A stretch of 58,450 bases of DNA from Chloroflexota bacterium (GTDB lineage: Bacteria > Chloroflexota > Anaerolineae > Aggregatilineales > Phototrophicaceae): NCBI GenBank assembly GCA_028875185.1, contig JAPPFH010000054.1, forward strand, positions 1 through 58,450, written 5' to 3'. A program made the position numbers and the translations under genes. The notes under the pieces were generated by a model, which saw nothing but the letters and a program-made list of their open reading frames with translations, made no database searches and had not been told where the DNA came from. This document shows, in pieces, positions 1 to 58,450 of the stretch (positions are counted from its first letter, which is position 1; the number at the start of each line of letters is the position of its first letter).

Positions 1-40
1 CTGCACCTTGTCGGTACGCTCATATGGCTACGATAAAATG

Positions 41-571
41 TCAACAGAACCTAGATAACTCCAGCAGGACCTTGGTAAGATTCTGTTTATCCACGATTCC
101 CAACTCATCACGTGTAAGATTAAGGAAACCGCGAACGCTTTCAACGCTCACTGGTACTTGCGTTGTTTGACCACCGACATTCACTTGGGGATTGAGTGGG
201 CTACTTAGCGTGGGGTCTATGGGGCCAAGTACTGCTTGCTTCGTCATGATGATTCTGTCAGCGCCAATGGACATTAGTGTGCCAGCGCTTTGTGCTTTCG
301 AAGGAACAAAGACTTCTAGCTCGTCACAAAACATTCTTATAAGGTTTATCAGCCGCCAAGCCGTAAGCGTATGGCCTCCACTAGTGTGAAGGATAAGAGA
401 TATACGTGCTACCGGACCAATCGTATCCAAAAGATCGACGAAGGGATCAATTACATCCTGCGCTATTGAGGTTTCCATTCCAGTCCGATCGCTGGTTACA
501 TACGCCAATACCGCCGTGTCCCGGTCCTTCTCGATCTGATGGTACAATTGTAGTCGGCTAGAATAGCTCAT
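41..571 (-). pseudogene. ClpP-like SDH-family serine protease, truncated
   Basis: The 176 residues match the serine dehydrogenase proteinase (SDH_sah) branch of the ClpP/crotonase fold. Seen features are the HTSGG oxyanion-type glycine motif (about residue 63), the KAQSAGT segment with the likely nucleophilic serine (about residue 96), and a later LGPIDP motif. Family members are about 250-290 residues long, so the C-terminal third is missing. After the stop, another frame reads FYRSHMSV towards the window edge, which resembles the VYRS-containing helix that family members carry next. This suggests a frameshift or small deletion. Known relatives cleave membrane or cytoplasmic proteins with a Ser-Lys pair. 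The family call is good; whether the product works is doubtful. Confidence 0.6.
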
Positions 572-672
572 TTCTTTCCTTACTCTTGGAGACTCGGGTT
601 GATAATTCGTTAGTAGGTTATTGATTAAATGAAAAGGCTAGGCACGCTGCGCCCGCCCCGCTGCCTGCGCCT

Positions 673-1056
673 TCAGTCGTCCAGTTCGACCCTGATCTTG
701 CCGCTCTTGCTGGCGCCGTCACTGCTTTCCTCATCTTCTTCTGCCGACAGATTGGCCCGCGCCTGCGCCTCATGATCGGCTTCGCCCGGCGCATCGTGGT
801 CTTCCATCTCGCTGGCTTTCTTGATTTCATCAATGGCTGCGTCAATCAAAACGCGAAAGCCGGTGGCGAATTCGTTGCCCGCCGCTTGCGTATGCTCTTT
901 GAAACGCGGCGGCAACAGCGACTCCATCGCTTTGCCAAATTCTTCCAAGCCGCGGCGCTGATGAAATATAAATTGTTCGAGCGGCGTTTGTCCATCGTCG
1001 CCAACCGCTTCCTCCGGCGTCGGCTTCATCTCTTCGCTCATCGCATCGCTCCTCAT
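673..1056 (-). CDS. small acidic hypothetical protein
   Basis: This encodes 127 residues. The central part (about residues 25-85) is predicted helical. The C-terminal tail is strongly acidic, rich in Glu, Asp and Ala, with a short basic patch near the end. No signal peptide or membrane segment is visible. A second start lies five codons in (MSEEMKP) and is equally plausible. It sits downstream of the Ccm operon on the same strand, with a roughly 110-bp gap holding a palindromic repeat, so it is probably a separate unit or operon tail. I do not recognise a family. Confidence 0.55.
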   Translation of the reverse strand: MRSDAMSEEMKPTPEEAVGDDGQTPLEQFIFHQRRGLEEFGKAMESLLPPRFKEHTQAAGNEFATGFRVLIDAAIDEIKKASEMEDHDAPGEADHEAQARANLSAEEDEESSDGASKSGKIRVELDD

Positions 1057-1125
1057 TAGATCAGCGTCATCATCTCCCTATACGCCCGACCACCGCAATA
1101 GTTTCGCGCGCCATTTGATAAGGGT

Positions 1126-1152
1126 TGTAGGGGCGAGCCGCTGGGCCGCCCT
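1126..1152. repeat. dispersed palindromic repeat (family A), copy 1
   Basis: Imperfect palindrome with a GGGGCGAGCC left arm and a GGGCCGCCC right arm, in the gap between the acidic protein gene and the last gene of the Ccm operon. The same arm pattern recurs near 7568, 9772, 11341, 13023, 28333, 35041 and 35274. On the minus strand it would form a hairpin just after the operon end, so it may also act as a terminator or mRNA stabiliser. Confidence 0.55.
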
Positions 1153-1169
1153 TCGAATTAAGATGCGGC

Positions 1170-2045
1170 TTAGCCTTCTTCCCCAGCCAACTGCTCAAGC
1201 AGCGCCAAGTCCTTTCGCAGACTGCGATCGCGCCAATAGTGGCTACCCATCAGCGTCCCCAATATCGCGAAAACGACCGCCAGCCCCAGCGCCAAGTATC
1301 GCGAATTGTCCGGCGTGATGAAGAAGCCGAGCAGCGTCCGATTCCAGGCATCCGCCAGCGCCGCCAAATCACCCGGCGCGCCTTCCCGCAAGGCGACATA
1401 ACTGTCGTTGCCGAAGACCATGCCCATCGCCGCCGCGCCATCGCTGGAATATACGACCCAATCCCCGCTCGGCAAAGTAACATTGTCCGCTTGTTTCAGC
1501 AAGCTCGGTAAGCTCCCCCCTATGGCGTCCAGCGCGAGCGCGATTTCCCGTCCGGCGTCGTCCTGCGCATCGTCCGTCCGCGCCAGCGTCAGCACGACCG
1601 TCCGCGCGGCCGGGTCCCGCTCGACGAAACTGATGACGACCGTGCGCTCGCCCGCCCGCCGCGCCATTACCGAAGCCGTCGTGGCTTCATCAAGGTCGTA
1701 GGCCAGCACATGCCAGGTGCCATCCGCCAGATTGACCTTGTCGCTGTAAATCGGCGGTGAAACTTGGGACCCAGTCAGCGCGTCGAGTTCCGATTCTACA
1801 GCGGCGATGACATCGCCCGTGGCAAGGCTCGCCGTGCGAATGGTCGCTTGTTCCGCCGCCAGATGAAATTGCGCAATGTCATCCGTGCTCTGGTTTTCCC
1901 AATCTTCGATGATCGGCGCGTTAAAGGTCGTCGTCTGAAAATAGGGCGTGGACGCGCCCTCGCCATCTTCCGCGTAAACCGCGCCGATTGCGAATGGCGC
2001 GATAAGTAATGTCGCAATCGCGATTGCTGTTTTCATCATCATCAT
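1170..2045 (-). CDS. secreted, membrane-anchored protein with CcmD-like C-terminus
   Basis: This has 291 residues. An N-terminal signal peptide ends near residue 25 (AVYA), followed by about 215 residues of predicted extracytoplasmic alpha/beta domain. A single membrane segment (about residues 250-270) is followed by a short basic, Leu-rich tail (RSLRKDLALLEQL). CcmD of System I is just such a membrane helix plus charged tail, and ccmD normally follows ccmC, exactly where this gene sits. I infer a CcmD-like tail fused to an unknown outer domain. The gene starts directly after the ccmC stop with four consecutive ATG codons, so the exact start is ambiguous. No ribosome-binding site stands out; translation may be coupled to ccmC. 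Confidence 0.6.
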   Translation of the reverse strand: MMMMKTAIAIATLLIAPFAIGAVYAEDGEGASTPYFQTTTFNAPIIEDWENQSTDDIAQFHLAAEQATIRTASLATGDVIAAVESELDALTGSQVSPPIYSDKVNLADGTWHVLAYDLDEATTASVMARRAGERTVVISFVERDPAARTVVLTLARTDDAQDDAGREIALALDAIGGSLPSLLKQADNVTLPSGDWVVYSSDGAAAMGMVFGNDSYVALREGAPGDLAALADAWNRTLLGFFITPDNSRYLALGLAVVFAILGTLMGSHYWRDRSLRKDLALLEQLAGEEG

Positions 2046-2840
2046 CTACTCGCTCAGCGCTTGCAGCTTCAAGAGATTCAGCGCCTCAATCCGCGCTTCA
2101 AGCCGAACCCGATGCCACATGATCGTAATCGGCATCAGCGTCAGCCAAAGCAGCAGGCTCGGCAGCAGCGCGATAACCACCCCGCTGGTCGCTTCGAAAC
2201 CGCCCTGGGCATTTTGCGGGCTGGCGCCGACAATCACCGGGTGAATCGTCTCCGGTACAATGCGGATGATGAATAGCGTGATCAAAACGGTCACGAAAGC
2301 CAATATGCCATATACCGACATAAAGGCGCGGCGCTTGCCTGGATCGTCAATGCCCGCGCGCAGCATCAAATACGCGGCGTAAGTCAGGCACATGATGGCC
2401 GCCGATGTCAAACGCGGATCCCAAGTCCACCAGGTATTCCAGATCGGCCGTGCCCAAATCGAGCCCGTCAGCAGATTGATTAGCGAAAATGCCAAGCCCA
2501 CCTCCACGCCCGCCAAAGCGATCCGGTCCCAAGTCTCGCTCTTCCGCGCCAGGTAGATGATGCCGCCAACGACCGTCAATCCGAAGGCGGTGAATGCGCC
2601 GAAGAACGACGGCATGTGGATGTAAAAGATGCGCTGAATTTCGCCCTGCTGAATATCGGTGCCGGCGACCGCAAATCCCAGTACCAGCGTCCCCGCGAAT
2701 CCCAAGATGGTGAAAACCGTCAGGATACGCAGCAGTCGCGGCTGCGGGCTCGTTTCCATCCGCAGATCCAGCGTCGTAGATTTCGTCTTCCCCCCCACTT
2801 TCACCTCCATAATGTCGTCGAAACTATAAAATACTACCAA
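2046..2840 (-). CDS. ccmC: heme ABC transporter permease CcmC
   Basis: Membrane protein with six predicted helices and the tryptophan-rich heme-handling motif WNTWWTWDPRLTS between helices, diagnostic of CcmC/CcsA proteins. In System I, CcmC presents periplasmic heme to CcmE within the CcmABCD complex. The 264-residue reading includes an unusually long N-terminus; inner starts exist at 2810 (MEVKV) and 2759 (METSPQP), and the last fits the usual family length best. It lies about 60 bp downstream of ccmB and abuts the CcmD-like gene. The identification is firm; the start is not. Confidence 0.9.
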   Translation of the reverse strand: MVVFYSFDDIMEVKVGGKTKSTTLDLRMETSPQPRLLRILTVFTILGFAGTLVLGFAVAGTDIQQGEIQRIFYIHMPSFFGAFTAFGLTVVGGIIYLARKSETWDRIALAGVEVGLAFSLINLLTGSIWARPIWNTWWTWDPRLTSAAIMCLTYAAYLMLRAGIDDPGKRRAFMSVYGILAFVTVLITLFIIRIVPETIHPVIVGASPQNAQGGFEATSGVVIALLPSLLLWLTLMPITIMWHRVRLEARIEALNLLKLQALSE

Positions 2841-2900
2841 TATACTGCCGGAATGTATAGATTTAAGCTGGTGATTCCGCCGCGTTCAGGCGCCGTCTCG

Positions 2901-3578
2901 TCATTCTTCCACGATGTATTCGTAAAGCAGCAGGCACAGCACCAGATAAATCACGCTGATGGCCGCTAACATCCCCAACGCGCCCTGCCATTCGCTGGCC
3001 GGCGCGCCGCCCAATATGCCCTTGGTCGCCCGCACCGCCGTCAGCAGAAATGGCAGCGCGATCGGCAGCAGCGCGATCGGCAGCAGCGCCTCGCGCGCCC
3101 GAGTCTGAACCGTCATCGTCGCCAGCAGCGTCCCGATCGTGGCAAGGCCGAAAATGCCGATCGCCTCTGTTAGAATGATCCAGCCATCCAGCAGGTTCAG
3201 CCCATACAGCATCGTCATAAGCGGCAGCATCGCCAGCCCTACAATCAGCGTAAAAATGAAATTGCCAAGCAGCTTGCCGACGAAGATCGCCGTCCGCGCG
3301 ACCGGCGCCAGCAGCAGCGCGTCCAGATTGCCTTGATCGCGCTCCTGCGACATGCTGCGATTGAAACCCAGCAGGCTGGCGAAGACAAGCGTCACCCATA
3401 ACACGCCGCTTACCGCCTCTTCCCGCGCCCCTTTATCCAACTCTAGCGCGAAGCTGAAGACCAATAAGCTCAATAAGGCAAAAAGCGCCATGACGCTGAC
3501 CAACTCCCGCGCCCGAATCTCCGCCCGCAGGTCCTTGCTGATGACCGCAGTCACACAATTGAAGAAAGGCGTTTTCAT
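2901..3578 (-). CDS. ccmB: heme exporter permease CcmB
   Basis: This 225-residue integral membrane protein has about six helices. Its N-terminal region contains the typical SQERDQGNLDALLLAPV segment of CcmB proteins (about residues 75-92). CcmB pairs with the CcmA ATPase to release heme-loaded CcmE from CcmC. The start overlaps the 3' end of ccmA by four bases (ATGA type), indicating translational coupling. Length and hydropathy are normal for the family. Confidence 0.92.
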   Translation of the reverse strand: MKTPFFNCVTAVISKDLRAEIRARELVSVMALFALLSLLVFSFALELDKGAREEAVSGVLWVTLVFASLLGFNRSMSQERDQGNLDALLLAPVARTAIFVGKLLGNFIFTLIVGLAMLPLMTMLYGLNLLDGWIILTEAIGIFGLATIGTLLATMTVQTRAREALLPIALLPIALPFLLTAVRATKGILGGAPASEWQGALGMLAAISVIYLVLCLLLYEYIVEE

Positions 3579-4285
3579 GCGTTGGAGGAGCGGTATATCT
3601 CGCTCATATTACGGCGGCCAATGGCGTCGTCGAAAGCGATTCTACCACGCGCCAAAACCAGAGCGCGCCTGGCCGGCCGCGGAATCCGCTCCAGTTGATG
3701 CGTACTCATGATAATAGTCCGTCCGTCTTCGGTCGCAGCCGACAGCAACTCATCCAGCCGCTCGATCGCCGCTTGATCCAAACCGCTGTAGGGCTCATCA
3801 AGCAGCAGAACATCCGGCTGGTGCAAAGTCGCTCGCGCAATGCTCAAGCGCTGCTTCATCCCGCGTGAGAAGGCGCGAACCAAGCTGCCCGCCCCTTTGC
3901 TTAACCCGGCGGTCCGCAGCGCTTCAGCTATACGCCGCTCGCGTTCGTCGATACCGATGCCATACAGCTTGCCAAAGAATTCGAGGTTCTCGCGCGCTGT
4001 CAAATTCTCGTAGAGCAACGGCTGATGCGCCACCAAGCCGATTTGCGCCCGCACCGCCATCGCCTCGCGCGGCATCTCCCAGCCACCGATGCGGATTGCG
4101 CCCGCCGTCGGCTTGCTTAAGCCGCTGAGCAGCCGCAGCAATGTTGACTTGCCGCTGCCATTCGCGCCCAGAAGCGCCACAAATTCGCCCCGCCGCACCC
4201 TGAAGTTCAAGCTCCGCAGGGCGGGCAAGCCGCCATAGGCTTTGCTCAAGCCTTCGGCTATGATAATGGCGCTATCGTCAGGCAT
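3575..4285 (-). CDS. ccmA: heme exporter ATP-binding protein CcmA
   Basis: This 236-residue ABC ATPase shows Walker A GANGSGKST (about residues 39-47), a signature FSRGMKQRL in place of LSGGQ, Walker B VLLLDEPYSGLD and the switch histidine in STHQL. The FSxGMxQR signature is usual for CcmA. It drives release of holo-CcmE with CcmB. The gene overlaps the end of the upstream cytochrome gene by eight bases and the start of ccmB by four, consistent with one polycistronic message. Confidence 0.92.
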   Translation of the reverse strand: MPDDSAIIIAEGLSKAYGGLPALRSLNFRVRRGEFVALLGANGSGKSTLLRLLSGLSKPTAGAIRIGGWEMPREAMAVRAQIGLVAHQPLLYENLTARENLEFFGKLYGIGIDERERRIAEALRTAGLSKGAGSLVRAFSRGMKQRLSIARATLHQPDVLLLDEPYSGLDQAAIERLDELLSAATEDGRTIIMSTHQLERIPRPARRALVLARGRIAFDDAIGRRNMSEIYRSSNA

Positions 4286-6020
4286 CGGCCGTCTCTATCA
4301 ACTGCGCCAGATTCGCCTTGAGCGCGCGCCGCCGCTGATGGTACAAATCATGATTGATCCGCCCCTGATCATGATCGGCCTCCAGCCGCGCAAGCTCCGC
4401 CACCAAACTGTCGATCTCGCTCCCCTTTTTGTCTAACCGCCGCTTCATCAAGCCGATGCCGCCCAGCAGCGCGCCCGCCAACGCAATCACGCCGAGCAGA
4501 AGCGCGGGCAGCGATTCACTCGTGACGACCGCATGGTCATCGCTGCTCGTTGTGAAGGGGTCGCCCCTGATGTCGAAGCTGATCCGCGGCGCCCGCTCCA
4601 CTTTGAGATCAGCGTTGTATTCGCGGATTCCAGCGCCAAGCTCGACCGCGTTAGTCCGCTGCAGCCACCCGCTGGCAACGCTCAAATCATTCGCAAGCGT
4701 CACGCTCACTGTTCCATCAATCAGATTGTTGAATTCTTGCTCGAATTGAGCGGTGTCATTATACGGCAGCCAAAACTCCAGCAGCACTTCATGAACTTCG
4801 CCCGGCAGCACCGGCAGCGTGTCGATGATCGAATCGGGCAATTGATCTATATCCTCGATGACGACATAGCGCCCCTGAGCGTCGCCGCTCAATAGCGTCG
4901 CGCCCGCGGGAAACTGTATCAGCAGCGCCGCCTCGCGTCCGTCGTCAAAGCCGCGCCCGCTGGTATAGATACGGTCGGAACTGTTGCGATAAGTCAGCCT
5001 CTGCCAGATGGTGAGGCCAGCGCCCAAACCTTCTAATTCAACCGGCGCGATAGTGATGTCAATTCGCGCGATGCTGACCACCAACGGATCGTTAGTCTCG
5101 TCATAGATCGTAATGATCCGCTCATCGTCTTGTTCCAGAAAAACGCGCTGGCTGAATAATCGCTCGCCATATAGCGCCCCTAGGGCAAAATCGAACGAAG
5201 CGGAGTAGGGGATATCCTTGAATAAGAAGGCGCCATCAGCGTCAATGGTTGTCTCGGAGATGAGGTAACCGCTGCCGCTGCTGCCATATCGCAGCCGCAG
5301 GACCGTGTCCGCCGGCACGATCCCGCCGCCCGTGCCGTGAATCACGCGCCCACCGATCTCCGCACGTGCCGCCGGCTCCGTTTCTGCGCCAGCCACGGCG
5401 GCTTTCAAGGTCCGCATCCGCGCATAGGCGGCCGCCGCCAAGGCTTCGGCTTCATTCAGCGCCGAAGCAAAGGGCTCTCGATTCAGAGTCGCGCCATACG
5501 CCACATCGCTGAAGACCGGCGGCACAAGCGCCGGAAACTCGCATCCTGCGCAGTAATCCCGCCATGCCCGTTCGCCCCGCGCCAGCAGTTCATCGTCGTA
5601 GGCCAGCGTATAGCTGAAAAGCGCAACATCCCAGCGCTCCGCCTCGCTGAGCGCATTCTCCCAAGGCGGCATCAAGTTTTCGATGCGCCCCGCCGTGATA
5701 ATTTCATACCATTCCAGTGGAGACTTTGACGCCACAACTGACCAGTCGGTCATATCCAGCGGTTGCTCGATGCTGCCGGCGAGCGCCAAGTCTCCCAAGC
5801 CGTCGCCGCGCGCGCCATGACATTCGACGCAACGCTCGGCGAAGATTCGCGCGCCATTAGCGATGTCGGGCTGCCAATCGCGCTCCACAGATTGCGCGCT
5901 GTCGCTCGATACAGCTGGTGGAATCGTGGCGATTATGTCTGGCTCTCCGCCTAAGCCGCCGCAGCCACTCAGCGCCAAAGTGATCAAAATCGCGGCGTAT
6001 GCAAACTGGCGCATGATCAA
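4278..6020 (-). CDS. lipoprotein cytochrome c with a degenerate second heme site
   Basis: This has 580 residues. The N-terminus is a lipoprotein signal with lipobox LSGC (Cys20). A cytochrome c domain carries CVECH (residues 64-68) and a likely Met ligand in LMPPW (Met117). A second CxxC follows as CAGCE (157-161), where the heme-ligating His is Glu. Next comes a beta-rich carboxypeptidase-regulatory-like domain (about 215-310), more extracytoplasmic sequence, a membrane helix near 505-525, and a charged coiled-coil tail like that of the neighbouring CcmI-like protein. It sits inside the Ccm operon and overlaps both neighbours. It may be a substrate or accessory of the maturation system; the role is inferred. 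Confidence 0.75.
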   Translation of the reverse strand: MIMRQFAYAAILITLALSGCGGLGGEPDIIATIPPAVSSDSAQSVERDWQPDIANGARIFAERCVECHGARGDGLGDLALAGSIEQPLDMTDWSVVASKSPLEWYEIITAGRIENLMPPWENALSEAERWDVALFSYTLAYDDELLARGERAWRDYCAGCEFPALVPPVFSDVAYGATLNREPFASALNEAEALAAAAYARMRTLKAAVAGAETEPAARAEIGGRVIHGTGGGIVPADTVLRLRYGSSGSGYLISETTIDADGAFLFKDIPYSASFDFALGALYGERLFSQRVFLEQDDERIITIYDETNDPLVVSIARIDITIAPVELEGLGAGLTIWQRLTYRNSSDRIYTSGRGFDDGREAALLIQFPAGATLLSGDAQGRYVVIEDIDQLPDSIIDTLPVLPGEVHEVLLEFWLPYNDTAQFEQEFNNLIDGTVSVTLANDLSVASGWLQRTNAVELGAGIREYNADLKVERAPRISFDIRGDPFTTSSDDHAVVTSESLPALLLGVIALAGALLGGIGLMKRRLDKKGSEIDSLVAELARLEADHDQGRINHDLYHQRRRALKANLAQLIETADA

Positions 6021-6427
6021 GTCGCGTCACCCTCAGACAGCGAGCGCTCGTCCGTCTGTAAACGTTCGCGATATACCGCGAGCGCTTCCTCAATCGCTCG
6101 ATCAATCCGCTCCGAATCCTCGTTCCTAGCCTGCTCATTTGCCACTTGATTTCGAACCCGCAGCAGCCGAATCCCGCGCTCCACCCAGACTTCTCGCTCG
6201 CTCTGGTAATCGCCCTCGTTGATCTTGCCGGTGGCGAAGTCCTCATCCAGGTCGCGGATGTTGGTCAACACGCGCTCGTAGTAGGTCTCGATGCGCTTGC
6301 ACTGCTCGCGCTGGCTGCTGGCGGCGGCGCGCTCGCGCTTTGGTGGACGCAGCAGCGGTCGCGCGACAGCTGCCATTGCGAACAGACTTAGAACCAGCGC
6401 AATCAAGAGGCCAGGAACGCTCATCAC
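6017..6427 (-). CDS. CcmI-like membrane protein
   Basis: This has 136 residues: one N-terminal membrane helix (about residues 5-25), a basic stretch, then a helical coiled-coil region with the GKINEGDYQSERE motif near residue 75. That motif matches the regulatory helical region of CcmI-type proteins and of zinc-ribbon proteins found in Ccm operons. CcmI normally delivers apocytochrome to the CcmFH ligation complex. The C-terminal TPR domain of proteobacterial CcmI is absent. ATGA-type overlaps on both sides show coupling. Confidence 0.6.
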   Translation of the reverse strand: MMSVPGLLIALVLSLFAMAAVARPLLRPPKRERAAASSQREQCKRIETYYERVLTNIRDLDEDFATGKINEGDYQSEREVWVERGIRLLRVRNQVANEQARNEDSERIDRAIEEALAVYRERLQTDERSLSEGDAT

Positions 6428-7005
6428 TGCTCCGCCAGCAGCGCTTCAATGCTGCCGCTCACATCATCATAACGGATATTCCCGATGAAAAAACGCCGCA
6501 CATACCCTTCGCGGTCTATCAAGAAGCTCTCCGGCGGCGCCTCCACCCGATACAGATTCGTCACCCGCTCGCCGATGTCCTCGCCGTTGCCATAGCGGAT
6601 GCCGAATTCCGCCATGAAATCAAGCGCCTTCCGCCGCGAGCTTTCCAGCATGTTAACCCCGAGAATCGTAAAGCCCAGCGAGCGATAATCGTCATAGAGC
6701 GCCTGCAAGTCCGGCGCTTCATCCCGGCAAGGCGGGCACCAACTCGCCCAAAAATTGATCAAGACCACTTTTCCGCGATTATCGCTCAAGCGAAACTCAG
6801 TCCCGTCAAACAACTCAAGCGCGAAATCGGGCGCCGCGCCGCTAGTCGGCCGCGTCGCATTCCGCCGCGAAAGCTGAACGCCCAGCGCCAGCGCCACCAG
6901 CAGCACCGCCCCCAGCAGCGCCAACGTACCCAAGCTGAACCCAGGTCGCTTAGCCGTCCTCTCCGCGCTTCGCATAAATTGCAGCTGATCACTCGCGTTT
7001 GACAT
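6424..7005 (-). CDS. ccmG: membrane-anchored thioredoxin, CcmG/TlpA family
   Basis: An N-terminal helix (about residues 20-40) anchors a periplasmic thioredoxin fold with the redox motif WCPPC in FWASWCPPCRDEAP. This family reduces apocytochrome CxxCH cysteines before heme ligation. I place the start at the ATG at 7005 (MSNASDQ) because longer readings run back into ccmH; this leaves a normal 10-base gap to the ccmH stop. Length, about 193 residues, is typical. Confidence 0.88.
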   Translation of the reverse strand: MSNASDQLQFMRSAERTAKRPGFSLGTLALLGAVLLVALALGVQLSRRNATRPTSGAAPDFALELFDGTEFRLSDNRGKVVLINFWASWCPPCRDEAPDLQALYDDYRSLGFTILGVNMLESSRRKALDFMAEFGIRYGNGEDIGERVTNLYRVEAPPESFLIDREGYVRRFFIGNIRYDDVSGSIEALLAEQ

Positions 7006-7015
7006 CGTACCGCGC

Positions 7016-7552
7016 TCAGCGCCGTCCGCGCGCATCGTCTTCCAGCCGCTGCCGATAAACTTCGTCACTGGTATTAACAGCGCTTTCTCCGTTGGCTCTC
7101 CCTCCCTCATTATGGGAGCCCGGGGGTGGGGGCAAGTTGAGTTTTGGCTGCGCCCCAAAGCGCCGAAAGGTGTATACGCCAGCGCTTAAAGCCAGTGCCG
7201 TCGCCAGCAATGGCATGATCACCGTCAACGCGCGCAAGACCGGGTCCTGCGGTACGCCGACAACATTATCGCCGAAGCGCGCTACGAAACTGTCGATCAC
7301 GTCTTGATCGCTCCTTCCCGCCGCCAACTGCGCCCGTATCTCCGCCTTCCATTCGACGCAGGCGATCGTCTCGCAATCATCCAGCGGGATGTTCTCGCAT
7401 ACCGGACAATACATCCGCTCCGCGACCCGAATCACATCGTTGTCGGTCACGCCCTCGTCCTGCGCCCACGCTCTGGCTGTGAACGACAGCAACACGAGCA
7501 GCGCCACGATGGAGCAGATGTGGGGGCGTTTCGAGGATACGCCCGCCGCCAC
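7016..7552 (-). CDS. ccmH: cytochrome c biogenesis protein CcmH
   Basis: Signal peptide, then the CcmH domain with a YCPVCENIPLDDC redox segment and the helical EIRAQLAAGRSDQDVIDSFV stretch, then a membrane helix (MPLLATALALSAGVY) and a cytoplasmic tail. CcmH reduces and presents apocytochrome to CcmF. No ATG fits outside ccmF, so I infer a GTG start at 7552, 24 bases after the ccmF stop; an ATG at 7663 inside ccmF is the alternative. The tail between the membrane helix and the C-terminus is encoded by a G-rich dispersed repeat (7096-7134), adding a proline- and glycine-rich stretch. Confidence 0.82.
   Translation of the reverse strand: MAAGVSSKRPHICSIVALLVLLSFTARAWAQDEGVTDNDVIRVAERMYCPVCENIPLDDCETIACVEWKAEIRAQLAAGRSDQDVIDSFVARFGDNVVGVPQDPVLRALTVIMPLLATALALSAGVYTFRRFGAQPKLNLPPPPGSHNEGGRANGESAVNTSDEVYRQRLEDDARGRR
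7096..7134. repeat. G-rich dispersed repeat (family B), copy inside ccmH
   Basis: Pattern CTCCCTCCCTCAT, then a short centre, then GGGAGCCCGGGGGTGGGGG. The C-rich and G-rich halves can pair. Closely similar blocks occur at 21252-21294 and 24717-24766. Here the element is read in frame as part of the CcmH cytoplasmic tail (LNLPPPPGSHNEGG), so it adds coding sequence without breaking the gene. Confidence 0.65.
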
Positions 7553-7567
7553 TTGCCGGCTGCCGTT

Positions 7568-7595
7568 TGGGCGGCTCACCGAGTCGCCCCTACAC
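7568..7595. repeat. dispersed palindromic repeat (family A), ccmF/ccmH junction
   Basis: Arms GGGCGGCTC and GAGTCGCCCC flank a short centre. The element spans the last codons of ccmF and the sequence just upstream of the inferred ccmH start. It probably displaced the original junction, which would explain the missing ATG and ribosome-binding site of ccmH. Confidence 0.55.
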
Positions 7596-9621
7596 GTGAT
7601 GGAACGACCTTCGGGTAGGCTGCAATCGCCGTGCCGATCACCAGCAGGATGCCGCCCCACCACACCAAATTCACTAGCGGGTTGATATAAATTCTGAAGG
7701 TCGCGCGCTCGCGGTCGCCGCTCATCAGCAGCACGTAAAAGTCGTTTTCCAGTGTGCTGTGCGCGCCGGCGATTTTCATGGGCATCTGCGGATAATCATC
7801 TATTCGAGGGCGCAGCCGCGCGATCACGCCGCCATCGCGAAAGACCGTCACCGCCGCGATATTCATCATTCGCCCGTCAACCGCTTGCGCTCGAATGAAA
7901 TCGTCATAACGCAGCGCATAGTCGGCCACGTTTATCGCTTCGCCGCGCGCCAGGGTGTGCTGCGTTTCCGTCTGAAAGGCGCTGCTCGCGATGACGCCGA
8001 TACCGATCACGGTCACGCCAAGATGCACGACATATCCGCCATAGCGCCGTTGATTGCGCCGGAACAGCCCGGCCGCCGCCCGCAGCCAACGTTCGCCCAG
8101 CGTTCGCCGCCGCGCCGCCGCCCCCCGCATTATCTCAAACAACGCGACATAACCGGCGAAAGCCACCACGGCATAACCGCCCAGCGCTAGGACCTGGCTA
8201 GTCCCGCTCAGCGCAATCGCCAAGACGCTTAGGGCGGTCAGCGCCAGCGGCAACTTCAGCGCAGCGCCCAATCGCCGTACCGAGGTCGCGCCCCAAGCCG
8301 AAAGCGGCGCCACGCCCATTAACACATACATGGCGCTGAACAGCGGCACGACATAGAATTCGAAAGTTTCCGCCCCGATGGTCACTTCCTTGCCCAGCAG
8401 CAGCTCCGATGTGATCGGCAAGCCGAAGCTGCCCCAAAATATCGCCAGGAATAAGGCGATGAAGACCACGTTGTTCAGCACGAATAGCGATTCGCGACTG
8501 AGGAGATTGGCGAACTGACGCTCATCTCGCAATTCGCCCCGCCGCCAGCGCCAGAGCAGCGCCGCCAGCGCGATTAAGGTCATAGCCGCCCAGAAAGCCA
8601 GCATCGGAAAGCCGACCTCGCTGCGCGCGAAGCTGTGCACACTTTCAATCACGCCGCTGCGGGTGGCGAAAGTGCCGAACATCACCGCCGAAAAACTGGC
8701 GATCACCAGGATCATATTCCACAGCTTCAGCATGCCGCGCTTTTCTTGAATCATGACGCTGTGAATGAAAGCCGTGCCCACCAGCCAGGGCAGAAACGCG
8801 GCGTTTTCCACCGGATCCCAGCCCCAATAACCACCCCAGCCGAGCACGTCATAAGCCCAGCGCCCGCCCAGTATCAGCCCGATGCTCAAGCAGATCCAGG
8901 CGATCAGCGACCAGCGCCGCGTCGCCCGGATCCAGCCGGTCGACAGATCGCCCGACGCCAATGCCGACATGGCAAAGGCGAAGGGAATCGTGAAGCCCAC
9001 GAAGCCCAGATATAGCATCGGCGGATGAATCACCATGCCGAAATGCCGCAGCAGCGGATTCAGCCCCTCGGCGCCCGTCCGCAAGTTCGCCTCGCTAGGC
9101 GCAATCGCCCCGGGAGGAATCAGCGCGGTCGAGACCACCTGCTCAGCCAGCGGCGCGTCCGGCAAGACCCACCAGCGCTCAAATGGATTCTCCACCAAGA
9201 GCGAAAGACCAAGAAAGAAAGCCAAGGTCGCCATCATAAAGGCGATTGCATAGGGCATCAGCCGCCGCTCAGCCCGCCAATTGAGTCCGATCGCCGCGAA
9301 GGTGAATGCGCTCATCAACAAGGACCACAGCAGCAGCGAACCTTTCTGCGAACCCCAAAGCGCCGTGAAGCGATAAATCGCCGGCGTTTGTGGATCGGTC
9401 ACGCTGTAGACGTACGAGAGTTGATACTGCTCGCTCATCAAGGCGCCGACCAGCGCGCCCGTCGCCACCAGCGCCGCCGGAAAAGTCAGCAGCGCCGCAT
9501 TGCGCCCACTGAGCATCCAGCCGACCGCCGACCTGCGCGCGCCGTAGACGGAAGCGATGATGGCATAGACCGCCAGCGCAAACGCCAGCGTCAAAGCCGC
9601 TAAGCCGATTTCAGCGGACAT
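7576..9621 (-). CDS. ccmF: heme lyase subunit CcmF
   Basis: This 681-residue polytopic membrane protein has the tryptophan-rich motif WGGYWGWDPVENAAFLPWL (about residue 255) and the following GTAFIHSVMIQEKRG segment, both hallmarks of CcmF. It ligates heme from CcmE to apocytochrome c together with CcmH. Length is normal for the family. The C-terminus, just after the last membrane helix, runs into a palindromic repeat. The next operon gene upstream is ccmE, 458 bp away, an unusually wide gap. Confidence 0.93.
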   Translation of the reverse strand: MSAEIGLAALTLAFALAVYAIIASVYGARRSAVGWMLSGRNAALLTFPAALVATGALVGALMSEQYQLSYVYSVTDPQTPAIYRFTALWGSQKGSLLLWSLLMSAFTFAAIGLNWRAERRLMPYAIAFMMATLAFFLGLSLLVENPFERWWVLPDAPLAEQVVSTALIPPGAIAPSEANLRTGAEGLNPLLRHFGMVIHPPMLYLGFVGFTIPFAFAMSALASGDLSTGWIRATRRWSLIAWICLSIGLILGGRWAYDVLGWGGYWGWDPVENAAFLPWLVGTAFIHSVMIQEKRGMLKLWNMILVIASFSAVMFGTFATRSGVIESVHSFARSEVGFPMLAFWAAMTLIALAALLWRWRRGELRDERQFANLLSRESLFVLNNVVFIALFLAIFWGSFGLPITSELLLGKEVTIGAETFEFYVVPLFSAMYVLMGVAPLSAWGATSVRRLGAALKLPLALTALSVLAIALSGTSQVLALGGYAVVAFAGYVALFEIMRGAAARRRTLGERWLRAAAGLFRRNQRRYGGYVVHLGVTVIGIGVIASSAFQTETQHTLARGEAINVADYALRYDDFIRAQAVDGRMMNIAAVTVFRDGGVIARLRPRIDDYPQMPMKIAGAHSTLENDFYVLLMSGDRERATFRIYINPLVNLVWWGGILLVIGTAIAAYPKVVPSRVGATR

Positions 9622-10079
9622 GGCTTAGGTTGCAAAACGCGAGCATTTGGGATTCTCTCCATTGGCAAGGTCCGCGCCGTTTCCACCACAAAGAACACAG
9701 ACGTAGTTCCAAGCATGCAATGCGAATGACCGCCAAATGAATGCAATTCTGAATATATTGTTAAGTGTGTGCGGGCGAGCGGTGGTTCGTGTCTACGCTG
9801 CCCGGCGGCTCGCCCACTTGTGTTAATTATTTCCAATTATATTCGCATGACAAACTTGCTTCTATTGAGGACGCAGAGCGCTCTAATTGCTTGGGAGAGT
9901 TGTCAAGCAATCAATGCATTGCGCTTCCAAGACCATGCGCAAATTCTAAGGCCTGAACGGATGCAATGATCTGTCAAAAGTCGTGGGCGCGTATGCGTCC
10001 TCTGTGTTTCCTCTTTTCCTCTGTGGTGAATAAATGCGCGCGTCCGCGATTGTCGCGCTACATAACCGAATCGCTAAGC
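9622..10079. other. 458-bp gap between ccmF and ccmE
   Basis: I see no convincing gene. The stretch is more AT-rich than its surroundings and contains a family A palindrome at 9772-9815. Near 9690 and 10000 are the short low-complexity texts CCACCACAAAGAACACAG and CCTCTGTGTTTCC, which look like complementary halves of one degenerate repeat. Short open frames here lack ribosome-binding sites and protein-like composition. Because ccm genes on both sides share a strand, the gap may hold a second promoter for ccmF and the genes after it. Confidence 0.5.
9772..9815. repeat. dispersed palindromic repeat (family A) with GTCTAC centre
   Basis: Left arm GGGCGAGCG and right arm CGGCTCGCCC enclose a longer centre containing GTGTCTACG. 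The same centre word appears at 21190, 24662 and, on the other strand, at 35273, linking the palindromes with the G-rich elements. Confidence 0.55.
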
Positions 10080-10613
10080 CTATTGATGTTCCGGAATGCG
10101 GCTCAAGCCTTCAGGCGCGGCGCTCTCTTCAAAGCGGCTGGGGCACTTCAGCAGCAGCTCAGTCGCCGCGAATATACCGTCCGCGCGCAGCGCGCCCGTT
10201 AGAATCGCCTGCGCCTCATGCTGCAGCAAATCTGGGATCGCCGCGTCTTCCACGATGATTTGCAATCGCGGCGCCTCCGGGTCTCGCAGCGCCTCGCGCA
10301 GCGCCGTCGCCAGGTCGTCATATTGGCTCGGAATATGGGCGATTGAGAAGCGGATAATTGCCTTCTCGCTGTCATAATCAATGCTTTCGCCATCAACCGC
10401 GCCCGATATCCGCACCGTTCGTCCCTGGTACGATGCGTCATCCAGCACATCACTCACCGTGATGAAATAACGCGCGCCCTGCAATGTGCCTGAAATAAGC
10501 AGATATAGCACCGCGACCAAAATCAGCAGACCCGCGCCTATAAATTTTAGCCGCTCCGACCGTTTCTTCTTCGCCGAATGCTTCGGCTTCCGCCACTGGA
10601 CGTCCGCCACCAA
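10080..10613 (-). CDS. ccmE: heme chaperone CcmE, cysteine type
   Basis: This 177-residue protein has an N-terminal basic segment and membrane helix (about residues 22-45), followed by the CcmE OB-fold domain. The heme-attachment position near the C-terminus reads CPSRF (Cys157, Phe161), whereas classic CcmE proteins have HxxxY. A CxxxY form is known from some sulfate reducers and archaea; here the aromatic residue is Phe. An acidic helical insertion (about residues 95-115) precedes the VxG strand. CcmE carries heme covalently from CcmC to CcmF. The identification is firm. Confidence 0.88.
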   Translation of the reverse strand: MVADVQWRKPKHSAKKKRSERLKFIGAGLLILVAVLYLLISGTLQGARYFITVSDVLDDASYQGRTVRISGAVDGESIDYDSEKAIIRFSIAHIPSQYDDLATALREALRDPEAPRLQIIVEDAAIPDLLQHEAQAILTGALRADGIFAATELLLKCPSRFEESAAPEGLSRIPEHQ

Positions 10614-10633
10614 AAACCTCCGCCGCGACTGTT

Positions 10634-10849
10634 TTAGGCTTGCTCGTCTTCGTCGCTCGTCGACTGACTCCAGCGAATGACGAATACGCCGATGATGCCG
10701 GCGATGCCCAAAAACAATACCAGCATCGTCATGCCTTCGTGCGACCCCGCCTCGCCATCCTGCGCCAGCGCGGACCCCACTCCACCCAAAAGCAGAGCCA
10801 ACAAGAACAAGGCTCGGTTCGTCGTCAGCATTGTTGCAAGTTTAATCAT
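10634..10849 (-). CDS. small membrane protein of the ccm operon
   Basis: About 71 residues from the ATG at 10849 (MIKLATM), or 84 from 10888. It has an N-terminal signal-like hydrophobic stretch ending ALAQ, a short acidic linker with His, and a second hydrophobic helix (TMLVLFLGIAGIIGVFVI), followed by an acidic tail. It lies 20 bp upstream of ccmE on the same strand, so it is likely co-transcribed. The size and layout resemble small assembly or subunit proteins of heme complexes, but I cannot name a family. Confidence 0.6.
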   Translation of the reverse strand: MIKLATMLTTNRALFLLALLLGGVGSALAQDGEAGSHEGMTMLVLFLGIAGIIGVFVIRWSQSTSDEDEQA

Positions 10850-10925
10850 TGGTTTCTCCAAAATCGTCACTCTCGGTGTTCTCGGCATCCCCGATGTCCT
10901 CAGTGACGTAACTTCCCTTAGCCGC

Positions 10926-11315
10926 TTAAGCTGCCCCCAACTTCAGGATGTCATACACCGTGAACGCCAACAACAAGACCAGCGCCGCCAAAGCCACCAC
11001 CAGATAGCGCCAGCGATGCGCGTAACCAATCGTCCAAAAGCGCCGCAAGCTGAAAAATATCGATGCCATCGCGGCCAGGTTGATTAGCAGCAGGATCGGC
11101 ACAGTCGCGTCCGCCGCAATCCCAATGACCGGCAGCAGAAATGGCAGCAGGGCATATTGCAGCAGGCAGCGCGCTCCCGAAAACATAAGCGACAGCGTCA
11201 GCGCGTTTTCGGCGCCCTGCTTCAGCGCCGCCTCGTCTCCCCGCGCGGCAAAACCGACCTCCGCCCGAATCAGCAGCAGCCGCGTCATCACGTTGTCCGC
11301 CCGGCTCGCGTTCAA
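10926..11315 (-). CDS. multi-pass membrane protein heading the ccm operon
   Basis: This has 129 residues: a charged N-terminal half, then three predicted membrane helices, two in a pair after about residue 50 and one near the C-terminus (LVVALAALVLLLAFTVYDIL). It is the first gene of the apparent minus-strand ccm transcription unit, and a family A palindrome sits just upstream at 11341-11363. No family is recognised. The length and position suggest an accessory membrane protein of cytochrome maturation. Confidence 0.55.
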   Translation of the reverse strand: MNASRADNVMTRLLLIRAEVGFAARGDEAALKQGAENALTLSLMFSGARCLLQYALLPFLLPVIGIAADATVPILLLINLAAMASIFFSLRRFWTIGYAHRWRYLVVALAALVLLLAFTVYDILKLGAA

Positions 11316-11340
11316 TTCCGTCTCTCTGCCTGTCGTGGCT

Positions 11341-11363
11341 AGGGGCGACCGAGCGGGTCGCCC
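11341..11363. repeat. dispersed palindromic repeat (family A), upstream of ccm operon
   Basis: Arms GGGGCGACC and GGGTCGCCC with a five-base centre, one of the cleanest copies. It lies in the presumed 5' leader of the minus-strand ccm operon, where a hairpin could affect transcription or mRNA stability. Confidence 0.6.
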
Positions 11364-11501
11364 ACGCGCATAGCCTTTGTTCGCATTCTATCATAGCGTC
11401 GCATGCGAATACAGAGTTCAGCTCGGTTTGCGAAGGGTTTCTTGACGCGCAAATGCGCCGGTGATAGGCTTTTGCTGAATCTCGGGAAGCAAGGAGCAAT
11501 C

Positions 11502-11972
11502 GTGCGACATCTTTGGACAATGCTTACTACTGTACAAACTGTTACGCCCGATGCCGGGGAACCCGAGTGGCTTGACTTGCCTTTGAGCGACTTCGTTTTG
11601 CCAGAGTCTCTAAATCGGGACCAAGGTCCGGTGGAACTCACGCTCGACCCGGCATGGCTGATATTGTCAAATTGGTTGCTGGATGAAGCCGACGTCGGCC
11701 GCCCGATGATGCCTAATGTGGAGATTAGGGATCCTCTGGGAGTCACGCTCTACAATGCGGCGCCCACGCTGAACTGGTTCGGAAACGTAATTGTTTCACC
11801 CGAGTTCACGACAGTTCCGATACTGCTTGATCTGTCCTGGAAATATATGTGGTATACTGTAAGCGGATCCTATACCTTCATCGTCCGTTGGACAGGCAGC
11901 CGCGCTACTAGGGAGACCGGCAAATTCTCGCTGAACATAGCTGATTCCAGAAGCGGAGCGAACCGTGGATGA
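11502..11972 (+). CDS. hypothetical protein, possibly DUF6941-like
   Basis: I choose the GTG at 11502 because AAGGAG sits at 11491-11496. The product has about 156 residues with no signal peptide or membrane helix. Its pattern of beta strands ends in a SGSYTFIVRWTG segment, reminiscent of small beta-sandwich proteins of the DUF6941 type, whose function is not known. That resemblance is weak. It overlaps the next gene by eight bases, so the two are a coupled pair. This pair is an isolated plus-strand island between two large minus-strand respiratory operons. Confidence 0.5.
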   Translation: MRHLWTMLTTVQTVTPDAGEPEWLDLPLSDFVLPESLNRDQGPVELTLDPAWLILSNWLLDEADVGRPMMPNVEIRDPLGVTLYNAAPTLNWFGNVIVSPEFTTVPILLDLSWKYMWYTVSGSYTFIVRWTGSRATRETGKFSLNIADSRSGANRG

Positions 11973-12174
11973 CAGATTGACCGCAGAACAGCTTAGAGAA
12001 CTTGTGAATTTTCACAAGTCCGCCCGCGCCAACCAGCCCCATTTGCGGCCCACCGGCAGGATAATTACCGATCCGGAAGAAATCGCCAAACGGACGCCCC
12101 CGTGCATTCTTTCGGAAGTTGTCATCCGGATCGACCGCTCCCAGCCCAGTGACCTTGAGCAACGGGACGACTAG
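11965..12174 (+). CDS. small hypothetical protein coupled to the preceding gene
   Basis: This has 69 residues with a GTG start inside the end of the upstream gene. The first 25 residues look helical and the rest is polar and proline-containing. No known domain is visible. The tight overlap argues that it is translated and works with its partner, in the manner of two-gene modules. Function unknown. Confidence 0.5.
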   Translation: MDDRLTAEQLRELVNFHKSARANQPHLRPTGRIITDPEEIAKRTPPCILSEVVIRIDRSQPSDLEQRDD

Positions 12175-12233
12175 CGCTTTTTCGCAACGGCATAGGCGCC
12201 ACACCATGCCGAATCGAGGGTGCGGTCTTGCCT

Positions 12234-12926
12234 CTACTCGCGCTCCAGCAACTGATCCTGGCTATCTAAAAAAGCCACCAGATCCGCCAACTGCTGAATC
12301 GTCAATTGCCCACCATACATCTCCGGCATCACCGCGGCGTAGCCCGGCGTGACAAATTCCATCGGCCGTACGATACTCTCCACCAGAAACTGCCGATGCG
12401 AGTAATTCTCAAACCCTCGCAGGATCAGACGCATTTCGTTGATTCGCGTCCAAGTACCGGCGGTTAAAGGGGCGATCGCCTCATTCTCGTGGCAGCCAGC
12501 ACAACCCAGCGGCGACCCGCCCAAAGCCGGCTCCAAGCCATTGTAGAGCAATTGCCCATTTAGCGGATCGCCATAAACTTCGTCCAGCTCCAGCAGAATC
12601 TCGTCTACTTCGATGCCCACCGATTGCGCCGCGATCAGATCATCAAGCGAGGCGAATTCCAACACCTGCTCCAGCATAACATTTACTTCGGCATTATTCG
12701 GCGCGTATCCGCAGTCGAGCGCCATCGACTGATAGATCGCCCCCAGCCGAAACAGATTGGCCAGCGACATCTCGCGATCGCCGGCGAAATCCAGCGTTAA
12801 GAAATGAGCGAATGTTTCTTGCTGCCGCGTCAGTTCATCGTCTGAACAGCCGACGAAGACATCCTGCGCCGTCACTGCCAGCAAGAGCAATTGTATGATC
12901 AGCAGTGAAATTCCCAGTCGTTTCAT
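12234..12926 (-). CDS. monoheme cytochrome c of the bc complex operon
   Basis: About 230 residues from the ATG at 12926, whose product begins with a signal peptide (LLIIQLLLLAVTAQD). An N-terminal helical domain of about 100 residues has no heme motif. The C-terminal cytochrome c domain has CAGCH and a likely Met ligand in VMPEMYG. The C-terminal half resembles the last domain of the upstream 412-residue cytochrome, suggesting duplication. It is the last gene of the Rieske-cytochrome b operon and may be an electron acceptor or subunit of that complex. A terminator-like hairpin lies just upstream. Confidence 0.8.
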   Translation of the reverse strand: MKRLGISLLIIQLLLLAVTAQDVFVGCSDDELTRQQETFAHFLTLDFAGDREMSLANLFRLGAIYQSMALDCGYAPNNAEVNVMLEQVLEFASLDDLIAAQSVGIEVDEILLELDEVYGDPLNGQLLYNGLEPALGGSPLGCAGCHENEAIAPLTAGTWTRINEMRLILRGFENYSHRQFLVESIVRPMEFVTPGYAAVMPEMYGGQLTIQQLADLVAFLDSQDQLLERE

Positions 12927-12950
12927 CACTCGCGTCCCCGTAGAGATACG

Positions 12951-12970
12951 AAAACCCCCAGCGACGGGGG
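12951..12970 (-). terminator. terminator-like hairpin between the two cytochrome c genes
   Basis: Read on the minus strand, five C, a six-base loop and five G are followed by TTTTC. It lies between the 412-residue cytochrome gene and the 230-residue cytochrome gene, so it may reduce expression of the last operon gene rather than end the transcript completely. Confidence 0.5.
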
Positions 12971-13022
12971 CTCGATTTCGCAACGCGTCTATGTTGCTCT
13001 TTTCGCGCTCTATCACAAACTT

Positions 13023-13048
13023 GTAGGGGCGACCTATCAGGTCGCCCG
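13023..13048. repeat. dispersed palindromic repeat (family A), between cytochrome genes
   Basis: Arms GGGGCGACC and GGTCGCCCG with a five-base centre. It lies between the two cytochrome c genes, close to the terminator-like hairpin at 12951-12970. The two hairpins together could protect the 3' end of the upstream message. Confidence 0.6.
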
Positions 13049-13078
13049 TTGCCGTCGATTACAGCTTGCCACTTATCA

Positions 13079-14317
13079 CTATTGCGTCAGCAGATAGGCG
13101 ACAATATCCGCCAGCTGCTGATCAGTCATGCGCGCGCCGAAGTTGACCGGCATCAAGCCCGAGCTGTAGCCGTCCACCACATAATCGCCTGGGCGCGTGA
13201 TGCTCTCGATGATATATTGCTCGATCGTATAACCGGAGAACTGCGGCAGCGTCAGCCGCTCGTTCCGAATCCGTGTCGCCGTCCCGATCGTATCGGGCGC
13301 CGACGCCCCATCGCGATGACAGTCGGTGCAGCCAAATTCCTGGTCGTAGAGCAACTCGCCGCTGACAGCGCTGCCGACTATTTCCTCCAGCTCCCAGCGC
13401 AGCAGGATGCCCGCGACATTATCGCCGGCTGGCGGCGGCGGCGGCTCGCTCGGCAAGGAACCATCAGCCAGCGGCTTGCCATACTGCGCCACCGCTATGA
13501 AGTCCTCCATTGTCCAGGCTTCGCCTTTGTCCCAATTGAGGATGTAAGCGGCCAAATCTTCGATCTGATCCTGTCGCAAGGGTCCGCCGGCCGTCTGCGA
13601 CCAGGCAGCCATACCAGTGCCGTTGGGGTAAACGCGCGCGCTGCCGGGCCGACCGTGGATCAAGGTCGTCACGATATAACCATGCAAGTCGCCCCCCCAG
13701 CCCACTTGCGCCAGACGCGTGCCGTTGCTGTTGAAAAAGACCTCAAGTTCGTTGTCGCCTGTCTGCTCAATATCGACCACCGTATCCCAAAGCGGATAGA
13801 GATCGTTTTCAACTGCCGTGTTCAGCGTCTCGAGGATGGAGATGCGCTCGGCCACAGCGGCGTCGATCGCCAGATTCTGCTCTTCAATCCGCTCTTCCAC
13901 CGCCGCGATCGCAGCCACAATCTCGTTTTGCCGCTCCTCCGATGGCGGATTCTCCGTATCAGTCATTTCCTCAAGCAAGCTCGCCATGTCTTTGTTGAGC
14001 CGCACCAGCGCCCGATTCGCGTTCGTGACCGCCGCCGTCTGGATTCCAACCGGGTCGTAGCCGAATAGATGGGGATTGTTCAATCCCGGCGCCCGATCGC
14101 CGGCGCCATAGCCCTCTTCGCCATGACACTCGGAACAAAGCGAAGCGAACAGCTCGGCGCCACGCTCAATCGAACGGCCCGTATGCTGCTGCACAAAAGC
14201 CTGCATCCGCGCCTCTTCGTTGATCGCCACCCAGCCGACCAGGATCATCATGCCGACAAACATCGTGATGCCCGCGAGGATGCGACCTTCGATTGACCTG
14301 ATGAAGAGAATGTTCAT
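13079..14317 (-). CDS. diheme cytochrome c of the bc complex
   Basis: This has 412 residues with an N-terminal membrane anchor (about residues 12-31). The first cytochrome c domain has CSECH (61-65) and a probable Met ligand in TGMAAW (Met236). Between them lies an insertion of about 80 residues that is strongly helical and coiled-coil-like (about 95-170). A proline-rich linker leads to the second domain with CTDCH (330-334) and GLMPVNFG (Met389). It lies directly downstream of cytochrome b. The role is inferred: passing electrons from the Rieske centre to the terminal acceptor, replacing cytochrome c1 or f. Confidence 0.82.
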   Translation of the reverse strand: MNILFIRSIEGRILAGITMFVGMMILVGWVAINEEARMQAFVQQHTGRSIERGAELFASLCSECHGEEGYGAGDRAPGLNNPHLFGYDPVGIQTAAVTNANRALVRLNKDMASLLEEMTDTENPPSEERQNEIVAAIAAVEERIEEQNLAIDAAVAERISILETLNTAVENDLYPLWDTVVDIEQTGDNELEVFFNSNGTRLAQVGWGGDLHGYIVTTLIHGRPGSARVYPNGTGMAAWSQTAGGPLRQDQIEDLAAYILNWDKGEAWTMEDFIAVAQYGKPLADGSLPSEPPPPPAGDNVAGILLRWELEEIVGSAVSGELLYDQEFGCTDCHRDGASAPDTIGTATRIRNERLTLPQFSGYTIEQYIIESITRPGDYVVDGYSSGLMPVNFGARMTDQQLADIVAYLLTQ

Positions 14318-14353
14318 TGACTTATCCTGTATTCGCTTCGCTCAGTCTCGCGC

Positions 14354-16168
14354 CTAATCGAAATACGCCGACGCTTCGTGAATGAACAAATGGTCGCTGT
14401 ATATTCGCCGGGCTGGAATCGGATTGCCCTCGGCATCCACCTGATCGGAATAAATCAGAATGGGATCGCCATTGTCGTCCAATTGAACGTGACCGGCTTC
14501 AATCAGAACGCTGTCCCAACTCACAACCCAGTCCAGACGCTTCAAGCCCGCCTGATTGTCCGTGATGACCAGCGCGCCCCAGACGTTAGGCAATTCCTTG
14601 GGCTCGGCCTCCAGGTGATGCGCGAACTCCTCCATCACCCGCATCAACGTTGGCGCCTCAGCCGCCGGGATCGCGCGGAAACGCAGCGGCAACTGATTCG
14701 CGCCAACGTGCTGGTCTTTCAATTCCGTAATCATCTGCTCATATTGACCGTTCGCAGCCACTTCGGCATTGATCGCGGCAATCGCATCGCTCACCGACAT
14801 TTCGTCGGGATAATGCAGCTGCGCCGTCGTATACGCGCCAACGATCATCTGATCGAAAGGAATCGTCCTCCCGATGCCGACCTTGCTATGCGCCGGCTCA
14901 AAGGTCAACTCATGCACGATTTCGGTCTCGGCTGAGGTCTGCACCGCGAACTTCGCCAGCCCCATATAACTCAATATCGTCGATACCGAAATCAGCAGAC
15001 AAGCGAGCGTCAACATGAAACGGCGATGGGCGTAACGCCGGCTTGGCGTCACATCGAGATAAGGCAGCAGCGCCAAACCACCCAGCGCGATCGTGGGGAA
15101 AGCCACGCCCCAGAAGAACTTGTCGCCCAGCTTCAGCGCGCCCTGAATCCACAAGAAATACCAGGGCGCCGTCGTGCCCAGCGGCGTCACTTGCGGGTCG
15201 GCGTGATTCTCCAGCGGGGCATGATAAAACCAGATGCAAAGCACAGTGATGATGAAGGTTGTCGCCCCCAGCCACATCATTTCATAAGTCAGCATGTCGG
15301 GGATGAAATAAACGCGTTTGTCCAGCGGTACGCGCTTGGCTGTATCCTCGCCAATATTCTCCTTCTGCGGCGGCAGGCTGTGACCATGAATCACCACCTT
15401 GTAATAATGAACGCCGAAGAAGACGAAGAGCAGGGCGGGCAGCGCAAGCACATGCAGCAGATAAAAGCGCAGCAAACCGTTCGCGCCCAATTCCGGCGCG
15501 CCCCGCAGCAGCAGATTGACCTGCTCGCCAACCACCGGCGTCGCTTCCGCCATCGACGCGCCAATTGTCACCGCCCAAAGCGACAGCTGATCCCAAGGCA
15601 GCAGATAACCCGAGAAACTCAAAAAGCCCGTAATAACAAGTAGTAACAGACCGGTGAACCAGGTGAATTGGCGCGGCTTCTTGTACGAACCCGTAATCCA
15701 CGTTCGCATCATGTGCATCGCCACCACCGCCACCATGAACTCGGCGCCTAGGCGGTGCATATCGCGCATCAACTGACCCAGCGGCACATTGCTCAGAATC
15801 GTCAGCATATCGCCATAAGCGATCTCCGGCGACGGCGTATACCAGAGCATCAGCAAGATGCCCGTGATCGTCTCGAAAAAGACAAAATAAGAAGACAGCC
15901 AACCCAGCCGGAAGGTCGGATACATGCCCGTCACATCGCGATTGAAGTAAGACGGGCGCATGTGCAGCCAAAAGCCGTCGGCATGCGGCGTCAATCGCGG
16001 ATTCGGCCGCCGGCTCGCCGCTTCGCCGCGGAAAGCCTCGCGCAAGTCCTGAACATTCAAGCCCGCGGTCAGGCGCTCGACCGAATCATCTATGCCTTCA
16101 AAGACCGCTTTCTTGAAGCCTTTTTCCTTGACGTCATCGAGAAAAGACGGGAAGGGGAGGATGGTCAT
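14354..16168 (-). CDS. cytochrome b, b6 and subunit IV fused, with C-terminal extension
   Basis: This has 604 residues. The heme-ligating histidines are H138/H152 and H239/H254. Their 14 and 15 spacing is the b6f pattern rather than the mitochondrial one. The subunit IV-like half follows in the same chain; its quinol-site motif reads APWY at 334-337 instead of PEWY. After the last membrane helix (about residue 420) comes a soluble extension of roughly 180 residues without a CxxCH motif. The start has AGGAGC upstream. It forms the quinol-oxidising core with the Rieske protein encoded just upstream. Confidence 0.9.
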   Translation of the reverse strand: MTILPFPSFLDDVKEKGFKKAVFEGIDDSVERLTAGLNVQDLREAFRGEAASRRPNPRLTPHADGFWLHMRPSYFNRDVTGMYPTFRLGWLSSYFVFFETITGILLMLWYTPSPEIAYGDMLTILSNVPLGQLMRDMHRLGAEFMVAVVAMHMMRTWITGSYKKPRQFTWFTGLLLLVITGFLSFSGYLLPWDQLSLWAVTIGASMAEATPVVGEQVNLLLRGAPELGANGLLRFYLLHVLALPALLFVFFGVHYYKVVIHGHSLPPQKENIGEDTAKRVPLDKRVYFIPDMLTYEMMWLGATTFIITVLCIWFYHAPLENHADPQVTPLGTTAPWYFLWIQGALKLGDKFFWGVAFPTIALGGLALLPYLDVTPSRRYAHRRFMLTLACLLISVSTILSYMGLAKFAVQTSAETEIVHELTFEPAHSKVGIGRTIPFDQMIVGAYTTAQLHYPDEMSVSDAIAAINAEVAANGQYEQMITELKDQHVGANQLPLRFRAIPAAEAPTLMRVMEEFAHHLEAEPKELPNVWGALVITDNQAGLKRLDWVVSWDSVLIEAGHVQLDDNGDPILIYSDQVDAEGNPIPARRIYSDHLFIHEASAYFD

Positions 16169-16197
16169 GGCTGCTCCTGGTCGTTAAGCCAGCGGCG

Positions 16198-16797
16198 CTA
16201 AGGGTGTATCGCGCCGATGATGCGCGCGCCCGTGTCTATCTGTATGCTGGTGATCTGCCGCTCCGGGTCCAGCGGAATCGCCCCGCCATCGGTCGGCGTC
16301 TCGACCGTCGTGCCATCGGCATAAGTCACCGTGGCAATGAAGCGATCCAGATGCCGTGGCGCCGGTCCTTCAATCCAGGTTCCGCTCAATTGGAATTTCG
16401 ATCCATGGCAGGGGCACTCGAAGCGATTATTGGTCGGCACCCATTTGGGCAGGCAGCCCAGATGCGTGCAGACGCCATACAGCGCGCGCAAGCCCTCGGT
16501 CGTCCGCGTCACATGGAAGCGCCCGGCCGGCACACTCGTCGGCGCCGCGCCCACCGCCGGCAGCTCCTCGGGATTGAAAGCGAAGGCGCCGCCGAACTCG
16601 CCCTCTTTGAAGCGCGGGAATGCGAACCAAATCAGCCCAGCGGACGATTGCCCCAGCAGCAGGGCAATGGAAGCGCCCCAAATATAGTAAAGGAACTCGC
16701 GCCGGCTGGGCGCCGCCACCTGGACGCTCGGCCTGGCCGCCGCCCGCGCGACCGGCGCGCTTATCGCCGTTGGATTGGTGCGTTCTGCTGTTGCCAT
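16198..16797 (-). CDS. Rieske iron-sulfur protein
   Basis: The N-terminal membrane helix (about residues 35-60, after a basic segment) anchors a Rieske domain with both cluster-binding boxes, CTHLGC and CPCHGS, about 17 residues apart. It takes one electron from quinol at the cytochrome b site and passes it to a cytochrome c. I prefer the ATG at 16797 (MATAERT) over 16818. It is the first gene of the minus-strand complex III operon, followed by cytochrome b and two cytochromes c. Confidence 0.92.
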   Translation of the reverse strand: MATAERTNPTAISAPVARAAARPSVQVAAPSRREFLYYIWGASIALLLGQSSAGLIWFAFPRFKEGEFGGAFAFNPEELPAVGAAPTSVPAGRFHVTRTTEGLRALYGVCTHLGCLPKWVPTNNRFECPCHGSKFQLSGTWIEGPAPRHLDRFIATVTYADGTTVETPTDGGAIPLDPERQITSIQIDTGARIIGAIHP

Positions 16798-16983
16798 AAG
16801 CTGTCGTCGTCCTTCCATTCCAAGGGGACTTCAAGCGTCATTTCGCCAGCAAATAGTGTCGCGTCAATATAACGATTTTCCGATAGTTAAATATATCACA
16901 ATCGAAGCGGGAGTTACAAGTCAAATGTTTTGGGGATTCAGTGTAGAATATCCTACAGCATTAACCCGCCGAAAGCATGCCCA

Positions 16984-18747
16984 ATGCCGCCAATCACCAT
17001 CCAGCCGAATGATCGCTACCTCACGCGATACTATAGCACCATCAAGGAATTGCGCGCTGCCCAGGTCAAGCCGACCGAAGGCAATATGCGCCGCGCATTC
17101 GGTACGCTGTTGACCGGTCTCGGCCGCCGCCGCAAGCTGACCCTGATTGACGAATACGCCACGCAAGGGCAGGGCAAAAGCCATATCCGGCCCGATGGCG
17201 CGCTGGTCGACGAATGGAAGCGCCCCTTCGCCTTCTGGGAAGCCAAAGATAGCAGCGACAATCTCTACGCCGAAATCGAAAACAAGAAGGCGAAGGGATA
17301 CCCCCTCGACAACATCATTTTCGAGGACACGGTTACCGCCGTCCTCTATCAAGACGGCTACGAAGCCCGCCGCACCCACATCCGCGAAAAAAATAACTTC
17401 GCCGCGCTGCTGACCCAATATCTCAATTACAAGGAACAAGCTCGCCAGAATTTCAACGAAGCCGTCCAATCTTACGGCGAGCAAATCCGCGACATTGCGA
17501 CCCAGCTAAAAGAAAAGATCGACGCCGCCCACCAAGACAACCCCGAATTCCAGCGCCAGTTCGACGAATTCATGGACCTCTGCCGCCGCTCGCTCAATCC
17601 CAATATCAGCATTGAAGCGGTCGATGAAATGCTCATACAGCACCTGATGACCGAGCGAATCATCCGCCGCGTCTTTGATGTCGCCCACTTCACCCAAACC
17701 AACGTCATCGCCGCCAAGATTGAAGAAGTCATACGCGCCCTCACCAGTTCTTATTTCAGCCGCTCTGACTTCTATGGTAGCTTGCACCGCTTTCACCAAG
17801 CCATCGAAGACGCCGCCGAAGACCTCGATTTCAGCGACAAGCAGACCTTCATCAACTCCGTCTACGAGAAATTCTTCCAAGGCTACAGCGTCAAAGTCGC
17901 CGACACCCACGGCATCGTCTACACGCCCCAAGAAATCGTCGATTTCATGTGCGCCGCCGTCGAAGAGGTGCTGGAAACCGAGTTCGGAAAGAAACTCGGC
18001 GATGAAGGCGTCGTCATCATCGACCCGGCCACCGGCACCGGCAATTTCGCCGTCAACCTGCTGCGCCGCGCTCATGCTCGGAATCTGCGCAGCTTTGAAG
18101 ACTTTTACAAAAAACGCCTCTTCGCCAACGAAGTCATGCTCATGCCATATTACATCGCCTCGCTTAATATCGAGCGCGAATACTACGAGCTCACCGGACG
18201 CGCCGCCCCCTTCGAGGGGCTCTGCTTCGTCGACACCCTCGATCTCGCCCGCGAGCGCCAGATGACCTTCCTCACCGAAGCCAACACCGAGCGCGTCGAG
18301 CGCCAGAAAGCGGCTGACATCAACGTCATCATCGGCAACCCGCCGTACAATGTGGGCCAGGTCAACGAGAATGACAACAACAAGAATCGCAAATACGATG
18401 TCATCGACAAGCGCATCCGCGAGACCTACGCCAAAGATTCAAAGGCGACCAACAAGAACGCGCTCAGCGACGTCTATGTCAAGTTCTTCCGCTGGGCAAC
18501 CGACCGGCTGGGCGATAGACCCGGCATAGTGTGTTATGTCAGCAACAACAGCTTCGTCGACCAGTACGCCTTTGACGGCATGAGAAAGCACATGCTCGAA
18601 GATTTCGACCGCGTCTATCATCTAGACTTGCACGGCAATGTCCGCCAGAATCCCAAGATCAGCGGCACGACGCACAATGTTTTCGGCATCCAGGTCGGCG
18701 TTGGCATTACCTTGGCAATCCGCAAAGGGCAAGGCGGAGCCGCTTGA
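16984..18747 (+). CDS. type ISP/IIG-like restriction-methyltransferase, N-terminal part
   Basis: The 588 residues hold an Mrr-like nuclease domain with a PD-ExK pattern (Asp71, EAK at 86-88), a helical linker, and an N6-adenine methyltransferase with motif I DPATGTGNF (about 347) and motif IV GNPPYN (about 450). No helicase domain is present, so the layout fits a single-chain type IIG/ISP-like enzyme. The protein stops right after GVGITLAIRKG, where the specificity half should begin; that half lies at 20248-21762 beyond about 1.5 kb of cargo. The fragment may still methylate poorly or not at all without its recognition domain. Start chosen at MPPITIQP. Confidence 0.8.
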   Translation: MPPITIQPNDRYLTRYYSTIKELRAAQVKPTEGNMRRAFGTLLTGLGRRRKLTLIDEYATQGQGKSHIRPDGALVDEWKRPFAFWEAKDSSDNLYAEIENKKAKGYPLDNIIFEDTVTAVLYQDGYEARRTHIREKNNFAALLTQYLNYKEQARQNFNEAVQSYGEQIRDIATQLKEKIDAAHQDNPEFQRQFDEFMDLCRRSLNPNISIEAVDEMLIQHLMTERIIRRVFDVAHFTQTNVIAAKIEEVIRALTSSYFSRSDFYGSLHRFHQAIEDAAEDLDFSDKQTFINSVYEKFFQGYSVKVADTHGIVYTPQEIVDFMCAAVEEVLETEFGKKLGDEGVVIIDPATGTGNFAVNLLRRAHARNLRSFEDFYKKRLFANEVMLMPYYIASLNIEREYYELTGRAAPFEGLCFVDTLDLARERQMTFLTEANTERVERQKAADINVIIGNPPYNVGQVNENDNNKNRKYDVIDKRIRETYAKDSKATNKNALSDVYVKFFRWATDRLGDRPGIVCYVSNNSFVDQYAFDGMRKHMLEDFDRVYHLDLHGNVRQNPKISGTTHNVFGIQVGVGITLAIRKGQGGAA

Positions 18748-18772
18748 TTCGCTTTGGACTTTGAGATACAAT
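18744..18772 (+). promoter_or_regulatory. sigma70-type promoter at the cargo boundary
   Basis: TTGATT at 18744-18749 and TACAAT at 18767-18772 are separated by 17 bases. It overlaps the stop of the truncated methyltransferase gene and faces the small cargo genes at 18891 and 19044, giving them their own expression. Confidence 0.5.
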
Positions 18773-18890
18773 TCGATTAGTGGAATCAGACTGAGGAGAA
18801 AGCATGGCAGCGCAGGCTCAGGCCGGGCAAATAGAAGCCAATCCAACACCGTAAACAAATCTTCAGCGCATCATTAGAGTTGAATCTACC

Positions 18891-19031
18891 ATGCCGCAGT
18901 TTGCAACCAAGGCGGATATGGAGCGGCAAACCAGGTTGATCGTGATGTGGTTCATCGCCACGCAGATAGGTCTTTTCGCTGGCTTGAGCGGCCTGATTAT
19001 GCTCGCTCTGCGTCTGGCTGAACTTATCTAG
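18891..19031 (+). CDS. 46-residue membrane protein in the methyltransferase cargo
   Basis: Begins MPQFATKADMERQ, then a single membrane helix of about 25 residues. The ATKAD-plus-helix layout resembles the very small DUF1640-like coiled-coil membrane proteins common in bacteria. It is followed after 12 bases by the next small membrane protein, which also contains ATKAD, so the two may be partners. A still shorter frame with a GGAGAA site (18804-18854, 16 residues) precedes it. Function unknown. Confidence 0.5.
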   Translation: MPQFATKADMERQTRLIVMWFIATQIGLFAGLSGLIMLALRLAELI

Positions 19032-19043
19032 GAGAAGCCGCCG

Positions 19044-19361
19044 ATGTCCGATGATTCTCTACAGCAGACTCGCATTGCTCATTTGGAGCAGACCGTCCAG
19101 CATTTGCGCGAACGCCTCGCCGCCTTGGAAGCTGTCCAGCCTCACATGGCGACCAAGGCAGATGCCATACGGTCGAGCTGGCTACCGCATATCAGAATCA
19201 GCATCGGAAGAGGCAAGCGCAAGCATGAGTCCGGCCCGTCGTGGATAAGCAATGACGCCAATCTTCTATTAGCAATTATTGCTGCGGGCATTATCGGTGT
19301 ATTTGTGGGTTCTGGCTTTTCTCATGTGATTAAGACGCTAGCGATGCTGCTCGCCCAGTGA
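19044..19361 (+). CDS. coiled-coil plus membrane-helix protein in the methyltransferase cargo
   Basis: This has 105 residues: an N-terminal coiled coil (about residues 10-35, LEQTVQHLRERLAALEAV), an ATKAD motif, a basic middle, and a C-terminal membrane helix (NLLLAIIAAGIIGVFVGSGF). An AGGAG site lies 10 bases upstream, overlapping the previous stop. It looks like a genuine gene carried within the interrupted restriction locus. No function can be assigned. Confidence 0.55.
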   Translation: MSDDSLQQTRIAHLEQTVQHLRERLAALEAVQPHMATKADAIRSSWLPHIRISIGRGKRKHESGPSWISNDANLLLAIIAAGIIGVFVGSGFSHVIKTLAMLLAQ

Positions 19362-19369
19362 CCGTATGA

Positions 19370-19462
19370 AGCGGCGAGTTGAGCGGCGTGACGCAAAACG
19401 TCTTCGGCATTCAAGTTGGCGTCGGGATAACGCTGGCGATACGGACGCGGAAAGACATTTAG
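19370..19462 (+). pseudogene. fragment of a second, diverged ISP methyltransferase gene
   Basis: This piece encodes SGVTQNVFGIQVGVGITLAI and then stops, repeating the end of the N-terminal methyltransferase part (SGTTHNVFGIQVGVGITLAI). The protein text is nearly identical but the DNA differs mostly at third codon positions, so it is a homologous scrap from another allele, not a recent local duplication. It lies between the two cargo segments and just before the reverse-strand genes. Confidence 0.75.
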
Positions 19463-19884
19463 AGGTTGTATTGTTTTGCTGGGGCTTTGCGCTCAAGGAA
19501 TATGAATAAATCATTATCATCTTCTTCGCGAAGAGAATACTTTATCCCGTTTCCAAAGATCGTGTGTCTTACTTCAAACTCGTTTGGGACCAAGTCAAAA
19601 TACTGCTCAAAGCCGGCTCCGTACTGGAAGAACATTCTAGCGGGAACTGGCCAAGGTTTCGCTGGCATAACAAATAGACTAATATATATAGATTCGCCAA
19701 GTTTGTCGAGCAGAGCGGCCAGTCTCGGGGCTTTTTTCCCAAGTTGTGGCGCGAGAGATTTGATCGCATCCCGGTAATGCTTCGCTTTATCGGGAGCAAT
19801 TCTAAACTCATCCCATTTTACGGTCTGTATGCACATATAGATATTCTGCGCTAGATCCGGCGTCATCTCTCTGTCAGTCATCAT
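19459..19884 (-). CDS. hypothetical protein in the methyltransferase cargo
   Basis: About 141 residues from the ATG at 19884 (MMTDREMTPD), mixed alpha/beta, with no signal peptide or membrane helix. Its start overlaps the end of the gene upstream on the minus strand, so the two are coupled. The GC content is visibly lower than in the flanking methyltransferase halves, which suggests an imported cassette. No domain is recognised. Confidence 0.55.
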   Translation of the reverse strand: MMTDREMTPDLAQNIYMCIQTVKWDEFRIAPDKAKHYRDAIKSLAPQLGKKAPRLAALLDKLGESIYISLFVMPAKPWPVPARMFFQYGAGFEQYFDLVPNEFEVRHTIFGNGIKYSLREEDDNDLFIFLERKAPAKQYNL

Positions 19885-20116
19885 TATCCGTTCTAAAACC
19901 CATCTGCGGTTTGGGAGGAATCTCAAAATGAGCGAGAATAGCGTCCAAAGCTGCTTTTATGGTGCTGACATCTTCTTCCAAGCGGGAGATAGACTCTTCC
20001 ATTCGAATCTGCGTGAGCGCGGTCACATTCATCCCTTCCAATATGCTATCCTGCGCTTTACGCAAACTTAGATACTCCGCTTTCAGCCGCTCGATTTCAA
20101 TGTCTCTCGTGAACAT
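19874..20116 (-). CDS. short coiled-coil protein in the methyltransferase cargo
   Basis: About 80 residues from the ATG at 20116 (MFTRDIEIERLK), with AGGAAAAG about nine bases upstream and a perfect TATAAT on the minus strand at 20147-20152. Nearly the whole protein is predicted coiled coil. It overlaps the downstream hypothetical gene (ATGATG within the final codons). A longer reading to 20245 exists but has no good start signal. Function unknown; a two-gene regulatory or toxin-antitoxin-like module is possible but unsupported by motifs. Confidence 0.55.
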   Translation of the reverse strand: MFTRDIEIERLKAEYLSLRKAQDSILEGMNVTALTQIRMEESISRLEEDVSTIKAALDAILAHFEIPPKPQMGFRTDNDD

Positions 20117-20247
20117 AGTTTCGACTTTTCCTACTTTTCGAATTGAATTATATTTCAAGTATATGCGGTCTGCGTTCAAAAGTCTATTCCCGTTTTCTTG
20201 AGGGATAGCCAACATACAAGACCGATCGCGCATAGCTTGAGACAACT

Positions 20248-21762
20248 ATGACTCGCCTCTTCTACCACCGCCTCCCAGACTTCGACCGCAAAGAAACCAA
20301 ACTCGATTTCCTCAGCGAAAACAGCCTCAGCAGCGTCGATTGGAAGCGCCTCGTCCCCAACACGAAACACACCTGGCGCCGCACCGACACCGAAGATGAA
20401 TTCGCCTCCTACCTCCCCATCGGCAGCAAAGAAGCCAAACGCGCCAAACCCGATCAGATTGATACGATCTTCAAGACTTATTCAGGCGGTGTAAAAACCA
20501 ATCGCGATGTCTACGTTTATGATTTCCAGTTTGACGCACTGGCGACGCGTATGAAGCAATTTGTCGACGACTACAATAGCCAAGTGGACAAATACAAGCG
20601 GCAGAATCCCAAACCCGACGTCGATGACTTTGTAGATTATCGCAAGTTCGCGTGGAGCAGGGATCTTAAGTTAGACTTGCAACGCGGAAACTATGCACAG
20701 TATTCGACTCTCAAACTCCGAGACAGTCTCTTTAGACCTTTCGCAAAAAGGCATCTGTTTTTTGACCGTACATTAAACGAGGAAGTTTACCAGCAGCCGG
20801 CTTACTTCCCAAACGAGCAGTCCGAATCAGAGAACGTACAACTAAGTATTGGCTCGGTGGGCATTGAAAAGCCATTTTATTCTGTCGCCGTTAATTCAAT
20901 ACCAAATCTTTCATTCGTTGGATTTGGCGGAGCTTGCCAATGCTTCCCCTTCTACACATACGACGAAGACGGGGGAAACCGCCGCGAGAACATCACCGAT
21001 TGGGCACTCGACCAATTCCGCTCCCACTACGACGACCCCGCCATCTCCAAGTGGGACATCTTCTACTACGTCTACGGCCTCCTCCACCATCCCGGCTACC
21101 GCGAACGCTACGCCCTCGATCTCAAACGCAGCCTGCCCAGAATACCGTTTGCGCCCGCCACCCCAAACCTTTCCTCGACGGGTCAGCGTCTACGCGACCC
21201 CACAAGGAGTGAGGGGCTTTCGTCTCGTATTGCGAATACGCCAGAATCTTGCTCCCCTTCCCTCATTTTGGGGGAAGGGGCCGGGGGATGGGGGCAATCA
21301 AGCGCCTTCCACGCCTTCTCCCGCGCCGGCGCGCAACTCGCCGACCTCCACCTCAACTACGAATCCGTCGAGCGCTACGAGCTCAATTGGCAATCCACGC
21401 GCACGCCGGTCAGCTACCGCGTCGAGAAGATGCTGCCCAAGGGCAAAGTCGATTCCGCCGAAGGCAATTACAAGGTCTACAGCACGCTCAAATACAACGA
21501 CACCTTAACCCTGCATGGCATCCCCGAGCGCGCTTTCGCTTATCGCCTCGGCAACCGCTCCGCCCTCGATTGGATCGTCGACCAGTACCGCGTCAAAACC
21601 GACAAGCGCAGCGGCATCACGCACGACCCCAACGGCTACAGCGACGACCCGCAGTACATCCTCAAGCTCATCGAGCGCGTCATCACCGTCAGCCTGCGCA
21701 CGGTCGACATCGTTGAAGAACTCGCCAAGCTGCCCTTCCGCGACGAGTCCGCCGACGATTGA
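20248..21762 (+). CDS. type ISP restriction-modification enzyme, C-terminal specificity part
   Basis: The 504 residues continue the methyltransferase gene cut at 18747. The start TRLFYHRLPDFDRKETKLDFL is the usual sequence after the conserved GITLAIR region, and WDIFYYVYGLLHHPGYRERY with LHLNYE and YRVEKMLPKGK are hallmarks of the type ISP C-terminal specificity domain. Residues about 303-353 (21157-21306) are encoded by a repeat insertion that separates RIPFAP from FHAFSRAG without shifting the frame. Standing alone it lacks catalytic motifs. It might complement the N-terminal half in trans if expressed. Confidence 0.8.
   Translation: MTRLFYHRLPDFDRKETKLDFLSENSLSSVDWKRLVPNTKHTWRRTDTEDEFASYLPIGSKEAKRAKPDQIDTIFKTYSGGVKTNRDVYVYDFQFDALATRMKQFVDDYNSQVDKYKRQNPKPDVDDFVDYRKFAWSRDLKLDLQRGNYAQYSTLKLRDSLFRPFAKRHLFFDRTLNEEVYQQPAYFPNEQSESENVQLSIGSVGIEKPFYSVAVNSIPNLSFVGFGGACQCFPFYTYDEDGGNRRENITDWALDQFRSHYDDPAISKWDIFYYVYGLLHHPGYRERYALDLKRSLPRIPFAPATPNLSSTGQRLRDPTRSEGLSSRIANTPESCSPSLILGEGAGGWGQSSAFHAFSRAGAQLADLHLNYESVERYELNWQSTRTPVSYRVEKMLPKGKVDSAEGNYKVYSTLKYNDTLTLHGIPERAFAYRLGNRSALDWIVDQYRVKTDKRSGITHDPNGYSDDPQYILKLIERVITVSLRTVDIVEELAKLPFRDESADD
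21157..21306. repeat. in-frame composite repeat inside the ISP specificity domain
   Basis: About 150 bp (50 codons) inserted in frame. The left part holds a palindrome with GGGTC and GACCC arms around GTCTAC. The right part (21252-21294) is a G-rich family B element, with CCCCTTCCCTC pairing with GGGGGAAGGGG and then CCGGGGGATGGGGG. It encodes a low-complexity peptide containing SPSLILGEGAGGWG, a text also seen when family B elements are translated elsewhere. Confidence 0.7.
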
Positions 21763-21812
21763 TTTCCCTCTGTGTCGCAGGTCAGTGTCCATGCAACCCG
21801 CGGTGTTCCCTG

Positions 21813-21821
21813 TGTTAAAAT
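21813..21821 (+). promoter_or_regulatory. extended -10 promoter of corA
   Basis: TGTTAAAAT (TGn plus TAAAAT) ends seven bases before the corA ATG at 21828. A start of transcription at the usual distance would fall on or beside the ATG, suggesting a leaderless message. No -35 match is seen. Confidence 0.4.
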
Positions 21822-21827
21822 ACCCCC

Positions 21828-22745
21828 ATGACCACCCGCGAAATCACCCACGACAACACCACCTGGATCGACATCATCCACCCCTCCGCCGAAGACGTCG
21901 CCGCCCTCCACGCCCGCTATCCCGCCTTCCACCCGCTCAACCTCGAAGATATCGTCAGCCCCATCGAACGCCCCAAGCTCGATCAAGACGACCGGTACCT
22001 CTTCCTCGTCATGCACTTCCCGCTCTGGGATTCCCGTGACGAGCTCTCCCGCCCCAGCGAAGTCGATTTCTTCCTCGGTCCCGATTATGTCGTCACCGTG
22101 CACAACGGCGCGCTCAAACCCCTCGCCTTTGCCTTCGAGCGCTGCCAGACCAATGCCGAGGCGCGGGGGCAGCTTCTAGGGCAGGGCGCCAATCAACTCT
22201 TCCACGCCCTCATTGATCAGCTTGTCGATTACATCTTCCCCATCCTCAACAAGGTTGACCGCCGCGTCCACGCCATCGAAGACGCCCTCTTCGAATCGGA
22301 CGCCAAGCGCGTCATCCAGGAGCTCGCGCTGCTGCGCCGTGATATCATTTCTCTGCGCCGCATCATCCGGGGGCAGATTCCCATCATCCTGCAGCTCGAA
22401 ACCTGCGATCACCCCATCCTGCACGAGCACATGGAAGAGTACTTCGGCGATATTGCCGACCACCTCTTCAAGCTGCGCGATATCGCCGATGAGAACTTCG
22501 AAATCGTCAACAGCTTCGCCGATACCGCCGATACGTTGGCGAGCTACCGCATCAACGAGGTCATGCGCATCCTCACCGTCATCTCGGTCATCATGCTGCC
22601 GCTGACGCTCATCTCCAGCATATACGGCATGAATATCAATTTGCCCTTCGCTGACGACCCCCACGCCTTTATCATTACAGCCGCCATCATGCTCCTCATC
22701 GTCATCCTGATGCTCGCCTGGTTTCGCAAACGCCACTGGCTCTGA
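21828..22745 (+). CDS. corA: CorA-family magnesium/divalent metal transporter
   Basis: This 305-residue protein has a large N-terminal cytoplasmic domain and two C-terminal membrane helices. The first ends in the signature YGMN (SIYGMNINLPF), the selectivity motif of CorA pentamers, and the chain ends with the short basic tail RKRHWL. It imports Mg2+ and sometimes Co2+ or Ni2+. It is the first of three closely spaced plus-strand genes; the RNase D gene starts nine bases after its stop. Confidence 0.93.
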   Translation: MTTREITHDNTTWIDIIHPSAEDVAALHARYPAFHPLNLEDIVSPIERPKLDQDDRYLFLVMHFPLWDSRDELSRPSEVDFFLGPDYVVTVHNGALKPLAFAFERCQTNAEARGQLLGQGANQLFHALIDQLVDYIFPILNKVDRRVHAIEDALFESDAKRVIQELALLRRDIISLRRIIRGQIPIILQLETCDHPILHEHMEEYFGDIADHLFKLRDIADENFEIVNSFADTADTLASYRINEVMRILTVISVIMLPLTLISSIYGMNINLPFADDPHAFIITAAIMLLIVILMLAWFRKRHWL

Positions 22746-22753
22746 TCCCGCCT

Positions 22754-23881
22754 ATGCTCCCGCCCCCCGCCATCATCGACAGCAGCCCCGCCCTCGACGC
22801 CGCCATCGAGCGCCTGACTCCGGCAGAGCGCATCGCAGTCGATACCGAATCCAACAGCCTGCACGCCTATCGCGGAACCACCTGCCTCATCCAGCTTTCC
22901 ACGCCCGCCGAAGACCTGCTAATCGATCCGCTCGTCATCGCCGATGTCAGCGCGCTCGGCGCCATCCTGGCCGACCCCGCCACCGAGAAGGTCTTCCACG
23001 CCGCCGAATACGACCTGATTTGCCTCAAGCGCGATTTCGACTTTGATGTGGCGAACATCTTCGATACGATGGCGGCCGCCCGCGTCTGCGGCATCCAGCG
23101 CATCGGCCTGGGCAATATGCTGGCGGATCTGCTCGGCGTCCGCCACAGCAAGAAACACCAGAAATTCGATTGGGCGCGGCGCCCCCTGCCCGAGACCGCG
23201 CTTCGTTACGCCCAGGTTGATACGCACTACCTGCTGCCCCTGCGCGCGGTTTTGCACGAGCAGCTGCAAGCGCAAGGTCGGTTGGAGGAAGCGCGCGAAT
23301 ACATCGCCGATGTCACCCGCTTCGAGCTGCAATCGCAGGAATTCGATCCCGACGGCTTCTGGACGCTCGCGCGCCCGAATTCGCTCAAGCGGGCACAGTT
23401 CGGCATCCTGCGCGAGCTCTATATCCTGCGCGATGAATTGGCGCAGGCTTATGATCATCCGCCGCAGCGGCTGATCGGCAACAAGGTGCTTATGCAAATC
23501 GTCAATCTGCAGCCGCGCTCCGTCAAACAGCTTTACGACATCCGCGGGCTGCCGGCTTGGCTGCTGCGTCAAAGCGGCGATGAAATCATCCAGGCTGTGC
23601 GTCACGGCGCTTCAAGCCGCCTGCGGATCGCGCGTCCAAAGCAAGAGCCGATCCCGCAGACCATCGTCGACCGTTATAGCGCGCTGCACAACTGGCGCCG
23701 CGATACTGCGGACGCGCGCGGCGTCGAATCCGATGTCATCATTAGCCGGCGCGCGCTCTGGGATATCGCCCGCCGCAATCCGACGAAGGAAAGCGACCTG
23801 GGCGATATCTGCGGCTTGGGTCCCTGGCGTCGCCGTACCTATGGCGCGGACCTCGTCGCCGTCGTCATGCGTTGTCGCTAG
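22754..23881 (+). CDS. rnd: ribonuclease D
   Basis: This 375-residue protein has a DEDD-type 3'-5' exonuclease domain: VDTESNSLHAY (Exo I), a HAAEYDLICLKR segment (Exo II), and YAQVDTHYLLPL (Exo III with Tyr). An HRDC domain occupies about residues 210-290, and a C-terminal helical region follows. RNase D trims the 3' ends of tRNA precursors. Length and layout are normal. The Nudix gene begins five bases after its stop, so the two are probably co-transcribed with corA. Confidence 0.92.
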   Translation: MLPPPAIIDSSPALDAAIERLTPAERIAVDTESNSLHAYRGTTCLIQLSTPAEDLLIDPLVIADVSALGAILADPATEKVFHAAEYDLICLKRDFDFDVANIFDTMAAARVCGIQRIGLGNMLADLLGVRHSKKHQKFDWARRPLPETALRYAQVDTHYLLPLRAVLHEQLQAQGRLEEAREYIADVTRFELQSQEFDPDGFWTLARPNSLKRAQFGILRELYILRDELAQAYDHPPQRLIGNKVLMQIVNLQPRSVKQLYDIRGLPAWLLRQSGDEIIQAVRHGASSRLRIARPKQEPIPQTIVDRYSALHNWRRDTADARGVESDVIISRRALWDIARRNPTKESDLGDICGLGPWRRRTYGADLVAVVMRCR

Positions 23882-23886
23882 CGCCC

Positions 23887-24576
23887 ATGCCGCGCCACGC
23901 CCGCCTGCCGCTCTGGCGAGACCGATCGCCCGATGAAAAGCTGGAGACCCTTCGCGGTTTGATTCTCGATCTCTACCGCCACCAGTTTGGCGGCGCGCTG
24001 GCGGGCATCGCCGACATGCTTGACGCGCATCAGCCCGCCGACGCGAAAGAGGCGCGCGACATCCAGCGCATCAAAGCGTTGATAACCGAGCATCCAAACA
24101 TCCTCAACGCGAATTGCGAAACCGGGCATATCACCGCCTCTGCCGCTATCATCCACCCGGCATCGGGTCAAATGCTGCTCCACTGGCACAAGCGCTTGGG
24201 ACGCTGGCTGCAAGTCGGCGGGCACTGCGATTATGAAACCGACCCAGCCCAGGCGGCATTGCGCGAGGCGCGCGAAGAGACTGGCTTGCCCGATCTCGCG
24301 CACTATCCGGCGGACCGCAAGCCCGCGCCCATTGACATCGATGCGCATACCATTCCGGAAAGCGGCGACAGGCCCCAGCATCTGCATCTCGATTTCCGCT
24401 ATGCGCTCGTTACTGAGCAGCCGCAGGCCTTGGCGCCTGCGGAGGGCGAGTCGACGCGCTTCCGCTGGCTGCGCATCGGCGAGGCGTTGACTAGTGGCGA
24501 AGATATCGACGACTCGCTGCGCCGCCTATTGCGCAAAACCTCCCGTCTCCTTCACGATACTTCCCGCCCAGATTAG
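23887..24576 (+). CDS. Nudix hydrolase
   Basis: About 229 residues from the ATG at 23887. The Nudix box reads GHCDYETDPAQAALREAREE plus TGL, with the REAREE metal-binding core intact; the acidic residue usually at the seventh position is Thr. An N-terminal helical extension of about 75 residues precedes the Nudix fold. Such enzymes hydrolyse nucleoside diphosphates linked to another group; the substrate cannot be read from the sequence. It is the last gene of the corA-rnd group. Confidence 0.85.
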   Translation: MPRHARLPLWRDRSPDEKLETLRGLILDLYRHQFGGALAGIADMLDAHQPADAKEARDIQRIKALITEHPNILNANCETGHITASAAIIHPASGQMLLHWHKRLGRWLQVGGHCDYETDPAQAALREAREETGLPDLAHYPADRKPAPIDIDAHTIPESGDRPQHLHLDFRYALVTEQPQALAPAEGESTRFRWLRIGEALTSGEDIDDSLRRLLRKTSRLLHDTSRPD

Positions 24577-24871
24577 TCCGGATTGCCGCCCGACTTTGGG
24601 AGTGGCGGATGTGTTGATATATCCCTCGTTTCCCCCACCCTAAATCCCTCCCCGAACGCCAGTGTCTACGCGGCGCAAATGAGGGAGGGACTTCAAAAGC
24701 CCGTAATTCCTTGAAAAACTCCCCTTCCCTCCTTGTGGGGGCAAGGGGCCGGGGGATGGGGGTTTGTAGCGCTATCAATGAAATTCACCACTCCCCCCTT
24801 TTGTCGAATGGGAAGCGGATGAGACCCTGTGTTACACTACGGGCAAGGATTCAGCCGAAGGCAGCAGCGCC
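24577..24871. repeat. intergenic repeat cluster (family B, two inverted copies)
   Basis: No gene is seen in this 295-bp stretch. It contains a C-rich start (CCCCCACCCTAAATCCCTCC, about 24634) paired with GAGGGAGGGA (about 24680), enclosing the GTGTCTACG word. A second copy at 24717-24766 reads CTCCCCTTCCCTCC, then GGGGGCAAGGGGCC and GGGGGATGGGGG. The two copies face each other. An extended -10 TGTTACACT at 24840-24848 probably serves the next gene. Confidence 0.65.
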
Positions 24872-25504
24872 ATGTCGAACGATCGCCGCGAGCAACTCCG
24901 CGCCATAAGAGACGCCGTCGTCAACCTCACCGAGTCGCCGCTATACGAGTATCGACGGAGCAACGGCTATTTCCCCGTTATCGGGCAAGGCGATCATTAC
25001 GCCGATATCATGTTCATCGGCGAAGCGCCAGGCAAAAACGAAGCCGAAACCGGACGTCCCTTTTGCGGCGCATCCGGGCGCGTCTTGGACGAGCTGCTCG
25101 CATCAATCGAACTAAAGCGCGAAGACGTCTACGTCACCAACATCTTGAAAGATCGGCCGCCCAACAACCGCGATCCACTGAAGAACGAAATCGAGCTCTA
25201 CGCGCCCTTCCTCGAACAACAGCTCGACATCATCCAGCCCAAGGTCATCGCCACCCTCGGCCGCTTCTCGATGGAATTTATCCTCCGACGTTTCGGCGCA
25301 TTCCAGGCGAACAGCAGAATCAGCCAGCTGCATGGTACGATCATCAAGGTGCGCGCGGGCTATGGCAGGGCTTCCGTCGTGCCCCTCTTTCATCCGGCCG
25401 CCGCGCTTTACAACGCAAGCCAGCGTGCAACGCTGGAGCAGGATTTCCAAGTCCTGACGCAGTTTGATGCGCCGGCGCAACCCGGTACAATGAGATTATT
25501 CTAA
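24872..25504 (+). CDS. uracil-DNA glycosylase superfamily protein lacking the Fe-S cysteines
   Basis: This has 210 residues with the family 4 UDG core: FIGEAPGKNEAETGRPFCG (about 48-66), the DVYVTNILKDRPPNNRDP segment, VIATLGRF, and the late motif LFHPAA. Classic family 4 enzymes bind a 4Fe-4S cluster through four cysteines near CxxCPL, VLKCRPP and the C in the SPFLE helix. Here these positions read as L/S, Asp94 and Tyr110, so no cluster can form. The catalytic segments are otherwise kept. It could be an active cluster-free glycosylase or a changed enzyme. Confidence 0.85.
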   Translation: MSNDRREQLRAIRDAVVNLTESPLYEYRRSNGYFPVIGQGDHYADIMFIGEAPGKNEAETGRPFCGASGRVLDELLASIELKREDVYVTNILKDRPPNNRDPLKNEIELYAPFLEQQLDIIQPKVIATLGRFSMEFILRRFGAFQANSRISQLHGTIIKVRAGYGRASVVPLFHPAAALYNASQRATLEQDFQVLTQFDAPAQPGTMRLF

Positions 25505-25529
25505 GTCGATACAAAGGCGGAGAAACACT

Positions 25530-26093
25530 ATGGTCTTGGAAAAGCAATTCGTCAGCGCTGATATGTTTCTCGAATATGTTGAGCAGATTGACGATCGCAT
25601 CGTCGAACTTGTGGAAGGGGTGATCGTCGATATGTCGCGACCCGGAGGAGAACACGGTGAGATTCTGTCACTCATACATGCCAAGATTGCAGTCCATGTC
25701 TACGAGAATGACCTTGGTCGCCTGGTAATTGGCGATACTGGATTCTTGCTAGAGCGCAGAGAAGACGGCAAAGACACCGTGCGTGGTCTTGACCTCGCGT
25801 TCATTAGCAATACTACATCGTCGGAACGTTTATCTACTGGCTGGATCACATTCGCGCCAGATCTAGCGGTGGAGGTTATTTCGCCCGGCAACAAGGCCAG
25901 CGACATCGAGAAGAAAATCGAGCAACTGCTCGAAGCGGGAACGACTCTGATTTGGATCGTGTACCCAGATTTACAGCGTATTGTGGTGCATACGATTGAT
26001 GGCATGTTCAAACTCAAAGAATCGGACTTGCTAACCGGCGGGGACGTTTTGCCTGGCTTTGAAATCCGCGTTGCCGATATTTTTCCAGCTTGA
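25530..26093 (+). CDS. Uma2-family PD-(D/E)xK protein
   Basis: The 187 residues match Uma2/DUF820 proteins, an expanded restriction-endonuclease-like family of filamentous and photosynthetic bacteria and Chloroflexota. The core reads RGLDLAFI, then PDLAVEVISPGNKASDIEKK, with the Asp, Glu and Lys of the nuclease fold in place, and ends with IWIVYPDLQRIVVH. The biological role of the family is unsettled. It follows the UDG gene by 25 bases and has GGCGGAG as a plausible ribosome site. Confidence 0.87.
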   Translation: MVLEKQFVSADMFLEYVEQIDDRIVELVEGVIVDMSRPGGEHGEILSLIHAKIAVHVYENDLGRLVIGDTGFLLERREDGKDTVRGLDLAFISNTTSSERLSTGWITFAPDLAVEVISPGNKASDIEKKIEQLLEAGTTLIWIVYPDLQRIVVHTIDGMFKLKESDLLTGGDVLPGFEIRVADIFPA

Positions 26094-26138
26094 TTCCGGC
26101 GCCGCTTTTGATTCGTCTCGCCACGGCGTGTTTCAAAT

Positions 26139-26786
26139 ATGGATGAAGTCAGCGCCCTCGTTCAGATCCTTTGGAATTACATGCTGGTCGGTCACTCGCT
26201 GCGCCAAGCCGACTGCCTCTTCGTCCTTTGCAGCCACGACATTCGCGTCGCCGATTACGCCATCGACCTGTACAAACGCGGCTTCGCGCCGGTCTTGCTA
26301 TTCTCCGGCGGCGTGCTGCAGTGCAACGCCGCCCTCAACGTGTTTTGGGATACCACCGAAGCCGAAACATTCGCGCGGCGCGCCATGTCAGCCGGCATTT
26401 CATCCGATCAAATTTTGATAGAAAACCGCTCAACGAATACGGGCGAGAACTTCCAGTTCAGCCGCCAGCTGCTGGAAGCGCGGAACCTGGACTTCCAGTC
26501 CTTCATCATGGCGCAGAAGCCCTACATGGAGCGGCGCGTGCTGGCTACAGCGCAAGCGCATTGGGCCGACAAAGACTGCGTCGTCACTTCGCCACCAATA
26601 TCCCGCGCCGATTATCTGAGCGGCCATCTCCCGCGCGACGCTGTGATTCAGCACATCGTCGGCGACTTTCAGCGCATCAAGGTCTACGGCGAGAATGGCT
26701 TCCAGACGCCGCAGGCGATTCCGACGGATGTCTGGGAGGCATTTGAGCGGCTGGTGAACCTGGGATACGACGAGCGGTTGGTCTAA
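26139..26786 (+). CDS. YdcF/ElyC-family DUF218 protein
   Basis: This 215-residue DUF218 domain protein is seen from DCLFVLCSHDIRVADYAIDLYKRG and VLLFSGG near the N-terminus, the ENRSTNTGENFQFS segment in the middle, and the late YMERRVLATAQ helix. Family members act in envelope carbohydrate or vancomycin-related processes, or as nucleotide-binding proteins; a precise role here is unknown. There is no membrane helix, so this is the soluble YdcF-like subtype. It lies 45 bases after the Uma2 gene. Confidence 0.85.
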   Translation: MDEVSALVQILWNYMLVGHSLRQADCLFVLCSHDIRVADYAIDLYKRGFAPVLLFSGGVLQCNAALNVFWDTTEAETFARRAMSAGISSDQILIENRSTNTGENFQFSRQLLEARNLDFQSFIMAQKPYMERRVLATAQAHWADKDCVVTSPPISRADYLSGHLPRDAVIQHIVGDFQRIKVYGENGFQTPQAIPTDVWEAFERLVNLGYDERLV

Positions 26787-26794
26787 CGCAAATG

Positions 26795-28216
26795 TCATCG
26801 CAAGGGATGCGCGTGGCTCGGCGCCGGCACATCATCAGGGATTGGACACTTGTACGGACTCCGCTCAATGACAGCGCGAAACTCGGCTTGCGCGCGCTCC
26901 AGTAGCTGCGGCGAAGCGACCAACTCGGCGGCCGCAAGCGCCATCACTTTCGCCGCGTACATCATTCCCTTGTGGCCAATCGACGTCCGTCCGCTAGCGA
27001 CAACGCCCCAGGAATGCGCCGCCGCCCGGCTGGCCCAGGTCGCCGTCTGCAACATGCTGCAAGGCGCGTACCAGCTCATATCGCCCATATCCGATGAACC
27101 GGGCGAAACGAATCTCTTGTCCCTGCTGGGCAGCACATCGCCTATCAGCGCTTGCTCGGCCCTCTGCGCATCGACGCCGTAGCGATTGACCAGCGTCTTG
27201 ACGTTGGCGTCGCCGAAGCGCTGGTTGATGGCGGCGGCGTAAGCGTGCTCTTCACTTGTGAAGTCGATGCCGCCCAACTCGCGCATGACATCGTATTGCA
27301 GGTCAGCTAGGGTCTCATTGGAAAGTACGCGCGTCGAACCGGACTTGTAGACGACTTCGACTTCGGTATCGGTCATCATCGCCGCGCCTCTCGCGATTCT
27401 TATGACGCGCTGGCTGACGTCTTCAAGCGTGTCCGGTTCGATTGCCCGCACGTAGTAATAGCTTTCGGCGTAATCGGGCACGACATTCGGCGCCAGCCCG
27501 CCGCTGAGAATCGAGTAGTGCAGGCGCACATCATCGGTCACGTGCTCGCGCAGATAATTCACGCCGATGTTCATTAATTCCAGCGCATCCAGAGCCGAGC
27601 GCCCCGAATGGGGATCGGCGGCCGCGTGGGCGGTCTGTCCGTGGAAGCGAAAATAATAACGATTGACGCTTAGCAGGCTGCCCTTCATTGCCGAGTTGAT
27701 ATACCAGGGATGCCAGTTGAAGGTCGCGTCGAGATCGTCAAAGGCGCCGGCGCGCCCCATAAAGACCTTGCCGCTGCCGCCTTCTTCCGCCGGGCAGCCG
27801 TAGTATCGGACTGTGCCCTGATGTCCAGAGGCTTGTAGCCACTCTTTGAAGGCGAGCGCCGCCGCCAGGCAGCCTGTGCCCAGCAAGTTGTGTCCGCAGC
27901 CATGCCCGGGCGCGCCGGCTTTGATTGGCTCCGGATCTTTCTGATCCTTCTGCGACAAGCCGGGCAGGGCGTCGTATTCGCCGGCAAAGGCGATCACCGG
28001 CTTGCCCGATCCCCACTCAGCGGCGAAGGCCGTGCTCAGCCCGCCGATATCCCAGGTGATTTGGAAGCCCTCGGCAGCGAGAAAGTCCGCCTGCAGTTTC
28101 GAAGCTTTGAATTCGAGGAACTGCAATTCTGGATTGTCCCATATCTCATCCGACATGCGCGTGAATCGCGTCTCATGTTCATCGAGCCAATCGGCAATAT
28201 CTTGCTTGTTTCGCAT
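26795..28216 (-). CDS. M20-family amidohydrolase, AbgB-like
   Basis: The 473 residues show the M20D/amidohydrolase pattern: GEYDALPGLSQ, GHGCGHNLLG (metal-binding Cys/His typical of this branch), YGCPAEEGGSGK with the catalytic Glu pair, and HAAADPHSGRSALDAL in the dimerisation domain. It most resembles AbgB, which splits p-aminobenzoyl-glutamate, and related indole-acyl amidases. The substrate is probably an aromatic or acyl amino acid conjugate. It stands alone on the minus strand, converging on the YdcF gene. Confidence 0.88.
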   Translation of the reverse strand: MRNKQDIADWLDEHETRFTRMSDEIWDNPELQFLEFKASKLQADFLAAEGFQITWDIGGLSTAFAAEWGSGKPVIAFAGEYDALPGLSQKDQKDPEPIKAGAPGHGCGHNLLGTGCLAAALAFKEWLQASGHQGTVRYYGCPAEEGGSGKVFMGRAGAFDDLDATFNWHPWYINSAMKGSLLSVNRYYFRFHGQTAHAAADPHSGRSALDALELMNIGVNYLREHVTDDVRLHYSILSGGLAPNVVPDYAESYYYVRAIEPDTLEDVSQRVIRIARGAAMMTDTEVEVVYKSGSTRVLSNETLADLQYDVMRELGGIDFTSEEHAYAAAINQRFGDANVKTLVNRYGVDAQRAEQALIGDVLPSRDKRFVSPGSSDMGDMSWYAPCSMLQTATWASRAAAHSWGVVASGRTSIGHKGMMYAAKVMALAAAELVASPQLLERAQAEFRAVIERSPYKCPIPDDVPAPSHAHPLR

Positions 28217-28332
28217 TTTGACTTCCTCGCCTGCGTGAGTTCCCGCGCCAGATAATAACCCGGCCGGGCGTCAAAGCCTATGCTCGCACGAAACATGCAA
28301 ATGTGTGGGGTCGGCGAACGTCCGAGCAGTGC

Positions 28333-28361
28333 GTACGGGCGAGCCGGCGGCTCGCCCCTAA
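28333..28361. repeat. dispersed palindromic repeat (family A) upstream of the M20 gene
   Basis: Left arm CGGGCGAGCC and right arm GGCTCGCCCC with a short centre. It sits in the 244-bp gap between the two minus-strand genes. A looser relative may follow at about 28389-28432, which contains GCAGACACAGC. Confidence 0.6.
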
Positions 28362-28460
28362 AGGCATCATAATTGAATGGAAATCGTAGAGGCGAGGTCG
28401 CGCAGACACAGCCCGGCGGCGGTGACTCGCCATTCAATGCCGCAAATCCGGGAAAAAGAC

Positions 28461-29396
28461 CTACACGCTAACGGTGGCGATCACCTGCTGATTCGGATCC
28501 GCCGTATGCTCCGCCGGCAGCAGATCGGCCGATGCCTCGGGCAATGCCAGCGTCAGGGTGCGGAATCCCAAGCGGTGCCCCATATCGCGGATCGCCACCA
28601 GCAGTTGCGTGCTTAAATGTCTGGGAGACCAACAATACACATCGGCGCTGCGATCGTTATACAGCTGCTGATGGAAACAGACCAGCGCTTCATGCCCCGA
28701 CGCGTTTATGTAGTGCCGATGTTTGGCGCGTTCGATGATTTGGGGAATGCCGCTCCAATGTTCAATCCACTCGCTCTCCCAAAGCGCGCGCGGGCTTGAC
28801 CAGCGCCCAACCGCCAGCGCCCAATCGTCGATCAGGCTGGCGTCGGTCTTGTCAAATTCTTGGCTCTTGTAAAAGCTCTGGCCAATCTGCGCATTGATCG
28901 AATAACGCGTCAGGCGAAAGGTTTCGCTCGCGCCGAAGTACTTGCGATAGTAGGTTGCCAATTCCGTATCGTATTCCGGGTGCGCGATCGAAAGTTTACC
29001 GGCGCCGCGGGCATCGCCGAGAATGGCGTCCGCCAACCTGTGGTGGTCTTCATCGGCGCAGCGCTCGTCGACCAAAATCTCAGCCAAATGGAGATGGGCG
29101 CCCATTGGCGTCAATTCGCGATTGAGAAAGCCTTCGGCGTAAGCCAAAATTTGTCCGCCATCGTCCAGCACATATCCCAAGCCCTTGCTGCTGAGCACAT
29201 GACTTAGCCAAATCGCGCCAGTCTCGAGGGACATCCAGGCGCCTCCATGCAGCCAGCGCTCGTATATCGTCAGCGCATCGTAGGGCAGGTCTTCCACTTG
29301 GCCGCGCTCGCCCAGCCGCTGCCAAACCGGCACACGCCCGCTGAATAGCGCTACAATCTGCCCTGTGTCATCCAGTGTCGCTTGACGTACCCGCAT
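28461..29396 (-). CDS. GNAT-family acetyltransferase
   Basis: About 311 residues from the ATG at 29396 (MRVRQATLDDTGQIVALF), a typical GNAT N-terminus. A second GNAT-like signature is LGYVLDDGGQILAYAEGFL with LHLAEILVDERC. The C-terminal half carries a further alpha/beta domain, so this may be a double-GNAT protein. Substrate unknown. Its upstream region contains TATACT on the minus strand near 29443, shared with the divergently transcribed coaX gene. Confidence 0.75.
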   Translation of the reverse strand: MRVRQATLDDTGQIVALFSGRVPVWQRLGERGQVEDLPYDALTIYERWLHGGAWMSLETGAIWLSHVLSSKGLGYVLDDGGQILAYAEGFLNRELTPMGAHLHLAEILVDERCADEDHHRLADAILGDARGAGKLSIAHPEYDTELATYYRKYFGASETFRLTRYSINAQIGQSFYKSQEFDKTDASLIDDWALAVGRWSSPRALWESEWIEHWSGIPQIIERAKHRHYINASGHEALVCFHQQLYNDRSADVYCWSPRHLSTQLLVAIRDMGHRLGFRTLTLALPEASADLLPAEHTADPNQQVIATVSV

Positions 29397-29563
29397 GAGA
29401 GGATCTCTAGCGCTCTGCTTGCGCCCGCTTGCTTCAAATTCTAGTATAGTATAGCGCATGGCGGAGTGGGGCGCGTGGCGGCGTCGGCGCAACCTGGCCG
29501 AGCTGCCGGCGGGCTCCGCCCCGGCCTTGTGCGATGCGGCACGGCGAATCCACGGAGAAGAGC

Positions 29564-30337
29564 ATGCTCCTGGCATTTGACATTGGCAATACGAATGTCC
29601 ACCTTGGCTTATGGGATGGCGGGGCTTGGCGTCTCTCATGGCGGGCGCGCACCGTCGCCGACAAGATGATGGATGAATACGCTGTTCTCGTGCGCAACTT
29701 CCTGGCTACCGCCGCGGTCAATCATGATGCGATCACCGGCGCATGCCTTAGCAGCGTCGTGCCCGCGCTGACGCCGACCTTTCAGGAGTTGTCGCGGCGC
29801 TACCTGAACCTGGCGCCGCTGACGGTCAACAGCGAGTCGGACCTGGGCATCGCCATCTCGATTGATATGCCAGAGCAAGCCGGCGCCGATCGCCTTTGCA
29901 ACGCCGTCGCCTTGTCGCGGATCTATGGCGCTCCCGCCGTCTGCGTTGACTTTGGCACGTCGACTAACTTTGATGTATTGTCTGCGGCAAACGAATACAT
30001 CGGCGGTGTGCTCGCGCCGGGCGTTCATCTAGCGCACGACGCCCTGGTCAGCCGCGCCGCCCAATTGCACAAGGTTGACCTGCAGCCGCCGCCCCAAGCG
30101 ATCGGCCGCAACACGGTTCATGCGATGCAATCCGGCATCTTCTGGGGATACGCCGGCATGATCGAAGCGCTGCTGCGGCGCATTCTGGCGCAGCTTGACG
30201 CGCCAGCGCCGAGAGTTATCGCCACCGGAGGCTTGGCGCCGGTCTTCGCCGCGCACATTGCGTTGATCGACGAAGTCGCGCCCGAGCTCACGCTGGACGG
30301 GCTGCGGCTGATATATGAGCTAAACTGCGGGAAGTAA
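29564..30337 (+). CDS. coaX: type III pantothenate kinase
   Basis: About 257 residues from the ATG at 29564, with GGAGAAG upstream. The ASKHA ATPase fold shows DIGNTNVHLG at the N-terminus, VNSESDLGI, PEQAGADRLCNAVA, VDFGTSTNFDVL and GGVLAPGVHLA, all diagnostic of CoaX. It phosphorylates pantothenate in the first step of coenzyme A synthesis and is not feedback-inhibited by CoA. In the second phosphate loop, Asn replaces the usual Thr after DFGTSTN. It converges on a tRNA-Asn gene. Confidence 0.93.
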   Translation: MLLAFDIGNTNVHLGLWDGGAWRLSWRARTVADKMMDEYAVLVRNFLATAAVNHDAITGACLSSVVPALTPTFQELSRRYLNLAPLTVNSESDLGIAISIDMPEQAGADRLCNAVALSRIYGAPAVCVDFGTSTNFDVLSAANEYIGGVLAPGVHLAHDALVSRAAQLHKVDLQPPPQAIGRNTVHAMQSGIFWGYAGMIEALLRRILAQLDAPAPRVIATGGLAPVFAAHIALIDEVAPELTLDGLRLIYELNCGK

Positions 30338-30358
30338 AAATGCCCCGGCTTGGGGCAT
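30335..30358 (-). terminator. rho-independent terminator of tRNA-Asn
   Basis: On the minus strand, a perfect 7-bp stem (ATGCCCC with GGGGCAT) and a five-base loop are followed by TTTTT at 30340-30336. It lies nine bases beyond the 3' end of tRNA-Asn, immediately after the coaX stop. Confidence 0.8.
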
Positions 30359-30366
30359 CTCACAGG

Positions 30367-30439
30367 CTCCGTAGCTTGGACTTGAACCAAGAACCTAGCG
30401 GTTAACAGCCGCCCGCTCTGCCAATTGAGCTACTACGGA
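30367..30439 (-). tRNA. tRNA-Asn (anticodon GTT)
   Basis: The minus strand folds into a standard cloverleaf of 73 nt. The 7-bp acceptor stem is TCCGTAG with CTACGGA, the D-loop includes AGCTCAATTGGCAGAGC, the anticodon loop reads CTGTTAAC with anticodon GTT, and the T arm contains GGTTCAAGTCC. CCA is not encoded. A consensus promoter lies upstream and a terminator downstream. Confidence 0.95.
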
Positions 30440-30452
30440 ATACAGTCTTGGT

Positions 30453-30481
30453 ATAGTATCAGCGTCATAAATGACTGTCAA
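30453..30481 (-). promoter_or_regulatory. sigma70 promoter of tRNA-Asn
   Basis: On the minus strand, TTGACA (30481-30476) and TACTAT (30458-30453) are separated by exactly 17 bases. Transcription would begin a few bases before the tRNA 5' end at 30439. Confidence 0.8.
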
Positions 30482-30541
30482 GAACATCTTGCCGCGCTTA
30501 CGTGTTTTCCTTTGCTCGCGAGGCGGGGAAATGGAGCGAAC

Positions 30542-31684
30542 TTGCTACAGATAAGATCCCTGGTTGACCGCCGCGAATTTGAAGATTTCTTCCGCTTCCC
30601 CTGGCGGCATTACGCTGGCGACGCCAACTGGGCGCCTCCGCTGCTTTCGATACGGCGGCAACTGCTGGACAAGACCAGGCATCCGGCTTGGAAGTACATG
30701 GAGGGCGAGTATTTCGCCGCCTGGCAATCGAGGCAAATGGTCGGCACGATCGCCGCTTTTATCAACCATGAGCATAACCGTTATCATGACGAGAATATCG
30801 GCTTTTTCGGCCTGTTTGAATCAGTCGACGACCCGGCAATCGCTCAAGGCTTGTTGGACGCCGCCGCCAATTGGGTCCGCTCGCGCGGTGCTGAGGCCAT
30901 ACGCGGTCCCGCAAACTTAACAACCAATGAAGAATGCGGCTTGCTTGTCGACAACTTCAGCCAGCCCGTAATTATGATGTCCTACAACCCGCCGTATTAT
31001 GCCGCCTTGGTGGAGGGCGCCGGTTTCGAGAAGGCGATGGATGTTCACTGCATCTACCAAGACCGCGAGACGATCGAAGCCACCGATTCTCTAGCGCGGC
31101 TGGAGCGGTTGGTCAAGCGCGCCTCCGAGCGTAGCGGCATTATCGTGCGCCGCATGAAGGCCCGCGACAAGAAAGCCGAATTCGCGCGCTTCCGCGAAAT
31201 CTACAACGCCGCCTGGGAAAAGAACTGGGGCTTCATCCCGATGAACGATGAAGAGCTTGAGGCGCTGGTCAAAGATCTCGGCATGTTGGTCGAGGCGGAC
31301 TTGGCGTTTTTTGCCGAGATCGCCGATGAACCGGTCGGATTTGCGCTTACGATTCCTAATTTCAATGAGGCGCTGGCGCGCGCCTATCCCCGTCCGGGCG
31401 TGCCCGAAGTGTGGACCATGGCGCAGGTCGCCTGGCATTGGAAGATTCGCCGAACGATCCGAGGCGTGCGCATGCCTTTGATGGGCGTCAAGGCGGAGCA
31501 TCGCAACAAAGGCGTTGAGTTGGCGATGCTGCTGGAGGTCATGAAAGCGCTGCTGCCTTCGCGTTATGAATACCTCGATTCAGGCTGGATCCTTGAGACA
31601 AATCCGCTCATCAAGATCAGCCTCAGTCTTGGCGGCCAGATCTACAAGACTCATCGCTTTTATCAGAAGTCCCTGGCGGTTTAG
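30542..31684 (+). CDS. GNAT-like N-acyltransferase of the roughly 380-residue type
   Basis: The reading frame opens back to 30425 inside the tRNA, which cannot be the true start. The TTG at 30542 has GGAG about eight bases upstream and gives a normal family N-terminus (REFEDFFRFPWRHYAGDANWAPPL). The family carries an N-terminal domain and a C-terminal GNAT-like fold (VGFALTIPNFNEAL, then VKAEHRNKGVELAMLLEVM, an acetyl-CoA loop). Substrate unknown. It converges on the solute-binding protein gene, overlapping its stop by four bases. Confidence 0.78.
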   Translation: MLQIRSLVDRREFEDFFRFPWRHYAGDANWAPPLLSIRRQLLDKTRHPAWKYMEGEYFAAWQSRQMVGTIAAFINHEHNRYHDENIGFFGLFESVDDPAIAQGLLDAAANWVRSRGAEAIRGPANLTTNEECGLLVDNFSQPVIMMSYNPPYYAALVEGAGFEKAMDVHCIYQDRETIEATDSLARLERLVKRASERSGIIVRRMKARDKKAEFARFREIYNAAWEKNWGFIPMNDEELEALVKDLGMLVEADLAFFAEIADEPVGFALTIPNFNEALARAYPRPGVPEVWTMAQVAWHWKIRRTIRGVRMPLMGVKAEHRNKGVELAMLLEVMKALLPSRYEYLDSGWILETNPLIKISLSLGGQIYKTHRFYQKSLAV

Positions 31685-32976
31685 CGCTCGGCGAGTTGGT
31701 TGAGCACCTGTCTGGTCGCCTGCGCGGCGGTGGCGTCGCCATGCAAGACATCTATTAGCGCCTCCTGCATCAGACGCGGCGCCGTGCCGCCCTCGTTTTC
31801 CGGCAGCGGAAGTGTGGCGTCATCCAGCAATTCGACAAAAAACTGACGATCTACCGTTGGTGGCAGGCTGTCATCCAAAAGCGCTGGCTGCGTCGGCAAA
31901 TGATAAAGCGCGCGGGCGATATCGGCGTGGAAATCGGGCTCCATCATCCACTCGAGATACCGTGCCGCAAGCGCTTGGCGGCTCATATCCGGCGTGACGA
32001 GCACCCAAAGCCAGCCGTCCCGAATTGAACGGCCCGCCCCGCTTAAAGTGGGCGCCTTAGCCGCAGTCAATGTCGCATCCTGCTGATCTATCATGGCGAG
32101 ATAGTCGCTTGCGCTGAAAATCGCGAGCCGCGGACGATCGCTCTGGCTAATGAACTCGGATTGATAAGCGGCCGGCGATTGAAAAGTTAGCACCTCCGGC
32201 GCCACCAGTCCCAAGTTTACCAGGACTTCATAGAATTTTAGCACGGCGCCCAAAGCCTCTTCGTCGACGCTCATCACGCCGTCGCTCGGGGTTCTTCCGC
32301 CAGCGGAAAGGTACTGCATGTAAAATGTCTGATTCAACCCGTTTGTGCGCGCCGCCGGAAATAGGAAGGTCGCCCTATTGTTGATTACGTCGTCAAATGT
32401 CAGGCGATAGCCCGAAGTCTCCAAAGGCTGCGATTGAATTGCCAGCAATACATCAAAGAGATAAGGCAAGCCGTAGAGCGCGCTGCCATCTTCCAGCGAG
32501 ATTTGTCCGAAATCGAGCCCATCGTCAAGGTCGTTAATCAGCGATGTTGAAAACATAGTCTCCATGGATTGCAGATACTGCCGCGCCTGCGCCGGCGTAA
32601 AATCGCGGCGACGAATCAAGGTGACATCGGGCAGGGCGGCCGGCGCGACATCTTTGCCGGCGCGAATGGTGGACAGAATGCCGCCGACTTTGCCGACATC
32701 TTTGATGCGGAATACGATGGCGATCGCGTTGCTGCTGGTAAAGGCGGCTGTATGCTCGCTGAGCAACTGAAAAGCGTCGCCGGATTCATCCGAAATCAGC
32801 GGCGCGGGCAGCCATACCTGCAGCGGAGGCAGCGCCTCATCCGCGTCAACCCGGTCGTCTTGCGCGCCTATAATTGATGTCGCAATAAAACAAATGACAA
32901 TCAGTACTGCCGAGCGCAGCCTGGGCGCCAACTGGCTCCAATATGCTTCGCTTGAGTATCCCCGCATCGCCTTCAT
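31681..32976 (-). CDS. extracellular solute-binding protein, ABC sugar type
   Basis: This 431-residue protein begins with a basic N-terminus and a hydrophobic signal segment (AVLIVICFIATSIIG). The mature part looks like a family 1 solute-binding protein: DVTLIRRRDF, GLPYLFDVLLAIQS, and a late SIRDGWLWVLVTPD motif. No permease or ATPase gene is next to it, so it would depend on transporters elsewhere. No clear lipobox Cys is seen. Confidence 0.75.
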   Translation of the reverse strand: MKAMRGYSSEAYWSQLAPRLRSAVLIVICFIATSIIGAQDDRVDADEALPPLQVWLPAPLISDESGDAFQLLSEHTAAFTSSNAIAIVFRIKDVGKVGGILSTIRAGKDVAPAALPDVTLIRRRDFTPAQARQYLQSMETMFSTSLINDLDDGLDFGQISLEDGSALYGLPYLFDVLLAIQSQPLETSGYRLTFDDVINNRATFLFPAARTNGLNQTFYMQYLSAGGRTPSDGVMSVDEEALGAVLKFYEVLVNLGLVAPEVLTFQSPAAYQSEFISQSDRPRLAIFSASDYLAMIDQQDATLTAAKAPTLSGAGRSIRDGWLWVLVTPDMSRQALAARYLEWMMEPDFHADIARALYHLPTQPALLDDSLPPTVDRQFFVELLDDATLPLPENEGGTAPRLMQEALIDVLHGDATAAQATRQVLNQLAER

Positions 32977-33096
32977 TCTACCTCAATCATGATATGCAAT
33001 CGGGTTGTCTTGCGCGTCCTTCCGCCGTCGAGGTTAACGGCGCCGGGTTAAACTGATCGAAAGTCCGAATCGGCGCAGTTTTGCTAACCGAAACTA

Positions 33097-33621
33097 TCAA
33101 CTGAATGCGTCGATGACAGCGGGCACATCCCGCGCGATCGCGATCATGCCGTGATAACCGTCGCCGAGGAAAGGGCTGCCCTCCATAATCGCGATTATTT
33201 CCGCCCACATGGGTCCGTAGCAAACGAAGGGACAGCGCGGGACGCCGCCAATGCGCATCAATTCCCAGGTTTCCGCGATCTCGTGCAGCGTGCCGATCCC
33301 GCCCGGCATAGCCAAATAGCCATCGGCATTCTCCACCATGTGCAGCAGTCGGTCGCGCAAGTCGGCGTAATTGACAATCTCGTCCAAATAGCCGTTGGGC
33401 TGAACATCAAATTGCGCGCCGATCTGATCGGTGGTCACGCCGATGACGCGGCCGCCAGCCATCTTGGCGCCCTTGCTGACAGCTTCCATGACGCCGAAGT
33501 AGCCGCCGCTCATGACGGTGTAGCCCGATTGCGCCAGCGCCGCGCCAATCCGCAGCGCGTCCTGGTAAACGGCGTGATCGGCGCCGACCTGAGAACTGCC
33601 GTAAACGGTGATGGTCTTCAT
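33097..33621 (-). CDS. LOG-family protein (TIGR00730)
   Basis: The 174 residues show YGSSQVGAD at the N-terminus, SGGYFGVMEAVSKGA, and the hallmark PGGIGTLHEIAETW (PGGxGTxxE), followed by CYGPMW. LOG proteins cleave the ribose 5-phosphate bond of cytokinin nucleotides or act as nucleotide 5'-monophosphate phosphoribohydrolases. Members were once mis-called lysine decarboxylases. It is a single gene on the minus strand. Confidence 0.88.
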   Translation of the reverse strand: MKTITVYGSSQVGADHAVYQDALRIGAALAQSGYTVMSGGYFGVMEAVSKGAKMAGGRVIGVTTDQIGAQFDVQPNGYLDEIVNYADLRDRLLHMVENADGYLAMPGGIGTLHEIAETWELMRIGGVPRCPFVCYGPMWAEIIAIMEGSPFLGDGYHGMIAIARDVPAVIDAFS

Positions 33622-33998
33622 ATCCGTCGCCGCTCTCGACTTTGAATCTTGTCCGCGAGTATATCAGACTTGTGGCAGGTCTTGAACGCGGGCTTTAAAA
33701 CGGCGCCGCTGGCGAAAGCGTTGCCGCGCGCTCACACTTGGCATACCCTAATGAATGGTCTGAAGGCAGTACAGCTTTTCAGCGAGCAAATATCGTCATG
33801 AATTCCGCATTTCTTGGGGCTATTCGGACGACTCACAGAATCGTCCCGCCAGTTTTCGCCAGAATGATGCCTTGAAAATCTAACCTAGGCAATTATGTAC
33901 GATTAGACCAATCCTGTCCTCAGAATGAATGGGGGGAACTGAACGGCGGTTTCCGCGTTATAATTGGTAGAGGAACGATTGGCATACGAGGAGATGAC
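33622..33998. other. 377-bp gap with promoter for the secreted protein gene
   Basis: No gene is seen. The right end holds a perfect TATAAT at 33959-33964 with only a weak -35 region, and GAGGAG at 33988-33993 before the ATG at 33999. The left part is featureless apart from the leader of the LOG gene. Confidence 0.55.
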
Positions 33999-34988
33999 AT
34001 GCTGAGGAAAATCGGGTTTCTTGTCGCTCTGCTTTTGCTGCTGTTGCCGCTGGCGGCCACATTCGCGGATTCGGTGGAGGACGCCTTCTTATGCGGCAAT
34101 CTGGCGGAGGCGGATTGCGCGATCAAGAACAACAACAGCGCGGTGATGGACGAGGTTCAGGCTTTCGCGTTTGTGCTGTTGATGCGCATGGATATAGAAG
34201 CGGCGGACCCATCCGAAAACACGAGCGTCACAATGGAAGGCGGGGGCCGCGTCGCGCTTGACCCGGCGCTGATGGAAGCGTCCAAAGCCCTCGAAACCGC
34301 AGCGGGCATGGATCCGGCGGCGATGATGTCCCTGGCCAACGAATTGTTTGGCGGGCTCGCGGCCGAGATGTCGCTGATTGTCACCATGGCTGGCGCGGAC
34401 GAGACTTCGGAATTGCCACTCAATCTGCTGTTGAAAGATGGCATCGTGGCGCTGGACATGGCGGCTTTCGCCGATGAGTCGGATGAGTCCGCGGCTGGCT
34501 GGCTGGGTATTGAGTTGGCGGATATCGTGGATAGCGCTGGACAAGAGACCGACATGACCGCCGAGATGGGCGGCATGGATCACGGCGCGCTGGCGGAGGC
34601 CAGGTCGATCGTCCGCTTGCCCGACAGCGAAGTGAATGGTCAGCCGGTGGCGGTCTTCCAAACCGCGCTTGAATATGAGGCGCTGCTGGAGTCTATGGGA
34701 ATGGTGGCGGATTTATCCGGCGCTTTAGGCGCGGATGCGGCCGCCTTGGAAGTTGTCGGCGATGCCTCGCTGCATGTCCTGGAATACATCAGCCTGGTGG
34801 ACTCCTACACGCAGCGGCTGGAACTCGAGATTTCGACAATGGAAGAAGCTACGGGGGAGACGGCGCCCTTCTCCTTCAGTATGACCATGCGCCTGGACAT
34901 GAGCGAATTCAACGAGCCGGTCAATGTGGCGCTGCCGGAAGATGTCTTTATCATGCCGCTGGCGATGATGCGGCAGATGAATCAATAG
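33999..34988 (+). CDS. secreted hypothetical protein
   Basis: This has 329 residues with a clear signal peptide (KIGFLVALLLLLLPLAATFA). The mature protein has two cysteines close together near the N-terminus (CGNLAEADC), probably a disulfide, and long stretches of beta-strand-like text rich in Met, Ala, Glu and Asp. The architecture is reminiscent of LolA/LppX-type lipid-binding lipoproteins, but there is no lipobox and I cannot confirm a fold. Start supported by GAGGAG and a TATAAT box. Confidence 0.7.
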   Translation: MLRKIGFLVALLLLLLPLAATFADSVEDAFLCGNLAEADCAIKNNNSAVMDEVQAFAFVLLMRMDIEAADPSENTSVTMEGGGRVALDPALMEASKALETAAGMDPAAMMSLANELFGGLAAEMSLIVTMAGADETSELPLNLLLKDGIVALDMAAFADESDESAAGWLGIELADIVDSAGQETDMTAEMGGMDHGALAEARSIVRLPDSEVNGQPVAVFQTALEYEALLESMGMVADLSGALGADAAALEVVGDASLHVLEYISLVDSYTQRLELEISTMEEATGETAPFSFSMTMRLDMSEFNEPVNVALPEDVFIMPLAMMRQMNQ

Positions 34989-35040
34989 CAACTGGATCAG
35001 GGGGCGGTCGCTTGTCATCCGCCGCGGATTCTTATTATGC

Positions 35041-35066
35041 AGGGGCGGCTCGGCAAGCCGCCCGTT
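35041..35066. repeat. dispersed palindromic repeat (family A) downstream of tRNA-Ser
   Basis: An 8-bp perfect stem (GGGCGGCT with AGCCGCCC) and a five-base loop lie between the secreted protein gene and tRNA-Ser. On the minus strand it follows the tRNA by about 20 bases and could act as its terminator or processing stop. Confidence 0.6.
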
Positions 35067-35084
35067 GCATCCCATTGCATTAAT

Positions 35085-35171
<87 letters not shown>

Positions 35172-35273
35172 CTAGCGGACGCCCAGTATACCCGCTCGGC
35201 AATGAAATTGAACAGCCCTTTGCGTAATATGTGCTGGTTTCCGCGATGACCATCGGGCGACGCACCGCCGCGC

Positions 35274-35302
35274 GTAGACACAGCGGGTCAGCCGCCCCTG
35301 CC
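35274..35302. repeat. dispersed repeat (family A) half-palindrome
   Basis: GTAGACACAGC leads to GGGTCAGCCGCCCC. This is the minus-strand form of the GTCTAC centre plus one arm. It lies just after the tadA stop on the minus strand. Confidence 0.45.
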
Positions 35303-35305
35303 GGA

Positions 35306-35773
35306 CTACGATCTATTGCGGAGTTGGCGGAAGAAATCGCGAATGAGTTGAGCCGCTTCATCGGCGAATAAGCCGCCTTCAACATGCAGGCTATGATTAA
35401 GCCGGTGGTGCCGCGTGATATCAAAAACGCCGCCGGCCGCGCCCGCTTTGGGGTCAGCCGCCGCGTAAACCAGCCGCGGCAAACGTGCCAGCACCATCGC
35501 TCCGGCGCACATGGCGCAGGGCTCAAGCGTGCAATAGAGCGTAACATCGTCAAGGCGCCAAGAATGGCGCGCTGCCGCCGCTTCGCGCAGGGCGATCATC
35601 TCCGCATGCGCCGTGGGGTCTTGGTCAGCTTCGCGCCGATTATAGCCGCGGCCGATGATTTCTCCTCGATGAGCGGCGACAGCGCCAATTGGGACATCGC
35701 CGTATTTCAGCGCGCGGCGAGCCTCCAAGAGGGCAAGGCGCATCCACTTACGGTCGTCGTTAGTAATCGGCAT
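35306..35773 (-). CDS. tadA: tRNA adenosine deaminase
   Basis: The 155 residues show the deaminase zinc site HAEM (catalytic Glu) and PCAMC. The flanking text, GAAGGVFDITRHHRLNHSLHVEGG, is typical of TadA. It converts A34 of tRNA-Arg(ACG) to inosine, an essential change for decoding CGN codons. The start overlaps nothing; the 178-residue gene upstream ends two bases before it. Confidence 0.92.
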   Translation of the reverse strand: MPITNDDRKWMRLALLEARRALKYGDVPIGAVAAHRGEIIGRGYNRREADQDPTAHAEMIALREAAAARHSWRLDDVTLYCTLEPCAMCAGAMVLARLPRLVYAAADPKAGAAGGVFDITRHHRLNHSLHVEGGLFADEAAQLIRDFFRQLRNRS

Positions 35774-35775
35774 GG

Positions 35776-36312
35776 TCAGAAGAGGCTCATCTGCGCGGGC
35801 GCATCCGGATCGCTCTCATGCTCGTCCTCGTCGATTGAAGATTTTTGTTCCGCGACTTCGGTTCGCAGCGCATCGGCGGCGACGCTGTCCTCAAACGTGA
35901 CTGGCTCGGCTAAGGCCGGCTCGGTTATTTCGCCGCTGCCCGCAATAGGGAATACCTGGCCCGCCTCGTAGTCATGCTCTGCGGGATCGGGCGCAATCGG
36001 CTGGCCCTCTTCGTCAAATTGGCTTTCATCGATAGCGACGCACTCGGGGCACAGGCATTCGGCCGGATGCGCTTGCGCGGATTTCACGCTGTCAAGGATG
36101 TTCATATCGGCGCGATAGTCAGCTCCTGCATCGTCAACATGCATCGTCGCTTTGACGCGAAGCCGCGCCAACTCGTCATCGCGGAAGCCGACCTGGCGCA
36201 TGACCGCCGTCAGTGACGACAATGTCACACGATCGTCGTTGCGCGCGACCTGTTTGTACTGCTCACGCAGGCTGCGCAGCCACTCTTCATAAAAGACGCT
36301 TTGCGTGTCCAT
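35776..36312 (-). CDS. hypothetical protein with CxCPxC site and C-terminal clamp-binding-like motif
   Basis: This has 178 residues: an N-terminal helical part (about 1-65), an unusual ECLCPECV cluster near residue 87 that could bind one metal ion, then an acidic disordered region. The final five residues are QMSLF. This matches the beta sliding-clamp binding consensus (QxSLF or QLxLF) found at the ends of DNA repair and replication proteins. The gene lies two bases before tadA. I do not recognise a family; a role at the replication clamp is inferred from the motif alone. Confidence 0.65.
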   Translation of the reverse strand: MDTQSVFYEEWLRSLREQYKQVARNDDRVTLSSLTAVMRQVGFRDDELARLRVKATMHVDDAGADYRADMNILDSVKSAQAHPAECLCPECVAIDESQFDEEGQPIAPDPAEHDYEAGQVFPIAGSGEITEPALAEPVTFEDSVAADALRTEVAEQKSSIDEDEHESDPDAPAQMSLF

Positions 36313-36352
36313 AACCTTTTCTCATCAATTCTCACTTCCGCAACAATCGCAA

Positions 36353-37867
36353 TTATAGCGATTTCCGCTGGTCCGGATGGCGCTGATAGAGACGCGTGAT
36401 GTGCAGAAGCGCGTCTTTGCCCGGGTGATTCAGTGCCGCTTCTGTAAAGCGCCAGGTCCAATTGCCGGCCGCAGCGCCCGGCGTATTCATACGCGCGCCG
36501 GCGCCCAAGCCTAAGACATCTTGCAGCGGCATGATGAAGGCTTTGGCTGAGGAGCGCATGCCCGCCCGCGCCAAAGTCCAGACGATGTCGTTTACATCAT
36601 GCCCGAGATAATCTTTGACAAAAGCGCGCGTCGGCTCGTCAACTTCAGTTTCCCACCAGCCGCGAGTGGTATTGTTATCGTGAGTGCCCGTATAGACGAT
36701 GCAGTTGACCGGATGATTGTGGGGCAGGAAAGGGTTGGCTGGGCCATTCCAGGCGAAGTGCAGCACCTTCATGCCGGGCAGACCAAAGTCATCGCGCAGC
36801 TTTTCCACGCCGGGGGTGATCACGCCGAGGTCTTCCGCGATGATGGGCAGCTCGCCCAGCGCCGACTTGATTTCGTGAAACAGGGACGCGCCCGGCCCCG
36901 CCACCCACCGGCCCCGGATCGCGGTCGGCTCGCTGGCCGGGATTTCCCAATATGCCTCGAAACCGCGAAAATGGTCGATGCGGATGAAATCGACCAGCCG
37001 CAGCAGCGCCTTAATGCGCTCAATCCACCACTGGTAGCGGTCGGCCTCCATCGCGTCCCATCGATATAGGGGATTTCCCCAGCGCTGCCCGGTCGGGCTA
37101 AAATAATCGGGCGGTACGCCGGCGATCACTGTGGGTTCGCCTGCGTCATCGAGAAAGTATTCCTGCTGATGCGCCCAAACATCGGCGCTGTCGTGGGCGG
37201 CGAATATCGGCAGATCGCCGATGAGCCGGATGCCCTTGCCTTGCGCGTACGCTCTCAGCGAAACCCATTGCCGATGGAAGAGCCACTGCCGAAAGCGCTC
37301 CAGGTTGATCCGCTCAACGCAATCCGCGCGCGCGGCTGCCAAAGCGGCGCCTTCGCGGGAGCGCAAATCACGCTCCCATTTCGTCCAGGGGCGCAGATTA
37401 TGCGCTCGCTTCAAAGCGATGAAAGCGGCGTAATCTTCCAGCCAGAACTGATTCTCGCTTACAAATTGACTATATTCCCGATTCAGCGCCGGATCGGGAT
37501 TCGACCTGAAGTTATGATGGGCGAGCGCCAGCTTCTGATTGTGATAGGGGATGATCCAACCATAATCGACGCGGTCCTGTGGAAAGGGCGGCGTATCGCT
37601 GAGGTCGCCCTTCTTTAGCAGGCCATCGTCAACAAGTGTATCGAGGCTTATCAAGTTGCTGTTGCCGGCGAAGGCTGAGAGTGTCTGATATGGCGAGTCG
37701 CCGTAGCTCGTTGGGCCCAGCGGCAGCACTTGCCAGATGGATTGCCCCTGCGCTTCCAGCCAGTCGACGAAACGGTAGGCGCCAGCGCCCAAGTCGCCAA
37801 TGCCGTATCGGCCCGGCAGCGAGGTGGGGTGCAGCAGGATGCCGCATGAACGCTTCAGTCCGTTCAT
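36353..37867 (-). CDS. malQ: 4-alpha-glucanotransferase
   Basis: The 504-residue GH77 protein shows RSCGILLHPTSLPGRYGIGDLG at the N-terminus, then IRIDHFRGFEAYWEIPA (nucleophile Asp region), IAEDLGVITPGVEKLR (acid/base Glu region) and YTGTHDNNTTRGWW. It transfers alpha-1,4-glucan segments in maltose or glycogen metabolism. Length is that of the shorter bacterial MalQ type without N-terminal carbohydrate modules. No other glycogen gene is adjacent. Confidence 0.93.
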   Translation of the reverse strand: MNGLKRSCGILLHPTSLPGRYGIGDLGAGAYRFVDWLEAQGQSIWQVLPLGPTSYGDSPYQTLSAFAGNSNLISLDTLVDDGLLKKGDLSDTPPFPQDRVDYGWIIPYHNQKLALAHHNFRSNPDPALNREYSQFVSENQFWLEDYAAFIALKRAHNLRPWTKWERDLRSREGAALAAARADCVERINLERFRQWLFHRQWVSLRAYAQGKGIRLIGDLPIFAAHDSADVWAHQQEYFLDDAGEPTVIAGVPPDYFSPTGQRWGNPLYRWDAMEADRYQWWIERIKALLRLVDFIRIDHFRGFEAYWEIPASEPTAIRGRWVAGPGASLFHEIKSALGELPIIAEDLGVITPGVEKLRDDFGLPGMKVLHFAWNGPANPFLPHNHPVNCIVYTGTHDNNTTRGWWETEVDEPTRAFVKDYLGHDVNDIVWTLARAGMRSSAKAFIMPLQDVLGLGAGARMNTPGAAAGNWTWRFTEAALNHPGKDALLHITRLYQRHPDQRKSL

Positions 37868-37902
37868 GCGAAGGACCCGCGCTGAACCATTGGCGACATA
37901 AA

Positions 37903-39231
37903 TCAGTTATCCGCCAGCAGGTCGGCGACCGCGACCGCCAACTGACAAGTCTCGACTGTCGCTTCGCAGCCATCGCGCAGGCGCCGCAGCTTGACGACGC
38001 CGGCCTCGATCTCATCGGGACCAGCAATGGCGACGACGGGAATGCCCCGTTTGTCGGCGTAGGCGAGTTGCCGCCCCAGCTTGCGGCTCCCCAAGTAGAC
38101 CTCGGTATTGATGCCCGCTTCGCGCAACTGACCGCCAATCCGCACCGATGCGCGCCGCGTCTCTTCGTTGAAGACGGTCACCAGCGCTTGCACCAGTGTG
38201 CCGCCCAAATGCGGCGGATAAAGATCCAACTCGTCCATCAAGTCGATGATGCGCTCGATGCCGAAGGAGGTGCCGGTCGTGGGCAGGCTTTGCCGGCGGA
38301 ACATGCCGATCAGGTTATCGTAACGTCCACCACCGCTGATGCTGCCCAGATTCGGTTGCGATATCACCGTTTCGAATATGGGACCGGTGTAATACCCCAG
38401 CCCGCGCACCATGGTAAGGTCGAACTCGTAACGCTCAGGCGGAATTGCGGCGTCGGCGAGCAAGTCAGCCAGTTCGCGCAATTCATCCAATCCGTTGTCG
38501 CCGCCGGCTATAGTCTCCTTGATCGCTTCCAGGCTGTCTCCGCCTGGCTCAGTCGCCTGCAAAACGCCCATCATGCGGCTGACGGCTTCGCCATCAATCC
38601 CCCGTTCGATCAGCTCGCGCTTGACGCCGTCGGCGCCGATCTTGTCGAACTTGTCGACGCTGCGGTAGAGATCTGGCAGCTGCCCAGAAGGGACGCCGGA
38701 GAATTCGCCGATTGCGGTTAAGAGCCGGCGATGGTTAATCTTGATCACAAATTGCGGGAAACCGAGCCGCCGCAATATCTCATGCATCATAATCACAATT
38801 TCGGCATCGGCGCTCATGCTGGCGACGCCAACTGTATCGGCATCGCACTGCCAGAATTCGCGATAGCGTCCCCGCTGCGGGCGTTCTCCGCGGAAGACGG
38901 GCGCGATGTGGTAACGTTTAAATGGCAGGTTGAGTTGGCTCTCGTATTGCCCGACTACGCGCGCCAGCGGCACCGTCAGATCATAGCGCATCGCCAGCGG
39001 CTCACGCTTGCTGCGCCCATGTTGCGCGGTGAATATGAGCTGCTCCGCGTCCTCGCCGTATTTGCCGAAGAGCGTCTCCTGCAATTCAAGGACCGGCGTA
39101 TCGATCGGCTCGAATCCGAAGCGATGAAATATGGATTTGATGCTGTCGAGCGCATAGCCGCGCCGGAGCATCGTTTCCGGCAGAAAGTCGCGAAAACCTT
39201 TGGGCGCGCGCGGCGCGATAGTCTTGCTCAT
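37903..39231 (-). CDS. hisS: histidyl-tRNA synthetase
   Basis: About 442 residues from the ATG at 39231, with GGAGGG upstream. Class II motif 2 is FRGERPQRGRYREFWQCDAD and the histidine-specific loops are VRGLGYYTGPIFE and SGGRYDNL. The C-terminal anticodon-binding domain carries GSRKLGRQLAYADKRGIP. It charges tRNA-His. A longer reading to 39285 adds an unsupported leader. Confidence 0.94.
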   Translation of the reverse strand: MSKTIAPRAPKGFRDFLPETMLRRGYALDSIKSIFHRFGFEPIDTPVLELQETLFGKYGEDAEQLIFTAQHGRSKREPLAMRYDLTVPLARVVGQYESQLNLPFKRYHIAPVFRGERPQRGRYREFWQCDADTVGVASMSADAEIVIMMHEILRRLGFPQFVIKINHRRLLTAIGEFSGVPSGQLPDLYRSVDKFDKIGADGVKRELIERGIDGEAVSRMMGVLQATEPGGDSLEAIKETIAGGDNGLDELRELADLLADAAIPPERYEFDLTMVRGLGYYTGPIFETVISQPNLGSISGGGRYDNLIGMFRRQSLPTTGTSFGIERIIDLMDELDLYPPHLGGTLVQALVTVFNEETRRASVRIGGQLREAGINTEVYLGSRKLGRQLAYADKRGIPVVAIAGPDEIEAGVVKLRRLRDGCEATVETCQLAVAVADLLADN

Positions 39232-39303
39232 CAGCCCTCCGCAAGGAGCGAAATCTGAATGTCTATGGCGAGCCCGCTGCGACATTCAACGGGCGTCCGA
39301 GAT

Positions 39304-39900
39304 TCATGCAGTCGCTAGGCGCGCGGCCAATGCCTGACGCCTGACCTCTTCAATCTGTTCGTAGTGCCCGACCTCGTGCGACAAACCGAATAGAAACGCG
39401 GCCGGCGCGTTCATCTCGCCGAACCTGGCGCTGAAGCGTTCGGATACATCTCGGCAGACATCCAGCAGCGGCGCGTCCGGCCAAGTCTCCAGGTAGGCAT
39501 TGCGCATGCGGCGGCTCTCTTCCAGGCGTTGGCGCACTTGCGCAACGCTCTTGATAGCGCGCCAGGGCGTCTCATATCGCGGGCGCTCCGCCGCCGGCAC
39601 ACCGCGGGCCAGCAGCGAACTCAAGGCGGCGCCCTCTTCGGAACTGGCGGTGACGTGAGCGATCAAATGCCCGAAGTTCCAGCCGATCTCCTCTTCGCCT
39701 TCGACGGCAAATGGGTCATCGGCATCGGGGTCTGCCGGCTCGAATACGATATCAGCGTCCTTGAGCCCTTCTAAAAAGCCGAGCAAAAAGTCAACACTTT
39801 CATCACTGAGCTGTTTTAGCGCCGCCGGACCGATATTCTCGCGCGCGGCAAATTCGAGATAAGTCAGCTCGCCAGCGCGCATGGGTGAAAAATCAATCAT
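39304..39900 (-). CDS. DinB-family protein
   Basis: This 198-residue four-helix-bundle protein has metal-binding histidines in NFGHLIAHVTAS and in FLFGLSHEVGHYEQI, the spacing expected for DinB/YfiT-like enzymes. Family members are thiol-dependent transferases or hydrolases, often using bacillithiol or mycothiol. It lies about 70 bp upstream of hisS on the same strand. Confidence 0.82.
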   Translation of the reverse strand: MIDFSPMRAGELTYLEFAARENIGPAALKQLSDESVDFLLGFLEGLKDADIVFEPADPDADDPFAVEGEEEIGWNFGHLIAHVTASSEEGAALSSLLARGVPAAERPRYETPWRAIKSVAQVRQRLEESRRMRNAYLETWPDAPLLDVCRDVSERFSARFGEMNAPAAFLFGLSHEVGHYEQIEEVRRQALAARLATA

Positions 39901-40463
39901 TGAAAGCCTCTCCTGCTGTAAACTGGTGGCTTATCATTCTACTGATAGCTGCGATTTCGACAAGCATGCATACAGTTGGACGCCGTGATGATCGGCGCGA
40001 GTCTAGCGCAACAATCCGTTGCCTCACTTTCGAGAATGGCGCAACCTAAATGTATGGTCCTGTAGTGAGGCCATTTGCGTTTGTATCCCCTTGAACGCTG
40101 CGACGGAATCGCCAATCGCGCAATTGAACCGCGTTTGAACTTGAGCGCGCGGCGCCACCGAACGGCCCCTCTTATGTGTCCTGCGGGCCCTTCTGGCTTT
40201 AGAAATCGTTCTGCCCCGCAATCCCTGGCGGATGGATGCCTCACAGGCTAACTGAGCGTGCATAACTGCGCTGTGTTGGCATGGCTTGCCCCGCTAGCGG
40301 CAGAAAGCGCTCAGGTTTGAACGTAAACAAAAGCCCAGCTATGCGGACGTCGAATTAACCGGCGGAAGTAATGCGACCGTTGCCCTTGGTATCCCAGTGT
40401 CGCCTAAATCCGCGTGGGCGGCGGGATCTGCCGCATACCCTGGGTGCGATATTTTAGTCCGCC
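39901..40463. other. 563-bp gap between the amidohydrolase and DinB genes
   Basis: I find no convincing gene. Short open frames exist (for example on the minus strand at 40024-40263) but lack ribosome sites and have Arg-rich shadow-like composition. No clear repeat copy or RNA structure stands out. This gap marks the 3' end of the long minus-strand catabolic array. Confidence 0.45.
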
Positions 40464-41648
40464 TCAAATACCATACAGCTCGCGCGCATTATCGGAGAGA
40501 ATCATCTTTGCTGTTTCCTCCGCCCCCGCCTCAGTCATGAATCCGTCATCAATGAGGTCTTGCAGCGCCTGCGCCAGCGCCTGCTTGCCCAACAGCGCGC
40601 TCGTATAGAATGGTTCGGGTGTGCCATAGGCGTCGGAACCGTAGCAGACTCGAGAGAGTGGCGCCATTTCCAGCACTTCGGCGATGATACGCGCGGCGGC
40701 ATTGCCAGCGAAGGGCAATCCTTCCGACAGATCGCACCAGATATTGGGTAGGACATTGGCGATGTATCCGGCCTCGGCATGATATGGGTAACCGGTATGC
40801 ACCAGCAGGATCTTGCAAGCGCGATATGCCGGGTAGCGCAGCAACTCCATTAGCTGCGCCGGGCGGCAGGCATCCAGATGCACTTCCCAATCGCCCATGC
40901 CCGTATGCACTTGCAAGGGCGCGTCAAAGTCGATGCAACGCTCGATGGCGCGGCAAAACAGATGGTCGCGCAGATTCTTGATAGCGTCGCCTCCGCGCCC
41001 GCGAGCGCGCCGGATTTTCTCTAGCGCGACCATACCTTGATCAACTGAGCGGCTGCGCGGGTCTATATCAAGTCCCGTGCGGTAAGCGATGATTGACTTA
41101 AGCCCCCTATAGCCGCCTTCGCTCAAAGCCGAAGCGATACCATCATCGTATGCGCGCTGAAACTCAAGCCAGCCTATGTCTTCGTCGAGCAGTTGCTGAA
41201 TCAGCACTTCGATGCGGAAGATGGGCAGGACTTCGACGCCAACCTGGGCGCGGAAGTTCTCGAGATTAACCTGTGGCAAGGGATGACCATCGTCCACAAT
41301 TAGTGTATCGATTTTGCCAGCTTGATGCAGGCTGTTCGCGTAGCTCGCGTATCCTTCTTCTAGGATGGCGCGGTTGCGCGCTTCAACCACTGCATCCACC
41401 GTCTCCTCTACCTGAAAGTACTCCGCCAAACGCCGCAGCATATAGCGGAAGTAAAGCGTATCGCGTTTGACCCGCTGCAATTCCGCCAGAGTAGCGTCAT
41501 CAACCTCGATGCCACCATCCCGCAGATATTGCGGCGAGCCGCCACCAAAGGAAACCTCATCCACCCATTCGTCGGCGCTGAGCTTGTCCTTGCGCCTGTA
41601 GGGATGGCAATGCGCATCAACCACGCTCAGGTTGCTGAAATCAAGCAT
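40464..41648 (-). CDS. amidohydrolase next to a glutamine-synthetase-like gene
   Basis: About 394 residues from the ATG at 41648, which shares its bases with the stop of the preceding ligase gene (ATGA). The TIM-barrel amidohydrolase starts with VVDAHCHPY (HxH metal site) and contains VHTGMGDW, VHTGYPYHAEAG and CYGSDAYGTPEPFY. It resembles the N-terminal amidohydrolase half of fungal FluG and the bacterial enzymes that hydrolyse gamma-glutamyl amides. Tight coupling to the ligase supports a shared pathway. Confidence 0.85.
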   Translation of the reverse strand: MLDFSNLSVVDAHCHPYRRKDKLSADEWVDEVSFGGGSPQYLRDGGIEVDDATLAELQRVKRDTLYFRYMLRRLAEYFQVEETVDAVVEARNRAILEEGYASYANSLHQAGKIDTLIVDDGHPLPQVNLENFRAQVGVEVLPIFRIEVLIQQLLDEDIGWLEFQRAYDDGIASALSEGGYRGLKSIIAYRTGLDIDPRSRSVDQGMVALEKIRRARGRGGDAIKNLRDHLFCRAIERCIDFDAPLQVHTGMGDWEVHLDACRPAQLMELLRYPAYRACKILLVHTGYPYHAEAGYIANVLPNIWCDLSEGLPFAGNAAARIIAEVLEMAPLSRVCYGSDAYGTPEPFYTSALLGKQALAQALQDLIDDGFMTEAGAEETAKMILSDNARELYGI

Positions 41649-42991
41649 CAGGGCGCCTCCATGTACATCCGTCGTTCCCAGGGATGCACGGTCAAATGAT
41701 ACGTTTCCAGTTCCAGACGCTTGACCTTGAGGAACTCCTGCCCAATTACTGGCGACAGCGCCGACATCAGAATCTCGTCGCTTTCCAGGGCGTCCAAAGC
41801 GACGGACAAGGCGCGCGGCAGATAGGCGATGCCATGCCGCAGGCGTTGCTCTTCGCTGAAATGCCCGACGTCTTCGTCGTTGAAAGGCTCGCCCGGATGC
41901 AATTGATTTTGTAAGCCATCCCAGCCAGCGGCGAGCAAGGCGGTCAAAAAGAAATAGGGATTGCAAGTATTGTCGCCGGCGCGGTATTCGACGCGGCAGC
42001 GCTGGTTGACATCGGGCACGCGAAGGAGGACGCCACGATTGCCAACGCCCCAAGCGATATGGGCGGGCGCCCAGGAAGCGGGCTGCAGGCGCTTGTAAGA
42101 GTTGACGGTGGGCGCCCCCACGCCGCAGATGCCCGGGGCATGCGCCATCAAGCCACCCATGAAATGCAGGCCCGTTTTGCTCAGCGGGCTATCCAGCCCC
42201 GCCCCCACCATCAGATTGTCGCCAGTCTCACGATCCCACAGCGCCAGGTGCGCATGCAAACCATTGCCTGCCAAGTCGGTGAAGGGTTTGGGCATATAGG
42301 AAGCGATCAAGCCCCGCTGCAGGGCAAGCGCGCGCGTTACCTCTTTGCAGATGAGGTAGCGGTCCGCCGCTCCCAGGGGATTGTCGTAGCGCACAGAAAA
42401 CTCAAATTGCGAGGGACCGTATTCCTTGCCCAATTGCTCAACCTGCAAGCCCATTGTCTCGAGCGCCGCGACGATTTCATGCAGCAGATCGGCAAACTGA
42501 TTCAAGCCGGCCAGGGTAAACATGCCGCCCGCTCGGCAGGGCGCATAATCGCCATTCTCTGTCTTGTTGAATAAACTGAATTCCGCTTCCAGCGCGGCGG
42601 TGATGTCTATGCCTCGGCCCGTGAAACTTGCCATGGTCTTCGCCAGGTTCTGGCGCGGGCAGCCGTCGAAGGGCTGATGAGACTCGGTCATCATATTACA
42701 GAAGACGATGGCTGTATTTTCGTGATAGGGCAGTTTCCAATAAGCATTTGGATCAGGCATAGCCAAAAAGTCGCCGGTTTGCGCCTGCCAGATGCCATCG
42801 GCGGCGTTATGGTCGTCGACGCCGAAATTGAGGTTGGCGCGGGCAAATACAACGCCATCTTCCACGGCGCTTTCGAATTTGCTCTTCGGCGCCGTTTTGG
42901 CGCAGGCCCGTCCGTTGTAATCGTGGTAGGTCACCCAGAGGTTTTCGATCTTGTCATCGTCCAGGCGCCGCAGCAATTCTTGCTTATCCAT
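41648..42991 (-). CDS. glutamine synthetase family ligase
   Basis: About 447 residues from the ATG at 42991. It has an N-terminal beta-Grasp domain, then the catalytic domain with AALEAEFSLF, NGLHAHLALWD, and PTVNSYKRLQPASWAPAHIAWG, ending with LETYHLTVHPWERRMY. The shape is that of gamma-glutamyl-amine ligases (PuuA, IpuC, GlnA-like) rather than housekeeping GlnA. It probably ties glutamate to an amine or to ammonia for downstream breakdown. It overlaps the upstream M20 gene by eight bases. Confidence 0.86.
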   Translation of the reverse strand: MDKQELLRRLDDDKIENLWVTYHDYNGRACAKTAPKSKFESAVEDGVVFARANLNFGVDDHNAADGIWQAQTGDFLAMPDPNAYWKLPYHENTAIVFCNMMTESHQPFDGCPRQNLAKTMASFTGRGIDITAALEAEFSLFNKTENGDYAPCRAGGMFTLAGLNQFADLLHEIVAALETMGLQVEQLGKEYGPSQFEFSVRYDNPLGAADRYLICKEVTRALALQRGLIASYMPKPFTDLAGNGLHAHLALWDRETGDNLMVGAGLDSPLSKTGLHFMGGLMAHAPGICGVGAPTVNSYKRLQPASWAPAHIAWGVGNRGVLLRVPDVNQRCRVEYRAGDNTCNPYFFLTALLAAGWDGLQNQLHPGEPFNDEDVGHFSEEQRLRHGIAYLPRALSVALDALESDEILMSALSPVIGQEFLKVKRLELETYHLTVHPWERRMYMEAP

Positions 42992-44135
42992 TTTTGACTC
43001 CACAAATCAATCGAATCAGTTCTGCCAGCAGTGCCGTTCGCGGGACGATGCTGCTCTTGAGGATGTATTCATCGGGTCCATGATCCAGGCCGCCGATCGG
43101 ACCTAATCCATCAAGCGCTGGCACACCGGCTTGAGCCGCGAAAGCGCTGTCCGCGGCGCCGCCCGTGCTGGCGCCATGCAGCGAGAATCCGAGGCTTTGC
43201 GCCGCCTGAACCGCCAATTCCTCTAGGCTCGCCACCTCGTCCGTGCGCGGCATCGGAGGCGAAGCGAGGCGCTGGTCGAGCCGGAAGGTTATTTCATCTG
43301 CCCCCGGTCGCGCGAATATCGCTTCGATTTCCGCAACTGCGCGATCGAGTTCACACTGTTCAAAGGCGCGGATATCAATGCTGGCTCCCGCCCGATCCGG
43401 CACCACATTGGGCAGAGTGCCGCCCAAAATTGTACCTATGTTGATCGTGACTCCAGCTTCGGGCTGCGCCAGTGTTTCAACTTCAAACAATCGGCGCATG
43501 AGACCGCTGATGGCGTTGCGTCCTCTCTCCGGTTCGACGCCGGCGTGGGCGCTTCGCCCGCGAGCGCGCACATTGATCACGACATTGCCTTTACGCGCTG
43601 TCACGATATCGCCGTTTTCACGCGCTGCTTCCAGCGTCAGCACGGCGTCGCATCCACAAATGGACTCCAGGATCAGCGGGATGGAAGTGCGTTGATCGAC
43701 CTCTTCGTCGGCCACGGAAAGAAAGCTCAGCAGCGCGAAATCATTGAAGTCGTGCCGCTGCAGCGCTTCAATGGCGTAGATGCCACTGAGTAAGCCGGCT
43801 TTCATATCGCAGGCGCCGGGTCCCATAAGCCGATCGCCGACCAGCTTCAGTCCGCGTTGCCCGGCGGTACCGCGCGGGTAGACGGTGTCGCAGTGGCCGA
43901 GAAGCAGGATCTTTCCCCGGCCGCCGCCCCGGAGTTGAGCCAGCAAGTGATCGGCAGTTTCGCGCTGTGGAAAGCGCTGAATGTTGAATCCGGCGCGCGC
44001 TAACCTGGCAGCCAGCCATTCGTTGACAAGCTCGCCGCCTTCCTTGTCGTAGGCGCCGGAATCGATGGCGACCAGCCGTCGCAAATCCGCCAGGTAGCCG
44101 TCCAGTTGCGATTCGAGGTAATCCTTTATGGTCAC
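42984..44135 (-). CDS. M20-family metallopeptidase, carboxypeptidase G2-like
   Basis: The 383 residues begin at a GTG. Metal ligands are in LLGHCDTVYPRGT, GPGACDMKAGL and VADEEVDQ. The dimerisation domain shows VRARGRSAHAGVEPERGRNAI, typical of CPDG2-type glutamate carboxypeptidases. It would cleave C-terminal glutamate or another amide-linked acid. The gene follows directly on the TAA of the interrupted M20 gene, with no spacer. Confidence 0.88.
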   Translation of the reverse strand: MTIKDYLESQLDGYLADLRRLVAIDSGAYDKEGGELVNEWLAARLARAGFNIQRFPQRETADHLLAQLRGGGRGKILLLGHCDTVYPRGTAGQRGLKLVGDRLMGPGACDMKAGLLSGIYAIEALQRHDFNDFALLSFLSVADEEVDQRTSIPLILESICGCDAVLTLEAARENGDIVTARKGNVVINVRARGRSAHAGVEPERGRNAISGLMRRLFEVETLAQPEAGVTINIGTILGGTLPNVVPDRAGASIDIRAFEQCELDRAVAEIEAIFARPGADEITFRLDQRLASPPMPRTDEVASLEELAVQAAQSLGFSLHGASTGGAADSAFAAQAGVPALDGLGPIGGLDHGPDEYILKSSIVPRTALLAELIRLICGVKNG

Positions 44136-45467
44136 TTATTGAGCGATCCCGCACCAGCGCAGAATAACGCCGGCGAATACTTTGGCTGTTTCGATCAATG
44201 AGTCCAGCTCGACATATTCGTTGTCGCCATGCAAACCTTCTCCCGCCGGTCCCAGAATGATAGGCGACATGCCAGCGCCGGCGTAAAAGGCGGCGTCGGT
44301 GACGGCGCGTTTGCCTGTCAAAACAGTTTCGATGCCCAAGGCCTGTTGGGCGCCGCGAACGGAATCGACAAGCGGATGATCCGACGGTGTGGAGAAGGGC
44401 GGGAAATCGATATTCGACAAGTGCTATTGCACAGTCGGCGGGTGCTCGCGCAGCCAGGGATCAGTCTGGGCGAACGCGGACACGAATGCCTCGAATTCCT
44501 CCCGAACCTCATCGAAAGTCTCAGTCGGCAGATACTTGAAATCAAAGTCCACAACGCAGACGTCGGGAATCATAGCCGGATTGGAAGTAACCAGCGGTTT
44601 TCCATCTTCGCCCAAGCCTACGCCACCGACGATCACGCCGGGATTGATGGTGGTGATGCCGGGCGGCATCAAGGGATGATGGCGGGAATGCGCCCATTCG
44701 CGTTCGAATTCGCGCGCGGCTTGCACAAATCTGACGCCCTTTTCAATCGCATTTACGCCATCGGCATTTTGGGCGTCGGCTTCAGCCTGCGGGTAGATTT
44801 GCGCAAAGCGCCAACCGGCGTGCGCCGCCCGGCCGCGGAGCGTGACACGCACCCAGGACAACCCGCCTTCCGCAGCGTCGATCCGGCCTGATGTCGGCTC
44901 GGCGACGATGACGCCATCCGCGCGATAACCACGCGCAATCACATCGCGCGTTCCGGCGAAGCCACCGGCTTCTTCATCGACAACGATATGCAGCTGTAAG
45001 TCGCCCTTTAGTGCGATATTGCTCGCGATTATGGCTTCTGCAGCGGCGATGAACGCGGCTATGCCGGCTTTCATGTCCACGCTCCCGCGTCCATAGAGCT
45101 TGCCGGCGGCGATATCACTGCCCCAGGGGTCGTAATCCCAGCCAGCGCGGTCGCCGATAGGCACAACATCGATATGGCCGTTGAATGCCAGGCTTCTGCC
45201 GCCGCCGCTCCCGGGCAGAAGCGCCACAAGATTCGGCCGCCGCCTTTCCTTTTCCCAGCGCGCCAATTGCAATCCAAGCTCGTTCAGCCTGGCTTCCAGG
45301 TAATCCTGGACTTCCGTTTCTTCGCTGCTTTCTGGCTCAGCCATGAAACGCGGATTGACGCTTCTGAACGCGACCAACTCCTGCGTCAGTTGAATGATGT
45401 CAGCGCGCATCGCGTCCAGACGCTGATGAAGCTGTGATTCGATAGCCAGAAGGTTCATGACGGTCAT
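44136..45467 (-). pseudogene. M20 peptidase (ArgE/DapE) with an internal amber codon
   Basis: The reading frame codes an ordinary M20 protein: GHIDVVPIGD, YGRGSVDMKAG, VVDEEAGG and RGRAAHAG are all intact. After codon 347 (PPTVQ) a TAG stands at 44426-44424. The frame then resumes without shift (HLSNIDFPPF) to the normal C-terminus at 44136, which holds the last metal-site region (GPAGEGLHGDNEYV). The family usually has Trp at the TAG position (TGG to TAG is one change). Without readthrough the product would lose the C-terminal part of its active site. Confidence 0.8.
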
Positions 45468-46234
45468 CCGCTAAGCGGCAGACTCTGACCGGCGGAGGAG
45501 CCGCCGTCAACAAGCATAACCGCGCCAGTAATGAAGTCGGCATCGTCCGATGCCAGATAGCGCGCCATCGCCGAGACATCAGCCGGCTGACCAATGCGCC
45601 CGCGCGGCGTCATGCCAACCAGCGCGTCAATGTACTCCGGCGTCAGATCCCAATCCGGCACTTCGATCAATCCGGGCGCCACCGCGTTCACCTGGATATT
45701 GTGTTCAGCGGCTTCCAGCGCCAGCACCTGTGTAAACATCGAAATCGCCGCTTTCGATGAGCAATAATGAGATGCGCCGACACGCGCCCGCAGCGCCGCG
45801 CCTGAAGACATATTGATGATCTTGCCGCCGGCCTTGGCGCCGATCATACACCGAAGCGCCGCCCGACAGACCAGAAACATGCCTTTAACATTGATATCCC
45901 AGACGCGGTCCCACTCTTCTTCACTCATGTCGATGATCGGACTATTGGGGTAGATGCCGGCGTTGTTGACCAGTATGTCAGGGATATCGAAACGGAGCGC
46001 CAGCGTCGCCAGCATCCGATCGACCGCGTCAGCCGAACGAACATCGGCAACCAGCGCCAGCGACCGACCACCGGCAGCGGCGATCTCGTCGGCTACCAGT
46101 TCGGCGCGTTCACAAGCGATATCGTTGACCCCGACGCGCGCGCCCTCCGCGGCGAAATCCAGGGCGATTTGCCGTCCAATTCCATGACCGGCGCCGGTGA
46201 CGAGCACAGTTTTGCCAGCAAAGCGCTTCGTCAT
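45464..46234 (-). CDS. SDR-family oxidoreductase
   Basis: About 256 residues from the ATG at 46234, or 261 from 46249. Rossmann fold with TGAGHGIG (cofactor), NNAGIY, and the active-site pair Y-x3-K in SHYCSSKAAI with Ser upstream. The conserved acidic and basic pattern suits NAD(H) or NADP(H) use. The C-terminus ends GAVMLVDGGSSAG, standard for classical SDRs. It overlaps the interrupted M20 gene by four bases; likely an oxidation step in the same pathway. Confidence 0.88.
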   Translation of the reverse strand: MTKRFAGKTVLVTGAGHGIGRQIALDFAAEGARVGVNDIACERAELVADEIAAAGGRSLALVADVRSADAVDRMLATLALRFDIPDILVNNAGIYPNSPIIDMSEEEWDRVWDINVKGMFLVCRAALRCMIGAKAGGKIINMSSGAALRARVGASHYCSSKAAISMFTQVLALEAAEHNIQVNAVAPGLIEVPDWDLTPEYIDALVGMTPRGRIGQPADVSAMARYLASDDADFITGAVMLVDGGSSAGQSLPLSG

Positions 46235-46236
46235 TT

Positions 46237-47112
46237 TCAGTCGATCCATTTCGCTGCCGGGATTTCGGTGGTGGCGCGCGGGAGGGTAGGCGCGATGGCG
46301 CCAATGTGGCAGTACGCCGATATCTCGCTGAGTTTAGCCCACCAGACGCGTGGGAATCCCCGAATATGGCGGATCAGCCGCTCGAGCACGATCATGCCCG
46401 AGGGACGCCCTGCCAGGAAGGGATGCATGGTCATATTGAAAAGCCCGCCGCGCGCGAACAAACCGTCAAATTCTGTGGTGAATACTTCCAAGCCCATTGA
46501 TGGCGGATTGATGCCGTTGCCCACGGGCGGCACTGAAACAAAGCCAAACTGCGGCCAGTCATCGTTGCGCCAACTTACCGGCAATTCCAGCAAGTCGCCT
46601 TCAGCGGTTTCCACCCAATAGGGAATATCGTAGCCCATCAAGCTGCTATCGAAATGAAAGTCGTAACGTTTGAGCAAGGCAGGCGAAGACGGTTTGAGTT
46701 CCCAAGCCGGCGAGCGGTAGCCAATCGGTCGGCTGCCGGTGAGACTTTCAATGACGTCGATGCCCGCTTGCAAAACCCGCTCTTCCTTTTCATCACTCAA
46801 GCTGTCGGGACGTTCGTGCATAAACCCGTGATGACCCAAATCATGCCCGCGCGCCACGATCTCTTGAGCTACATCCGGGTGCAATTCCAAGGTGCGCGCC
46901 GGTGAAAAGAAGCTCGCCTTAATCTCGTAGAGGTCGAGCAAATCGAGGATATGCGGCATGCTGACATTCGGACCGTAGCTGAATTCCGACATCAAAGCCA
47001 TTCGCTTGCTTGCCTGAGGCGGATCCAGCATGTAGGGAATGGTCTCGCCGTCGAGATCAAAGGTGAGCGCTGCCGCGCAAATGCGATCATCGGGCCATTT
47101 GAATTCGCCCAT
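46237..47112 (-). CDS. polysaccharide deacetylase family protein, PuuE-like
   Basis: The 291 residues have the NodB fold: LTFDLDGET (catalytic Asp), LGHHGFMHERPDSLS (metal His), and GYRSPAWELKP. In this branch (PuuE, and YadE-like allantoinase relatives) substrates include ureides and acyl-amide compounds as well as chitin-type sugars. Its setting among amide-cleaving enzymes favours a small-molecule amide over a polysaccharide. It follows the LLM oxidoreductase gene by about 23 bases. Confidence 0.85.
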   Translation of the reverse strand: MGEFKWPDDRICAAALTFDLDGETIPYMLDPPQASKRMALMSEFSYGPNVSMPHILDLLDLYEIKASFFSPARTLELHPDVAQEIVARGHDLGHHGFMHERPDSLSDEKEERVLQAGIDVIESLTGSRPIGYRSPAWELKPSSPALLKRYDFHFDSSLMGYDIPYWVETAEGDLLELPVSWRNDDWPQFGFVSVPPVGNGINPPSMGLEVFTTEFDGLFARGGLFNMTMHPFLAGRPSGMIVLERLIRHIRGFPRVWWAKLSEISAYCHIGAIAPTLPRATTEIPAAKWID

Positions 47113-47135
47113 TGTTACCGCTCCTTTTTTGGGTT

Positions 47136-48017
47136 CTAGCGAAAGTTTGGCATCACCTCAGCGGCGAACAGTCTAACTCGGCTTTCCAGCTCATCCTTGC
47201 TCTCATGGAATAGCCACAAGACCGCGTGTTCAAGGCCAGCGTCTTGGTAAGCGCGCAGCTCGCTGGTGATTTCGGCGGCGGAACCTCGCGGCGCGTGACC
47301 GGGCGCCTGATAGTCCTTGGACGTTTCGCCCGCTGCCAGCAGTTCGATATTGGTGCGCAGTGAGACGGTGACCGCGCGACCACCATTCGGCGCGCCCAGC
47401 GCTGCTACGCCCTCTTCGAGTTCAGCTGGCGTCAAGCCCACTGGGTGCCAGCCATCGGCCATCGTTGCCGCGCGGCGGATCGCATGCGAACTGTTGCCGC
47501 CGATCCAGATGGGCAGTTCGCTGCCTTTGGCGGGACAGGGCGAGAAAAGCGCGTCGTCGATAGTGGTGTATTCACCGCTGAAACTGCCTTCGCCACCCCA
47601 CAGGGCGCGCGCCAGTGATAATCCTTCGTCGAATCGAGCGCCGCGACTTTCGTAGTCCGCGTTGAGATAAGCGAACTCTTGCTCCAGCCAACCTACACCG
47701 GCGCCAAGAATCAGGCGTCCGCCTGAAATCGCATCAATGGAAGCGAGCTGCTTTGCCAGCAGCACCGGCTCGCGCTGCGGCGTCACGATAATGGATGTGC
47801 CCAGTTGAACCCGTCGAGTGACGGCCGCCGCAAGGCTCAATGCGATCAGGGACTCGACCAGATTGCCGTATGGATCGGGCATGCTGGCCGGCATCAGCAC
47901 ATGATCGGTCGTCCAAACCGAATCAAATCCCAATTCCTCCGCCAATATGGCGCTTTGGCGAATGGCGTCCGCGCCAGCAATAGCGCCGAAATTCGGCAGG
48001 ATCAAGCCAAACTTCAT
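47136..48017 (-). CDS. LLM-class F420-dependent oxidoreductase
   Basis: About 293 residues from the ATG at 48017, with GAGGAG upstream. The N-terminus KFGLILPNFGAIAG, FDSVWTTDHVLMP, QLGTSIIVTPQREPVLLAKQLASID, LGAGVGWLEQEF and ELPIWIGGNSSHAIRRAA are signatures of the TIGR03619 F420-type group. These luciferase-like enzymes reduce or oxidise small organic substrates with F420, or with FMN in some members. Here it may modify the imported compound. Confidence 0.87.
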   Translation of the reverse strand: MKFGLILPNFGAIAGADAIRQSAILAEELGFDSVWTTDHVLMPASMPDPYGNLVESLIALSLAAAVTRRVQLGTSIIVTPQREPVLLAKQLASIDAISGGRLILGAGVGWLEQEFAYLNADYESRGARFDEGLSLARALWGGEGSFSGEYTTIDDALFSPCPAKGSELPIWIGGNSSHAIRRAATMADGWHPVGLTPAELEEGVAALGAPNGGRAVTVSLRTNIELLAAGETSKDYQAPGHAPRGSAAEITSELRAYQDAGLEHAVLWLFHESKDELESRVRLFAAEVMPNFR

Positions 48018-48030
48018 ATTACGTCGCTCC

Positions 48031-49455
48031 TCAGTCGTAGTTATGCGCGGGCTGACGCTCGTGCCAATCGTGAGCTTCTTCATAAGCCCAGGCAATGCGG
48101 AAGAGCGTCGCCTCGTCAAAAGGTCGGCCCATCAGTTGATAACCAATCGGCAAGCCATCGCCTGTGAAGCCGCAAGGCGCGCTCAAAGCGGGCTGACCGC
48201 CGAGATTGGCGGAAAAGGTATGGTGGATGTAGGAGATCATCGGTGTTTCTCCGATATCCATATCCTTTCGCGGCTGGTGCAACTCGGTCAGCAGCGCGGT
48301 TGGCAGCGGCATTGTCGGCGAAATCAGCGCGTCGAGACCTTCGCGCTGGAAGAGATCTTTCATCGCCGATCGATAGCGCTCGCGAGCGCGCAAGCCGGTG
48401 ACATAATGCGTGCCCGGCACCAGTTCACCCAGTTGCAAATTAGCGCGCGTGGCAGGATCGTAGAGATCGCCCTTCTCTCGCAATAGTTGCCGATGATACG
48501 CGCTGGCCTCCACCATCATGACAGTAAAGAGCGTCTCCGGCGTCAACTCGAATTCGGGCAAGCTGACCTCGATGATTTCCGCTCCCATCGCCGCCAATTC
48601 GTTGATGACAGATTCGGTCGCGGCTCGCACATCGTCAATCACGCCGGGATACAAGACGTATTCGCGGTCAATGCCGATTCGCGCTCCGCGAACGCCGTCC
48701 TTGATGCCGCCTGTATAATGCGGCACGTCCCGGCGGGCGGACGCGGCGTCCTGGGGATCGTGCCCGGCGATCGCGCCCAACATCAATGCATTATCGAGCA
48801 CCGTCCGCGTCATCGGCCCGACATGATCGAGCGTCCACGACAGCGGCGTCACGCCATATGCGCTGACGCGGCCGTAGGTCGGTTTTAAGCCCACGACATT
48901 GTTGATGGACGCCGGAATGCGGATTGAACCGCCGGTATCGGTGCCGATTGCCCCAAAGGCGGAGCGCGCCGTCAGAGCGACGCCGGAACCCGTGCTGCTG
49001 CCGCCCGGATAACTGTTGAGCTCCCAGGGACTGCGCGTCGGCGGCTCGTTGACGCCATAGGCGAATTCATGGCATCGTGTCTTGCCGATCATGATGGCGC
49101 CGGCCGCGTACAGCTTTTGTACAACCGTCGAGTCAAAATCGGGCACGAAGCCTTCCATTACCTTGGACCCGGCCTCGGTCAAGATGCCTTTGGTGTAACA
49201 GATATCTTTGACGCCGATGGGGATGCCATGCAAGGGACCGTGATCGTTGCCCGATGCTAGCGCCATATCAGCGCGCCGCGCAGCCTTGAGCGCCAGTTCG
49301 TCGGGAACGGTGGCATAGGCATTGACCGTCGGCTCCGTCTGTTTGATGCGCGCAAGAGTGGCTTCGGTCAAGGCGACCGCGCTCGTTTCGCCGTTGCGCA
49401 AGGCGGACCCCGCTTCGCTGATGGACAGGTTGATGAGATCGGTTGAATTAGTCAT
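48031..49455 (-). CDS. amidase, AtzE/GatA-like
   Basis: About 474 residues from the ATG at 49455. It has the amidase signature catalytic triad: Lys in GIPIGVKDICYTKG, then SSTGSGVAL, and the nucleophile Ser in GTDTGGSIRIPAS. GLKPTYGRVSAYGV completes the core. It looks like GatA but sits with a small GatC/AtzG-type subunit and no GatB, which fits AtzE-type small-molecule amidases. It would hydrolyse an amide or ureido bond. It starts eight bases inside the end of the small-subunit gene. Confidence 0.88.
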   Translation of the reverse strand: MTNSTDLINLSISEAGSALRNGETSAVALTEATLARIKQTEPTVNAYATVPDELALKAARRADMALASGNDHGPLHGIPIGVKDICYTKGILTEAGSKVMEGFVPDFDSTVVQKLYAAGAIMIGKTRCHEFAYGVNEPPTRSPWELNSYPGGSSTGSGVALTARSAFGAIGTDTGGSIRIPASINNVVGLKPTYGRVSAYGVTPLSWTLDHVGPMTRTVLDNALMLGAIAGHDPQDAASARRDVPHYTGGIKDGVRGARIGIDREYVLYPGVIDDVRAATESVINELAAMGAEIIEVSLPEFELTPETLFTVMMVEASAYHRQLLREKGDLYDPATRANLQLGELVPGTHYVTGLRARERYRSAMKDLFQREGLDALISPTMPLPTALLTELHQPRKDMDIGETPMISYIHHTFSANLGGQPALSAPCGFTGDGLPIGYQLMGRPFDEATLFRIAWAYEEAHDWHERQPAHNYD

Positions 49456-49660
49456 ACCATTCAGCATCCACTCGCAGTATGGGCGGATAGTCATGAAGGT
49501 CGAAACGCTCCAGTACAGCGATCGACGGCAGTTGATTCGACAGCGCCGCGGCTAGCCCGGCCAGTTCTTCGGGACGCACATCCAGACCAAGCGCCTGCGC
49601 CAGCCCGGCGACTTGCTCGGCTTCAATCTTCAGGTCAGATTTGCTTCGCCCATAGCTCAT
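49448..49660 (-). CDS. small amidase subunit, AtzG/GatC-like
   Basis: About 70 residues from the ATG at 49660 (MSYGRSKSDLK), preceded by a GGGAGG site. The helical text EAEQVAGLAQALGLDVRPEE and LDR-like late region (LERFDLHDYPPILRVD) match GatC and the AtzG partner of AtzE amidases. It overlaps the start of the amidase gene, so the two proteins are probably made in equal amounts and bind each other. Confidence 0.72.
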   Translation of the reverse strand: MSYGRSKSDLKIEAEQVAGLAQALGLDVRPEELAGLAAALSNQLPSIAVLERFDLHDYPPILRVDAEWYD

Positions 49661-49692
49661 AAAGACCTCCCGTATCGGGCAGATTCTCCAAA

Positions 49693-50613
49693 TTAAGTGG
49701 CGGAATAAACACCGTATTCCCAAACTTTCTCGGCGACGCGAGCGACAGTGTCTTCCAGGTTTTCCCAGATGCCGCGATGCGCCGCCATCATCACGCAGAT
49801 AATGATCGGCGGAATGTCACGCGATTCGATGACGCCAACATCGTTGGCGATAAAGGGACCGAAGTCGCCCGTCTTATGCGCGACTTTCGTTTCGGGCAGG
49901 TATTTCGGCAGCCGCGTGCGTGATACCTGCGCGTGCAGTATTCGCCGCATTTCGGCGCAAGCTGAAGCGCTGGCGCAACTGTCGTTCCAGATCATCTCCA
50001 GCAGTTGACCCATGGCGCGAGCGCTGGAATGACTGAAGGGCCTGCCTTCTTCAAAGTGGAAGCGGTCGCGCGCGCTGATCCAGTCTTCCGGCGCCAAATC
50101 GGGATAACCGGCGCGGAACAGGTCCGCCGGGCTGCGCTCGCCAAGCGCGGGGTCAATCACGCCGGCCAGGGAGGAAAACCAGTCGAAGCAATTGCCCAAG
50201 GCTTCAATGTGGCTGAAGCCCAGTTTACGCATGGTCGCGTTTACCGCGTCTGGTCCACCTACCGCTTCGTAACAGTAATCGGTAGCGGTATTGTCGCTTT
50301 CGATGATCATCAGGGTCGCGGCGTCTCGCAAAGTGAAAACCATGCCATCGTCCATGTGCTGAAGTACGCCAGTGCCAAATCGCTTGAAGCGCGTCTCCAA
50401 CTTGTACGTCTGCGCCAGGTCGAGCTCTCCCGCGTCAACCATGCGATGCAACGTAACAAGGACCGGGATTTTGATCGTGCTCATCGTGTCCATTAAACTG
50501 TCGGCATTGAGGCAGATTTCTTCACCAGTGCCGGTGTATTTGACATAGAGCGCCCAATCGGCTCGTATGCCATCCATCAGCCGATCCAGAGCGCGTATCA
50601 ACTCTCCGCGCAT
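49693..50613 (-). CDS. serine hydrolase, class A beta-lactamase type
   Basis: The 306 residues have the penicilloyl-serine transferase motifs: STIK (Ser45, Lys48), SDN (106-108) and KTG (247-249). There is no signal peptide, so the protein should stay in the cytoplasm, unlike true beta-lactamases. The ExxLN motif of the omega loop is not evident. It lies inside the amide-degrading array, 32 bases from the small amidase subunit gene, so I infer an amide or ester hydrolase adapted to the pathway rather than resistance. Confidence 0.8.
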   Translation of the reverse strand: MRGELIRALDRLMDGIRADWALYVKYTGTGEEICLNADSLMDTMSTIKIPVLVTLHRMVDAGELDLAQTYKLETRFKRFGTGVLQHMDDGMVFTLRDAATLMIIESDNTATDYCYEAVGGPDAVNATMRKLGFSHIEALGNCFDWFSSLAGVIDPALGERSPADLFRAGYPDLAPEDWISARDRFHFEEGRPFSHSSARAMGQLLEMIWNDSCASASACAEMRRILHAQVSRTRLPKYLPETKVAHKTGDFGPFIANDVGVIESRDIPPIIICVMMAAHRGIWENLEDTVARVAEKVWEYGVYSAT

Positions 50614-50624
50614 GTTCAGCCCTC

Positions 50625-51422
50625 CTAACGGCGCACGACGCCGCCGGCCAGCCCAAGGGTGACCCCGGTGATGTAGGCGGCGTCATCTGAAGCGAGAAAG
50701 GCGACCAATGCGCCCATTTCTTCCGCTGTGCCGTGCCGGCCCAACGGCACTAAATCCCAGACGCGTTGCCGCTCCTCTTCAAATGTGATGCCGGCATGCT
50801 CCGCCCGCTGCCGCAGGCCCTCCCACTGCATCTCGGTCGCCATGTAACCCGGCGCGATTGTGTTGACACGAACATTATGCGGCGCCATTTCCAAGGCGAA
50901 GGCCAGGGTCAGCGCAATCACGCCGGCTTTCGTGCCGGAATACGCCGCGACGCGCGGATAAGGTTCCTGGCCGAAAATGGAACTCACAGTGATGATGTTG
51001 CCGCTCCCCTGCGCCCGCATGACCTGGCCCGCGTATTTGCAGGTCAGGAAGACGCCTCGGTAGTTGACATTGAGGATATGCTCAAAGTCTTCTACATTAA
51101 GGTCTACTAGGTCGACCTCGACCCCGCCCGTGCCGGCGTTGGCGACGGCCAGATCCAATCCGCCGAAGCGATCGACTGCCGCAGCCACCAGCTCCGCGGT
51201 GCGTTCCGCGCTGCTGACATCGTGCACCTCCGCGCTGATCCGCTCTGCCGGGATTCCAGTATCGCCGATGATTCTCGCTGCGGTCTCATGAACAGCCGGG
51301 CTGATGTCGGTCATCATTATGGACCAGCCGTCTTGCGCCAAGCGGCGGACGATGCCTTCGCCCAATCCACGGGCGGCGCCGGTTACGAGCGCGCTCTTTT
51401 GTTTTGTTCTGTCTTTTGGCAT
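50625..51422 (-). CDS. SDR-family oxidoreductase
   Basis: This 265-residue classical SDR has TGAARGLGEG (cofactor loop), VANAGTGG in place of NNAG, active-site Ser in TVSSIF and YSGTKAG with the catalytic Tyr and Lys. The C-terminus ends ITGVTLGLAGGVVRR. The DISPAVHET stretch after the second strand starts with Asp, favouring NAD. It lies between the serine hydrolase and livM and is likely a dehydrogenase step of the same array. Confidence 0.88.
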   Translation of the reverse strand: MPKDRTKQKSALVTGAARGLGEGIVRRLAQDGWSIMMTDISPAVHETAARIIGDTGIPAERISAEVHDVSSAERTAELVAAAVDRFGGLDLAVANAGTGGVEVDLVDLNVEDFEHILNVNYRGVFLTCKYAGQVMRAQGSGNIITVSSIFGQEPYPRVAAYSGTKAGVIALTLAFALEMAPHNVRVNTIAPGYMATEMQWEGLRQRAEHAGITFEEERQRVWDLVPLGRHGTAEEMGALVAFLASDDAAYITGVTLGLAGGVVRR

Positions 51423-51452
51423 GAACCAGATTACACTCGCGATTCATGTTGG

Positions 51453-52469
51453 CTAAACGCGATCTTCACCCTCAGCGGGCTCAGTCATGCGGGAGCGGGC
51501 GCTGTATTGTTTGATCAGCCCCCAGACGCCTTGCGGGAAAAATCGCATGGTAAGCACGATAATCACCGCCACGAACATAAAACGGACCGGACCGCGTGAC
51601 ACGCCGAAAATTTCAGACATCCATGCGCTCGAAGCCATTAGCTCGCTGACGTAGGTCATCACCACGCCGATCAACACAGGACCGTAGATCGTCGCGACGC
51701 CTCCGACCAGCACCATGCTCAAGAGTAAAATCGCCAGCGAGAAACCGAAGATATCTGGCGAGGCGACGATCAGAAAATGAGCGTAGACGCCGCCAGCCAG
51801 GCCGGGGAAGATCGAGCTTAACAGAAAAGCCAGCAGACGCTGCCGCGCCAGGGGAATGCCGCGAGCGATCGCGTATTCCTCAAAGTCGCGCAATGCGATC
51901 AGGCTCAAGCCAAAATCTGATGTCACCAGCCGTCGAAGAAATACCGTCGAGCAAAGCAGCAGCAGACCGACCAGGTAAAAGTGCGCGAACTTGCTTTCAC
52001 GGAAGCGGAAATCACCAATCTGCAGCTGCGGCACGCCGGTCAGCCCTTGCTGACCGCCCGTGATGAGCGGCTGACTGAGCAGCAGCAAGAGCACCAGTTG
52101 GCTGCAAGCGAAGGTCAGCAGCGCCACGTAAATGCCGCGCAGGCGAATGGCCGGGATGGAAACGATGACGCTGGCGATAGCCGCCGCGACCGCGCCACAC
52201 GGTATGCCGAGCCAGGGCGAGATGCCGAGCTTGACCGTCAGGATCCCGCTGGTGTAGGCGCCGATGCCGAAGAAGGCCAAATGCGCGAAGTTGAAAACGC
52301 CGGCATAGCCGAGTGTCAAATCCCAGTTTGAAGCGACGACAGCATATAACATGCCGAGGATGGCAAGATGAATCAGCAGCTTGTTATCCACAACTAAGGG
52401 TATCGCCAGAAAGACGACGATACCGACCACCGCAAGCGCTTTCTTGTTGGCGTGGATGAACGAGATCAT
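51453..52469 (-). CDS. livM: branched-chain-type ABC transporter permease LivM
   Basis: This 338-residue membrane protein has about nine helices and the LivM pattern: GYAGVFNFAHLAFFGIGAYTSG near residue 55, and IALRDFEEYAIARGIP, the coupling helix region, near residue 190. LivM pairs with LivH to form the channel of HAAT-family importers. Its start overlaps the livH stop by four bases (ATGA). Confidence 0.92.
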   Translation of the reverse strand: MISFIHANKKALAVVGIVVFLAIPLVVDNKLLIHLAILGMLYAVVASNWDLTLGYAGVFNFAHLAFFGIGAYTSGILTVKLGISPWLGIPCGAVAAAIASVIVSIPAIRLRGIYVALLTFACSQLVLLLLLSQPLITGGQQGLTGVPQLQIGDFRFRESKFAHFYLVGLLLLCSTVFLRRLVTSDFGLSLIALRDFEEYAIARGIPLARQRLLAFLLSSIFPGLAGGVYAHFLIVASPDIFGFSLAILLLSMVLVGGVATIYGPVLIGVVMTYVSELMASSAWMSEIFGVSRGPVRFMFVAVIIVLTMRFFPQGVWGLIKQYSARSRMTEPAEGEDRV

Positions 52470-53461
52470 GACTCTTCACCGCCCATTAAGCCGCGCGGAC
52501 GGAATATGAGTACGAGAATCAAGGTGGCGAATAGAACTACCGGCGCCCAATACAGTGAGAAAACGTAAGCGCTCGATTGCTCAATCAAGCCAATGGCGTA
52601 GGAACCGATGATCGTGCCGGGCAAACTGCCAAGCCCGCCAAAAACCACTACAACGAAGGCGCGCAGCAAAGGTTCAGCGCCCATGGTGGGCAAGATGAAA
52701 AACAGACCGCCCAGCATGAGCCCGGCGAGCCCCGCCAGTATGGAACTGACGATAAAAGTCAGCGTGTAGATCTGATTGACATTGATGCCAACCAAGCGGG
52801 CAAAGTCGTCGTTTTGGGCGACGGCGCGTATAGCAAGACCTAGTTTGGAATGTTTAAGAAACAAGTTTAGCAATATGAGCGTAACTGGCGTCAGCACGAT
52901 AATCAGGACTTCTTGCAAACCGATCGCCGTATCGAGCACCTCCAATGGCGGACCTTTCAAGATGCGGTCAAGCTGCTTATATCGCGGTCCGAAGAGGACC
53001 TGGACGCCGTTTTGCAGGAAGCTGGCGCCGGCGATAGTGGTGATGATGACGATAAGATCGGCGCCTGGTTTGCCGACGAACGGTCGAATCAGCAGTACAT
53101 AAATGACATAGCCGGCCAGACCGCAGAAAACGATGGCTACCGGTACGCCGACCACCAGACCAAATCCGCCTTTTGCGGATAACATCCACTCGCCCAGCGG
53201 ATGCAGCACATCTCCCAACACGCCCCAATCTGCACTGTTTGTGGTGATATTCTTACCCAATGGCTGCAAGACTTTCGCCAAGCCGCCGCGGTTGGAGATG
53301 TACCAGCCCGAATAGGCGCCGATCATCACCAGGGCGCCATGAGCGAAATTGAACATTCGCACCGTGCCCCAGACCAGCGACAAGCCACTCGCCATCAGCG
53401 CGTACAGGGATCCCGAAACCAATCCGCTTGCGATTATGGCGACAATCGCTTCTGGCGTCAT
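52466..53461 (-). CDS. livH: branched-chain-type ABC transporter permease LivH
   Basis: This 331-residue permease has the LivH start LVSGSLYALMASGLSLVWGTVRMFNFAHGALVM, and the coupling motif IRAVAQNDDFARLVGINV. An insert of about 40 residues near the N-terminus (NRGGLAKVLQPLGKN to LHPLGEWMLSAKGG) is longer than in most LivH proteins and looks like an extracytoplasmic loop. It overlaps both livF and livM. Confidence 0.92.
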   Translation of the reverse strand: MTPEAIVAIIASGLVSGSLYALMASGLSLVWGTVRMFNFAHGALVMIGAYSGWYISNRGGLAKVLQPLGKNITTNSADWGVLGDVLHPLGEWMLSAKGGFGLVVGVPVAIVFCGLAGYVIYVLLIRPFVGKPGADLIVIITTIAGASFLQNGVQVLFGPRYKQLDRILKGPPLEVLDTAIGLQEVLIIVLTPVTLILLNLFLKHSKLGLAIRAVAQNDDFARLVGINVNQIYTLTFIVSSILAGLAGLMLGGLFFILPTMGAEPLLRAFVVVVFGGLGSLPGTIIGSYAIGLIEQSSAYVFSLYWAPVVLFATLILVLIFRPRGLMGGEES

Positions 53462-54174
53462 CCGGTTACCTTTCCGAAGTACATCTCGAGGATCTCGGCT
53501 TGATCGACCTGCGAGACATCAGCCGTCTCGAGCGAGACGGTTCCTTTTTCGATGAGGTACAGCCGCTCGCAGATGCTTAGCAAAAGCTCGACGTCCTGAT
53601 CGACGACGATCATAGGGACGCCGCTCGCGGCAATCTCATTAATGGCGCGAGCCAATTCCTGCTTGACTAAAGGCGCTAGCCCAATGCTCGGTTCATCGAG
53701 GATCAGCAGTTCCGGCATGCCCATTAAGCCGACACCGATCGATAGCATCTGTCGCTCGCCGCCGCTGAGGGTCTGCCCACGCTGGCTGCGCCGCTCCTTC
53801 AATCGCGGGAATAGCGCAAAGACCTTCTCGAAATTGCTCGCTTTGCCTTTGTCGGTGCGGGCGATATAGGCGCCAAGAGTGAGGTTTTCTTGCACCGTCA
53901 TTTCCGGGAACAGCTGATTCCCCTGCGGAACATGGATCAAGCCCAGTTCAACGATCTTGCGCGGGTCAAGCCCGGTAATGTCCTCGCCGCGGAAATGAAT
54001 CTTGCCTGAATTAACGGGGAGCAAGCCGGACACCGTCCTCAGCAGCGTGGTCTTGCCATGTCCGTTGGGGCCAAACAGCCCGACGCGTTCGCCCTCGTCA
54101 ACGTGCAGCGACAGCGATCGCACGACATCAATTTTGCCGTAGCCTGAGGTGAGATTATCAATCTGAAATAGCAT
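53458..54174 (-). CDS. livF: branched-chain-type ABC transporter ATPase LivF
   Basis: About 238 residues from the ATG at 54174. Walker A GPNGHGKTT, signature LSGGERQML, Walker B LLILDEPSIGLAP. The NGHGK variant of the Walker loop is common in LivF. It powers import with LivG. It overlaps the end of livG and the start of livH. Confidence 0.93.
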   Translation of the reverse strand: MLFQIDNLTSGYGKIDVVRSLSLHVDEGERVGLFGPNGHGKTTLLRTVSGLLPVNSGKIHFRGEDITGLDPRKIVELGLIHVPQGNQLFPEMTVQENLTLGAYIARTDKGKASNFEKVFALFPRLKERRSQRGQTLSGGERQMLSIGVGLMGMPELLILDEPSIGLAPLVKQELARAINEIAASGVPMIVVDQDVELLLSICERLYLIEKGTVSLETADVSQVDQAEILEMYFGKVTG

Positions 54175-54910
54175 GGAAAGCGTCCTTCCCACGTTCGCCG
54201 AGGTAAGCCTCGATCACGGTGTCGTCGCGCGCCAGCGATTCGGGCGCGCCTTCCGCCAACCGCTTTCCAAAGTCCATCACCATGACACGGTTGGATACGC
54301 CAAAGAGCAAGGGCAAGACGTGCTCAATAATGATGATCGTCATCTTGCCATGGCTCAGGCGCAGGATAAGCGATTCGAGTTCGTTTAGCTCCGCCAGGTT
54401 CAAACCGCCGGCCGGTTCATCCAGCATCAGTAGATCGGGATTACTAACGATTGCCGAAGCGATCATGAGGCGTTTCTTGCCATATATTGAAAGTTCGCCA
54501 GCCAGCCGATTCCGATCGTCGAGCAGATCGAGGCTTTCCAGCGCTTGATCCACAGCTGAATCGTATTCTTCGACAGCAAGCGCCGTCCCGAAGACGGCGC
54601 CGATGCGCGCGTTTTCCCGAACAGTCAGGGTGTCAAAAGCAGTTTCTTTCTGAAACGTGCGAGCGATGCCCAGCTCATAGATCTTGTGCGGCGACAGTTG
54701 CGAAATCTTTTCGCCGCGGTAAGTAACGACGCCGGCGTCAGTATGATAGGGAATGCCGGTGATCAAGTTGAAAAGCGAGGTCTTGCCGGCGCCATTTGGT
54801 CCAGCGATGCCGTAGATTTCACCCTCGTCGACCTCAAAGCTGACATCGTCAACGGCGACAAGTTCGCCGAATTTCTTCGTGACGCCCCGCACTGACAGTA
54901 TCGCCGCCAT
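54158..54910 (-). CDS. livG: branched-chain-type ABC transporter ATPase LivG
   Basis: This 250-residue ATPase has Walker A GPNGAGKTS, Walker B LLMLDEPAGGLN and the LivG-type late motif EHVLPLLFGVSNRVMVMDFGKRLAEG. The expected LSGGQ signature is altered to LSIYGKKR, an unusual replacement that may slow ATP use. It is separated from livK by about 210 bp holding a strong hairpin. Confidence 0.9.
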   Translation of the reverse strand: MAAILSVRGVTKKFGELVAVDDVSFEVDEGEIYGIAGPNGAGKTSLFNLITGIPYHTDAGVVTYRGEKISQLSPHKIYELGIARTFQKETAFDTLTVRENARIGAVFGTALAVEEYDSAVDQALESLDLLDDRNRLAGELSIYGKKRLMIASAIVSNPDLLMLDEPAGGLNLAELNELESLILRLSHGKMTIIIIEHVLPLLFGVSNRVMVMDFGKRLAEGAPESLARDDTVIEAYLGERGKDAFHAISD

Positions 54911-55026
54911 ACGCCGTCCCAGATATCCGATATGCTATGGCGGAATGGAATCCGCAGGCGACAGATCATCCGATGAAGGATTCGCAAGCCGCTTTAAAGA
55001 TAATACCGAATACGAATCCATAAAAC

Positions 55027-55059
55027 CAACAAGGGTCGTGTGGCGCAGGACCCTTGTTG
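55027..55059 (-). terminator. hairpin between livK and livG
   Basis: Perfect 11-bp inverted repeat (CAACAAGGGTC and GACCCTTGTTG) around an 11-base loop. On the minus strand it is followed by GTTTTATGG. It sits after the solute-binding protein gene and before livG, where a partial terminator would give more binding protein than transporter and enzymes. Confidence 0.65.
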
Positions 55060-55124
55060 ATTGCTGTTGAATTACGCCGCGCCAGGAAAACCCTACCCTG
55101 CCGCGCGGCTTCTGGCTGTGCCCG

Positions 55125-56366
55125 CTACATATCCATCCACGGCGGCACCTGGAAGGCGCCGGTGGCGTACTTGTCAGGCTCAATCTGGATGCGCTCGCCT
55201 TCCCAGATCTGGTAAAACTGGATGGGATAGAATTCCGGACCTTGAATCGCCAGATGCGTCTCTTGATCAAAGGTCAAGAAACCAGCCAAGGTCTCCATTT
55301 CCAAGCTGCCCAGACAGTCGCCAATCGCGGCGCGATCCGCGGGATCGCCGACTTCTTCCAGGCAGGTGGCGTAGATCATCACCTGATCGTAGGCGATGAC
55401 GGTGAAGTAGCCGCCGCGGTGCCCGTGCATTTCCTCGTAGCGATCACGAATCTCATTAACTTCAGGCTTGGAGTCGATGGCGGCGCCAAGGTTGTTGTAG
55501 ATCAAGCCGGTGGAATTCTCGCCGGTCAACTCCAGGAACTCTTGGACCGAAGGACCATATTGCAGGAAGAGCAGCGAATTGGGCGGATTCTCCATGAACT
55601 GATTCATGAAGGCGGCGTTGTTGGGTGGCGCCGAATCAGTGACAATCACGATGTCTGGCTCATCTTCGCGGATTTTCGCCAGCAATCCACGCCAATCAGT
55701 CACCGAGGCGAAGGGCACAGTTTCGTAACCGGTGACCGTCCAGCCGAGGCTTTCGAAATGGGCGCTCATGCCCGTGGCGATGGTCGTGCCATAAGGATCA
55801 TCCGAGCTGATGATGAAGGCTTCGCGATCGCGCAGGCTGAGCAATCCCGCCTCGTCATAGGCTTCCAGCAATTCCGGCAGCGCCGTCTCGTAAGCGTCAT
55901 ACGATGGCACGCGAGACCAAACCGTGCCGTAAGCTTCGGGATCGGCCGAGATGATGTCGCGGGTTTGCGCGGCATTGGCTGAAATCAAGTAGGGCATGTC
56001 GATCTCCGCCATGAGATCGATCTCGAAGTTCGAGGTGCTGGCGTAGGCGGTCATGATGAAGTTGAGATCTTCTGTGTTGCTGAGTTGATTAAATGCGGTG
56101 GTCACAGCGTCGGCGCGCTGATCTACCGTATCGGCAATGACCAGTTCCAGCGTATAGCCGGCGACGCCGCCCGCTTCGTTGAGATCATCGACGGCAATTT
56201 GAGCCGCCTGCACAACGTCTTGGGCATCCGCGCCAAAGGCGCCCGTCAGCGGCACCATAATGCCGATTTTGGCGACGCCCATGTCCTGCGCGCCAACGAG
56301 CAGGCTCCCGAAGACTGTAAACACCAACACAAATAGTACAAAAGCGCTGCGTTTAACTAGAGTCAT
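55125..56366 (-). CDS. livK: branched-chain-type ABC transporter substrate-binding protein
   Basis: About 413 residues from the ATG at 56366, with a GAGGAT site. A signal peptide (FVLFVLVFTVFGSLLVGAQD) is followed by a periplasmic-binding-protein type I fold: IGIMVPLTGAFGADAQDVVQAAQIAVDDLN, then SSDDPYGT and VIAYDQVMIYATCLE. This family binds amino acids, amides, urea, aromatic acids and similar molecules. The ligand here is unknown. It is the first gene of the array and has a consensus promoter. Confidence 0.9.
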   Translation of the reverse strand: MTLVKRSAFVLFVLVFTVFGSLLVGAQDMGVAKIGIMVPLTGAFGADAQDVVQAAQIAVDDLNEAGGVAGYTLELVIADTVDQRADAVTTAFNQLSNTEDLNFIMTAYASTSNFEIDLMAEIDMPYLISANAAQTRDIISADPEAYGTVWSRVPSYDAYETALPELLEAYDEAGLLSLRDREAFIISSDDPYGTTIATGMSAHFESLGWTVTGYETVPFASVTDWRGLLAKIREDEPDIVIVTDSAPPNNAAFMNQFMENPPNSLLFLQYGPSVQEFLELTGENSTGLIYNNLGAAIDSKPEVNEIRDRYEEMHGHRGGYFTVIAYDQVMIYATCLEEVGDPADRAAIGDCLGSLEMETLAGFLTFDQETHLAIQGPEFYPIQFYQIWEGERIQIEPDKYATGAFQVPPWMDM

Positions 56367-56425
56367 GTGAATCCTCACTTTCCTCGATTAGTGAACCACG
56401 CGTCTTTACCGAACACGCTGCAAGG

Positions 56426-56454
56426 AATATAACGAGTAAGGGCGCGACAGTCAA
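56426..56454 (-). promoter_or_regulatory. sigma70 promoter of the liv-amidase array
   Basis: On the minus strand TTGACT (56454-56449) and TATATT (56431-56426) are 17 bases apart, followed by about 50 bases of leader to the livK start. It is the only strong promoter seen for the long minus-strand array. Confidence 0.65.
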
Positions 56455-56503
56455 ATTAAAGCTGCTGGCGCCGGGCGGCCGCGCTGTTTGTCGTCGGGGA
56501 TTT

Positions 56504-56512
56504 TGTTACAAT
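56504..56512 (+). promoter_or_regulatory. extended -10 promoter of the plus-strand amidohydrolase
   Basis: TGTTACAAT (TGn plus TACAAT), with no clear -35. GGGGAGG follows shortly before the ATG at 56549. It shares the 182-bp region with the divergent livK promoter, so both may respond to one regulator. Confidence 0.5.
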
Positions 56513-56548
56513 TCAAGCTATGAACCTGGAAATTCGGGGAGGTCCAAT

Positions 56549-57772
56549 ATGGGTAGTGTTCTCTTGACGAATGCGCAAGTGCTGGATGCGCGGGGCGGCG
56601 GATTGCTGCCAAACCGCCATGTGCTGATCGAGAGTGGCAAAATTGCCGCGGTAAGCGAGGCGGCGCCGCCGACCCATGCCAATATCATAGATGTTGGCGG
56701 TCGTGTTCTGATGCCGGGTTTATGCGATGCCCACGTACATGTAACCGCCGCGACCGCCAACTTGTCCGCAATTCGTCACTGGTCGTCCGCTTATGTCACC
56801 GCCCAAGCCGCGGTGATTCTTGAAGACATGCTGATGCGAGGCTTCACAACTGTGCGAGATGGCGGCGGCGCCGACTGGGGCTTGGCCAAAGCCGTGGATG
56901 AAGACTTGATTTCGGGGCCGCGGATTTTCTTTTGCGGGCACGCCTTGTCGCAAACGGGTGGGCACGGCGATATGCGCAGCTCCGGCGACGACGGCGCCGG
57001 CTATAGCTGGCTGACACCGGGGCTGGGATGGGTTTGCGATGGCGTCAGCGAACTGCGCCGCGCCTGCCGCGAAGAAGTCCGTCGGGGCGCTCATCACATC
57101 AAGTTGATGGTTTCAGGTGGCGTCGCCTCCCCCACCGACCGCATCGACAGCACACAATTCTCGGAAGAAGAAATCCGCGCGGCGGTTGAAGAAGCGGAAG
57201 CCGCAAACCTTTACGTGATGGCGCACGCCTATACCGCCCGGGCGATCAATCGGGCTTTGCGCTGCGGCGTTAAAACGGTGGAACATGGCAATCTGATGGA
57301 TGAGGAGAGCGTCGATCTCTTGCTGGAAAACGGCGCTTTTCTGGTGCCGACGCTGTCGATCTATCAGGCTTTGGCCGATGAGGGCGTCGAGGCTGGCCTG
57401 CCGGAAGCGCTCTACAGCAAGGTTTTCGCTGTGCTGGACGCGGGCAAGCGCGCGCTTGAAATGGCGCATAATGGCGGCGTCAAAATGGCTTACGGCACCG
57501 ATCTGCTGGGGCAGATGCACCGGCGCCAGTTGGATGAGTTCGCCATCCGTGGAGAGATCATCCCCGCCATTGACGTACTCCGAGCGGCCACCTGCAATGG
57601 GGCGGATCTGCTGGGAAAGACCGGCGAGCTGCACGAAGTGATTCCAGACGCGCTTGCTGATTTGCTCGTGGTGGATGGCAATCCGCTGGAAGATCTAAGC
57701 GTTATGACCAAGCCAGAATCAAACCTGCGCCTCATCATGAAAGCGGGCAAAATCTATAAGAATACGCTGTAA
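56549..57772 (+). CDS. amidohydrolase, imidazolonepropionase-like
   Basis: This 407-residue metal-dependent hydrolase shows VLMPGLCDAHVHVTA (HxH site), a carboxylated-Lys-region GGVASPT, VMAHAYTA, VEHGNLMDEESVDLL and the Asp in YGTDLLGQMH, then a typical C-terminal DLLVVDGNPLEDL. Members cleave dipeptides, N-acyl amino acids and cyclic amides. GGGGAGG precedes the ATG. It is divergent from the liv-amidase array and may belong to the same pathway. Confidence 0.88.
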   Translation: MGSVLLTNAQVLDARGGGLLPNRHVLIESGKIAAVSEAAPPTHANIIDVGGRVLMPGLCDAHVHVTAATANLSAIRHWSSAYVTAQAAVILEDMLMRGFTTVRDGGGADWGLAKAVDEDLISGPRIFFCGHALSQTGGHGDMRSSGDDGAGYSWLTPGLGWVCDGVSELRRACREEVRRGAHHIKLMVSGGVASPTDRIDSTQFSEEEIRAAVEEAEAANLYVMAHAYTARAINRALRCGVKTVEHGNLMDEESVDLLLENGAFLVPTLSIYQALADEGVEAGLPEALYSKVFAVLDAGKRALEMAHNGGVKMAYGTDLLGQMHRRQLDEFAIRGEIIPAIDVLRAATCNGADLLGKTGELHEVIPDALADLLVVDGNPLEDLSVMTKPESNLRLIMKAGKIYKNTL

Positions 57773-57819
57773 AACGTTTGCCCCTCGGCGGGACGCCGCC
57801 GCCTTGATTATGGAATTTG

Positions 57820-58130
57820 TCAGGGTTTGTGACGCGCTTCAGCCGCTGCGGCGAGGCGCTTGCTGTACATCGTCAGGAGGTAAATCTCGTCGCGCACGAT
57901 GACGTAGTAGATGATGCGGTAGCCCTTGGGCGCTCCCCCTTTTACTGCCGGGTTGCGGACTGCGGCTTTGTATACGGCGGCGGCGGCGGCCGGCACGACG
58001 TTACCCGGGCGTTCGCCACGTTCCAATCGCTTGGTAAATTTGTCAGCTTGGTCGACGGCGTTGCGGTATTTTTTTCGAGCGCTTCAAGCCGGTCGTCAAA
58101 TCTCGGCAGAGTCTTAACGCGAGTGGGCAT
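57820..58130 (-). pseudogene. RelE/ParE-type toxin, frameshifted in a poly-A run
   Basis: The start at 58130 (MPTRVKTLPRFDDRLEALE) leads to seven A at about 58069-58075, after which the toxin-like text continues only in the neighbouring frame (KYRNAVDQADKFTKRL, then KGGAPKGYRIIYYVIV and LLTMYSK). Joined, they form a RelE-like protein of about 103 residues with the usual GYRIIYYV core strand. One more A, or a -1 slip on GAA AAA AAT, restores it. The gene overlaps its antitoxin by about 17 bases. The family call is moderate; the break is clear. Confidence 0.65.
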
Positions 58131-58323
58131 TACCTGCGATTTTCCGACGGATTTCCGCGAATGTTTCATGCGCCGGGCGACCCTCGCCAGCCGCCGCCTG
58201 CTGCAAGCCGATGCGGATGTCTTCCATGAGTTCCGCTTTGGTCGGCTCGTCGGCAATCGGGGCAGACCGACGGCGCTTCTGGCGGCTCAACGGTTCTTTG
58301 ACTGCCGATTCCGTGCTTGCCAT
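58114..58323 (-). CDS. antitoxin partner of the RelE-like toxin
   Basis: The 69 residues have a basic N-terminal half (SRQKRRRSAP) and a helical C-terminus LMEDIRIGLQQAAAGEGRPA followed by HETFAEIRRK, the pattern of RelB/ParD-like antitoxins. It precedes and overlaps the toxin gene, the standard order. The sequence upstream to the window end is AT-rich and probably holds the promoter, which such antitoxins usually repress. Confidence 0.65.
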   Translation of the reverse strand: MASTESAVKEPLSRQKRRRSAPIADEPTKAELMEDIRIGLQQAAAGEGRPAHETFAEIRRKIAGNAHSR

Positions 58324-58450
58324 GCGAACACATCCTAGAAAACAGTAGAACTTTCACTAGGACTTTAGCCCATTAATTTGACAAAGTCAAGATAATGGGA
58401 AGTGGTGAATATTGCGGATATGAGCTACCCAGTTTGACAACAATGTAGGG

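What the first reader, a model, noticed from the sequence alone, without database searches (positions are those of the whole stretch)
18748..20247. Type ISP restriction-methyltransferase gene split by two cargo cassettes with a diverged scrap between them
The gene is cut exactly after the conserved GVGITLAIR region. A cassette with its own promoter and two small membrane proteins follows. Then comes a 93-bp piece of a different ISP gene encoding the same region, then two reverse-strand genes, then the C-terminal half. The repeated piece matches at protein level but differs at third codon positions, so it came from another allele. The order looks like cassettes entering through homologous exchange at one conserved spot, which could be a defence-locus hot spot for unknown small genes.
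Basis: partly seen in the sequence, partly recalled or inferred. Interest (0 to 1): 0.72.

Follow-up and report, generated by a model that had tools for sequence, protein, structure and literature searches.

The report
Restriction enzyme repeatedly split by cassettes
In a group of uncultured Chloroflexota bacteria, one DNA restriction-methylation gene is cut again and again at the same loop by small gene cassettes, apparently without destroying it in most cases: the two halves seem to be kept as partner proteins, so the cut point acts as a natural docking site for new genes and new DNA-recognition halves.

Summary
Confirmed and extended. Window 16984-21762 holds one restriction-methyltransferase gene cut after GVGITLAIR by two cassettes with a scrap of another allele between them. 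It is not a chimera. In the window's genus (34 genomes) the same gene occurs at 15 loci in 14 genomes: 9 split at the same codon with varying inserts, 1 with its C-half on another contig, 5 fused across this point. Of 80 loci from many phyla, 6 (2 from this genus) are interrupted there. The cut falls between two predicted strands. Chosen pairs show low dN/dS in both halves, and N and C co-occur in 14 of 14 genomes, though 3 of 9 split C-halves look damaged. The scrap is the 3' end of a former N-half once joined to cassette 2, as it still is in G402. The enzyme is DrdV-like Type IIG, without the Type ISP helicase. Cassette 1 belongs to a genus-specific family of small coiled-coil membrane proteins that elsewhere often lie beside DNA methyltransferase genes (26 of 40 copies, 1 of 40 controls; 7 of 13 collapsed clusters). 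Best reading: a two-chain enzyme whose hinge is an insertion-tolerant exchange point. Function is inferred, not shown.

The parts
16984..18747 (+). N-half: PD..EAK nuclease-like motif (my reading), ISP-type coupler, N6 methyltransferase up to the strand GVGITLAIR; own stop TGA
   Evidence: ISP_coupler 3.8e-16, N6_Mtase 7.2e-10; DrdV 4.7e-118; REase_MTase_IIG 2.4e-135
18724..18747 (+). hinge / split point: 7-codon tail after AIR, then stop; corresponds to the loop between two predicted strands in an intact relative
18744..18772 (+). sigma-70-like promoter TTGATT-17-TACAAT of cassette 1; the N-half stop TGA lies inside the -35 hexamer
   Evidence: same layout in 5 of 7 inserts that begin with such a gene
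18804..19031 (+). cassette 1, first small gene (A2 family, coiled coil + hydrophobic tail); in-frame TAA at 18852-18854, open from ATG 18891 (46 aa)
19044..19361 (+). cassette 1, second small gene, 105 aa, coiled coil + hydrophobic tail; counterpart in G400 at the same place (about 50% identity)
19373..19462 (+). scrap: 3' end of the N-half of another allele, collinear with cassette 2 as in G402
19459..19881 (-). cassette 2, r142: 140-aa protein without a match in Pfam, NCBIfam, PADLOC or PHROGs; dN/dS 0.22-0.28
19874..20116 (-). cassette 2, r123 (A4 family): 80-aa coiled-coil-like protein ending PPKPxxGFxT, dN/dS 0.18-0.21
20117..20247 (.). divergent intergenic region between r123 and the C-half, conserved in G402 and G414a; presumed promoter of the C-half
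   Evidence: function inferred
20248..21762 (+). C-half with its own ATG: LFYHR strand, target recognition domain and C-terminal part (Type_ISP_C 1.7e-92)

Best explanation
The locus encodes a DrdV-like Type IIG restriction-methyltransferase that has been fissioned at a loop between the strand GVGITLAIR and the strand LFYHR. The N-half (nuclease, coupler, methyltransferase) and the C-half (last strand plus target recognition domain) are made as two chains that very probably reassemble, much like the RM and S subunits of BcgI or BsaXI. Because a break in this loop is tolerated, DNA landing there survives. Everything to the right of the hinge (cassettes plus C-half) is exchanged between alleles as a block, which swaps DNA specificity. 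In the window a N'+cassette-1 block was stacked upstream of a resident block [end of the old N-half + cassette 2 + C-half], leaving the scrap as a fossil of the old N-half. Shown: recurrence at one codon, allele origin of the scrap, its collinearity with cassette 2, purifying selection on both halves, N/C co-occurrence. Inferred: reassembly, specificity swapping, and the accessory role of the small proteins.
For: Same split codon in 9 of 15 loci of the genus, 14 of the 15 at one chromosomal spot, and in other lineages with other cargo. Among 71 loci held over both halves, 6 breaks fall in a 30-codon hinge window and 10 elsewhere in about 940 codons (binomial 5e-6; leaving out the two hinge cases of this genus, 4 of 14, 7e-4). 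N dN/dS is 0.084-0.125 in six split pairs and 0.10-0.17 in four pairs with an intact or unlinked member; C 0.22-0.28 in six split pairs and 0.20-0.29 in three others. N and C of this orthogroup co-occur in 14 of 14 genomes and neither is full-length alone in any of the 34. The C-half restarts with ATG, GTG or TTG at the hinge. Scrap+cassette 2 aligns almost without gaps to N-end+cassette 2 of G402 (score 70), and the G414a stub likewise (53; maximum of 2000 shuffles for that pair 17). On the N-half tree of 24 rows the label split needs 5 changes and intact 4. The C-half middle is hypervariable between more conserved ends. The model of an intact relative puts the cut between strands 575-581 and 589-594.
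Against: No biochemistry or expression data. In cassette-2 alleles the C-half needs its own promoter, and none passed the scan. Of the 9 split alleles, 3 C-halves look damaged: G403 stops early, and in G400 and G319 the first part is in another frame than the rest, the break lying at 7-bp repeats (G319 is also cut by the contig end); fused G414b is broken too. Two distant hinge insertions (L151, L159) sit in genes broken elsewhere as well. The whole-chain model is weak overall (pTM 0.51), and strand pairing was read from DSSP, not checked in coordinates. Most genus examples share one ancestral locus, so they are not 9 independent insertions.
Confidence: 0.66

Rival explanations
1. Site-specific mobile cassettes: the small-gene units carry a recombination site resembling GGCATTACGCTGGCGATACGC and are inserted in trans by a recombinase, so arrays form with a copy of the site between units (integron-like).
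For: Insertion exact to a few codons; scraps of the site between successive units in the window and G414a, and a decayed one in G403; arrays in different orders (G319 has an r123-like gene first and then a truncated A2-family gene).
Against: Scraps differ in length (about 84 and 24-41 bp) and are alleles of the N-half, not a fixed site. The cargo at the same point includes unrelated genes (PDDEXK_3, DUF4258/MqsA-like pair, Y1 transposase, PIN). A pattern search for the site in all loci then held found it only at N-half ends and these scraps, not at small-gene copies elsewhere. No recombinase was noticed in the window's ORF list, but none was searched for.
Confidence: 0.13
2. Pseudogene: the enzyme was inactivated by insertion and the halves are decaying.
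For: In-frame stop in the first cassette gene; damaged C-halves in 3 of 9 split alleles; L159 and L151 look decayed.
Against: dN/dS far below 1 in both halves of the split pairs compared; no stops in any of the 17 N-halves compared; N and C retained together even when unlinked in G406.
Confidence: 0.16
3. Assembly chimera in this metagenome-assembled contig.
For: The window is one contig of a 158-contig draft genome.
Against: The same split occurs in 8 further genomes of the genus in the same chromosomal neighbourhood.
Confidence: 0.02

Closest known systems
DrdV restriction-methyltransferase (PDB 7lo5/7lvv; its class, Type IIG/IIL, is recalled)
   Same: Best sequence and fold match over the whole intact relative (1e-195; rank 1, TM 0.44); the two window halves align to DrdV residues 14-572 and 588-1024
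   Different: DrdV is one chain; here the chain is broken at the equivalent of DrdV 573-587 with genes in between
Type ISP enzymes LlaBIII and LlaGI
   Same: Coupler, methyltransferase and C-terminal recognition domain are homologous
   Different: No helicase domain found; the N-half is only 587 aa
Type IIB BcgI/BsaXI (RM subunit + separate S subunit)
   Same: Works-like model: one chain with nuclease and methyltransferase, one with DNA recognition (starts of the abstracts of PMC11997821 and PMC4027205, search listings)
   Different: BsaXI shows only weak fold similarity (12-13% identity); here the split arose inside a family that is otherwise single-chain
EcoKI HsdM-HsdS fusion / M-S malleability work
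   Same: Fused and separate M and S are both active (PMC3510504 abstract; PMC6158711 passages)
   Different: That is engineered fusion of a Type I system; here natural fission of a Type IIG-like enzyme
RM-linked ORFs (PrrC, RloC; rlo inserts in Campylobacter Type I loci)
   Same: Accessory genes inserted in restriction loci (PMC2610378 passages)
   Different: Those lie in loci of separate subunit genes (recalled); here the accessory genes sit inside what is elsewhere one reading frame, and the proteins are unrelated by the family searches made
Domain movement / TRD exchange in methyltransferases
   Same: Specificity block exchanged between conserved flanks (starts of the abstracts of PMC3077401 and PMC3983042, search listing)
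   Different: Here the exchange boundary also carries cassettes and a gene fission

Membership tests
Type ISP restriction-modification enzymes | Single chain with nuclease, SF2 helicase-like ATPase, coupler, methyltransferase and TRD | tested here: not met
   Coupler, MTase and TRD found, no helicase model hit in the window halves; many intact relatives have frames of about 1040-1090 aa
Type IIG / DrdV-like enzymes | Nuclease-MTase-TRD order with homology over the whole length, no helicase | tested here: met
Type IIG / DrdV-like enzymes | Single polypeptide | tested here: not met
   Split in the window and 8 relatives, unlinked in 1; fused in 5 of 15 loci
Type IIG / DrdV-like enzymes | Methylation and cleavage at a defined site | not testable with these tools
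   Needs protein or methylome data
Type IIB (BcgI/BsaXI) | Separate RM and S chains | tested here: met
   Two open frames with their own starts in the window; both halves present in 14 of 14 genomes of the orthogroup
Type IIB (BcgI/BsaXI) | S subunit with two TRDs and bipartite target (recalled) | tested here: inconclusive
   The C-half matches one Type_ISP_C profile in two stretches; the target is unknown
Integron or other site-specific cassette arrays | Fixed recombination site at each cassette end and a recombinase | tested here: inconclusive
   Repeated scraps exist but vary and are N-half alleles; no search for a recombinase was made
Toxin-antitoxin or known defence families (cassette proteins) | Match to curated families | tested here: not met
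   Pfam: nothing below E 0.04 for the four window proteins. NCBIfam and PADLOC, with a G413 homologue standing in for the 46-aa protein: none, except r123 to Csm2 at 0.0015. PHROGs: 105-aa protein to a hemolysin family at 7e-4

The most novel reading that the evidence does not exclude
The small coiled-coil membrane proteins are a new class of restriction accessory, specific to this genus. They ride in or beside restriction-methyltransferase genes and act with them, for instance as membrane tethers for the two-chain enzyme or as effectors released when it is attacked. The hinge would then be a dedicated docking slot, so that specificity half and accessory are exchanged together.
Probability: 0.3. 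Interest if true: 0.8.

Novelty: new variant of a known kind. Interest (0 to 1): 0.62.

Why it matters
Restriction-enzyme evolution is often told as fusion of subunits into single chains (as in PMC6158711, passages). This locus looks like the reverse caught in several stages: fused, split with one or two cassettes, and with the recognition half unlinked on another contig. It marks a point where a Type IIG enzyme can be cut and perhaps given new recognition halves, which bears on the hard problem of engineering specificity. It also points to an unnamed small-protein family tied to DNA methyltransferases.

Tried and rejected
Rfam scan of window 16000-23000 for an intron or RNA element: nothing up to E = 1. 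Own-duplication origin of the scrap: rejected, because it matches G297 and G402 better than the window's own N-half. Assembly chimera: rejected. Structure of r142: model pLDDT 50.6, not used. Viral contigs: 12 relatives, none split at the hinge; for 6 of them my C-half profile found no match, but 5 of those frames run on for 384-493 codons past the hinge and one to the contig end. Family libraries for the cassette proteins: no named family. The decayed scrap in G403 is supported only through its similarity to G414a (score 26, maximum of 2000 shuffles 16); against the N-half ends alone it was not found, and the G414a stub only barely so (20 against 18). Literature: eight searches listed no title or abstract start about a naturally split Type ISP/IIG gene with cargo at this point; they cover only open-licence papers, exact terms and capped listings.

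Limits of the methyltransferase test: the idea came from 20 regions read, and 10 of the 40 sampled copies lie in those regions; of the other 30, 20 have a methyltransferase hit. The 40 copies are the top-scoring ones outside the restriction locus, not a random draw; a second copy in an already sampled region and G396:C40 (already read) were left out. Several regions are shortened by contig ends. The 40 controls lie on contigs of the same sample, 12 kb or more away, and were not collapsed into clusters. In one search I added 11 regions by hand to the positive set (tblastn hits that the ORF list missed).

Full report
WHAT IS THERE. The window is contig C12 (58,450 bases) of a 4.37-Mb draft genome. 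Named records whose contig lengths equal those of genus mates (L101 for G402, L103 for G319) are titled Anaerolineae and Chloroflexi MAGs. The N-half runs from 16984 to 18747 and ends VGVGITLAIRKGQGGAA*. It carries a coupler and an N6-methyltransferase; a PD..EAK nuclease-like motif in RPDGALVDEWKRPFAFWEAKD is my reading. The C-half starts with its own ATG at 20248 and is a Type_ISP_C protein (1.7e-92). Between them lie cassette 1 (two forward genes for coiled-coil proteins with a hydrophobic tail; the first has an in-frame TAA), the scrap, and cassette 2 (two reverse genes, here called r123 and r142).

WHAT ENZYME. The nearest solved protein to an intact relative is DrdV (7lo5, E 1e-195; rank 1 by fold with TM 0.44), and the best PADLOC model for the N-half is REase_MTase_IIG (2.4e-135). 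No helicase domain is found, and many relatives have single frames of about 1040-1090 aa, so this is a DrdV-like Type IIG enzyme that shares coupler, methyltransferase and recognition domain with Type ISP.

NOT A CHIMERA, AND RECURRENT. In the 34 genomes of the genus, the N-half orthologue (at least 64% identity over 111 aa) is found at 15 loci in 14 genomes. Nine are split at the same codon: G000 (window), G402, G414a, G403, G297, G400, G413, G319, G191. One (G406) has the N-half ending there and the C-half, with a cassette-1-type gene in front, on another contig. Five read through the hinge: G371, G417, G412, G399, G414b; G414b is broken later in the C-half, and G412 lies on two contigs. Fourteen of the 15 lie beside the same Rieske/cytochrome b and/or CorA/RNase D genes; G414b does not. 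Outside the genus the same point is interrupted in G304 (a PDDEXK_3 gene), G329 (DUF4258 plus MqsA-like zinc protein), L151 Chloracidobacterium (Y1 transposase) and L159 Thioploca (PIN protein; only remnants of the C-half follow). Of the 80 genome loci (the best 80 of a capped list), 6 are interrupted at the hinge, two of them from this genus; one locus ends before the hinge. Of the 71 loci held over both halves, breaks were 6 in a 30-codon hinge window, 4 in the C-half and 6 in the N-half (two of these in loci also broken at the hinge); binomial 5e-6. Leaving out the two hinge cases of this genus gives 4 of 14, 7e-4; one C-half break (L111 = G414b) of the genus is still counted there. C-half breaks at 371 and 390 codons may be naturally short proteins.

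WHY THIS POINT. In intact relatives this is a variable linker, mostly 21-48 bp between the two profile matches; some carry in-frame repeats there (L032, L105, L149). In the model of the intact relative L115 (17 sequences, mean pLDDT 71, pTM 0.51) the cut lies between strands 575-581 and 589-594, block pLDDT 73-82. I read this as a beta-hairpin of the methyltransferase sheet; if so, the C-half would donate a strand to the N-half and help the two chains hold together. Pairing itself was not checked. For comparison, the recognition-domain core of LlaGI begins at residue 1200 (PMC4872093, passages), and the LlaBIII match to the N-half ends at 1148.

IS THE SPLIT FORM ALIVE? None of the 17 N-halves compared has a stop. 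dN/dS of the N-half is 0.084-0.125 in six split-split pairs and 0.10-0.17 in four pairs with an intact or unlinked member; of the C-half 0.22-0.28 in six split pairs and 0.20-0.29 in three others (chosen pairs, not all). Of 34 genomes, 14 hold both halves of this orthogroup and none holds a full-length one alone. Short C-terminal remnants remain in G398, G391 and G396, and a second one in G319; in G344, G305 and G401 a more distant enzyme of 1623-1654 aa matches both halves in one frame. Against this: of the 9 split alleles, C-halves of G000, G402, G414a, G297, G413 and G191 are fully open, G403 stops early, and in G400 and G319 the first residues are in another frame than the rest, the break lying at 7-bp repeats. 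L151 and L159 sit in genes damaged elsewhere. So most, not all, split forms look maintained.

THE SCRAP. Its best match is the N-half end of G297 (51 of 57 nt; score 45, maximum of 60 shuffles 17). Over 72 nt it matches G402 at 56, G403 at 53, the window's own N-half at 51, G371 at 50 and G191 at 37 (the other rows were not scored there). The decisive comparison is: the G402 sequence running from its real N-half end into cassette 2 aligns with one single-base gap to the window's scrap running into cassette 2 (score 70; no shuffle run for this pair). In G414a a shorter stub sits at the same place between its own, different, cassette-1 genes and cassette 2 (score 53 to G402, maximum of 2000 shuffles 17). 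The region between cassette 2 and the C-half start is also conserved in these three. So the scrap is the tail of an older N-half that used to sit directly before cassette 2; a newer N-half with cassette 1 now lies upstream. Synonymous divergence of r142/r123 (0.53-0.84) is like that of the N-halves (0.53-0.82) in the same pairs, so cassette 2 is an old resident among these three.

EXCHANGE. Nucleotide identity to the window is mostly 80-97% through the middle of the N-half (lower at the 5' end in G402, G417, G403 and G412, and lower throughout in G191), and falls at its 3' end. In the middle of the C-half it is 38-67% in 8 of 9 relatives compared (67-83% in G417), and it rises again towards the end, mostly to 75-92% (not in G403 and G191, with single low windows in others). 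G412 and G417 share a hinge and C-half start although their N-halves are not sisters. On the N-half tree of 24 rows the label split needs 5 changes and intact 4. I infer that hinge plus C-half is exchanged as a block, changing specificity; the crossover mechanism is not shown.

THE SMALL PROTEINS. The cassette-1 family (alignment A2) is present in 33 of 34 genus genomes, 3-12 copies each, and nearly absent from the 64 other genomes of the family searched (3 weak cases). The r123 family (A4) is in 33 of 34 and in none of the other 64. r142 is in 4 of 98 genomes: three at the hinge, one (G407) as a stand-alone pair with r123. Outside the restriction locus, 26 of 40 A2 copies lie within 3 kb of a DNA methyltransferase gene or remnant, against 1 of 40 control stretches (Fisher 6e-10); of the 30 copies whose regions I had not read before, 20 do. 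Collapsing regions with shared neighbours leaves 7 of 13 clusters against 1 of 40 controls (8e-5) (limits under Tried and rejected). For A4, 5 of 16 loci had such a gene within about 1.5 kb, against none of 40 trimmed controls. dN/dS of these small genes is 0.04-0.33 where it could be estimated. No curated family names them. In 5 of 7 hinge inserts that begin with such a gene, the TGA that ends the N-half lies within a sigma-70-like -35 box of the gene's promoter (scores reached by 0.2-3.2% of shuffles); G403 shows the same by eye with a 15-nt spacer, G413 does not. So the cassette often supplies both the N-half stop and its own promoter.

VERDICT. A natural, recurrent fission of a Type IIG enzyme at one loop, used as a docking point by RM-linked small genes and, by inference, by new recognition halves. 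Known in kind (RM malleability, TRD exchange, accessory genes in RM loci), new as a variant. Function of the two-chain enzyme and of the small proteins awaits experiment.

Noticed in passing
L256 5026-6482, L257 5552-7064, L258 1-981: A second DNA methyltransferase in the genus has a poly-G tract (10, 9 and 7 G in L256, L257, L258) where its frame breaks, suggesting phase variation; in all three a cassette-1-type small gene lies close upstream.
   Followed up: partly
L254 1428-3182 and L092 2963-4699 (G406:C37): In G406 the two halves are unlinked: N-half at the usual chromosomal spot directly followed by CorA, C-half with a small coiled-coil gene on another contig, without an N-half scrap seen before it.
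   Followed up: partly
C-half starts of G319, G400, G413 (L094, L097, L098): Runs of a 7-bp repeat (GGCGGCA type) near the start of the C-half; in G400 and G319 the frame changes there, so the recognition half may be phase-variable.
   Followed up: no
window 21172-21300; L089 (G417) C-half start; L032, L105 and L149 linkers: In-frame repetitive inserts (LGEGAGGWGQ / PLPPLPKGEGE type) inside the enzyme, three of them in the hinge linker.
   Followed up: no
L151 2330-3115: In Chloracidobacterium sp. UBA7659 the hinge insert is a Y1-type transposase gene flanked by an inverted repeat (GTTGCAGAAGCCCGCACGAAGTAAGGGCATT), with the C-half restarting at ATG.
   Followed up: partly
L248 4638-5286 (G407), L247 1073-1612 (G411): Beside the same Rieske/cytochrome b genes, in genomes where no orthologue of the enzyme was found, small cassette-1-type genes remain.
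   Followed up: no
L263 4507-5147 (G407:C45): Stand-alone r123-r142 homologue pair with no restriction gene recognised in the 9 kb read around it.
   Followed up: no
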